The notes under the pieces: generated by a model
Seen by the model: only the letters and a program-made list of their open reading frames with translations
Told to the model about the DNA's origin: nothing
Database searches by the model: none
Position numbers and translations under genes: made by a program
Assembly (NCBI GenBank): GCA_001399805.1
Contig: LIHJ01000058.1
Location: forward strand, 1-34,453
Source: Candidatus Bathyarchaeota archaeon BA1
GTDB lineage: Archaea > Thermoproteota > Bathyarchaeia > Bathyarchaeales > Bathyarchaeaceae
Direction: 5' to 3'
DNA length: 34,453 nt
Shown: piece by piece, positions 1-34,453 of the stretch
Position numbering within the stretch: position 1 is the stretch's first letter
Layout of the letters: every line of letters begins with the position of its first letter

Positions 1-1881
1 GATCGTGGTAGCGTAGACGCCGTCACCTATATGTTTAAGGGCGTATGCGGTTGGGATGCCTGTCACGAACACTTCCGCCTTGGCATCGGTTATGGGGATG
101 TTCTTCGGATCTACGAGCTTAACCTTGAGTGATGTGCTTTCACCTTCAGTCACTTTGGGCGCAGGGTATCCTAAGAGTTGGACGGTCATTGGCTTAAGGA
201 CGGCTAACGCCTTGAGGTATATGCTCATCCAAGACCACTGGTTGTCCACCGAATCCTGAACTGGCTTCACCCACCCAGCGAACTTATCGGTTCTGTATAC
301 ACTGAGGGCGTCAAGATGATACACAACGATGAGTGGTAGCTCCTCCGCTAAGATCTCTTGCATCCTGCGAATTAACGGAGCTCGCTTCTCCGGGTCCACA
401 ATCTTTCTTTGCTCCTCGGCTAGACGGTCAAATTCAGGGTGTCGGAAGCCATAGTAGTTGGGGTTGGGTATCTTACTCGAGTGGAGCCGGAAATGTAGGA
501 CATCAGGGTCTCCGATGCCCATCCCTGAGCCCAAGAGAAACGAGTCGATCTTGTGGGGTGAGTCCATGGGGGCAATGATCTTTGACCATAATGTTTTCCA
601 CTCCAAGTATACGACAGTTGCTTTTACACCGATCTCCTTAAACCAATCCCGCATCATCTCAGCCAATCGGACTCTATCCGGATCGTAAACAGGGGGTCCT
701 ATATCGAATATGATAGGTTTTCTCTTTCCATCGGCGGGGTCCACACCCTCTCTTATCCCGTCGCCGTCTGTGTCAACCCAACCCAGCTTATCCAAAATTT
801 CAGCAGCTTTCTTCAGGTCGAATTTGTATCCGTCTACTCCACACTTGGGGTCTGGGTTAAGCCATATTGGCCACATACCCGTGGATGGATAGACTCCAAA
901 ACGCCCAGGTCTTCCATAGCCAAGTAGTACCTTATCCACTACTTCGTATTTGTTTATAGCGTGCGCCATAGCTTGCCTAAACTCTTTCACGTTAAAGGGA
1001 AACTTCCAGGTATTATAGCCCCAGTGATAGATAGTTCCTCCTTTATATATGTGAATCCCCAAATTTTCGTCAACTACTAGGCTTGGAACAGCTGTCACAG
1101 GTACTTTCCACGACGCAACATCCACTTTGCCGGCTTTTAAGGCCAGAAGCATGGCGTCGGGGCTGGTTATTATGGGCATCAACAGCTCATCGATGTATGG
1201 CCTGCCTTTGAAGAAACCCTTAAAAGTCTTATACTTCACATGGGACGCAACCACGTACTCCTCAATCTGGAAAGGCCCATTTCCAACCTTAAGCACCTCT
1301 ATGGGAGGAACATACTTCATGGGATCAAAGCCTGGCGCTGTGACTATGGGCTCCCATATATGTTTTGGCACGATTGGATACGTTAACACATCCGTAACGA
1401 ATGGAGCATAGACATAGTTCAAGATCATCTTGATTTTATGCGTACCTAAGACTTCGGTTCTGTTAACGGTAGTCCAAATGTCTGACCATCTCAGATACTT
1501 TGTGCGAATGACGTGCTCATAGGTGAAATGGACATCATGCGCCGTAAAGGGTTTGCCATCGTGCCATGTGGCGTTTTTCACCAAATGAACCGTCCAAATT
1601 AAACCGTCTGGCGTGCATTCCCATCTTTCTGCCAGCCATGGAACTGGAAGGTTCTCTGGATCGATCATCACCAAGGGATCGTATATGGGATCGAGAAAGA
1701 CAAAGCTCCATGTAGAAGCTCTATGAAATATATTGAGCTCCGGTGGATCTGAAGGCAATGGATTCGCCAAGGTCCCACCATAAGGTTTAAGAATCTCTTG
1801 CGCACCAGATGATGCGACGCCTAAAGAGCTCATCATCAAAACAAAAGCCAGCAGAGATAAGGGTACGAGTCCCCTTTTCAT
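1..1881 (-). CDS. ABC transporter solute-binding protein, family 5 (peptide/nickel type), 3' end missing
   Basis: The frame is open for 627 codons from the ATG at 1881 to the window edge, so the stop lies outside. The N-terminus is a signal peptide (MKRG, then a hydrophobic run ending near VASSGAQ), so the protein is exported and probably membrane-tethered. It is followed by the family 5 solute-binding fold: early WTVHLVKNATWHDGKPFTAH matches the conserved W-H-D-G-x-P-F-T-A-x-D-V motif, and the region around 540-700 (KEIGVKATVVYLEWKTLW) matches the late lobe. The last ~60 residues before the edge (DAKAEVFVTGIPTAYALKHI) look like an Ig-like beta domain rather than the binding fold. GGTGA lies seven bases upstream of the start. 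The substrate (oligopeptide, sugar or nickel) cannot be told, and no permease or ATPase gene of this system lies in the window. Confidence 0.9.
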   Translation of the reverse strand, partial: MKRGLVPLSLLAFVLMMSSLGVASSGAQEILKPYGGTLANPLPSDPPELNIFHRASTWSFVFLDPIYDPLVMIDPENLPVPWLAERWECTPDGLIWTVHLVKNATWHDGKPFTAHDVHFTYEHVIRTKYLRWSDIWTTVNRTEVLGTHKIKMILNYVYAPFVTDVLTYPIVPKHIWEPIVTAPGFDPMKYVPPIEVLKVGNGPFQIEEYVVASHVKYKTFKGFFKGRPYIDELLMPIITSPDAMLLALKAGKVDVASWKVPVTAVPSLVVDENLGIHIYKGGTIYHWGYNTWKFPFNVKEFRQAMAHAINKYEVVDKVLLGYGRPGRFGVYPSTGMWPIWLNPDPKCGVDGYKFDLKKAAEILDKLGWVDTDGDGIREGVDPADGKRKPIIFDIGPPVYDPDRVRLAEMMRDWFKEIGVKATVVYLEWKTLWSKIIAPMDSPHKIDSFLLGSGMGIGDPDVLHFRLHSSKIPNPNYYGFRHPEFDRLAEEQRKIVDPEKRAPLIRRMQEILAEELPLIVVYHLDALSVYRTDKFAGWVKPVQDSVDNQWSWMSIYLKALAVLKPMTVQLLGYPAPKVTEGESTSLKVKLVDPKNIPITDAKAEVFVTGIPTAYALKHIGDGVYATTI

Positions 1882-1887
1882 CCTTAT

Positions 1888-1951
1888 TTTCACCTTTTCC
1901 TTTTGATTTACTAATTTTCATTCTTAAAAAGGTTTTAGGGGGCTATAAGAT
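1888..1951 (-). promoter_or_regulatory. Probable promoter and ribosome binding site of the solute-binding protein gene
   Basis: On the minus strand CATCTTATAG (1942-1951) and TTTTTAAG (about 1920-1928) are TATA-like. GGTGA at 1888-1892 is a good Shine-Dalgarno match for the ATG at 1881. Which TATA is used cannot be decided by eye. Confidence 0.35.
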
Positions 1952-2048
1952 GCGCTTTAAATCATTTGATAGAATTTCTATAGCTGAAGATTCATTCCAT
2001 AACCCATAATACATGTTTAGATCGGTTGTCCATAAGTAATGCTAAGGA

Positions 2049-2423
2049 TTATTCGCTTCCCCATATCAATATACCAACTAGATTTGATATGAGTGAATGG
2101 AACCCGATAACAAATATATTCCCGAACACTTTCAACATAACTTTGAAGGAGAAAATGTCAGCATAACCCTCGTCCGTGAAAACACCAGCAAAGACAGGCA
2201 ATAGAAGGGTAACTGACATAAGCATCAATACAAGCAAAACAAATAATATAGTAGCCAGCAGGCTTCTCTTTGCATCTCGTATTAATCTGCTCACCCCGAT
2301 TCCGACAATGATAGGTAAAAAGATTAGAGGAATATATTCCGGAATCCCATATAACATGGCGGCTAGATAGACCGTATTCAATGTTATGGCACTTGAAACT
2401 ATTAGAGAGGCTGCATTAACCAT
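2049..2423 (-). CDS. Small integral membrane protein, unknown function
   Basis: The 124-residue product is almost entirely hydrophobic, with about four membrane spans: residues 5-24, 28-46, 56-80 and 100-120. A short charged loop with SRLIRDAKRS lies between spans two and three. GGGGAGATC lies just upstream of the ATG. It is divergently transcribed from the anchored LEA14-like gene at 2513, with a shared A/T-rich promoter region. I do not recognise a family. The composition is typical of small archaeal membrane proteins, and no catalytic motif is visible. Confidence 0.6.
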   Translation of the reverse strand: MVNAASLIVSSAITLNTVYLAAMLYGIPEYIPLIFLPIIVGIGVSRLIRDAKRSLLATILFVLLVLMLMSVTLLLPVFAGVFTDEGYADIFSFKVMLKVFGNIFVIGFHSLISNLVGILIWGSE

Positions 2424-2483
2424 ACTTCTGATCTCCCCAGTATCACTTTAATCCTCATGAACAGATATGTGTTAACTGAAGAG

Positions 2484-2492
2484 CATATAAAG
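2484..2492. promoter_or_regulatory. TATA box that could serve both divergent genes
   Basis: CATATAAAG on the plus strand is centred about 26 bases before the ATG at 2513, which predicts a leaderless transcript. Its complement, CTTTATATG, is a good TATA box for the minus-strand gene starting at 2423, giving a leader of about 40 bases. Confidence 0.5.
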
Positions 2493-2512
2493 GAAAATGA
2501 ACTATCTTCTTC

Positions 2513-2998
2513 ATGATGATGAAATCAAGACTTAGAATCACACAGATTCTAATATTAATTGCTGTAGTAACAAGCATATTAAATATCTACATGGCGTTAC
2601 AATATCTTGAAGCATATGAAAGGGTCATTAGAACTCAGATAGTCGCGACCTTACAGGAAGTTGATCTAAAGCCTGAAGAGGTCAGGATAACCCTTGTGAT
2701 CAACATCAGAAACCCCGTCAGCTCGCCATTTACAATTTACAGAGTTGAATACGATCTTCACCTCAACGGAAAATATATGACCCATGACTCCATAACCAAG
2801 GCTTTAGAGATCACTCCAAACAGAGATGTTATGCTGGAAAGAACCGTGATGATTCCGCCGGAACGTATGTTTACCATATCGGAGGCCATTGCTTCCGGGG
2901 AGTGGAGATGGAAGGTCTCAGGGGCAGCTCATACAACAACCTTTTTCGGCGAGACCATAATTAGGTTCGCTTCCACTATGGTGCTCGAACCTTCCTAA
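2513..2998 (+). CDS. Membrane-anchored LEA14-like (WHy domain) protein
   Basis: The 161-residue product has one N-terminal membrane anchor (about residues 8-30, ITQILILIAVVTSILNIYMA). A single all-beta domain follows, resembling the LEA14/WHy fold: VRITLVINIRNPVSSPFTIY is the typical strand carrying the N-x-R-N-P-x-S-x-P-F motif, followed by VEYDLHLNGKYM. In archaea such proteins are usually small, anchored outside the membrane, and linked only loosely to stress tolerance. Three ATG codons stand in a row (2513, 2516, 2519); the TATA position favours a leaderless start at the first. There is no operon partner in the same direction. The family call is from motif recognition, and the role is unknown. 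Confidence 0.6.
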   Translation: MMMKSRLRITQILILIAVVTSILNIYMALQYLEAYERVIRTQIVATLQEVDLKPEEVRITLVINIRNPVSSPFTIYRVEYDLHLNGKYMTHDSITKALEITPNRDVMLERTVMIPPERMFTISEAIASGEWRWKVSGAAHTTTFFGETIIRFASTMVLEPS

Positions 2999-3071
2999 AT
3001 AAGGAAACATTATCGTTTTTGATAATTGTTCCTGCGAAGGAAGTTTTCGTGGTCGATCAAAGAATCGCGGT

Positions 3072-3461
3072 TTACACATATTTCTGCTTTATCTTGTCTA
3101 TTAGTAGGTCTAAGATATGTTGGCATCTCTCTTTATCCGCATGTCCAGCGCGAGAGTCCTCGAGGTCAAACTCGCCTAAGTAGGGCTTTACAGCCATATT
3201 AACCGAAACGGCTTTCCCGTTTTCCAAAATGACAGCTTCGATCCCAATGCGATTCCGCAGAAGAAGACCACCACCGAATAGGCCCGTTAACATCAAAGTT
3301 GCCAGGGACGCCCTCATCCTATTCACCGCAACAAAATGGAATCTGCCCTCTAAGCCCTCCTCTTTTATTATGATGCATCTCAGCGACGTGAGAAGGAGCT
3401 TGAAGAAATTGGCAACATCAACGCATTTAACATCATGTAGTTGGATGGTTTTAGATGCCAT
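3072..3461 (-). CDS. Hypothetical protein
   Basis: A 129-residue open frame with balanced composition, starting at an ATG. The N-terminal half is mixed alpha/beta (HDVKCVDVANFFKLLLTSLR). The middle has a small hydrophobic patch (ATLMLTGLFGGGLLL) too short to be a sure membrane span. The C-terminus is charged and helical (ERCQHILDLLIDKIKQKYV). The segment MRASLATLMLTGLFGG may be a buried helix. I do not recognise a family. It stands alone, converging with the gene at 2513. It is probably a real gene because no competing frame is better. Confidence 0.5.
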   Translation of the reverse strand: MASKTIQLHDVKCVDVANFFKLLLTSLRCIIIKEEGLEGRFHFVAVNRMRASLATLMLTGLFGGGLLLRNRIGIEAVILENGKAVSVNMAVKPYLGEFDLEDSRAGHADKERCQHILDLLIDKIKQKYV

Positions 3462-3678
3462 TTCAATCCAAATATTTATTTTCCTTACGGGATTTAAGGG
3501 TTAGGCAAAATTTCAGCGTCTCCCATTTTAGATGAAGACAAAAACAGAACATCGGCTACTTATATCTCTCGCGTCTCTTCTTTCTCTTCCGCTTCTCCCG
3601 CCTCTGCCTCTTCTTCTTCCATTTTTGTCGGATTTCAGCCCACCTCTTTTGGTAAATGTTCGTTTAGCACCCATTGGG

Positions 3679-4107
3679 TTAGAGTCGTTCTGGGTATTTT
3701 AATTGCTTTGAAATTCCTAAATAAGTTTGGCCGAGTCCCTCCGCCCTGATCTCAACGGGGCTCCGGCTTTTAAACCAGCCTTTTCTCGAAGTCTCTTGGG
3801 AGGGAAGAATCTCGCCCTTAGAACCGACTGTCCTTTTCTCAACAAGAGCTTTCCCGCTTTCTTTCGTGGACGCGTAAGGCATATGAATTACCTCATCAAA
3901 AAACTTACGAAGCTTTTTAAGTTTTTTCATAGAGCAATGCCCGCACTCGATGGCTATCTTTGGTCCGCCTCTTTTCCACCCTGTTACATCTATTCGACCA
4001 TCCATAAACCAGAACTCTTCGTGGATTTCATCATCTCTGAAACCCTTCTGTCTCAATAGTTGCTTCGCCTTTTTAACCAATTCCAAATGAGCCTCGCTTT
4101 CATTCAA
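3679..4107 (-). CDS. PD-(D/E)XK-like nuclease with C-terminal helix-turn-helix, probably frameshifted
   Basis: The 142-residue reading begins with a helix and then DGRIDVTGWKRGGPKIAIEC (about residues 36-55). The spacing of Asp and Glu-Cys in paired strands resembles restriction-like (PD-(D/E)XK) nuclease cores. The in-frame C-terminus is YLGISKQLKYPERL. If one A is restored in the A-run near 3717, the protein instead continues ISKAIKIPRTTLTQWVL and on to a TGA at 3635. That is a clear helix-turn-helix. So the open frame is probably a frameshifted version of a nuclease plus DNA-binding protein. A third frame beyond it, down to 3556, encodes a very basic tail. No partner methylase is nearby. 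The function is inferred, not shown. Confidence 0.5.
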   Translation of the reverse strand: MNESEAHLELVKKAKQLLRQKGFRDDEIHEEFWFMDGRIDVTGWKRGGPKIAIECGHCSMKKLKKLRKFFDEVIHMPYASTKESGKALVEKRTVGSKGEILPSQETSRKGWFKSRSPVEIRAEGLGQTYLGISKQLKYPERL

Positions 4108-4116
4108 TCCTCATGA

Positions 4117-4344
4117 CCTCGAATTTACTTTGTTCGGTCTCCAATTTTTACCTTTGGTAAGGACATTGAATCTAAATTCTACATGAAAGACCAACTCACC
4201 TTCTCTGACAGTTTTTACGCCGCAGCAGCGTTAGCTCTAGAACTAACCTTGGTAAGCTCAGATGCAACATTCAAATATATTCCAAGGCTAAAATACATGC
4301 CCATAAACGAATATGTTTCCAGCATCCTAGGCGAGAGCGTTTGA
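4117..4344 (+). pseudogene. C-terminal remnant of a PIN-domain (VapC-like) toxin
   Basis: An open stretch with one ATG at 4183 encodes LTFSDSFYAAAALALELTLV, then SSDATFKYIPRLKYMPINEY. This matches the last third of PIN-domain ribonucleases: the helix carrying the fourth-motif Asp, followed by the short strand with a second acidic residue. The first two thirds, including the N-terminal Asp and the central Glu, are missing. No VapB gene sits in front of it. It is therefore read as a broken toxin gene. The match is by pattern only. Confidence 0.45.
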
Positions 4345-4458
4345 TTGCTACTTGTGCACGCCTACAACAAAGCGAAAACCACAGCAAGATGTTTATGCAC
4401 AATAATGAATCTCTATCTATATTTCAAAACGGAGAGCATTAGGCGTTAATCTTAACGT

Positions 4459-5052
4459 TTACTCGATGGTGGCGTGGAGCCGCCTTAACTCCTCCTCGGT
4501 TTTCCCGAGTCGATGCATGAGCTCCACGATCAGGCCGTCGAGGAAGATCATGCAGTTGTTTTCAAACATGGTCCCCAAGGGGCTTAGGGGCTCGCGCTCG
4601 CCGAGGAGCTGCCGAGTCAAGTATTCGTCCTCGTGAGCCGTTTTTGTTCTTCCTCCAATGACCATCGCATGGTCAGCCGTCCGCCCAAGCGGAGACTTGG
4701 GTCGCGATGTGATGGCTACAACCTTCGCTCCAATCTCCCTCGCTGCCTCACTTACAGCCAGAGCAAGCCTTGCGGTGCCTGAGCCCGAAATGGCGATGAC
4801 CAGATCGCCCTCTGTTGCGGCAGGGGTGATGGTCTCACCTAGAAAGTAAACATTGAATCCCAAATTCATGAGGCGCAGGGCAAAGGCTCGCCCCACAAAC
4901 CCGCTGCGACCCATACCGATCACAAAGATCTTCTTCTCCCTAGCGCCCAAAATCATCTGAACCAACCTCTCCACCTGATCAGGGTCTAGCTCACCAATCA
5001 CTTTTTCAGCGCTGGCTAACAGCTCCTCCGCCGCAGCCTTCAACCACTTCAT
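4459..5052 (-). CDS. hxlB: 6-phospho-3-hexuloisomerase (SIS domain)
   Basis: The enzyme interconverts hexulose 6-phosphate and fructose 6-phosphate. In many archaea it works with hexulose-phosphate synthase (or Fae) to make or break down ribulose 5-phosphate. The 197-residue product has the SIS sugar-phosphate motifs VIGMGRSG (residues 44-51) and ISGSGTA (88-94). It has the family's active-site segment GTMFEN (160-165) and the terminal LRRLHATIE, which corresponds to the usual RHANLE end. The frame is open further upstream, but the ATG at 5052 gives the normal length and has GAAGGTGGGG in front of it. No hexulose-phosphate synthase gene lies nearby. An inverted repeat lies just upstream. Confidence 0.9.
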   Translation of the reverse strand: MKWLKAAAEELLASAEKVIGELDPDQVERLVQMILGAREKKIFVIGMGRSGFVGRAFALRLMNLGFNVYFLGETITPAATEGDLVIAISGSGTARLALAVSEAAREIGAKVVAITSRPKSPLGRTADHAMVIGGRTKTAHEDEYLTRQLLGEREPLSPLGTMFENNCMIFLDGLIVELMHRLGKTEEELRRLHATIE

Positions 5053-5077
5053 GGTTCCCCACCTTCGAGAAGAGGCA

Positions 5078-5110
5078 ATACCACTCTGCAGATTAAAATC
5101 TTTGTGGTAT
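5078..5110. promoter_or_regulatory. Nested inverted repeat upstream of the hexuloisomerase gene
   Basis: ATACCAC (5078-5084) pairs with GTGGTAT (5104-5110). Inside it AGATT (5090-5094) pairs with AATCT (5097-5101). It could be an operator or a hairpin in the leader. Confidence 0.4.
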
Positions 5111-5329
5111 GATTTATGCTTATTAGAATGGGGATAAAATCGGAAGTGGCACACATCTCTTTTCTGGGCCTCGATGTGAAAACTTAAGATTGCGCATGAC
5201 TTCTGCAACGTTTTCTTTCCCCGCCAAACGAAAGGAGCTTGAAAAGGGCTCTGTTTGGGGCTCGTATTAAGAGGGAAGGGCAGTATGCGTGCATATAAGA
5301 AGGCTGAAAATAACGTAGCGTTTTTAACG

Positions 5330-6022
5330 TCATGTTTTATCAAGCCGAAGCTGTTGAGGAGGCCTTATGACTGGGCGGTAATGAGCATCCAAAATCTTAG
5401 CCATTTTCTCTGCCTTTATCCTCCCAATGCCATCCACAGTTGAAAGCTCAGCCGCGGAGGCTGAGAAAACCCTGCGGACAGTTCCAAATCGCCTCAGTGC
5501 ACCATCAGCAAGCTTAGGTCCGATGCCAGGGAGACCGGAAACCAGCAACAGTTGCGTTTTTTCCATGGTGGTTATTTTAGGCTTTTTCCGAATCAACGGG
5601 GCTTTTGGCCGAACAAAACCTCTATGCTTGGCTAGGGTGTAGAGGAAATCCGCGGTCTGTTGAGCATCAGCAGTGAAAAACACGTTTAAGCCGTACTCAA
5701 AGGCCAGCGTAATTAAGGCGCCCCATAAGGCTCGGGGCCTCGCCACCCCCTTCAGCAACTGGGGCATGTCCCCCTCCACAATTAAGAGCGGATGCTCATA
5801 AGCCTCACATAAGCGATACGCCTGATCAAACAATCGGCCTGAGTATAGGGATTTGATGAAGTCTCGCCCCTCCTTCCGCTCCACCGCATAATCTGGCGAG
5901 ATCAAATAATCACCCACATCCAGCACCCGACACTCAACCTGTAAACCGAACTCCTTCAATAGGTCAGAGACCCCAGATGGCCTCTCACGCTCATCCACAA
6001 CAACCCGAGGCTTTATCGACAT
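5330..6022 (-). CDS. Small XPF/ERCC4-type structure-specific nuclease
   Basis: About 230 residues, the length of the short archaeal XPF without a helicase domain. The nuclease domain has VVVDERERPSG (residues 7-17), GDYLIS (37-42) and VERKEGRDF (47-55), the metal-binding ERKxxxD motif. The C-terminal half has tandem helix-hairpin-helix elements: LLVSGLPGIGPKLADGALRR and TVDGIGRIKAEKMAKIL. The enzyme is expected to cut branched DNA at forks and flaps, usually with PCNA as partner. A terminal PIP-like box is suggested by QQLRLDKT but is weak. The ATG at 6022 is preferred over a GTG three codons earlier. Its 3' end overlaps open sequence upstream of the hexuloisomerase gene, with no functional link. 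Confidence 0.88.
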   Translation of the reverse strand: MSIKPRVVVDERERPSGVSDLLKEFGLQVECRVLDVGDYLISPDYAVERKEGRDFIKSLYSGRLFDQAYRLCEAYEHPLLIVEGDMPQLLKGVARPRALWGALITLAFEYGLNVFFTADAQQTADFLYTLAKHRGFVRPKAPLIRKKPKITTMEKTQLLLVSGLPGIGPKLADGALRRFGTVRRVFSASAAELSTVDGIGRIKAEKMAKILDAHYRPVIRPPQQLRLDKT

Positions 6023-6100
6023 AATTCCCACGCAACCATCAGAATTATTCGCGTGGGCACTTGGTTCTGTTAACTTTTCGGGACTTGAATCCCTACTGGG

Positions 6101-6117
6101 TTAACTTGGGAAGTTAA
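6101..6117. repeat. Short hairpin at the 3' end of the tnpB remnant
   Basis: TTAACTT, a GGG loop and AAGTTAA form a perfect 7-bp stem. It sits between the tnpB stop (6132) and the left terminal repeat. In IS605-type elements hairpins and the guide RNA map to this end, so it may be a relic of one. Confidence 0.4.
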
Positions 6118-6131
6118 GCTATCTGTAGCCA

Positions 6132-6681
6132 TCATTCTTCCCAGTTTGTGGGTGAACCATGCCCACCCATGTAGCGGCTTAACAGGTTTAAACAAGCCAC
6201 ATAATGCCTGTCGAGGCTTAGCCCACATCTGCATGAGAAGACACGTCCTCTTAGACCTTTTCTTTCTATCCATCGCATCTTGGACATGTCTTGCTTGTGT
6301 ATGCAGGTGGAATATAGGCTAGGGGAACATTATTCTAACCGGCCTTATTGCCTATCATGAATTGGGTTTTATGGAAGCAAGCCCTGTTTAGTCTTCCAAG
6401 CAAGCTCTTAGGCTTGATTCGGTGGAGTTGAATCTTTCCATTATACTTATTCTTTTTAGGCTTACGTCTGTTTATTCCTTTCTTAATGTTCTTTAGGTTT
6501 TCCAGAATTACCAAAGCCTTTTCCTTCTCGGCAAAATCTACAATTTGCTTAGTTACGTTGTGGAGATACCAACTAATCCTCCCGGCTCTATTTCTAAAAC
6601 GTTTCCCGTTGGTCTTTCTCCATAAAGCCCAACGATTAGGATATCTTCTTTCCAGCTCTTCTGTTATCTTGGCATAGGTGT
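6132..6681 (-). pseudogene. TnpB (RNA-guided nuclease of IS605/IS1341 type), C-terminal half, frameshifted
   Basis: Three frames together give a TnpB C-terminal half. The first is RYPNRWALWRK, then WYLHNVTKQIVDFAEKEKA and LVILENLKNIKKG, which carries the RuvC-II Glu in the family's LE-x-LK motif. The second is YTSKTCPRCDG, the first zinc-finger pair. The third is VFSCRCGLSLDRHYVACLNL, the second zinc-finger pair and the RuvC-III Asp in DRxxxAxxN. The N-terminal half, including the RuvC-I Asp, is absent. Stops at about 6340 and 6280 lie between the frames. TnpB nucleases cut DNA beside the transposon's guide; this copy cannot be active as read. Confidence 0.75.
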
Positions 6682-6838
6682 TCGTTTGGTTCGATTTCTA
6701 TCCTGATTCCTTGATTGCTTCCAATGTTTAATGAGCCTCCAGATGACATCCTCGTAACTTTCACCCATCCTCCCTAGGCTTTTCAACTCCTTCAACAAGC
6801 TTTGGAGATACTTGAATGGTGGTTCTTTTCTTCGCCAT
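6664..6838 (-). pseudogene. Ribbon-helix-helix (VapB-like) antitoxin gene with one frameshift
   Basis: From the ATG at 6838 the reading is MAKKRTTIQVSPKLVEG and meets a stop after 25 codons. Removing one G from the GG near 6790 joins it to ELKSLGRMGESYEDVIWRLI and a stop at 6664. The joined protein of about 57 residues has the layout of archaeal RHH antitoxins: a basic start, a TTIQVSPKLVEELK strand-helix and a GESYEDVIWRLI helix. A very good TATA box lies 30 bases upstream. No toxin gene follows; the tnpB remnant does. It may have been a cargo antitoxin of the element, or landed there after deletion. Confidence 0.6.
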
Positions 6839-6866
6839 ATCAGCCATAAGAAACATGGCAACACGC

Positions 6867-6874
6867 TATTTAAA
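6867..6874 (-). promoter_or_regulatory. TATA box of the antitoxin gene
   Basis: TTTAAATA on the minus strand is a consensus-quality archaeal TATA box. It sits 9 bases inside the right terminal repeat and about 32 bases before the ATG at 6838. Confidence 0.6.
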
Positions 6875-6906
6875 TCTTACCGAGTCCCGAAAAGTTAACA
6901 GGAACC

Positions 6907-7478
6907 AGGGCATTCAAAAGCGTTAATTGGCATTGTTGATACGTACGCTGAAGCAGGTTCAAATTAGTTAAAATTTAATGGATTTGAGTTTAAGATTTGC
7001 GATTAAAGGATTAAACGTTGGGCTGCAAGGAAGGAGCTGTGTGGAGGCGGATATTTTTCTATATATTGTTTAGACGCAATACAGCCCGTTACCCAGCACC
7101 TAATTCTCCCTTTTTCCTGATTTTCGTATTCTTCTCATTCTTCCTTGTTTGCCGTTTTCTCACCGAGTTGCTCTTAAAATTAAGGTTTTCAAGGAGTCAT
7201 TGAATCCCGAACCGTGAAGCGGTTTATGGATAATTGCTCACGGCGCATTGAAATTTTTTGAGGCACAAAAGAAAGCCTTTTTGTTTTCTTCGTTCTCCCT
7301 GGTGGCATGCTTGTGAAGATCGAAAAATTGTTGCCTCGTTCATAAAGTGTTCACGCTTGCCCGGTGACGACTTTGTCCTCAGCCCCTTTGTCTATGGCAG
7401 CAGCCACTATTTTATTCTTTCATTTAATCATCAAAGATATCGTGGTTCTTCATGGTCTAAAATGGTAACGCAGGTAGG
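6907..7478. other. Gap without a recognisable gene
   Basis: About 570 bases. Open frames of about 60-75 codons occur on the plus strand (7018-7203, 7258-7482) but show no family pattern and no ribosome binding site. A 5-bp hairpin, AACCG and CGGTT around a TGAAG loop, lies near 7210. A pyrimidine-rich stretch spans about 7105-7165. Nothing further can be supported. Confidence 0.5.
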
Positions 7479-7832
7479 TTAAATTAGCTTTTTTTCTATT
7501 AGAATTTTATCCACTTCCTCTAAAAATTGAGCAATGGTTACGGATTTTGCTCCTTCTGAAGAAACGTCGTGTTCTAGTGGTCGCTCTATTGGATGTCTGT
7601 GCCATGCCCCTTTCCTCTTATTCCGTCCATATATTCTCGCATCATGCAGCAATAATGAAAAGTTGGTTGTGTCGGTTTTCTCATTGTGATATAATTGAAC
7701 TTTTAATTCAGGTGTTATATTTATCCACATTTTCACCGTATAGGCTCCTTGGCTGATTATCTGCACACCCTTCACATAACTCCTCCTTCCAGCCTCTGTT
7801 TCAACTTCTCTTATGAATTCCTCAATTTTCAA
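7479..7832 (-). CDS. Putative toxin of the TumE/DUF6516 type
   Basis: A 117-residue protein whose centre, LYHNEKTDTTNFSLLLHDAR, is followed by GAWHRHPIERPLEHD. The His-rich WHRHP motif near residue 78 resembles the conserved core of DUF6516/TumE-family proteins, which are found as the toxin half of two-gene modules. The gene overlaps the upstream gene by the ATGA at 7829-7832, so the two are translationally coupled, as expected for toxin-antitoxin pairs. The C-terminus is a charged helix (FLEEVDKILIEKKLI). The family assignment is by motif only; a small housekeeping enzyme cannot be excluded. Confidence 0.5.
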   Translation of the reverse strand: MKIEEFIREVETEAGRRSYVKGVQIISQGAYTVKMWINITPELKVQLYHNEKTDTTNFSLLLHDARIYGRNKRKGAWHRHPIERPLEHDVSSEGAKSVTIAQFLEEVDKILIEKKLI

Positions 7833-8152
7833 TTGGATGTCAGCCTTCTTAATGCCTCTTTTAAGTATTCGAGCTCTGTTACGGCCATTTCCCAGTCAAA
7901 GTAGTCTCTTTCCACATCCCATGTATGACCCAGCTTCTCTACTATACCTCTTTCATCGAAATCCTTAAAACCCATGCCATACTTGGACTCAAAGAATTCG
8001 ATCATCATTTCATACCTTAAAATTCTCCCCTCCACCTCGCGAATTATGAGCTCCCTAAACTTTTGCTCTAAGGGCTTTGTTCTCTCCATTTCCTTCAGCA
8101 CCTCCACAATGCTCGCCGGAATTTCTATTGTAACCAACGCTTTCTCCCCCAT
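7829..8152 (-). CDS. Putative antitoxin partner of the TumE-like protein
   Basis: A 107-residue protein. It opens with ALVTIEIPASIVEVLKEM, a strand followed by a helix in the style of VapB and other archaeal antitoxins. A mostly helical acidic remainder follows: FRELIIREVEGRILRYEMMI and then WEMAVTELEYLKEALRRL. Proteins with this opening commonly precede DUF6516-type genes in archaea. It is the first gene of the pair, overlaps its partner by four bases and has its own TATA box 26 bases before the ATG. The antitoxin role is inferred from position and shape. Confidence 0.5.
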   Translation of the reverse strand: MGEKALVTIEIPASIVEVLKEMERTKPLEQKFRELIIREVEGRILRYEMMIEFFESKYGMGFKDFDERGIVEKLGHTWDVERDYFDWEMAVTELEYLKEALRRLTSN

Positions 8153-8173
8153 TTATCATTAAGGTTCAGCGAC

Positions 8174-8182
8174 TTAAATATA
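8174..8182 (-). promoter_or_regulatory. TATA box of the toxin-antitoxin-like pair, leaderless
   Basis: TATATTTAA on the minus strand is centred about 26 bases from the ATG at 8152, so transcription should begin at or next to the start codon. Confidence 0.55.
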
Positions 8183-8183
8183 G

Positions 8184-8507
8184 ATGAGCTTTCCTTCCTT
8201 TTTTATCGCGGGATGGTTTACCAATCACGCAGGCTTCGCACTACTATCCGATGTTGTTCCTGCCACAGGTAGAGGCATAGCCATGGGTTTTGCTAACAAC
8301 TCTTTGCAGGCTGAGCTTGCGATGGGATCAACCTTAATGGGTTTTGTTAAAGGGATGCTCGGGTTTGAATGGATGTTCCAAACGTGTGCTTTAGTGATTG
8401 TCCCGGGCTCAACCTTAATTTTTATGTTAACCAAGAAAAAGGCACAGTGTGGTCAGAGGGGCAAGAACGTGGTTAGCGTTGGGATAGGGAGGTTAAACCA
8501 AGCATAA
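8184..8507 (+). pseudogene. C-terminal remnant of a major facilitator (MFS) transporter
   Basis: The open frame encodes FTNHAGFALLSDVVPATGRG followed by IAMGFANNSLQAELAMGSTL and two hydrophobic segments ending IFMLTKKK. This is the pattern of the last two or three spans of MFS permeases, with the R-G-x-A-M-G-x-x-N signature at the start of a span. There is no start codon with a ribosome binding site, and nine or so spans are missing. After about 8440 the frame runs on, without similarity, into the 3' end of ecfT on the other strand. It reads as a relic. Confidence 0.5.
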
Positions 8508-9247
8508 ATGGCAAAGATTAATATGATTATGGAGATGAGGGCCATAACATAATCAGCCCTCTTCGTTTTCAGCACATAGAGGTTGGTCCTCTTCTCGCTG
8601 GCCCCCCACGCTCGGGACTCCATGGCCTCAGCCATCTCTAGGCTTCTTCGGATGGCGCTCACAATGAGGGGGATGAGGATGGGGATGTAGTTTCTCACCC
8701 GTTTCATAAAGCTTCCGCGTTCCAGCTCCAGTCCCCTGGCCCTTTGGGCGTCCATGATGGTTTGGGCCTCCTCGGCTAAGACGGGAACGAATCGAACGGC
8801 TGTGGTGAAGGCGAAGCAGAACTCGTAGGGGACGCGGCTTTGCTCCAGCGCCAAGCCTAGATGGTCCGGCGAGGTGGTGAGGAAGAATATGGAGAATGAT
8901 TCCACCAACACTATGAAGCGTAGAGTCATGGCAAGGGAATATTCTATGAGGGGGATGGAGGGAAGTTGAGGATATTCCGTGTAAAAGTATGTGAAAACGA
9001 GGTTAAAAAGGAAAATGAAGACCGCAAACAGTGAAGCGCCCCTCATGGATCGGATCCATTCCCGTTGAACGCCAGCCATGAATACCAAGGGCGTTTGAAT
9101 GAGAAACAACAAAATGAGGGGCAACAACTTATTGAACATAACAGCAATCGTAAACATCACCAAAACGTAAAAGAATTTGACCCGTGGGTCCAGCTGATGA
9201 ATGGGGGATGAAACCCTTCTGAACCTTAAGCCGTCAAAGACGCTCAT
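8453..9247 (-). CDS. ecfT: ECF transporter transmembrane coupling protein EcfT
   Basis: The integral membrane scaffold that couples the two EcfA ATPases to a substrate-binding S component in energy-coupling-factor (vitamin or metal) transporters. About 264 residues with five or six spans. The two coupling-helix motifs are clear: AQRARG and ESRAWG, the family's paired Ala-Arg-Gly elements that plug into the ATPases. The ATG at 9247 overlaps the ecfA stop (ATGA), and this start is preferred over an ATG five codons upstream. It is the third gene of the ecfA-ecfA-ecfT operon. The substrate is unknown because no S component is adjacent. Confidence 0.92.
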   Translation of the reverse strand: MSVFDGLRFRRVSSPIHQLDPRVKFFYVLVMFTIAVMFNKLLPLILLFLIQTPLVFMAGVQREWIRSMRGASLFAVFIFLFNLVFTYFYTEYPQLPSIPLIEYSLAMTLRFIVLVESFSIFFLTTSPDHLGLALEQSRVPYEFCFAFTTAVRFVPVLAEEAQTIMDAQRARGLELERGSFMKRVRNYIPILIPLIVSAIRRSLEMAEAMESRAWGASEKRTNLYVLKTKRADYVMALISIIILIFAIYAWFNLPIPTLTTFLPL

Positions 9248-10065
9248 GGGGGCATCCTCCAAAAATCCATCAAAACCCTCCTCGCCTCATAAATGTCAAT
9301 CATGTCGGTTGGCAACCCCAAATCCGCCAACCCCAGAAAGATCTGGGCAATTTGTGGAGGGACAATGGAAGCCCGGACAACAAGGTCGCGGTTGGTGAGG
9401 ATTTGCTTGGCACCGCCGTCAGCCACAATCATTCCTTGAGCCATCAACACAACTCTGGGGTTACACTCCGCCACAAATTCAACGTCATGTGTCACTATGA
9501 TCACGGTCTTTCCCTGAGCCCTCAGCTGGACAATAAACTGTCGCAACTTATCCTTTTGTTGATAGTCTTGACCAATCGTTGGCTCGTCAAGGATGACCAC
9601 CTCGGGGTTCCAAGCAAGGACCGATGCCAAGGCAACCCGCTTCCTCTCCCCGCCACTCAACATGAATGGGGATGTATGGCGATACTGTGTTAAGCCCAAA
9701 AGATTGAGGGCCCATGTGACCCTCCTTTCGATGGCCTTCCCTTTAAGGCCAAAGTTCCTGAGGGCATAGGCAACCTCGTCCTCAACCGTTTCGCAGAAGA
9801 GCTGATGGTCAGGATTCTGAAACACAAATCCAACCTTTCTGGCGAGGTTGGCAACACTCACCTCCCGGGTGCTGACCCCATCAACCAGAACCTCCCCCCT
9901 TGACGGCTTCAATAACCCATTGAAGTGTTTCACCAGCGTTGTTTTCCCAGCCCCATTCTGACCCATAATGGCAACAAAATCCCCATCCTCAATCGTGAGA
10001 GAGACGCCCCTCAAGGCTTCAACACCATTAGGATAGGTGAAATGGACATCCTTAACTTCGATCAA
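9244..10065 (-). CDS. ecfA2: ECF transporter ATP-binding protein (second EcfA)
   Basis: One of two different ATPases of the ECF module. The 273 residues hold every ABC motif: Walker A GQNGAGKTT (about residues 35-43), Q-loop VFQNPDHQLF, signature LSGGERKRVA, Walker B VVILDEPT and switch His in VTHD. The Q-loop QNPDxQLF form is typical of EcfA. It overlaps the upstream ecfA by 14 bases and the downstream ecfT by four, so the three should be made in one operon. Numbering as A2 is by gene order only. Confidence 0.92.
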   Translation of the reverse strand: MIEVKDVHFTYPNGVEALRGVSLTIEDGDFVAIMGQNGAGKTTLVKHFNGLLKPSRGEVLVDGVSTREVSVANLARKVGFVFQNPDHQLFCETVEDEVAYALRNFGLKGKAIERRVTWALNLLGLTQYRHTSPFMLSGGERKRVALASVLAWNPEVVILDEPTIGQDYQQKDKLRQFIVQLRAQGKTVIIVTHDVEFVAECNPRVVLMAQGMIVADGGAKQILTNRDLVVRASIVPPQIAQIFLGLADLGLPTDMIDIYEARRVLMDFWRMPP

Positions 10066-10906
10066 GCCCCAAAACCTCCCGTAACAGTTGGGATGCCTCC
10101 TCCAAGGTTACGGGAACCTTGTTAAGGTGGACCCCGCTCTCTTTCAGAATTTGGTAAAGCCTCGTTGCCTTAGGGATACCCACACCGATCAAACGGGCCC
10201 TTTCTGAGTTAAAGACCCCTCGAGGTTCGCCATCTAACACAACCTTTCCTTCATCCATAACGATAACGTGATCGGAGTATTTTGAGGCCAAATCCAACCG
10301 ATGCTCCACAAGAATGACCGTGATGCCCAGCCTCTTATTCAGCTCATTAATCACCTCAAAGATTTTCTGGGCACCCACTGGGTCGAGGAAGGAGGTGGGC
10401 TCGTCGAGAACCATGACCTCTGGCTGCATGGCGAGCACGCATGCGATGGCAACCCGCTGTTGCTGACCGCCGGAAAGCTCGTGTGGTGCCCTTTCGCGAA
10501 GGCCCTCTATGCCAGTGATTTGGAGGGCCCAGTCAACCCGCTTTTGGATTTCTTCCCTAGGCATGCCAAGGTTTTCCAGCCCAAACGCCACATCCTTCTC
10601 CACCGACAATGCAAAAAGTTGATTTTCCGGATTCTGAAAAACCATCCCCACATGTCGGGCCAGCTCATAGATGGGGTGCTCATTCACCATAAGACCGGCA
10701 ACCATCAAATCGCCTTCCAATTTTCCGCCATAAAAGTGAGGAATCAGCCCGTTGAAGCATCGACATAAGGTGGTCTTGCCACAACCGCTGGGACCCGTGA
10801 GGACCACAAATTCCCCATCCTCGATGGTCATGGAAATATCTTCGATGGATGGCTTTGTCGCTCCTGGATATGTGTACGTTAGACCCCTTGTTTCAATGAC
10901 CGCCAA
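10052..10906 (-). CDS. ecfA1: ECF transporter ATP-binding protein (first EcfA)
   Basis: The first gene of the ECF operon. The 284 residues contain Walker A GPSGCGKTT, Q-loop VFQNPENQLF, signature LSGGQQQRVA, Walker B VMVLDEPTS and the switch His in VEHR. It ends with a C-terminal extension after GVGIPKATRLYQILKE, usual in archaeal EcfA. The best start is a TTG at 10906; no ATG in a suitable place precedes the conserved N-terminus, and the ribosome binding site is weak. Upstream lies a perfect 8-bp palindrome arm pair that may control the operon. Confidence 0.92.
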   Translation of the reverse strand: MAVIETRGLTYTYPGATKPSIEDISMTIEDGEFVVLTGPSGCGKTTLCRCFNGLIPHFYGGKLEGDLMVAGLMVNEHPIYELARHVGMVFQNPENQLFALSVEKDVAFGLENLGMPREEIQKRVDWALQITGIEGLRERAPHELSGGQQQRVAIACVLAMQPEVMVLDEPTSFLDPVGAQKIFEVINELNKRLGITVILVEHRLDLASKYSDHVIVMDEGKVVLDGEPRGVFNSERARLIGVGIPKATRLYQILKESGVHLNKVPVTLEEASQLLREVLGLDRS

Positions 10907-10952
10907 TGCTGGACCGCCTATCCTTATTGGCAGAGGATGTCTCCCATTTAAG

Positions 10953-10976
10953 AGTAACTACTCAAAAATAGTTACT
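10953..10976. promoter_or_regulatory. Inverted repeat, possible operator of the ECF operon
   Basis: AGTAACTA (10953-10960) and TAGTTACT (10969-10976) are perfect complements around an 8-base spacer. On the minus strand the downstream arm touches CTTAAAT, a plausible TATA box. The site is about 47 bases before the ecfA start, a position suited to repression. Confidence 0.5.
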
Positions 10977-11061
10977 AAAGGTTCACTGTTTTATTTCGGT
11001 CTTACATTTCAGCCTCGTTTTCAGAGGTAGCACCCTCTTATTTTAGGTCGCATTCCATCAA

Positions 11062-11484
11062 TCAAGATTTTTCGTCCAGTTTCTTTGCGAGTTTAAAGCC
11101 GCATTTTTCGTAAAAAGCAATTGGGTGCCAGCGCCCACTGGTGTGGGCCTTAACCTCCAGCTTTTTGAAACCACGACTCTTTAGGTTGTTTGTGCAAACT
11201 TGAACAAGTTTTGAGGCAATGCCACCTCCCCATGCTTTCTGTCTCACCAATAGATAGGTTATGACTGCTTTGTCCTCGGAGGCTGATTTCGACTCAAAAC
11301 CTATCCCCTTAGCGATCGAGTATGGTAGGAATTCTATGAAGCCATAGGGCTCTCTGCCTTTATATGCGATGAAGGCGCATGGGTTAAAGGTCTTCATGAC
11401 CCCTAACAGCCAATTTTTCTTTACAACAACCGCTTCCTTTTCATCCTGGTTGGCAAGGTCATGTAAGTATGGTATTTGGTGCAA
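11062..11484 (-). CDS. GNAT-family N-acetyltransferase domain (C-terminal part of a frameshifted gene)
   Basis: The 140-residue frame has the GNAT core: NPCAFIAYKGREPYGFIEFL (strands 2-3), a strand ITYLLVRQKAWGGGIASKLV carrying the acetyl-CoA motif R-x-x-x-G-G-G-x-A, and HPIAFYEKCGFKLAKKL (the late helix-strand motif). The product would acetylate an unknown amine. The only start is a TTG (11484) directly after a stop, with no ribosome binding site, and it lies 64 bases inside the upstream frame. The upstream frame's end (IKPLTFKSLKDEVELC) looks like the missing first strand and helix of this GNAT domain. So the gene is most likely one reading frame with a frameshift. Confidence 0.7.
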   Translation of the reverse strand: MHQIPYLHDLANQDEKEAVVVKKNWLLGVMKTFNPCAFIAYKGREPYGFIEFLPYSIAKGIGFESKSASEDKAVITYLLVRQKAWGGGIASKLVQVCTNNLKSRGFKKLEVKAHTSGRWHPIAFYEKCGFKLAKKLDEKS

Positions 11485-11821
11485 AGCTCAACCTCATCCT
11501 TTAGACTTTTGAAGGTTAAAGGCTTAATGGTGACATCGACCCTTTCTTCCAAACCAGCCGCTTTCCTAATCTCCTCTATGATTAGCTCCTTGCTGAGGTA
11601 ACCAAGCATTTCTGGGAGTTCTTTATCATTGATATACACTGAGAAAATGGTTGGTCGCCGCATTAATTCGGGGTGCTTCCACACATCCACTTCCTTTAGC
11701 TCAGCGATCTCCTCAAGCTCTTGCACGCATTCCCTAACAACTCTAAGAGAGTGATAACCCATGGGCACTGAGGAGCATAGTGAACCTCGATTTTCACTTT
11801 CTTCAATCCCTGAACCCTCAT
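11421..11821 (-). pseudogene. Thioredoxin-like N-terminal part of the same gene, with a second frameshift
   Basis: The ATG at 11821 follows a good GGTGAG site and reads KKVKIEVHYAPQCPWV, a thioredoxin-type strand ending in a CxxV active-site-like turn. One base later in another frame it continues YHSLRVVRECVQELEEIAEL, then EVDVWKHPELMRRPTIFSVY and INDKELPEMLGYL, matching the rest of a thioredoxin-like fold. So the junction near 11757 lacks one base. The frame then runs into the start of the GNAT domain (IKPLTFKSLKDEVELC) and ends at 11421. The intact protein would be about 250 residues, a thioredoxin-like domain fused to an acetyltransferase. Both breaks are single-base, so sequence error is possible. 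Confidence 0.55.
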
Positions 11822-11871
11822 TTTCTCTCACCATCTATGATTAATCAAGAAATGAGACTTAGAAGGGTGGA

Positions 11872-12858
11872 TTACTTCAATCTGTCTTTTAAGAGCCTCA
11901 CACAACGCTTTAGGCTCGCTTCTATGTTTCCATTTCCATTGGCCCCCGCTGAGACTGAGTGCCCCCCACCCATTCCATAAAGGTATTCGCCGAGCGGCTT
12001 AGCCACATCCCGGCCCAAGTGTATCCCAGTTTTTTCATGGAAGTCGCGGCTCGCCCTCATGCTGACCTGAATAGCCTCACCCCTTTGCCCCGCAACAATA
12101 GCCACGTGGGCCCCCAACCCAATTAGGGCTCTGGCGGCCGATGCTTGGTAGGCGCTGACATAGGAGAGGGCGATCAGCCAGTCATTGATCCTCATGAGCC
12201 TCGCGCGTTGGCATGCCTTCAGTCGTGCTATCCGTTCTGAGGGGTCCATGGGTAGGGAAAGCAGGGAAAGGGCTTCTTCGGCGTTCACCCCAGCGTCGAT
12301 GAGATCGGCTACGGTTTTGAGGGTGTCGGATTTGGCTAAAACAAGGTGCCTCGTGTCAAACGCTATCCCAAGAAACAACGCCTTAGCCTCAATGTCCGTC
12401 ACCTCGACCCCTGCCTCTTGAAAAAATCGATAGATAATCTCGCAGGTGGATGAGGCAGCTTCATCAGCAACACACAGTGTTGCAAGGCGTTCAGTCTCTG
12501 GATGCCCTGCATGATGATCGATCACAATGAGGGGTGAACTGGACGCTTTCACCCTCTCACCCCACTCATCCAACTGCTGGATAGTGTTGGTGTCCAACAA
12601 CACAATTAGCCCCGCCTCCTCAATACGTGGCTGTGTAACCAATCTCACGGGCGAAGATTTTAACAAGAATTTGGAAAGCCTACTGGGCCCCTGTGCCGCA
12701 GCCATCTCAATGTCTAATCCGGGCCTTAAACGCTCTAACAATCGGGAAAGAGCGAATGCGGCGCACACCGCGTCTGGGTCAGCGTTATGGTGGCATAATA
12801 AAACGGCCAACTTGACGTCACGCTGATCAATGAGAGCGATTATTTCTTGGATTTGCAT
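11872..12858 (-). CDS. DHH-family phosphoesterase (NrnA/RecJ-like)
   Basis: The 328 residues show the DHH domain motifs in order: CHHNADPDAVCAA (residues 22-34), the strand VLLDTN with Asp 89, and VIDHHAGHP (112-120), the DHH itself. The DHHA1 substrate domain closes with YGMGGGHSVSAG (about 294-305). The family uses two Mn ions to hydrolyse short oligonucleotides, cyclic dinucleotides or 3'-phosphoadenosine phosphate; which of these applies cannot be told. The gene stands alone; it starts 50 bases downstream of the frameshifted thioredoxin-GNAT gene's region. The start ATG at 12858 is the only one that keeps the first strand. Confidence 0.88.
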   Translation of the reverse strand: MQIQEIIALIDQRDVKLAVLLCHHNADPDAVCAAFALSRLLERLRPGLDIEMAAAQGPSRLSKFLLKSSPVRLVTQPRIEEAGLIVLLDTNTIQQLDEWGERVKASSSPLIVIDHHAGHPETERLATLCVADEAASSTCEIIYRFFQEAGVEVTDIEAKALFLGIAFDTRHLVLAKSDTLKTVADLIDAGVNAEEALSLLSLPMDPSERIARLKACQRARLMRINDWLIALSYVSAYQASAARALIGLGAHVAIVAGQRGEAIQVSMRASRDFHEKTGIHLGRDVAKPLGEYLYGMGGGHSVSAGANGNGNIEASLKRCVRLLKDRLK

Positions 12859-13177
12859 GTAGGTTCACATGCTGGTATAAGGCGGTTTTATTTAGTCTTT
12901 ATGGTTAGGCTTTGGGCTCAAGAGGCGACAGGCTTTCTCGACTGCGCAACTGCTCTAAAGCGTCCAGTAGAATCTGCATCATTTCTCATATGCTGATCAG
13001 CCCTTCAGCAGGCTTGATAGGCGGTAGCGCCTTCAATTGTGGCGTTGTTGTTGTGGCTGGAATAGTAACTTTGTTGCTTGTTGGAGCCGTGATACCTATT
13101 CATTTGCACTTGAGCCTTATGGCTTCTGGGCTGCGGTGAAATTGAGCACAGATTTCTTCTAGACTTTTTTCTCTTTT
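12859..13177. other. Gap without a recognisable gene
   Basis: About 320 bases upstream of the DHH gene. A 75-codon open frame on the plus strand (12912-13139) is hydrophobic in part but has no ribosome binding site or family pattern. Nothing else is seen. Confidence 0.45.
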
Positions 13178-13270
13178 TTAAAGCGGCAATGCTACTAAAG
13201 CTACTCCAATAATGATTAGGATCAAGCCAAGTATCATAAAGGGACGATAGGGTTCAAGCACCCGACTCAA
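13178..13270 (-). CDS. Possible very small single-span membrane protein
   Basis: A short open frame encodes RVLEPYRPFMILGLILIIIG followed by VALVALPL and a TAA. It is one membrane span with a charged leader, up to about 30-37 residues depending on whether a TTG (13270 or 13291) or GTG (13261) is used. Such proteins are common in archaea, but there is no clear ribosome binding site. It could equally be the end of a broken gene. Confidence 0.25.
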   Translation of the reverse strand: MSRVLEPYRPFMILGLILIIIGVALVALPL

Positions 13271-13339
13271 CCCTCTATCATTAAAATGCAATGTTGTAAA
13301 TCAGTGATGCTAACCGCTCGATTTTATCTAAATCCCGGC

Positions 13340-13603
13340 TTACGCGCGCGAAAGAAAGATATATTCTAGTTTCTCCATCACATCTTTTTCGTTGTAAATG
13401 TCATCGGCATCCAGCACAACTCCATCAATGATGAACTTAGGCTGTGGTATCATTGAAGGACTATACCAACAATTAACCTCAACACCGTAGCGTTTACACA
13501 GGGCTTCCACGCTCTCAACAAACTTTTGATACAGCTTAACAAACTCCCTTTGAAAGGAAAGAACTTTCTCTGGATTCTTTTCTCTTTTTCGCTTTCTGAG
13601 CAT
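13340..13603 (-). CDS. Hypothetical small protein
   Basis: An 87-residue protein. It starts very basic (MLRKRKREKNPEK) and continues as an amphipathic helix (FVKLYQKFVESVEALCKRYG). It ends in a short alpha/beta unit, MIPQPKFIIDGVVLDADDIY, then NEKDVMEKLEYIFL. The helix, then strand, then 'DGVxLDADD' layout resembles a domain of small archaeal hypothetical proteins, but I cannot name the family. The composition and charge are typical of a real soluble protein. There is no operon partner. Confidence 0.45.
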   Translation of the reverse strand: MLRKRKREKNPEKVLSFQREFVKLYQKFVESVEALCKRYGVEVNCWYSPSMIPQPKFIIDGVVLDADDIYNEKDVMEKLEYIFLSRA

Positions 13604-14076
13604 CCAAAACCCTCGTTTGTAACGCTCAAACTCTTATAAAAACCTTGTTAAGTGCCAGAAATATCTGTACATAATATGAAAATCATGGTGAGTAATTATT
13701 TTGCCGCGTCTAGGACAGTGCACATGTCGAAGTGACTATTCAGAATCATAAGCAGAAATCCCAGCGTTTTTCTTAGGCAATATATAACCCATAAAATTTG
13801 ATCATTAATTATTTTTCATTAACTTCAGAAATCGGGCTTTAAGAGCCAAAATTAGGGGTCACTCACGGGAATGGGAACGAGGAACATGAAAAGCTATGGA
13901 ACGTATGAAACCCTTAGGAGGGCTAATTCAACGGCGATTATGAAGGCGAGAACTACCATACATATGGTGTTACGGTGGCTGAGTAACTACTGCCAGCGCC
14001 ACGAAGGCGGCTGCCATGCAAACAACCAAGGAGATCTTCCTTGTCGCCGTTCTCAAGAAATCCCGTCCCTTCCAAA
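13604..14076. other. Gap with possible membrane-protein fragments
   Basis: On the minus strand TTG at 14056 opens LRTATRKISLVVCMAAAFVA plus LAVVTQ, like the basic start and first span of a membrane protein, and stops at 13970. Another frame (13959-13894) reads MVVLAFIIAVELALLRVSYV. Together they may be a decayed membrane-protein N-terminus. The rest, to 13604, is A/T-rich and shows nothing. Confidence 0.3.
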
Positions 14077-15120
14077 TTAAAGTCTAATGAAATCTGTTCC
14101 AACAGCTTCTGGCGAGCCGACGAGGATGCGGTGATGTTCCTCACCAGTTCGCTTATCCAACACCTTCTCCAGTTTCCCCTTTACAGTGATCTTTTCGCCC
14201 ACTTTGGCTAAATCGGCGTAGAGACCTTCATACGTGGTAACTTCACGGATGTCGATAACTTTACGTCCCGCCACTACAGTGACCTCATTCACGTTATAAG
14301 TGCATGGAAGAAACATGGCGTCAGTAGCATCCGAGACGGTAGCTTCTACTTCCACTATACCCTGAGGAATAAACACGCGATCTCCATACTTCTCTATAAT
14401 CTCTTCGTCGAGTTTTATGGGGTGAATGGAGAATTGCCTATCCTTATATAGGCCTCTATTCCATTTCCGCTCGTAGAACGTTTTTGCTTCTTCCACCGTT
14501 ATTGGATATAAAGTTGACTTGTTTTTACACCACGCTTCTAAGACCCTCTTACCGAAACGTGTGATGGCCGTTCCTCCTGTTTTGTAAAGGGAAAGCAGCG
14601 TCTCCTTTAATGCTTCACTGTTTTTAAGGCCGTGGATAGTGAGGTCGATGTCGGAGAATTCCGGCTTGTGAATGTCAATAAGCAATGATCCTGTCACCCC
14701 AAAGGAGTTGAGGGGTATGCCACTCTCCTCAGAGAGGAGGGAGACAAGTTCTACCACGTTCTGTTGGAGGGGGTCTAGCTTGGTAATCCCCAATAAACTG
14801 CTGAGTTTCTCCCTAGGGTGATAGCGTGTTTTAAGGTAGCTCAATGGAACAGCGGACATCTTAATGTTCAGTACGTAAGAGTCATACAAGTATTGGGGGT
14901 ATTCTTTCTGTAAAAACTGGAAGGTCTCTAGTAGCCATGGAATTGTGTAGTAGGATAATACCCTCTTAAAGCGTTTATTCCCATTCCCCCATTTCCCATG
15001 TGGACTTGGCACATATTTGAGATAGGAGAGGACTCTATCTGGGGGGTGAGCATAACCGACAACACAGAAAAAGAGGTCTTCTCTCGTTTGAACGTAGTCG
15101 TGGTCCTTGAAGCCCTTCAT
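14077..15120 (-). CDS. Nucleotidyltransferase-fold protein, COG1665-like (downstream paralogue)
   Basis: The 347-residue product has an alpha-helical N-terminal domain. A polymerase-beta type nucleotidyltransferase core follows, FGVTGSLLIDIHKPEFSDID (residues 140-159), with the GS motif and the two metal-binding Asp in SDID. The C-terminus is a small beta domain (VGEKITVKGKLEKVLDKRTG). It is about 30% alike by eye to the next gene upstream throughout, including HPPxxVxxxxxYVPxPxG near the start. It is the last gene of the operon with that paralogue and a CitG-type enzyme, with a 4-base gap. The substrate is unknown. Nucleotidyltransferases of this fold transfer nucleotidyl or phosphoribosyl groups to RNA, protein or small molecules. 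Confidence 0.8.
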   Translation of the reverse strand: MKGFKDHDYVQTREDLFFCVVGYAHPPDRVLSYLKYVPSPHGKWGNGNKRFKRVLSYYTIPWLLETFQFLQKEYPQYLYDSYVLNIKMSAVPLSYLKTRYHPREKLSSLLGITKLDPLQQNVVELVSLLSEESGIPLNSFGVTGSLLIDIHKPEFSDIDLTIHGLKNSEALKETLLSLYKTGGTAITRFGKRVLEAWCKNKSTLYPITVEEAKTFYERKWNRGLYKDRQFSIHPIKLDEEIIEKYGDRVFIPQGIVEVEATVSDATDAMFLPCTYNVNEVTVVAGRKVIDIREVTTYEGLYADLAKVGEKITVKGKLEKVLDKRTGEEHHRILVGSPEAVGTDFIRL

Positions 15121-15124
15121 CTTA

Positions 15125-16144
15125 TCAACCAGCTATCATGTAATCGGTCACTCTACCACCAAGCAACAATCGGTAGTATCTGGTTCCGTCCTTTTCACGT
15201 ACCTCCTCCAGCTTGCCCTGGGCTTTGATGCGTTCACCGATTTTGGCTTGTTCACAAAATCTGCCACGAAACGACGTAACTTCTTTAATGGGCGCGACCT
15301 TTCTACCTTCAATCACTTGAACCTTATCTATTTCATAGCGGCAGGGTGTGAAAATTGCCTCAGAGTCATCCACGACTATCGCTCTTATCTTAGTATAGCC
15401 TATGGACTTGTATAGGGTGTCTCCATAACGCTCCTTCACTTCACGCCAATCCTTCACGAATCGAATGAAGTAGTTTCTTCCTTTAAATTTGCCTTGCAAT
15501 GCCTTCCTTTTTTCAATCCTTAGGAAATCCTCCAAGGGCATAATTGTGTCTTTTGATCGAGCTTCATAGAGCTTTTTAAGTTCTTTATTGTTGTAGGGTT
15601 TCAATGAACCTTGCTTTTCAGCTAATAGCCTTCTTAACGTTTCATAAACCGATAAGCAATTTTTACTTCCGTAAACGATTGGATCGATGTCTGACGTTAG
15701 ATGATGCAGCCTCACAAGAACTGATCCTGAAATGCCTATCTTGTTCCAAGTTACACTCGACTGTTCGCTCAAAAGTTCGATTAGTTCAAGGGCCTGAATT
15801 TCCACTTCGTCTAAATCGGTTCTATCCTGGAGCTCTGTTAGCTTCCGTCGCGGATCATAGCGATGCTTGATTAGTTCGATTGGTACCTCATTGAGGTAAT
15901 CATCAAAAACTGGGTCAAAAATGAGGTACCGGGGATACTTCTGTTGAAGTAACCTGTAGCGTTCGACGAGGGAATAGAACTTCTGAAAGGTTTCACCGTT
16001 TCTTCTCCTGTCCCCTTTAGGGTCTGGTACATACCGTATGAACGCGACCACCTTCCCTGGCGGATGAACTAGTCCCTTAACGCCAAAAATGGCTTGGTCA
16101 ATGGTTTCGATGAAATCTCCCTCTCGAGGTTTAATGTGTCTCAT
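15125..16144 (-). CDS. Nucleotidyltransferase-fold protein, COG1665-like (upstream paralogue)
   Basis: A sister of the gene at 14077, with the same domain order: N-terminal GLVHPPGKVVAFIRYVPDPK, then the nucleotidyltransferase motif KIGISGSVLVRLHHLTSDID with GS and SDID, then a C-terminal beta domain (IGERIKAQGKLEEVREKDG). The two copies keep both metal Asp and so are probably both active. The ATG at 16144 is chosen because it lies just after the stop of the CitG-type gene at 16153. A longer ATG start at 16171 would overlap that gene by 19 bases. The tandem duplicate beside a CitG-like enzyme is the notable context. Confidence 0.8.
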   Translation of the reverse strand: MRHIKPREGDFIETIDQAIFGVKGLVHPPGKVVAFIRYVPDPKGDRRRNGETFQKFYSLVERYRLLQQKYPRYLIFDPVFDDYLNEVPIELIKHRYDPRRKLTELQDRTDLDEVEIQALELIELLSEQSSVTWNKIGISGSVLVRLHHLTSDIDPIVYGSKNCLSVYETLRRLLAEKQGSLKPYNNKELKKLYEARSKDTIMPLEDFLRIEKRKALQGKFKGRNYFIRFVKDWREVKERYGDTLYKSIGYTKIRAIVVDDSEAIFTPCRYEIDKVQVIEGRKVAPIKEVTSFRGRFCEQAKIGERIKAQGKLEEVREKDGTRYYRLLLGGRVTDYMIAG

Positions 16145-16152
16145 ATTAACCA

Positions 16153-17178
16153 CTAGAAACGTAGCCCGCATAATAGGGCGATCATCAATGAAGCCGCTGT
16201 CAAATCGGCTGTCGTGCCCGGGCTAAGTTCTTTGCCTTGCCTTCTCAATTCCTTATCAAATTCGAAGAGGGCCTCCCGGCCTTCGGGAGTGGTGAGACCG
16301 CCCAGCTGAAGAATCCTTTCAGCTCTAATTGAGATCTCCCTGGCTTTTTTCATGCCGATCTCCACGGCTTTAGAAATCTCTGACGTGTATTTTAAGCCAA
16401 CGTTCCTAGCCACGAAGGTGTCGGGGAACAAGGATAGCAACTTAAGATAGGTATGTACGGTTGTGATGTTGATGTCGCGGGTCTGGACATAAGTGTTTTG
16501 GAGGGTTGGATAGCCCGTGTTGAGGGTTATCTGTAAAGCGGTGGTCAGCTCCCTAGCTATGGTGTCCCACGCAGCTGAAACCCTCATGACGTCATGAAGT
16601 GTCAAACCCCTTTCGACGAGCTCCCGCTTTGCTCCCTCGCTCGTTAAGTCGGGCGCTTTTCCGCCTTTAACCTTACCAAGCCCTCCAGGATTTGCCAGAA
16701 CAATGGCGTCGTATACCTCAACGGCATCCTCACACCCTGTTGACCCCATGACTCTCACGAAACTTTCACGCAAACTCGTTACATCTATACTCTTAAGACT
16801 TGCGAGGGTCATTCCGGCGGCTACCGCTATTGGCATGAAGAGAAGGATCACGCCTAGATGGGTGTTTTCACCTTTGTGCCATGTCCTCATATCTAGGACG
16901 GCGCGTTTTATGAGTCCTCCAATACCTATCTCCCCCATTTTGACCTCGCCAACTTCAGCTGCCATGCCCCTAAGTGCGCTGTCTCTGATAGTTGGGCCCA
17001 GTGATATCGAACCAGCTATGAAATGTTCAAACCTTGTATCTGGAAAATCAGTGGTTCTGTGGACATTTCCAGGCTTAGGCCATCCACAGACCTCCAGAGC
17101 TGCTGCCAACTGCCCAGCCCTCATAACGTCATCGGCTATTTCAACCCGATGTTTTTGAGGCAAGATTACCAAGACCAT
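16153..17178 (-). CDS. Triphosphoribosyl-dephospho-CoA synthase family protein (CitG/MdcB-like)
   Basis: The family condenses ATP with dephospho-CoA to build the prosthetic-group precursor of citrate lyase and malonate decarboxylase. The 341 residues show its hallmarks: WPKPGNVHRTTDFPDTRFEH (near residue 33), ENTHLGVILLFMPIA (about 104) and a final SPGTTADLTAASLMIALL. In archaea homologues (COG1767) occur without citrate lyase or malonate decarboxylase, so the real substrate may differ. It is the first gene of an operon with two nucleotidyltransferase-fold proteins. The bacterial transferase that follows CitG/MdcB in the pathway (MdcG) also has that fold, so a joint role is suggested. No acyl-carrier or lyase subunit is in the window. 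Confidence 0.85.
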   Translation of the reverse strand: MVLVILPQKHRVEIADDVMRAGQLAAALEVCGWPKPGNVHRTTDFPDTRFEHFIAGSISLGPTIRDSALRGMAAEVGEVKMGEIGIGGLIKRAVLDMRTWHKGENTHLGVILLFMPIAVAAGMTLASLKSIDVTSLRESFVRVMGSTGCEDAVEVYDAIVLANPGGLGKVKGGKAPDLTSEGAKRELVERGLTLHDVMRVSAAWDTIARELTTALQITLNTGYPTLQNTYVQTRDINITTVHTYLKLLSLFPDTFVARNVGLKYTSEISKAVEIGMKKAREISIRAERILQLGGLTTPEGREALFEFDKELRRQGKELSPGTTADLTAASLMIALLCGLRF

Positions 17179-17360
17179 AACCCCACTATGTTCTTATTGT
17201 ACTGTTTAGATCATTAATGCCTCCATTAACATTAAAGAATTCTTTCCCCGTTGTAAGTGCGGCGCCATTTTTAATGTCATTAGCCGTTATAATCACTGGC
17301 GCTAACGTCCTAACGCGCTTTTCCTTTTTGGATCATCGATCCACCATTAATTAGCTCTAT

Positions 17361-18164
17361 CTATGTTGTTAACCGCGGCATTAAATTCGCTGCGCGTAGT
17401 GCTAAGATCAGAGCCACGCCAACCACGATGGCGATAGCGGACATCACAACCCTTTCAACAATAGAGATAGGCAAGACGTACATGAAGAGAGCCGAGATGC
17501 TAGGAAGGCCTAAAGCCTTCAGCCATGACTCGGCGACCTTAACTGGAATGAACCAGCCAACGCCGCTGATAAATATCAGATTTCCTAACATATGGTCCGC
17601 CACTAAGCCACAATAACTTGACAAAGCAACCGTGGCTGTGAGCTTCCACTTAATATTACTTACGAAAAACTCGGCTAGTCTGTCTCTTAAGGTCAATATT
17701 GTTAATAAACCTGCTAAATGCAATATTGGATAGAATGGTGCGCCTTGGCCAACCCATGTCAGATACCATCCCACCACTAACATGATTAAAACAAATGCAG
17801 CGACCAACCAACCCTTACTACGATATCTATCCAAGCCACAACTCTTCTGGGTAAGTGCCCCAGCTACCAAAGCCGAAACTGCCGGACAAAACGATGTCAT
17901 GACACTAAAAATTGGCCATCCTTTATATCCCGCTACCACAATGCCACCTATGAAAGCCGCGAGGGCACCTAAATATGGGCCAATCACTAAGCCGTAAACT
18001 GGTGCAAGAACCGCATCCAGCGTAATTTTGGCTCCAGCCAATCCTATAATTGGAATTCCAGGCAGGGTCATAATTATGACCACCGAAAGCGCCGCAAAAA
18101 CCGACACAAATGCAACTTGGCGCGGACTAAGCCATACCTTACTCTTTTCTCTCTTTTCTTTCAT
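17361..18164 (-). CDS. ECF transporter S component, substrate unknown
   Basis: A 267-residue membrane protein with about six or seven spans. The start, SPRQVAFVSVFAALSVVIIM, and LAGAKITLDAVLAPVYGLVI plus GPYLGALAAFIGGIV are typical of ECF substrate-binding (S) subunits: the A-x-x-x-A motif on helix 1 that contacts EcfT, then the D-x-x-x-x-P-x-x-x-G-x-x-x-G-P loop. It is longer than most vitamin S components. It should dock onto the EcfA-EcfA-EcfT module coded 6.5 kb away. It starts with a GGTGA site and is divergent from a winged-helix regulator. Confidence 0.75.
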   Translation of the reverse strand: MKEKREKSKVWLSPRQVAFVSVFAALSVVIIMTLPGIPIIGLAGAKITLDAVLAPVYGLVIGPYLGALAAFIGGIVVAGYKGWPIFSVMTSFCPAVSALVAGALTQKSCGLDRYRSKGWLVAAFVLIMLVVGWYLTWVGQGAPFYPILHLAGLLTILTLRDRLAEFFVSNIKWKLTATVALSSYCGLVADHMLGNLIFISGVGWFIPVKVAESWLKALGLPSISALFMYVLPISIVERVVMSAIAIVVGVALILALRAANLMPRLTT

Positions 18165-18210
18165 CGTGATCTATCTCACCTACATGGTTAATTGTAGATA
18201 AGTTTCCTTA

Positions 18211-18220
18211 CGTATAAAGC
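18211..18220 (-). promoter_or_regulatory. TATA box of the S-component gene
   Basis: GCTTTATACG on the minus strand is centred about 26 bases upstream of a leader of ~25 bases. AGGTGAGAT then precedes the ATG at 18164. Confidence 0.45.
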
Positions 18221-18226
18221 ATTTTA

Positions 18227-18255
18227 CTTTTTTACACTATATTAACCTTTTTTAC
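18227..18255. promoter_or_regulatory. Helically phased direct repeat, possible regulator binding sites
   Basis: CTTTTTTAC occurs at 18227-18235 and again at 18247-18255, exactly 20 bp apart, two turns of B-DNA. Each is followed by a TATA-like sequence. The site lies between the S-component gene and the divergent winged-helix regulator and overlaps the regulator's own TATA candidate at 18255-18263. Confidence 0.5.
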
Positions 18256-18392
18256 TTATAATCTTACAATAACCCTTATGAAGAGAGAAGAAAAGTCTAG
18301 AAAGCACCTGAACGCGTTCAGAAAAGGCCTAAACATGTCCCCATGTGAAGCTATAAATTTTGGTGAAGCGTTATACGAGGAAGGTGCTAGGC

Positions 18393-18896
18393 ATGGAGTT
18401 TTGGCCTTACATCTTGCCTCTACCAAGGGATCGGGCGGATCAGCGAAGATTCCTCATTTCAATCTTTGGATCAGATACGGCTCTGGATATCCTTAGAAAT
18501 GTATCCCTCCAGAGTAGGGTCTACCAAAAAGACTTAATTAAGGGACTTAAGTACTCTAACAAGACCATCATACAAAACCTAAAGACGCTTGTTTCCTTAG
18601 GTGTTTTGCAGGAGGGAATGGAGAAGGTTTTAGAGAGGGGGAGAGTGTTTTGGTTGAAGTGGTACCTCCCCACGAGCATAGGAAAGTGGATTGTCCTTCT
18701 TCTGCTTCCGCCTGAAAAGGTGGATGCTAAGCTCGTTGAGGAAACCTTAAGGGAGCTTTTTGAGCTCTACGTTAAAAACGCCATCGAGTTATGCAAAACC
18801 TATGACTTGAGCCTGGAAATCTTGAAATCGGTATTTGAAGAGTCTTTCCCTTCGCTACAACAACCGTTTCCGTCTGCAACTTGCATGGAGACTTAA
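18393..18896 (+). CDS. Winged-helix (ArsR-like) transcription regulator
   Basis: A 168-residue protein: FWPYILPLPRDRADQRRFLI, then FGSDTALDILRNVSLQSRVY and QKDLIKGLKYSNKTIIQNLK, which is the recognition helix-turn-helix. The wing follows (LVSLGVLQEGMEKVLERGRV), then a helical C-terminal domain. The layout is that of archaeal ArsR-like repressors. The ATG at 18393 has AGGAAGGTG seven bases upstream. The frame is open back to a TTG at 18360, but that start has no binding site. It is divergent from the ECF S component, so it probably controls that gene. A second short frame (18278-18496, MKREEKSRKHLNAFRKGLN) overlaps it out of frame and may be a spurious or upstream reading. Confidence 0.75.
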   Translation: MEFWPYILPLPRDRADQRRFLISIFGSDTALDILRNVSLQSRVYQKDLIKGLKYSNKTIIQNLKTLVSLGVLQEGMEKVLERGRVFWLKWYLPTSIGKWIVLLLLPPEKVDAKLVEETLRELFELYVKNAIELCKTYDLSLEILKSVFEESFPSLQQPFPSATCMET

Positions 18897-18953
18897 ACGA
18901 AACTGGAAATCTGCCCAAAAACACATATTGTCTGACTTACTAATCATTTTCTC

Positions 18954-19026
18954 ATGAAAATCGTGTTTTCTAGGCGTTGCTTAGAGTATCATGAGCTTGG
19001 GCCCAGTTAGGGCGAGGGAAGCCTAA
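18954..19026 (+). pseudogene. N-terminal remnant of a histone-deacetylase-family protein
   Basis: The ATG reads MKIVFSRRCLEYHELG and then stops. One frame over it goes on PVRAREA and stops. This is the start of class II deacetylase-like proteins (KIVFS-x-RCLEY...GHPESPxRVR), with the His-Pro-Glu-Ser removed by deletion. Nothing of the catalytic domain follows within 900 bases. Confidence 0.45.
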
Positions 19027-19096
19027 GGCTACAACCTTAAGGATTAAGGGAGAAACATTACGAATTTCTTCAATGGTTAGGAGAAAAACTCTAAGA

Positions 19097-19237
19097 TTAG
19101 GAGAGTCCCTTGAAAATCACCTGTGGTTTATGGAAGATTTTGACGCCATTCATGCCAACCTCCACCAGTTTGGATGCCTCTTCAACGGTGGGAGCCACCT
19201 TAACGCTAAAATTTCGTCTTCCGCGAAAGTTGAAGCT
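19097..19237 (-). pseudogene. C-terminal tail remnant of a tyrosine recombinase
   Basis: The frame from about 19237 down to a TAA at 19097 encodes NFSVKVAPTVEEASKLVEVG and MNGVKIFHKP. It resembles the tail after the catalytic Tyr in archaeal integrases; the integrase fragment at 21336 ends with the similar TATTLEEAKGLIEAGFEYVI plus DMDG. The recombinase core is absent. It is a relic of another integration event nearby. Confidence 0.45.
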
Positions 19238-19823
19238 TCAAGATTAATGTAAACCATTGTACTTTCGATACGGAAAAAGAAAAAAGGGGAGTTAGGTGGA
19301 ACAGCCTCGAGTAATTTCAAAACAAAATTTAAACTATACAGAGAATCATTCAGTAAGCAAGCTTGTCTAGGAGTCTTGGAGTAGGGAAGAGGCGGTAAAA
19401 GCGTTAAGGGATGGGAGGAGGGGGAACTCCCCTACGTGTATGTAACTGACGTTTATCTTATGGCTATGCCCCCGCCTATGGTTCAACTAATTCTTCTTAA
19501 ACTTCTCTTGGAGGACATAGCCAGCGTCTTGCTGTGTCATTTCATCCTTTTCCGAGTGAACATCGCTGAAATTTTACGATAATGAGTGGCAATACCCACT
19601 GTCCTAAGGAGAATAAACCGACACCCGCCCCTTCGAAAAGCTAACTGCTGGTTTTGCAGACCCAAAGGAAGCTTACGAAAAGTTAAAATTCTTTATGAAA
19701 TTAGTCGCTCGCCCGCAGAAACAGTTCAGCGATCAAATAGATATGTACGGTATATTTTGTGATATCGGTTAGTTTAAAGTATAGTTTCACTACTTAACTG
19801 CTAGATAAATTGGGGAATATGCC

Positions 19824-20063
19824 GTGTCCTCTATCGTTTACAAAGCCTTTAAGGATCGACGTAGCATACGCAAGTATCTATTAAAAGATGTGTCTGATGA
19901 CATTCTCTTGCGAGTTTTTAATGCCGCTAGGTGGGCTCCCTCAGCGCATAATGCGCAACCTTGGCGTTTTATCGTGATTAAAGATCTAAGAGATTTTCTC
20001 AAAATTGAAAATCAAACAGCATCTCGCCAATTTTTAGAGCAGATACTGAAAATAAATAAATGA
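19824..20063 (+). pseudogene. Nitroreductase, truncated after the FMN-binding N-terminus
   Basis: The 79-residue frame starts with a GTG and reads YKAFKDRRSIRKY and then RWAPSAHNAQPWRFIVIKD. These are the two FMN-contact motifs of the nitroreductase family (RRSxRxY, and the A-P-S-x-x-N-x-Q-P-W segment). A whole enzyme has about 170-200 residues; here similarity is lost after about residue 58 (DLRDFLKIENQTASRQF), and the frame stops at 20063. No later segment with the C-terminal flavin motif is seen. It is a truncated gene among other fragments. Confidence 0.6.
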
Positions 20064-20542
20064 TCGAATAGTGGAAATCTTGAGTTACTAACATACTCAT
20101 TGGCCTAAAATAAGTTAGGATTCTAGCTGCCAGCTGGATACGTGTCCAGCCATACGTCCTCATGAATACGTCAAAACCTAACAGTACATTATTATTCATT
20201 GAAATATCCTGCGTCGCAAGAGAGAACCTTTTCCTTCCTTTTTGAATAAGCCTTTAACATGTTTAAGGTGCTTGTTTTTTGAAAAACTCGGCCTGGTGGC
20301 AATTAAAAGGCGGAGGACGAAGCTGCGGAAGGCAAAGGGTCCTTAAATTAACGGCAACCGCGACCCAAATTGAGGATAAGACAGCAATATGCTACACCAT
20401 AGTAACGCCAAGGGAACAACACACTCATCGGCGTGTTAGCCTCAAAGCAGATGGGATATAGCGTGGACCCCATAACAAGCAAGCTCCTTAAAGGATTGCC
20501 ATTTGGATCTTTCACCATTATTCGCTAAGGTATTTCATTCCT
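20064..20542. other. Gap with one unexplained open fragment
   Basis: About 480 bases. On the plus strand an open stretch (20412-20528) reads NTLIGVLASKQMGYSVDPIT, then SKLLKGLPFGSFTIIR and a stop. It has the look of a true protein C-terminus, but I do not recognise it and it has no start. Nothing else is seen. Confidence 0.35.
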
Positions 20543-20932
20543 TTAACTTTTTGTTTTCCCTACATCAAATATGCTTCGAGCGCTGTTTGTAGGACAGAGA
20601 CAAGTACCGAGCCTATGACCAGCAAGCCCCCTCAGATAGGTTTCAATGGATAGGAAGGCTTCTTTTATGGCTTCTTTGGCCATTTTTTCCACATCATAAC
20701 TTTTCATTAATGGCGACAGGGTGATTTCCACATCCACATTTACAGTGATGGGCTTCACCCCCTCGGTTTCAACTGTTACATTGAGGTCAGCAATCCTGTG
20801 TGAAGGAACCTTGGATAAGATGTATTCCCTCGCCGCCCTATCCGCAATCCTACAAAGCTCCTCAATCTGTTCAGCAGTCAGTTTAGGTATGCCCATCTCC
20901 TCCAAGGGCTTCACCGAAGCCTGCTCAATCAT
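20543..20932 (-). CDS. DUF3194 family protein
   Basis: An archaeal family of unknown function that normally sits directly after prefoldin beta, as here with a 4-base ATGA overlap. The conserved part is LTAEQIEELCRIADRAAREY, ILSKVPSHRIADLNVTVE, and then two beta strands and a helix ending EAIKEAFLSIETYLRGL (about residue 102). The last ~27 residues (GHRLGTCLCPTNSARSIFDV and more) go past the usual end of the family, have a different composition and include two Cys. They may be read-through of a lost stop. A link to prefoldin or RNA handling is only inferred from gene order. Confidence 0.8.
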   Translation of the reverse strand: MIEQASVKPLEEMGIPKLTAEQIEELCRIADRAAREYILSKVPSHRIADLNVTVETEGVKPITVNVDVEITLSPLMKSYDVEKMAKEAIKEAFLSIETYLRGLAGHRLGTCLCPTNSARSIFDVGKTKS

Positions 20933-21309
20933 TCAGGCGGTGTGATTGGGCGCAGGTCACGCTGCAGTTTCACCTGCAAGTCTTTCACCTGGCTTCGTAG
21001 TCGCTCTTCTTGTTTGCCCAGCACGCTGATCCTCATGTTGAGGAGGTCCTTCCGCTCGTTCAGTTCGGTGGTCACCTTCACCTTCTCTGATCTCACAAGA
21101 AGCGAACCGATTGACTTGTAGATGATCGCATCATCAGTTAGCTTTTCCAGCTCACTCAAAGCCTGCTCGGTCTCCGTCAACTCTAGCTCAAGCTGTTGTT
21201 TTTGGGTCAAAACCGCCTGCAATGTCTGCTGAAGCTGCTGAAGCCTCAGCAAACGCTCCTGAACTTGGGGTGGAAGCCTCGAAATCTCACTACTTTCCAC
21301 GGAATACAC
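20929..21309 (-). CDS. pfdB: Prefoldin beta subunit
   Basis: Prefoldin is a hexameric chaperone of two alpha and four beta subunits that holds unfolded proteins with coiled-coil tentacles. The 126 residues have the beta-subunit pattern: an N-terminal coiled coil (LPPQVQERLLRLQQLQQTLQ), a central hairpin TDDAIIYKSIGSLLVRSEK, and a C-terminal coiled coil (LLNMRISVLGKQEERLRSQ). It begins the pfdB-DUF3194 pair. In other archaea this pair follows pcc1 and L37Ae in the exosome superoperon; here a mobile island separates them. Confidence 0.92.
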   Translation of the reverse strand: MYSVESSEISRLPPQVQERLLRLQQLQQTLQAVLTQKQQLELELTETEQALSELEKLTDDAIIYKSIGSLLVRSEKVKVTTELNERKDLLNMRISVLGKQEERLRSQVKDLQVKLQRDLRPITPPE

Positions 21310-21335
21310 CCACTTACCTTCGTTTTCGGAACAGC

Positions 21336-22004
21336 TTAAAGCCCGTCCATATCTATTACGTATTCAAAGCCAGCCTCTATTAAGCCCTTCGCTTCCTCTA
21401 AAGTCGTTGCCGTCCTGCACATGAACTCATCGTTGCTCTCAAAGTTGACTAGGTGCGTGTAGATGAGGGTTGAGTTGATGCTCCTGTGGCCTAAGACCTC
21501 CTTGACGTGGAGGATGTCCTTCGTTTTGTGATACTCCATCGTCGCCTTCCAGTGGCGTAGGGTGTGGAACGTTATCATTTTGAGCCTCGGGTTTTGAAGC
21601 TTCGCTGCTAGGAGTCTCCTCTGCCTCTCGAAGTTCCCTCTATGAGCCTTCTCTGTCGTGTTACCGAAGACTAGTTCGGACGTTTTAGGCAGGGCGTTGA
21701 GCATAGCCATCAGCCCGCTTGAAACCTTGAACTGCCTGGGCTTTCCGTGCTTCTCAGACCTACACCTTATGGTATTTCGCTCCCCATCCACGTCCGTCCA
21801 CCTTAGCAGTCGCACCTCTCCTATCCGCATGCCAGTTTCCTTGATCACTTGAAGCGACGCAGCCACCTTCCTCCCGCATCCGGCGATCAGGGCGTCAACT
21901 TCCTTCTCTCCCTCACCCAAGACAACATCTAGATCACCATCACTACCAAAAATCAAATCCCAATACGCGCAGATAAGAAAACAGCTTGAAAACACAACCT
22001 CCAA
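21336..22004 (-). pseudogene. Tyrosine recombinase (integrase), N-terminally truncated
   Basis: The catalytic domain is present in order: Arg in KETGMRIGEVRLLRWTD, the His-x-x-Arg box TFHTLRHWKA, the later His in VLGHRSINST, and the catalytic Tyr in YTHL. It ends in the archaeal integrase tail (TTLEEAKGLIEAGFEYVI). The similarity begins only near DALIAGCGRK (about 21905). The leading codons back to 22004 are read from a repeated non-coding sequence, so the core-binding domain is gone. As read it cannot make a whole integrase, though the catalytic half might be expressed. It probably dates the formation of the island in the superoperon. Confidence 0.7.
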
Positions 22005-22053
22005 TTAAAGACAACACAATAATCTGCACACAAAGAGAAGCATTCAAAATCGA
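21902..22053. repeat. ~150-bp direct repeat, copy 1
   Basis: Aligns end to end with copy 2 (23422-23580) at roughly 75% identity by eye. Shared blocks in order are AGACAACATC, ATACGCGCAG, AAACACAACCTCCAATT, ACACAAAGAGAAG and TCAAAATCGA. It adjoins the truncated end of the integrase gene. Confidence 0.7.
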
Positions 22054-22164
22054 GAGAGGACAACTCACAGTTTCCATGAGCCCCTCCATCCTATCCCGAG
22101 AGGAAAAGAAACTCGCAGAAGAAATCCTCCAACCATACTTAAATGCACATCCTAATCCGCGAAG

Positions 22165-22891
22165 GATACTGTCAAGTTATTGGTGTTGCTGGCGGTCTTT
22201 TCAGGGTTTGGTGCGGCCTTATGAAGTTGTACCATAGGACGAAGAGCTTATGAAGGGCTTGATCTTGAAGATGGGCCTTTTCCTCACTGGGAAGTTGTTG
22301 AAGAACCGCCTAGTCCTTGCTTTCATGGTCTGAACCAGCGCTCAACGCGGTTTCTCTCGCCGAAGGTTCTGTGAACCCATCCAAGCCCAAGGGCTTGGAG
22401 CGCCTCGGGATACCAGGGACCCTCATCAACGAGGATGACCGGCTTGTTCGTGCACGTCTCCAGCACCCTCCTCAGGAAGGCCTCCGCATGGAGGATGTTC
22501 CTCTGCCAGGAAACCCATACAGCCAGCGGCTCACGCGTATCGACATCCATGGCAGCCCACACGTAGCACCATTCATCAGCCTTAACCTTAGTCTCGTCGA
22601 CGGCCACCATCCGCCTATGCTTAGCCTCAACGTTGACGGTTACTTGCCCCAGCTTCTTGACCCAGAGCCTAACAGCCTCATGGCTGCATGGCACAACCTC
22701 AACACATAGGTTATGTCCCTATAGCCCAGGCCAGCCATGTACAGCAGGATCGCCCTAACCTTCAACTGCAACGAAAACCTATTAATCCTGAACAAACCAC
22801 TATCCTTAAGGGCTTTGAGGAGCCACTTGATGAGGATCACCTCCCAAAAGCGGCTTCGCAAAGCTCCCATAAAAGATAACTTGACAGTATC
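22165..22891. mobile_element. IS6-like insertion sequence, 727 bp
   Basis: Bounded by GATACTGTCAAGTTAT at 22165-22180 and its exact complement at 22876-22891, a 16-bp perfect terminal inverted repeat. Flanked by TCCGCGAAG on both sides (22156-22164 and 22892-22900), a 9-bp match; since the edge base is ambiguous, the true target duplication may be 8 bp, as in the IS6 family. It holds one DDE transposase gene on the minus strand, now broken by frameshifts. The length suits small archaeal IS6 members (about 700-800 bp). Confidence 0.85.
22172..22870 (-). pseudogene. IS6-like DDE transposase, two or more frameshifts
   Basis: Three overlapping frames join into one transposase. The first (from 22870) is ILIKWLLKALKDSGLFRINR and then AGLGYRDITYVLRL, the helix-turn-helix region. 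The second (to 22323) is SHEAVRLWVKKLGQ, then MVAVDETKVKADEWCYVWAA with the first catalytic Asp, VILVDEGPWYPEALQALGLG with the second, and the Glu in RNRVERWFRP. The third (to 22172) is RTRRFFNNFPVRKR and then LWYNFIRPHQTLKRPPATPI, the usual IS6-type end. The breaks lie near 22690, 22325 and 22260. The gene cannot be translated as one protein as read, yet the terminal repeats are still perfect. Confidence 0.8.
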
Positions 22892-22950
22892 TCCGCGAAG
22901 AATGGATATGTTAAAATACTAAACGATTAAACAATAGATTTGGTGAATCC

Positions 22951-23163
22951 ATGCCCAGTAGCAGCGTTCTCCTAACTGATGAGGATCGGGCTCTACTTCT
23001 AAAGGTAAGCAGCCTACTTGAGGAAATAATCGAAACCCTTGACATCCTGGAAAATGAGGATGCAATGAAATCCATCAAAGAAGCCGAAGAAGACGTGAAA
23101 GCTGGAAGGGTCAGAAGCTACAGCGAATTCCTCAAGGAGCTGAAGAAATCTGGGGAAATATAG
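22951..23163 (+). CDS. RelB-like antitoxin
   Basis: A 70-residue, acidic, helical protein: SVLLTDEDRALLLKVSSLLE, then EIIETLDILENEDAMKSIKE and AEEDVKAGRVRSYSEFLKEL. The closing AxEDVKAGRVxSYxEFLKEL is shared by archaeal RelB-like antitoxins, which wrap a RelE-type toxin. The ATG has a GGTGA six bases upstream. The gene overlaps the RelE-like frame that follows. It should bind and silence that toxin and probably repress its own promoter. It lies inside the island, next to the IS6-like element. Confidence 0.7.
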   Translation: MPSSSVLLTDEDRALLLKVSSLLEEIIETLDILENEDAMKSIKEAEEDVKAGRVRSYSEFLKELKKSGEI

Positions 23164-23407
23164 CCTCAAAGTCACTAGACGCTTTGAAAAAGACTTCCGT
23201 AAGCTCGATATCCAGCTGAAGAGAAGATTGGATTCCGCCATAAGAAACCTCAAAGTCAACCCCCACCTCGGAAAGCCCCTTCGAGGAGAGCTCATCGGCA
23301 AATGGAGCCTAAGGATTGGAGATTACAGGATCATCTACACAATAGATGAGCGCCAGAAAACAGTCACACTCTATAATGCAAGACATAGAAAGGTAGCATA
23401 CGAATAA
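23150..23407 (+). CDS. RelE/ParE-family toxin frame without a normal start codon
   Basis: The frame YSLKVTRRFEKDFRKLD, then RRLDSAIRNLKVNPHLGKPL and GKWSLRIGDYRIIYTIDER, and finally LYNARHRKVAYE, matches RelE-type mRNA interferases across their full length of about 82 residues, including the G-x-W-S-x-R-x-G-D-Y-R core. The frame is +1 to the antitoxin and opens after a TGA at 23141. No ATG, GTG or TTG precedes the conserved start; the first codons are CTG (23150), GGG, AAA, TAT. So either CTG initiates, or a start was lost and the toxin is silent. Coordinates begin at that CTG. Confidence 0.65.
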   Translation: MGKYSLKVTRRFEKDFRKLDIQLKRRLDSAIRNLKVNPHLGKPLRGELIGKWSLRIGDYRIIYTIDERQKTVTLYNARHRKVAYE

Positions 23408-23421
23408 CAACCAGAACAAGT

Positions 23422-23580
23422 GCATCTCTCCCTTACACCCGAGACAACATCCAAACCACCATAAACGACAACCAAAAATTAAACGCTAATACGCGCAGGT
23501 AAGAAACACAGACTGGAAACACAACCTCCAATTTAAGGATAACAAATTAACCTAACACAAAGAGAAGTTTTCAAAATCGA
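23422..23580. repeat. ~150-bp direct repeat, copy 2
   Basis: A diverged, same-orientation copy of 21902-22053, lying just after the RelE-like frame. The two copies bracket the interrupted small frame, the IS6-like element and the RelB/RelE-like pair. From 23581 to 23706 nothing further is recognised. Confidence 0.7.
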
Positions 23581-23706
23581 TTATATCATGATATCAACCG
23601 TTGAGGAAATGGATGAAACCCTGGCTGTTTAACTGAATCTCTTACATTTTTCATTTTCGTTTGAGGTAGGTCTTCACTCTACTAATTTCTCTTTCTCTTA
23701 CAAACT

Positions 23707-23889
23707 TTGAATCGAGATAAGGGAAGGTTGAAGTCTAAGCCGTCACTTTGTTTGTGTTATGGGCAAATGGCAGACGCCATCGTCAAGACCCACATCTGTT
23801 CTGAGAAGTGTTTAAGGAAATACTTTGAACCAATAGGCGGAGTTAAGATCGTGGAGAAAAAACTAAAAAACGAAGGATGGTTAGATTAA
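23707..23889 (+). CDS. Hypothetical small Cys-rich protein
   Basis: A 60-residue frame with a TTG at 23707 or an internal ATG at 23767 (MADAIVKTHICSEKCLRKYF). A CLC motif near residue 15 and HICSEKC near residue 30 could form a metal site. It has no good ribosome binding site and lies at the edge of the island. It may be a relic. Confidence 0.3.
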   Translation: MNRDKGRLKSKPSLCLCYGQMADAIVKTHICSEKCLRKYFEPIGGVKIVEKKLKNEGWLD

Positions 23890-24051
23890 CAGAAAAAAGG
23901 GGAGTTTGCGGGGGAAATCTCCATGATAGGTGGAAGCCCCGAAATCTCCTCGCTCATCCAAATTCCTCAAATTGCCTTACGCGAACTCGCTCAGCCTTAT
24001 GATCGCGCACTAATTAAGTGTTTTCGCATAGACACTTCTTCGACTGGTTCA

Positions 24052-24312
24052 TCATCCCTCGCCAAGGGAGTCCAGGGTGGAGCACATGTCATTTATGAGG
24101 ATGATCCAGTGCAGATAGGAGCTGATGGCGGCCCTTAAGGCGGGTGTGTCCCTCGCCTCAAACCTAAGGGTTAAGATTTTGCCCTTCCCTTCAACCTGAG
24201 CTTGAGAGCGTGGGGTCGGTGGACTAGTGCTTTCGGGCTCCAACGCCCTAAGCACGATCGTTAGATGCCTCTCTGATGGAAAGCTTAGGCTAACAATCGC
24301 TTGAGCCCTCAT
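24052..24312 (-). CDS. pcc1: KEOPS complex subunit Pcc1
   Basis: Pcc1 is the small dimerising subunit of KEOPS, the complex that makes the t6A base in tRNA. The 86-residue product has an alpha/beta fold: AQAIVSLSFPSERHLTIVLR, then KGKILTLRFEARDTPALRAA and ISSYLHWIILINDM. The R-F-E-A-x-D-x-x-A-L-R-A-A-x-x-S-Y motif is the family's. The ATG at 24312 overlaps the Brix stop (ATGA), which fixes the start; an ATG five codons earlier would overlap further. It is the last gene before the mobile island. Confidence 0.85.
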   Translation of the reverse strand: MRAQAIVSLSFPSERHLTIVLRALEPESTSPPTPRSQAQVEGKGKILTLRFEARDTPALRAAISSYLHWIILINDMCSTLDSLGEG

Positions 24313-24863
24313 TGTTGAGCCTCCCACACCACATGTGATATTGTGATGCGTGGTCCGATTTCGATTGTTTGGGGAAGAAGCACGAATGTGACCTGGATGC
24401 GGTGGGGGGCATCCGATGAGATGTGCATGGAAGCCGAATATTTGGGGAGTACACTATCTAGTGATAACATCGGAACGTTAAGAAAATGGGACAAAGCCTC
24501 AGCGAACCTCAAGACCTCCGAGGGTTCTGTATACGGTGTGGTTATGGCAAGGGGTCGAATAGGCTTGGTCTTTACTCCCCGAAACTCCCTCTGAAGCCGT
24601 ATACCTACCACATAAATCAAGGGAGAAAGTGGAATCAAGCCCTCGGATCCCGTTTGAAAAAGCTCAATTTTTCCAGGTCCACCTCTCCATCGGTCCACGA
24701 CGATGACCCGGTCGGCGTCAAGCTCAAGCGCTTTTTCAGCCAACCCATCGAGGCTTAGCTTGCCACGATTGATTCGAACCACGTTGGGTATGGAACGGGC
24801 AAGATCATGGCAAAGCGTTCGTATCCTTCTCGTTGGTCTGCGAGAGGTGGTGAGTAAGATCAC
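24309..24863 (-). CDS. Brix-domain rRNA-binding protein (archaeal Imp4-like)
   Basis: Archaeal Brix proteins bind rRNA during ribosome assembly. The best start is the GTG at 24863, which overlaps the L37Ae stop (GTGA) and begins VILLTTSRRPTRRIRTLCHD, the family's N-terminal strand and sigma70-like helix. The 184 residues continue with NRGKLSLDGLAEKALELDAD and RVIVVDRWRGGPGKIELF, then a repeat half with PLSPLIYVVGIRLQREF. A longer in-frame reading upstream is only an overlap with L37Ae and is not used. Confidence 0.85.
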   Translation of the reverse strand: MILLTTSRRPTRRIRTLCHDLARSIPNVVRINRGKLSLDGLAEKALELDADRVIVVDRWRGGPGKIELFQTGSEGLIPLSPLIYVVGIRLQREFRGVKTKPIRPLAITTPYTEPSEVLRFAEALSHFLNVPMLSLDSVLPKYSASMHISSDAPHRIQVTFVLLPQTIEIGPRITISHVVWEAQQ

Positions 24864-25165
24864 TCTTCCTTTTCCTCTTCCATGAGAGCCTCTGGGGGTG
24901 GTGGCAATCCCTTCGCTGCTCGCTTCGCTACAACCCCTAGTTTTGTGGTGGGGGTGTAGGCGCCGCCAGTGAAGGTGAGACCGCATTTTTTGCATGTCCA
25001 AACGCCCACGCTTTGCCTTCGAACCGATTCAGAGCCGCATTGGGGACATTTATGGGCTTTCTTTAATCCAGAAATCGCCTCGATATACCGCTTCCTAATA
25101 GTGGCGCCGTATCGCGCTCCCAGGCCCCTGGTTGGACCCACCTTCTTGGTTCGCCTTCGACCCAT
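24860..25165 (-). CDS. rpl37ae: 50S ribosomal protein L37Ae
   Basis: A 101-residue zinc-binding protein of the large subunit. It begins GRRRTKKVGPTRGLGARYG and has the zinc ribbon CPQC and CKKC separated by 15 residues, followed by GLTFTGGAYTPTT, all typical. The acidic C-terminal tail EEEKEE is an archaeal variation. The ATG at 25165 overlaps the rrp42 stop by one base (TGATG). Confidence 0.93.
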   Translation of the reverse strand: MGRRRTKKVGPTRGLGARYGATIRKRYIEAISGLKKAHKCPQCGSESVRRQSVGVWTCKKCGLTFTGGAYTPTTKLGVVAKRAAKGLPPPPEALMEEEKEE

Positions 25166-25962
25166 CAATCCTTCACCACGAGCTTTCGTAAATCCTTAGC
25201 CTTCTCCTGAGCTATCTTTGCGGCTTCTAAGATCTGTTGCATTGTGAAGTAGCCGTATCCGCCCTTCTGCACCGCACAGACCTTTCCGTCCTTTTCCACG
25301 GTGATCGTGAGCCGGGCGTCCATCACCTGTTCCTCCTCCAGCCAAGGATCCACTACAAGCCTATCGTCTATCTTGGCGAAGGTGACAGCTATCGGATAGT
25401 TCCTTATAGGGAGTGGGGTGTATCCGGGCTTTATCTTGATTTTGTCCTTCTTCACCTCATAGTTGAGCATCTTCGTGTTCAGAAGGGCGGCTAATGAGGC
25501 TATTGCCGAAGCGTCGATGAGGTTCCCATCGTGGTTGAGGACGTAGACGTCAACAAAGATGATGAAAACCCTCTTACCGGGTTCAATGCACAGCTTTTCC
25601 AAAGCTATGGCCTTAGACTCACGGATCCCCCTATCCACGATCCTAGCGAGCTCAATGGAGTTTTCATTAGGTGGCCCGGGCTCGAAGGCGGGCGAAGCCA
25701 AAGGCACAAGCTCCGCATTCACGGTGAGGACGCCCTCCTTAGGTACGTCGGGAAACGGCTCGCCGATCTCGACCTTTGTTCCAACTATCACCTCGGTTTT
25801 GCCCAGACGAACACGGGCTGAGCCTTCTGCCCTCTCGATGACGCCCACTTCCAGCTGAACCTCACGGTAGTCGGTTAGTCCTCGCCCATCCAGTCTCTTA
25901 CCATGAGAGACCAGTTGGGCAATCCGCCTTTGCTTCACGCGTGCAACCATACTTGAGGGCAT
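25165..25962 (-). CDS. rrp42: Archaeal exosome subunit Rrp42
   Basis: The non-catalytic RNase PH-type subunit that pairs with Rrp41 in the exosome ring, the archaeal 3'-5' RNA degradation and tailing machine. The 265 residues carry RNase PH features: GKRLDGRGLTDYREVQLEVG near residue 21, GKTEVIVGTKVEIGEP, and PAFEPGPPNENSIELARIVD near residue 90. The last is the Rrp42 version of the family's central segment. Its ATG overlaps the rrp41 stop (TAATG). Confidence 0.95.
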   Translation of the reverse strand: MPSSMVARVKQRRIAQLVSHGKRLDGRGLTDYREVQLEVGVIERAEGSARVRLGKTEVIVGTKVEIGEPFPDVPKEGVLTVNAELVPLASPAFEPGPPNENSIELARIVDRGIRESKAIALEKLCIEPGKRVFIIFVDVYVLNHDGNLIDASAIASLAALLNTKMLNYEVKKDKIKIKPGYTPLPIRNYPIAVTFAKIDDRLVVDPWLEEEQVMDARLTITVEKDGKVCAVQKGGYGYFTMQQILEAAKIAQEKAKDLRKLVVKD

Positions 25963-26702
25963 TATTCTTCCACTGCCTCCTTTACGGTCACATACTTTGC
26001 CTTCAAAGCCTCCTTCTGAAGCCCGTATATTCTCTTACAGCCATCAAGGGCGAGATTCAAGGCGTGCTCAAACTCTTCAGTTGTTAACATCCCATCCATC
26101 TGAAGCAGGGTTATTGCATTGAAGTTGGGCATCAATGCTAAGGGCACATCTGACTCTCCCCCCTTGTCTTCGAGGTCGGTTAGATCCAGCACCAAGCGTC
26201 CCTCCACCTTCCCAGCAGCACACGCCGCCACCAAGTCTCGCATGGGGATTCCAGCATCCGCGAGGGCCAGAGAGGCGACCGTGATTCCAGCGCACCTTGT
26301 TCCACCGTCCGCCTGCAAAACCTCGATGAAGAGGTCGATGGATGTTCGTGGATAATACTCCACGAAAATGGATGGTTCAAGGGCCTCTCGAACCACCTTG
26401 GAGAGCTCCATCTCCCTCCTTGATGGGGCGGGTGACTTTCTTTGCTCAACGGAAAACGGTGCCATGTGATAACGGCAGCGAAGCAAGGCGCGATCAGGTA
26501 GGGCCAGATGCCTGGGATGAAGCTCCCTCGGCCCATACACGGCGGCGAGTATCTTACTCTTCCCCTGCTCAATGTACGCGGAGCCGTCGGCGTTGCTGAG
26601 AATGCCCACCTCGATCTTCACTGGGCGTAACTCATCTAGTCTTCTTCCGTCTATCCTGATACCGTTCTCATCAATTAATTTTTCAGGGACTTTTTGAAGC
26701 AT
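25962..26702 (-). CDS. rrp41: Archaeal exosome catalytic subunit Rrp41
   Basis: The phosphorolytic RNase PH-type subunit. [20 protein letters not shown] near the start, then [20 protein letters not shown] with phosphate- and RNA-binding Arg, [20 protein letters not shown], and [15 protein letters not shown]. The Asp in SDVPLA (about residue 185) corresponds to the catalytic Asp of the family. The ATG at 26702 follows GGAGGTG; a GTG three codons upstream is less likely. It overlaps rrp4 by 20 bases. Confidence 0.96.
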
Positions 26703-27396
26703 GTTTAACACCTCCCTTTTCCTTTCGGATCATTTCGGTTACGCGGTCAGTTAACCCACTTGTGTGGGCTTCCTGCTCGATTTTTCGGATGGCCATAACA
26801 GCGAGTTGTTCATCCTCAGGGGTTTTTCCATTGATAAGGATCAGGCCGTTTTGACCGATGCTGATTTGACACCCTGTTTCTTGCTTCAACATGTTTATCA
26901 TCGAACCCCTCCTTCCGATAACACGGGGAACCTTCGCGGGGGTGATCTCAACGACTTGACCCCTCGTGATTCTCCCAAAGTCTGGTTCATTAACAGTTAA
27001 AAGGGGTCCTCGTGTCCGATCGTAAGCCACTATTTTTGTGACGATGAGGTCGCCCACGTCGAAGATGGAGGTCAAATCGTTTTTCTGAGGCCTAAATGGT
27101 CGATCAAGGGCGTCTGAGGCTCGAAGCATGGCGAGGTAGGGGGCCTTAATATCCACCATCCAGCCACCAATGCCCACCTCCACCACTTTTCCGATAACAG
27201 TATCCCCAACGTAGGGAATATAAAAGGCCTTTAAGGCAACAACATGAATCTTTCGATCTTCATACTCTACAAGCCCGATTCGTGTGGCGTAAATTTTTCC
27301 ATCATCCTTGTATGTGTTTTCACCAGCCACATAATCATCTTCAGCCAGCAGATCGCCGGGTGTCACAAGCTGTCTCCTCTCATAAAAAGTAGGCAA
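26683..27396 (-). CDS. rrp4: Exosome cap protein Rrp4 (S1 and KH domains)
   Basis: The RNA-binding cap of the exosome. Domains in order: an N-terminal segment [20 protein letters not shown], an S1 domain ([20 protein letters not shown], then [20 protein letters not shown]) and a KH domain with the GXXG loop in [20 protein letters not shown]. The start is uncertain: an ATG at 27411 has no binding site, while GGAGGTG (27409-27403) lies five bases ahead of the TTG at 27396, which is chosen. Twelve bases separate the ATG from the SBDS stop. Confidence 0.93.
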
Positions 27397-27423
27397 ATTC
27401 GCCACCTCCATATGAAAGATTTG

Positions 27424-28110
27424 CTAAACCAATTTTGATTCAAGATTCCCCCGGGTCATCTCTCCAAGCTTTTCCAGAAAGGGGCCATAAAGGCCGGCGG
27501 GCATCTCGACGACCGCAAACCACGAGCCATCAGTACGCCACTCCTCACGTTTTATTGCTCCAAAACCCTTCACGGTCCCGTAAACTTTTCCCGCGTACTC
27601 CGGTGGGATGCGGACCGCGACGGAGACCTGCTCCATTTTGACTGGGAGGATTGGGCGTAGGAGTTTTATGACCTCTCTTGCTTGTTCCTCGACCCCCTTA
27701 AAGGGGTCTATGGAGTAGCGGATTTGCTCCATTGCTTGTTCTATGCGTAAAGGGGGATGTGGTAGACTCGTTTTTGGGTCAATGCAGTGGCGGGATACGA
27801 AGGAGATGATCTGTTTTCTCTTGTCCTCGATGAGTTGTCTCCGTTGCTCAGTGGTTAACTGCAACACGCCTCTCTTCAGGATCGTGCTGGCTATTTTGAG
27901 GGAATCCGTGGTTCCGAAGGCTTTTCGCAGCTTGTCCTCTGAGGGCTTTGTCCCCTTACTCGCATCAGTGAAAACCGTGTCGGTGACTAGCACCTCGGAG
28001 ATTGATGCGACTTTTCCAAGCCGATATGAGAGAGCAGGTTCAGGCTTGACGAGGATCTCGAAGTGTTCCCCCTCATGGGTCATTCGAGCCACGGTGTAAC
28101 GCTGACTCAT
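27424..28110 (-). CDS. SBDS family ribosome maturation protein
   Basis: Archaeal orthologue of Sdo1/SBDS, which helps release eIF6 so that the large subunit can join. The 228 residues start with the FYSH domain (ARMTHEGEHFEILVKPEPAL, then EVLVTDTVFTDASKGTKPSE), a helical middle (QLTTEQRRQLIEDKRKQIIS; HPPLRIEQAMEQIRYSID) and a C-terminal ferredoxin-like domain (PVKMEQVSVAVRIPPEYAGK). It overlaps the psmA stop by four bases (ATGA). Confidence 0.95.
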   Translation of the reverse strand: MSQRYTVARMTHEGEHFEILVKPEPALSYRLGKVASISEVLVTDTVFTDASKGTKPSEDKLRKAFGTTDSLKIASTILKRGVLQLTTEQRRQLIEDKRKQIISFVSRHCIDPKTSLPHPPLRIEQAMEQIRYSIDPFKGVEEQAREVIKLLRPILPVKMEQVSVAVRIPPEYAGKVYGTVKGFGAIKREEWRTDGSWFAVVEMPAGLYGPFLEKLGEMTRGNLESKLV

Positions 28111-28844
28111 GGAGCCCCACTGCCCTTGATGCCCTTCAGGTAGGCCTCGATTTCCCCGTCGGTGAGCATTCTAAGTTTTTTTGTTGCGGATGGAATCACA
28201 GCGACTTTAACTCTTGGTGTTTCCCCTCTCGCCTCAAGAGCCTTGGCGAGGGATTTTATGACCAGCTTGATTACTGAATCAAGATCCAAGTTTTCACTAT
28301 ACTCCGCCTTTAAAATATCCTCCACGGTTTCACGACCAATGCCCACTGCAACCGCCTTATAGCCTCTGTAGGAGCCGCTTGGATCAGTTGCAAATAGCCT
28401 ATTCCCTGTTTTGTCGGTACCGCCAAAAATTATGGAGACCCCGAAGGGTCGAACACCCGCATGCTGCGTGTATAACTGTTTTATGTCCCCGATCCGCTTC
28501 GTGACAACCTCCACATCGATGAGTTCATCATACATTAATCGATTACTTTGGGCGTAAATCCGCGCCTGATCAACAAGAATGCGGGCGTCAGAACCCAAAC
28601 CAACCACGGCCGCCCCAAGGTGATCATCCACCTCAAACAGCTTCCAGGTGAAATTGGGGTCCTGCAACTTTGTTTCAATCTTCTCCTCCGCTCCCAGCAC
28701 CACTCCCTCGGAGCAAGCGACTCCCAATATTGTTGCTCCACGGCTTACCGCCTCAACAGCATACTCCACCTGAAAGAGGCGCCCATCCGGGGAGAAAACC
28801 GTGATGGCACGATCATAAGCCCCAGGAACGGCAAACACAGACAA
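28107..28844 (-). CDS. psmA: 20S proteasome alpha subunit
   Basis: Forms the outer, gating rings of the archaeal 20S proteasome. The product has the alpha signature YDRAITVFSPDGRLFQVEYA near its N-terminus (the H0 gate helix), then EAVSRGATILGVACSEGVVL and the long RPFGVSIIFGGTD strand. No N-terminal catalytic Thr is expected. The start is unsure: GGGGTGAT lies at 28849-28856, so the TTG at 28844 (four bases on) is preferred; GTG at 28838 or 28853 are alternatives. It is the first gene of the minus-strand superoperon. Confidence 0.95.
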   Translation of the reverse strand: MSVFAVPGAYDRAITVFSPDGRLFQVEYAVEAVSRGATILGVACSEGVVLGAEEKIETKLQDPNFTWKLFEVDDHLGAAVVGLGSDARILVDQARIYAQSNRLMYDELIDVEVVTKRIGDIKQLYTQHAGVRPFGVSIIFGGTDKTGNRLFATDPSGSYRGYKAVAVGIGRETVEDILKAEYSENLDLDSVIKLVIKSLAKALEARGETPRVKVAVIPSATKKLRMLTDGEIEAYLKGIKGSGAP

Positions 28845-28917
28845 ACTTATCACCCCACGTTTCGAAACTCGCTTTCTTGTTCAGTTGTGGCAACGAAACT
28901 AAAAACCTTTTCGTATG

Positions 28918-28926
28918 TTTATTAAA
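28918..28926 (-). promoter_or_regulatory. Probable TATA box of the psmA-exosome superoperon
   Basis: TTTAATAAA on the minus strand lies about 75 bases before psmA, giving a predicted leader of about 50 bases. The stretch between has no other TATA-like sequence. Confidence 0.4.
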
Positions 28927-28930
28927 TTAA

Positions 28931-29211
28931 TGGCAACAATAGGAATACTTGAAGCCTAAAACAGCCCAAGAACGGATTCACCTTAAGTTTTGGCATCGGT
29001 GCCAGACATGATGACCAATTCTACGCCTTAGCGCTTGCATGCTACGCCAGCAAAGAGGCCCTACCGCAACCGCAGCCGTGGGTAGTTTCTCGACGACGCT
29101 CTTCATGAAGTATCGATTGAGGGTTATAAGAATAAATAGTTACACCGATGGAGTTGCTCTTGCATAATAGTAGGCGGCAAAACATACTTTTTGAAATGAG
29201 CAGCTCGGATA
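28931..29211. other. Non-coding stretch between the superoperon promoter and the GC-rich segment
   Basis: No gene is supported. TTATAAG and AATAAATAG near 29126-29140 could be promoter elements for a plus-strand transcript. Confidence 0.4.
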
Positions 29212-29360
29212 GTTTAAACCTATATTTGAACCTATCCCGGGCTACCAACAAACCCGAGTCAGGTAGCGCGCGTGGGGTGAGGGGAAGAGGCCTCATGTAT
29301 GCCCTATGCGGGTGTGGTGGCTTCCACACCAAAGGTTGGGTGGGCGGTTCAGACCCTCCC
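29212..29360 (+). ncRNA. GC-rich stretch with several hairpins, candidate structured RNA of unknown kind
   Basis: After the A/T-rich TTTAAACCTATATT (29212-29225), which would do as a TATA box, GC content rises sharply to about 29360. Self-complementary pairs are GCTACC (29241-29246) with GGTAGC (29262-29267), GGTGTGG (29311-29317) with CCACACC (29324-29330), and GGGT (29338-29341) with ACCC (29353-29356). Open frames cross it on both strands without family patterns. It does not fit the tRNA, SRP or RNase P motifs I know. The strand is a guess from the TATA position. Confidence 0.3.
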
Positions 29361-29439
29361 AATAAATCTTCTATAGACAAGGGGAGCGATTCATTTCCTC
29401 ACAAAATAGTAGCGCTATTCGAGATTCGATTGGATCTTG

Positions 29440-29815
29440 CATGTTCATGGAAATTGACTGGGGAGGAGCTGGTTTCGATTGCTCAATCTGATCACTGGTT
29501 GGAAGTTAACCCCAGAGCAGTGCCTCCAAATCGGTGGGAGAATCCACCCTAACAAGAGCCTTTAATGTAAGGGAAGGGCTCAGCCGCAAAGATGATCATT
29601 TACCACAGAGAATCATGAATGAGCCTACGCCAAAGGGACACGCAACCGGCTGTAAAGCCTTCATCTCAACAGAGGACTTTGAACAATGCCTAGACAAATA
29701 CTACAGTCTCCGAGGCTGGGATCAAAATGGTAAACCCACCCACAAAACCCTGGTGGAACTAAAGCTTGAGGACGCGGCGGAAGATTTAAGGAAGAGGAAA
29801 CTCATTGAAACATGA
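29440..29815 (+). pseudogene. Aldehyde ferredoxin oxidoreductase, C-terminal remnant
   Basis: In one frame CSWKLTGEELVSIAQ matches the helix before the last motif of the AOR family. From 29534 in another frame, TLTRAFNVREGLSRKDDHLP, then YYSLRGWDQNGKPTHKTLVE and LKLEDAAEDL, match the family's terminal segment very well (FNxREGxxRxDDxLP, and YYxLRGWDxNGxPTxxTL). The remaining ~500 residues, with the tungsten cofactor and iron-sulfur sites, are absent. It is a truncated, once-frameshifted remnant. Confidence 0.75.
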
Positions 29816-29870
29816 AGTATGGTGCCTATTCTGGGGCATCTCAAACTCTGGAGTGGAGAGTGGTGTAAGA

Positions 29871-30374
29871 ATGACTTATGAAGAAGTGTGGAAGGTGTTG
29901 GCTGATCTGATTACCGACCTCCGAGTGAGGAATGAACCCATCCCATCCGATGTGATGAACGATCTACGCTCTGCCAAAACCATGATACAGATCCTAAAGG
30001 CCGACCCCACGCACATTGAAAACATCCCGAGAATCGAGGCTTACCTGGGGAATGTGGAGTCGCACCTCATCTTTTTGGCACAAGATAAATTTGGATCCGA
30101 GTATGTGGAGCAGTGGATGAAGAGGCTCGAAGAAGCCAGAAGTAAGACCTATGAAGAGGGTGAGGAAAAAGCCGCTCCAAGATTTGTTCCGGGACTTCCG
30201 CGTGGTGAACGTTGGGTGCGGGTGCAGGTTTCGGAGGAAACCCCAAGGGGGGACGTAGAAAGGCTGGCGAGGGAGAGCAAACTTTCATACAAAATGATGG
30301 ATAGTAATTGGGTTTTGGTTTGGGGTGATTTAGAGGGTTTGAGGAATTTTGTCCGGAGGTTAAGACAGATATAG
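29871..30374 (+). CDS. DUF2096 family protein
   Basis: An archaeal protein of unknown function with a helical first half and a small alpha/beta second half. It starts MTYEEVWKVLADLITDLRVR. The conserved PIPSDVMNDLRSAKTMIQIL, then RIEAYLGNVESHLIFLAQ, and the second part PRFVPGLPRGERWVRVQVSE identify the family as I recall it. The ATG at 29871 gives the normal 167-residue length. The frame is open to a further ATG at 29805 that overlaps the AOR remnant and is not used. It precedes smc by 325 bases. Confidence 0.8.
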   Translation: MTYEEVWKVLADLITDLRVRNEPIPSDVMNDLRSAKTMIQILKADPTHIENIPRIEAYLGNVESHLIFLAQDKFGSEYVEQWMKRLEEARSKTYEEGEEKAAPRFVPGLPRGERWVRVQVSEETPRGDVERLARESKLSYKMMDSNWVLVWGDLEGLRNFVRRLRQI

Positions 30375-30699
30375 GAGGGGCTTAAAATCCACACAAAATT
30401 CACACAATTCTCTCAAATGAGGTTTTATTAGGGGGAGAAAAAATCGCTTGGTAGTTCAAAGATTCCAAAATGCAAAGGAATGGGTATACACTGGTTTTAT
30501 GGGATGTGAAAAAATAAAGGTTTTTGTTAAAAAATTGACGGAGAAGGTTCGTGGTGTGGGAGGACAATAAAAAACCTTTAGAAGTTTGATTGCGCAATAG
30601 TTAAAACGTGTTTTCCACGCATGTTTTTGTAGAGGAATTAAAAAACGATTGGGGTGCAATTCCGGCTTCGAAAAGTGGTGGAGGGGGGCTTAAAGAAAA
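30375..30699. other. Non-coding stretch upstream of smc
   Basis: About 325 A/T-rich bases with T-runs near 30421-30428 that could end the DUF2096 transcript. GGAATTAAAAAACG near 30635 is a possible smc promoter. GGTGGAGGGGGG lies just before the smc ATG as the ribosome binding site. No gene is seen on either strand. Confidence 0.45.
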
Positions 30700-33600
30700 A
30701 TGCCACACATCAAAAAAATTGAGCTAAAGGGCTTCAAGACGTTTGGTGGTCCAAAAGCCACGAGTATCACGCTGGATAAGGGCTTCACTATATTCACGGG
30801 GCCAAACGGAAGCGGCAAAACCAACATCGTGGACGCCGTCCTGTTTGGGCTTGGTGAGTTGAGCTCAAGAAGACTCCGAGCTGAAAATTTTGCAAAACTC
30901 ATATCTTATGGAGCACCCGAGGCGGGGATTGAAAAAGCGAAAGCCGCCAAGGTGGTTATCCAATTTGACAATGCAGATAATCGCATACCGGTTGAAACAA
31001 GCACCGTAACTGTTTCTCGTGAAGTGTACAAGAATGGTCAAAGCGTTTACCGGCTTAATGGAAGGAGGATTTCAAGATCCAATGTCATGGATACGCTGTC
31101 CATGGCTGGGATCAGCCCAACAGGGCACAATGTTGTCTTACAAGGAACAGTCACACGCATGGCTGAAATCTCCCCAAACGATCGTAGAAAAATTGTGGAA
31201 GACTTGGTGGGCATAGCCCAATACGACACTGAAAAGGCTGAGGCCGAGGAAAAGCTTCGAGCAGCCGATATATCAATCCGAACCGCCATGGGTCGAATAG
31301 ATGAGGTGCAGAAGAGGGTGGACGATTTAGAAAGAGAACGCAATGAGCTGCTTCGTTACACCTTCATTCAAAATGAAATCCAGCGATTTGAAGCCACGAA
31401 GATCTCCCATGAGATTTTAGAAATTGAGAGAAAAATCAAGGACATTAGATCAAGGCTTGAAGAGGTCAGAGGTAAGGTTGAAAAATTAAGGCAAGTGAGG
31501 GAAAACCTCCGAGCTCAACGTCATGAAGTTGAAACCGCGTGGAGAAAACTCAGCTCAGAGGTGGTTGAGGAGAGCGGGGCACGCGTCCTTGAGGTCCAGA
31601 TCAAGATAGGCGACCTTAAATCAAGATTAACCGAACTCACCACCAAGATAGGGGCTGGAACAACAACCCTTGAAGGGCTCAAGAAGGTGAAAGAGAGCAG
31701 CCTCCAGCAACTTGAGGTCATCGAGAGGGAAATCGCTGAAAACCGTGATAGAATTCAACGATTGAAACTGGAGCGGGATCGCCTATCTAAAGAGATCACA
31801 ACTAAACAGGCTCAACACGATGCCATCGCGAACGAGACCGCACAACTATGGGCAGGTTTGGGTGAAAACAGCAAGAAAATCCAAGAGATCGAACAACGAT
31901 TGGATAAGCTTTACCAGGAATCCATCACCCTTCGTGGTGACCACGCCCAAAGTCAAACAACAGTTAAGGTTCTCTCGCGTAGACTGGAGGACCTGAACGC
32001 CCGCAAAGACAGACTCGTAGCTACTCTCAATGAGCTAGAAAAATCCTTCACAGACCTTGAGGGCGTGCAGAGGGAGCAGAAAGCGAGACTCAAGAGACTC
32101 CAACAAACCCTAGACAGGAGAACCACTCAAAAGGAGTTCATAGAGAAGGAGATCGCTGAGGCAGGGAAGATCGCCGAGTCCGCCCGGGAGGCGGTGGTGG
32201 AGTTTGCCACCCAACGAGAACTGGCCGAAACAGTTGCGGGGGAGGAAAAAGCCTTAAGAAGCATTGAAGAGCTCGGGGAGCTCGGTGTAATCTCCGGCGT
32301 GTATGGGCGACTCAGGAAGTTAATCGAGACAGAGAAGGGTTATGAGCAGGCAATAGAGGCGGCGGCGACCGGCTGGCTTGACTCTATCGTGGTTCGAGAC
32401 TTCGATGCAGCATTCACATGCACCGAAACGTTGAAGCGCTTGAAACTCGGAAGAATCAAAATCATTCCCCTCCAGGGGTTATCTCCCATCAGGTCCATTA
32501 GCCCCCCAAAGATCGAGGGCCTAATCGGTACAGCCTCCGCACTCGTCAAGTATGCAAAACGATATGAGCCCGCAGTGATTTTCGTTTTTGGAGACACCCT
32601 AATAGGAGGGGATGACAAAGCGGCTCTCACAGCTTCTCGTAGCGGTTACCGAACCGTTACTGTTAATGGAGATCTTTATGAGGCTGGCGGAGGGATAGAG
32701 AGCGGTTACTATCGAGCCCCCATCGACTTCTCCACAATCATCCCAAGCGAGTCCGCAGTCATGAGCCTGGATCAAGCGGTGAAGGCTCTTCAGGAGCACT
32801 TGGCAAGAAGAGGAAGCGAAATAACTACCTTCGAAGAGGAAATTAATAAAACTCAAGTGGAAATTGCTCGATTGGCTGAGGCCATCACCACCCTCGAAAG
32901 TGAAGTTATGCGTATACGCAGAAGCACTAAGCGCACCAAGCGGAATATCAGTCGCGTCGAAGGATACAGTCAAGGCATTCAAGAGCATCTTGAGAAGGAG
33001 AAGGTGCACATGGGGCTTCAAAGGGGACAACTTAACGCCCTTCATAAGGAGATGAAAAAATTACGAGGCGAATTATCCGTTTTACGAAGGAAAACGGAGC
33101 CATCCCATATTCAGGAAATGGAGATCCAGCGTGAAAAATTGGGAGAAGAAATTATGGGGTTGCGGCAGAGGCTTGGTGGCGTGGAGACCGAGTTCTACAC
33201 CCTCCAATCCAAGTTTGAAAACGTCCTTAAGATGGGCAGAGGCAACATCAGAATTCAGCTGGATAAAGTGGACCATCAGCTGTCAACCGTGGGGAAGGAT
33301 GTTGAAGAAGCCCTCCAAGAAAAGGGGAAACTGGTAGGGGAACTTTCGCGACTTGAACAATACAGGGGGGAACTTTCTCACTCCGTTTTAATCGCTAGGG
33401 AAGAGGCGAAGAAGTTCACATCCCAAATCGACGGCATCGATAAACGGCTGCACAGCCTAGATGTCGAGTATGAGCAACTGGACCGATTGTCCAATCAACT
33501 TCAACTTAACCTACAAACATCCCAGTTGAAATTGGATCAACATTGCCAACGGTTGAAGGGGCTGGGTTACGGAGAACCCTTACAGGTCTCGCCAGAACAA

Positions 33601-34251
33601 CTTGAGGCGGCGGAATCATCGCTGAAGCTGATGCGGTTTGAGCTGGAGCGTCTAGGGGCCATCAACCAACTAGCCATAACGCATTATGACGGGCAGGTTT
33701 CACGATACAAGGAGCTATCCATACGCATGAATGAGCTGGAGCGGGAAAAACAGGCCATCCTCTCCTTCATGGATGAGATTGAACGAAAAAAGCGTCGGGT
33801 TTTCATGGATGCCTTCAACCAAATAAACAAAAACTTCAGCAGGTACTTCTCGAAACTCACAGGTGGTGGAGAAGCCACCCTAAAAATGGAGAGCCCCGAG
33901 GAACCCTTCGCCGGTGGAATGGACATGGTGGTTCAATTCCCTGGCAAGCCCCCAATCCTCGTGGGTGGAGCAAGTAGCGGGGAGAGATCCGTGGCTGCGG
34001 TTGCCTTCCTATTCGCCATACAAGAATTCATGCCCACCGACTTCTACCTCTTCGATGAGATCGACGCTCATTTGGATGCCTTTCATGTAGCTAAACTGGG
34101 GGACCTATTAGCTGAGGAATCAGCGAAATCCCAGTTTCTGGTCATAACATTGAAGCCTGAAATGGTGAGCAAGGCCGAGAGGATCTACGGCGTGTATGAA
34201 CGCAACGGAATCTCCCATGTGGTTTCCACGTCATTTAAGGGGGCTGCTTAG
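30700..34251 (+). CDS. smc: Chromosome segregation ATPase SMC
   Basis: The 1183-residue protein folds chromosomes as a ring. Head part 1: Walker A GPNGSGKTN (residues 34-42), then LRAENFAKLISYG and a Q-loop-type segment GTVTRMAEISPNDRRKIVED. Coiled coil from about 170 to 520. Hinge about 525-670 (GVISGVYGRLRKLIETEKGY, then IKIIPLQGL, and GGGIESGYYRAP). Return coil to about 1040. Head part 2: signature GGASSGERSVAAVAFLFAI and Walker B FYLFDEIDAHLD near residue 1115. The signature has GGASSGERS where most SMCs have LSGGEKT/S. The start is fixed by a strong binding site. It overlaps scpA by one base. Confidence 0.97.
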   Translation: MPHIKKIELKGFKTFGGPKATSITLDKGFTIFTGPNGSGKTNIVDAVLFGLGELSSRRLRAENFAKLISYGAPEAGIEKAKAAKVVIQFDNADNRIPVETSTVTVSREVYKNGQSVYRLNGRRISRSNVMDTLSMAGISPTGHNVVLQGTVTRMAEISPNDRRKIVEDLVGIAQYDTEKAEAEEKLRAADISIRTAMGRIDEVQKRVDDLERERNELLRYTFIQNEIQRFEATKISHEILEIERKIKDIRSRLEEVRGKVEKLRQVRENLRAQRHEVETAWRKLSSEVVEESGARVLEVQIKIGDLKSRLTELTTKIGAGTTTLEGLKKVKESSLQQLEVIEREIAENRDRIQRLKLERDRLSKEITTKQAQHDAIANETAQLWAGLGENSKKIQEIEQRLDKLYQESITLRGDHAQSQTTVKVLSRRLEDLNARKDRLVATLNELEKSFTDLEGVQREQKARLKRLQQTLDRRTTQKEFIEKEIAEAGKIAESAREAVVEFATQRELAETVAGEEKALRSIEELGELGVISGVYGRLRKLIETEKGYEQAIEAAATGWLDSIVVRDFDAAFTCTETLKRLKLGRIKIIPLQGLSPIRSISPPKIEGLIGTASALVKYAKRYEPAVIFVFGDTLIGGDDKAALTASRSGYRTVTVNGDLYEAGGGIESGYYRAPIDFSTIIPSESAVMSLDQAVKALQEHLARRGSEITTFEEEINKTQVEIARLAEAITTLESEVMRIRRSTKRTKRNISRVEGYSQGIQEHLEKEKVHMGLQRGQLNALHKEMKKLRGELSVLRRKTEPSHIQEMEIQREKLGEEIMGLRQRLGGVETEFYTLQSKFENVLKMGRGNIRIQLDKVDHQLSTVGKDVEEALQEKGKLVGELSRLEQYRGELSHSVLIAREEAKKFTSQIDGIDKRLHSLDVEYEQLDRLSNQLQLNLQTSQLKLDQHCQRLKGLGYGEPLQVSPEQLEAAESSLKLMRFELERLGAINQLAITHYDGQVSRYKELSIRMNELEREKQAILSFMDEIERKKRRVFMDAFNQINKNFSRYFSKLTGGGEATLKMESPEEPFAGGMDMVVQFPGKPPILVGGASSGERSVAAVAFLFAIQEFMPTDFYLFDEIDAHLDAFHVAKLGDLLAEESAKSQFLVITLKPEMVSKAERIYGVYERNGISHVVSTSFKGAA

Positions 34252-34453
34252 TGGCATCCTCACCCATCAAAAAACCCTTCTACTTCCAACCCCCATGGAA
34301 CATCTTCTTCGAACTTCATAAGTTGCAGAAGCTACAGCCATGGGAAATCGACCTCTCCTTCCTATTAATGTCCTTTCTGGAGGAGATGGAAAATAGGGGG
34401 GAGGTTGATTTTAGAGCCTCTGGTGTGGCGCTCGATTCCTCCGCCACCATATA
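34251..34453 (+). CDS. scpA: ScpA, kleisin subunit of the SMC complex (partial)
   Basis: The GTG at 34251 overlaps the last base of the smc stop (TAGTG). The reading PFYFQPPWNIFFELHKLQKL, then QPWEIDLSFLLMSFLEEMEN and FRASGVALDSSATI, is the N-terminal kleisin segment that binds the SMC neck (the P-W-x-I-D-x-x-x-L motif). 67 codons are present; the C-terminal winged-helix lies beyond the window. Coupling to smc by one base supports joint synthesis. Confidence 0.93.
   Translation, partial: MASSPIKKPFYFQPPWNIFFELHKLQKLQPWEIDLSFLLMSFLEEMENRGEVDFRASGVALDSSATI

Follow-up and report, generated by a model that had tools for sequence, protein, structure and literature searches.

A CitG-family gene and two nucleotidyltransferase-type genes, NT1 and NT2, lying head to tail in Candidatus Bathyarchaeota archaeon BA1, probably act late in the biosynthesis of tetrahydromethanopterin (H4MPT) and build its tail by a two-step scheme of the CitG/MdcG type. 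H4MPT carries C1 units in methanogenesis and also in a large part of bacterial methylotrophy. We know of no genes assigned to its alpha-ribosyl and hydroxyglutaryl-phosphate tail, and a literature search, with many subscription papers beyond reach, returned no paper that links triphosphoribosyl or CitG to methanopterin. Membership of the CitG-like and NT genes in the H4MPT pathway is well supported. Family membership, gene arrangement, conserved motifs and joint occurrence with H4MPT genes are observed; the reactions of the encoded proteins, their substrates and order of action, and the reason for two NT proteins are inferred.

Results

Gene layout in the window

The window analysed here is a contig stretch of 34,453 nucleotides. 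On its minus strand the CitG-like gene (16153-17178, 341 aa) is followed by NT2 (15125-16171, 348 aa) and NT1 (14077-15120, 347 aa). The CitG-like protein was placed in an H4MPT-type clade by PF01874, by its tree position and by a bacterial counterpart beside mch. A C-terminal OB-fold-like domain is predicted for NT2 (model and Foldseek) as well as for NT1 (sequence and model). The listed start of NT2 overlaps the CitG-like gene by 19 bases, while a start at the ATG nine codons downstream would put 8 bases between the two genes; only 4 bases separate the end of NT2 from the start of NT1. These coordinates and families confirm the preliminary description, which had seen a CitG-type gene and two diverged nucleotidyltransferase genes head to tail. 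It had taken the trio as a unit, and the three genes do adjoin, but the unit is larger: a gene for an ECF transporter S component (17361-18164, minus strand; PF07155, with a weak FolT-family match) ends 182 bases before the CitG start on the same strand and probably belongs to the same operon. Genes for citrate lyase and malonate decarboxylase, already thought to be missing, were indeed absent among the window ORFs scanned, which are part of all ORFs. The scanned ORFs include no other H4MPT gene, and the window gave no tRNA and no Rfam match.

The CitG-like protein falls outside CitG and MdcB

Is the window protein a CitG or an MdcB? It matches PF01874 with 231.4 bits (E 2.2e-68, cut-off 27), but in the TIGR03125/TIGR03132 test it scores below the equivalog cut-offs of both MdcB (48.7 vs 282.35 bits) and CitG (39.4 vs 272.3 bits). 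In the phylogeny, 45 rows including the window protein split from 8 CitG/MdcB rows with a support of 100/99; the CitG/MdcB side comprises these 8 rows (E. coli CitG and plasmid MdcB among them) and one long-branched archaeal copy. Judged by sequence, the protein belongs outside the CitG/MdcB equivalogs, in a separate clade. Residues K35, P36, G37, G87, N105, G109, D253, A286, G321, A324 and D325 are common to 20 CitG-family proteins of all types. The invariant K-P-G of residues 35-37 is encoded at 17068-17076 (minus strand), and G321, A324 and D325 lie within PGTTAD, residues 320-325 (16204-16221, minus strand). That the window protein has these residues in common with true CitG and MdcB fits a retained ATP chemistry.

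In the same tree (100/99), the window protein groups with CitG-like genes that adjoin mch in bacteria and not with CitG/MdcB. A CitG-like gene is present on every mch-bearing plasmid record from bacteria (35 of 35) and lies within 2.3 kb of mch in 33 of them by the listed positions. Going by gene order, we take it to be orf7 of mch-orf5-orf7-fae. An orf7 appears in PMC7391723 as a gene of the pqq/xox region. The bacterial H4MPT islands also hold MfnB and other methanofuran-type genes. No NT1 relative was found on the mch-bearing plasmid records at E up to 1; PMC8141765 describes dH4MPT of M. extorquens as having neither phosphate nor hydroxyglutaric acid.

NT1 and NT2 are diverged nucleotidyltransferase-type proteins

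The two NT proteins of the window share 34% identity across 334 columns (E 3e-68). Pfam hmmscan at E up to 1 matched NT1 only to PF01909 (E 0.098, below cut-off) and CW_7; NT2 had no match, and neither protein matched the MdcG or CitX family. The 21-bit cut-off of PF01909 is passed by two relatives, a methanogen-type NT (35 bits) and a relative of NT2 (22.6 bits). Both contain the motifs G-x-x-GS and SD-x-D, which do not vary among the four NT subfamilies that we distinguished; by alignment, the putative catalytic motif runs from G146 to D163 in NT2 (GISGS ... SDID; 15683-15736, minus strand) and from G141 to D159 in NT1 (GVTGS ... SDID; 14644-14700, minus strand). The invariant motif and the two relatives above cut-off place NT1 and NT2, at the sequence level, in the PF01909-type nucleotidyltransferase superfamily. 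At column 231, presumably the third carboxylate of nucleotidyltransferases, the methanogen-type NT has D and NT4 has E, whereas NT1 has S, NT3 has V and NT2 has mostly F or Y, so that catalysis by NT1, NT2 and NT3 may be unusual. We rejected the idea that NT1 or NT2 is a dead scaffold, since each keeps the invariant GS and DxD, though the acid at column 231 is missing. A phage origin was likewise discarded, as a search of 50,697 phage records with NT1 gave no match.

The predicted models have pLDDT values of 92.2 (NT1) and 93.1 (NT2). A fold search with NT1 returned mainly OB-fold matches, with nucleotidyltransferases far down the list. For NT2, Foldseek listed SSB as well as poly(A) polymerases, the latter with E near 0.01, and no match reached E 0.001. 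MdcG was absent from the listed matches of both searches, and hhalign aligned it weakly, over the GS/DxD stretch only (8.1% probability). Sequence comparison found no solved structure of an NT relative, and a profile search gave marginal matches to VP3 only.

Conserved neighbourhood in archaea

We compared 81 loci, the window and 80 of 94 NT-encoding stretches; having been gathered by similarity to NT, they are weighted towards Bathyarchaeia and Asgards. Many of the contigs end close to the genes. At least one of eight genes (FTR, MCH, MptA, DHPS-like, RFAP synthase, MptE, MptD, MfnB) is present in 40/81 loci, against an expectation of about 5 to 6 if each of the eight is single-copy; neighbour ORFs in this count were called mechanically, and the name of a cluster comes from one representative or a few. 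Locus L141 has DUF447, CitG, NT2 and NT1, with MptA, MptE and MptD divergent. In locus L142 one strand carries RFAP synthase and DUF447, and the other MptE-like, DHPS-like, MptA, MptD, NT2 and NT1. The arrangement of the trio exceeds chance: NT1 and NT2 are spaced by at most 300 bases in 36 of the 38 loci with both. CitG and the transferases, as anticipated, are neighbours in related genomes too: an NT occurs no more than 2.5 kb from CitG in 20/51 Thermoproteota genomes (those with positions of both listed), and 17 of 20 CitG-bearing loci likewise show them as neighbours. In the methanogen-type genomes examined the two lie apart. Three genomes with neither MCH nor MptA (loci L135-L137) show the order DUF1464-NT-CitG.

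Co-occurrence with H4MPT genes

Do the two families travel with the H4MPT pathway across genomes? CitG and NT occur together in 52 of 121 Thermoproteota genomes (p 1.4e-23, kinship of genomes ignored). NT is present in 25 of the 28 with MCH and absent from 3, CitG is absent from 7/28, and 29/35 MptA genomes have CitG. Neither MCH nor MptA was found in 11/55 CitG genomes and 11/58 NT genomes.

A second set of 80 genomes (G351-G430), a contiguous part of about 155 non-Asgard genomes that we infer from the draw to represent other archaeal phyla, has CitG in 25/27 MCH genomes vs 5/53 others, leaving 2/27 without it. NT was found in 18/27 MCH genomes vs 2/53 others, with up to 5 candidates per genome scored and genome completeness unstated. 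A wider profile, A5, run on 28 chosen genomes including all 9 MCH-positive, NT-negative ones, added an NT in G358, giving 19/27, with 8/27 still negative. Four genomes (G356, G377, G396 and G415) have CitG, with MCH and NT absent. The named methanogens with an NT belong to Methanococci and Methanobacteriaceae. A single NT match occurs in 18 of the 20 NT-positive genomes of this set, outside Thermoproteota and Asgards, which suggests that one NT suffices in them. In a set of 14 control genomes, CitG was matched in E. coli too, in S. acidocaldarius, where neither MCH nor MptA gave a match, and in Haloferax volcanii, which uses folate.

An ECF transporter beside the proposed tail genes

The S component scores 33.6 bits against PF07155 (cut-off 26.7) and, weakly, 21.2 bits against the FolT family (cut-off 60 bits); it adjoins NT or CitG in other loci too. 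We propose that it imports a pterin or an H4MPT precursor. A possible energising module is encoded on the minus strand by genes for an ECF ATPase (10052-10906; TIGR04520, E 1.6e-83), a second ECF ATPase (9244-10065; TIGR04521, E 1.8e-78) and a CbiQ-like T component (8453-9262; TIGR02454, E 2.2e-19), all three below curated cut-offs.

From the 80 locus genomes we chose 31, namely 13 with the S component beside CitG/NT and 18 others for breadth; the 13 come from 15 non-window S-component loci, L011 and L048 being omitted, the latter with its S component 2.5 kb away. MptA is missing in 11/13 of the former and in 4/18 of the comparison genomes (p 0.001), and a DHPS-like protein over cut-off in 13/13 and 6/18 (p 0.0001). 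Weak partial DHPS-like matches exist in 3 of the 13, and in 2 of the 6 comparison genomes the match is in two pieces; the contrast has p 0.004 when every match at E 0.001 is counted. The missing MptA and DHPS-like genes hint at salvage of the methanopterin core. Tentatively, and with the balance somewhat against it, the S component, CitG-like protein, NT2 and NT1 may form a salvage and finishing route, in which a half-made H4MPT core imported from neighbouring cells receives its ribosyl-phosphate-hydroxyglutarate tail. Methanopterin precursors would then be vitamins exchanged among archaea.

Discussion

How might such proteins build the tail? In the first step, catalysed by the CitG-like enzyme, the pterin-aminophenyl-deoxyribitol precursor would attack ATP at C1' through its 5-hydroxyl; adenine would leave, and the product would be an alpha-linked ribose with a triphosphate at its 5 position. 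Inversion at the beta-nucleoside would account for the alpha linkage of H4MPT. In the second, an NT would use this triphosphate to join the phosphoribosyl-pterin unit to (S)-2-hydroxyglutarate at its hydroxyl, yielding pyrophosphate and the phosphodiester of H4MPT. The acceptor would be a small molecule and not a carrier protein; otherwise the chemistry would be that of CitG plus CitX/MdcG. NT1 and NT2 may form a heterodimer for this second reaction, or act on two different acceptors.

The preliminary description had drawn on CitG and MdcG. Their two-step logic still offers the best mechanism, but identity with CitG/MdcB is contradicted by the equivalog scores and the separate clade, and attachment to a carrier protein gives way to a gene context of H4MPT biosynthesis. 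Synthesis of triphosphoribosyl-dephospho-CoA for one or two unidentified carrier proteins would agree with the invariant residues of the CitG family, with an NTase-type partner as in MdcG and with the weak GS/DxD alignment to it. We nevertheless consider it very unlikely, given scores far under both cut-offs, the separate clade, the lack of lyase and decarboxylase genes among the window ORFs scanned, H4MPT genes as neighbours and bacterial counterparts within H4MPT islands. Could the genes instead serve methanofuran or coenzyme F420? MfnB occurs in 5/81 loci and CofE in 12/81, and the bacterial islands contain MfnB with other methanofuran-type genes. A pterin operon, however, ends with NT2-NT1, methylofuran-making bacteria have no NT1 relative on mch plasmids (E up to 1), and neither coenzyme, to our knowledge, has an alpha-ribosyl unit; we hold this assignment to be very unlikely.

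A closer variant divides the chemistry, with the CitG-like enzyme adding ribose and an NT using NTP to activate 2-hydroxyglutarate or a ribosyl phosphate, in the manner of F420 synthesis, so that NT1 and NT2 would catalyse different steps. The two proteins are diverged, their conserved residues differ at columns 44, 53, 197 and 233, and they are kept side by side (36/38 loci), which speaks for such a division. A triphosphate made by the CitG-like enzyme, however, requires no further activation, and outside Thermoproteota and Asgards most NT-positive genomes (18 of 20) manage with one NT match; we regard the variant as unlikely. Should the proposed tail-building scheme be correct, two uncharacterised archaeal families gain testable reactions, the name triphosphoribosyl-dephospho-CoA synthase is a misnomer for the archaeal and methylotroph CitG-like clade, and the same phosphoribosyl-transfer trick serves a C1 coenzyme as well as the prosthetic groups of enzymes.

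Like CitG with CitX and MdcB with MdcG, the window combines a PF01874 protein that has the common invariant residues with an NTase-type partner bearing GS and DxD, and for the pair we propose two-step phosphoribosyl transfer; unlike them, its CitG-like protein sits in a separate clade, and no lyase or decarboxylase gene is among the window ORFs scanned. Unlike CitX and MdcG, the NT proteins have about 347 aa, an OB-fold-like C-terminus and no MdcG/CitX Pfam match, and their acceptor would be a small acid. The bacterial H4MPT islands contain the nearest bacterial relatives of the window CitG-like protein, but no NT1 relative, and the bacterial product is devoid of phosphate and hydroxyglutarate. 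The S component resembles FolT-type ECF S components in passing the PF07155 cut-off and in its weak FolT match, but stays under the FolT cut-off and sits with coenzyme tail genes. The NT of methanogens, annotated as a nucleotidyltransferase or DNA polymerase beta domain protein, has the family and motif of NT1 and NT2; it differs in being mostly single-copy, in lying apart from CitG in the genomes examined and in keeping the acidic residue at column 231.

Organization of the cluster

The minus strand of the window carries three ORFs arranged head to tail: a CitG-family gene (16153-17178; PF01874 match, E 2.2e-68) and two diverged nucleotidyltransferase-type (NT) genes, NT2 (15125-16171) and NT1 (14077-15120), adjoining as the preliminary description had stated. 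Preceding these three, also on the minus strand, is an ECF transporter S component gene (17361-18164); an ECF ATPase/ATPase/T module occupies 8453-10906. The window CitG is related by sequence to a single solved structure, 3h9p (E 9.5e-17). Divergent from the S component, a small HTH-like protein (18360-18896, plus strand) is a candidate regulator; its relatives elsewhere stand alone (157-179 aa) or lie within 470-480 aa proteins carrying a PfkB kinase domain, and sit near CitG/NT/S-component-type genes, the cluster spanning 12 loci. A tyrosine-recombinase (phage integrase family) gene (21336-22004, minus strand) adjoins a prefoldin subunit gene, with housekeeping genes around.

Why two NTs? 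NT1 and NT2 share 34% identity and differ at conserved alignment columns (W/R at 44, R/K at 53, H/R at 233). At column 231, both lack the acidic residue present in the methanogen-type NT (D) and in the NT4 subfamily (E). The two proteins may form a heterodimer or serve two acceptors, or the tail may differ in the NT1/NT2 lineages. NT3 and NT4 constitute a second pair in Bathyarchaeia and Jordarchaeia (L016, L018, L020, L023, L024, L036, L059, L075, L080), adjoined in some loci by an asparagine-synthase-like or KTI12-like kinase gene.

Gene neighbourhoods

We compared 81 loci, comprising 80 of 94 encoding stretches and the window. NT1 and NT2 are both present in 38 of the 81, and at most 300 bases apart in 36 of these 38. 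CitG occurs in 20 loci, 17 of which place it, in several arrangements, no more than 2.5 kb from an NT; together with the same spacing in 20 of 51 Thermoproteota genomes with listed positions, this bears out the expectation that the genes are conserved neighbours. FTR is found in 21 loci, the S component in 16, CofE in 12, and DHPS-like, DUF447 and DUF1464 in 8 each; rarer are MCH, RFAP synthase and MptA (6 each), MfnB (5), MptD and MptE (3 each). At least one of FTR, MCH, MptA, DHPS-like, RFAP synthase, MptE, MptD or MfnB is present in 40 of 81 loci, compared with 5 to 6 expected if these eight genes are single-copy and the genomes measure 1.5 to 2 Mb.

Two gene orders are telling. In L142, RFAP synthase and DUF447 share a strand, the opposite one carrying MptE-like, DHPS-like, MptA, MptD, NT2 and NT1; in L141, MptA, MptE and MptD diverge from DUF447, CitG, NT2 and NT1. 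DUF447 lies beside or near CitG in many archaea, one haloarchaeal plasmid and one bacterial tetrahydromethanopterin (H4MPT) island (L002, L007, L008, L099, L119-L121, L127, L141-L146), and may contribute to H4MPT synthesis. DUF1464 adjoins NT-CitG in Sulfolobales-like genomes (L135-L137) and also occurs in MptA operons of Helarchaeota and Jordarchaeum (L031, L032, L073). Ignisphaera-type genomes have CitG, NT1 and a Thi4-family gene in one row (L039, L041).

Phyletic pattern

Among 121 Thermoproteota genomes, NT occurs in 58, CitG in 55, MptA in 35 and MCH in 28. CitG and NT occur together in 52 (p 1.4e-23; this and the following co-occurrence p values disregard the kinship of genomes). NT is present in 25 of the 28 MCH genomes (p 3e-7) and CitG in 21; of the 35 MptA genomes, 29 also carry CitG (p 1e-7). 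Where positions are listed, the distance from CitG is at most 15 kb for MptA in 9 of 29 genomes and for MCH in 5 of 21. NT is also found in 40 of 59 Asgard genomes. A sample of 80 other archaea (G351-G430) holds CitG in 30 and MCH in 27; CitG is present in 25 of 27 MCH genomes versus 5 of the remaining 53 (p 1e-13). For NT the figures are 18 of 27 versus 2 of 53 (p 2e-9), a wider NT profile raising the former to 19. One genome of this sample, G381, has two CitG-family copies (L115, L116).

Several observations count against a link to H4MPT. NT was not found in 8 of the 27 MCH genomes of the latter sample, nor CitG in 7 of the 28 Thermoproteota MCH genomes, and 11 of 55 CitG and 11 of 58 NT genomes of Thermoproteota have neither MCH nor MptA.

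NT1 relatives with an organism name are mostly Bathyarchaeia, with one Geothermarchaeales, among 120 matches listed, which probably places the window in this archaeal group. Methanogens named among the NT relatives include Methanocaldococcus, Methanococcus, Methanothermococcus, Methanothermobacter and Methanobacterium (120 of 1583 matches listed).

S component and possible salvage

In 14 of 80 fetched loci no more than 1.2 kb separates the S component from NT or CitG; these loci come from Bathyarchaeia, Baldrarchaeota, Borrarchaeota and one bin each labelled Odinarchaeota and Aenigmatarchaeota. We compared 13 genomes with this arrangement, four of them chromosome records (L021, L027, L034, L058), with 18 others. 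MptA is missing in 11 of 13 versus 4 of 18 (p 0.001), and a DHPS-like match over the cut-off in 13 of 13 versus 6 of 18 (p 0.0001), kinship weakening both tests; weak partial DHPS-like matches occur in 3 of the 13, and in 2 of the 6 comparison genomes the gene is in two pieces. We read this pattern as possible salvage of a methanopterin core, which CitG and NT would then finish.

Bacterial counterparts

In tblastn searches of 72,556 plasmid records, the window CitG and MCH each match 36, namely one haloarchaeon and an identical set of 35 bacterial records. By listed places, mch and the CitG-like gene are within 2.3 kb in 33 of the 35; the remaining two have two places per gene. The island order is mch, RimK-like, CitG-like, fae, although one island has dihydroneopterin aldolase, DUF6513 and DUF447 genes in place of fae. 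This is the same order as the methanotroph mch-orf5-orf7-fae, as given in PMC3615186. PMC8141765 identifies Orf5 as MyfB, which ligates glutamate in methylofuran synthesis and is akin to MptN, and therefore Orf7, from gene order, should be the CitG-like protein.

E. coli CitG matches 133 plasmid records; the annotations among 60 listed are citG, citX, mdcB or simply triphosphoribosyl-dephospho-CoA synthase. A 54-protein tree separates, with 100/99 support, eight CitG/MdcB rows and L116, the second archaeal copy of G381, on a long branch adjoining CitG/MdcB, from 45 H4MPT-type rows of archaea and bacteria. The window falls among the latter, so the earlier assignment of its CitG to the CitG/MdcB type does not stand.

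With NT1 as query against plasmid records, none of the 35 mch plasmids gave a match at E up to 1. M. extorquens dH4MPT lacks the phosphate and alpha-hydroxyglutaric acid, according to PMC8141765. Bacteria would retain the CitG-like protein without NT, paralleling their coenzyme. Distant NT1 relatives (about 25% identity, best E 6e-11) occur on a Streptomyces plasmid (L101:6010-7026) and in 22 more plasmid records; those on Streptomyces plasmids adjoin a phosphotransferase gene, and Croceicoccus and Aurantiacibacter are also represented.

Proposed tail chemistry

What could CitG and NT build? In H4MPT, a ribofuranose is alpha(1-5)-linked to deoxyribitol, and its 5-phosphate forms a diester with (S)-2-hydroxyglutarate. 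CitG transfers the triphosphoribose of ATP, releasing adenine and making an alpha linkage, and CitX/MdcG converts the triphosphate to a diester with serine. Hydroxyglutaric acid is named as a methanopterin component in PMC5695019. Among the papers searched, none ties CitG or triphosphoribosyl to methanopterin; an earlier proposal may exist in the 2005 methylotroph gene papers.

The H4MPT tail shares the junction of the CitG and CitX/MdcG product but differs in its acceptor. Eleven residues are invariant in the alignment of CitG, MdcB and H4MPT-type proteins, which at the sequence level fits ATP chemistry kept and acceptor changed. The shared junction and these residues suggest a division of steps in which the CitG-like enzyme would supply a triphosphoribosyl precursor and NT would form the diester. 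The proposed chemistry would be a familiar one, placed in a pathway new to it.
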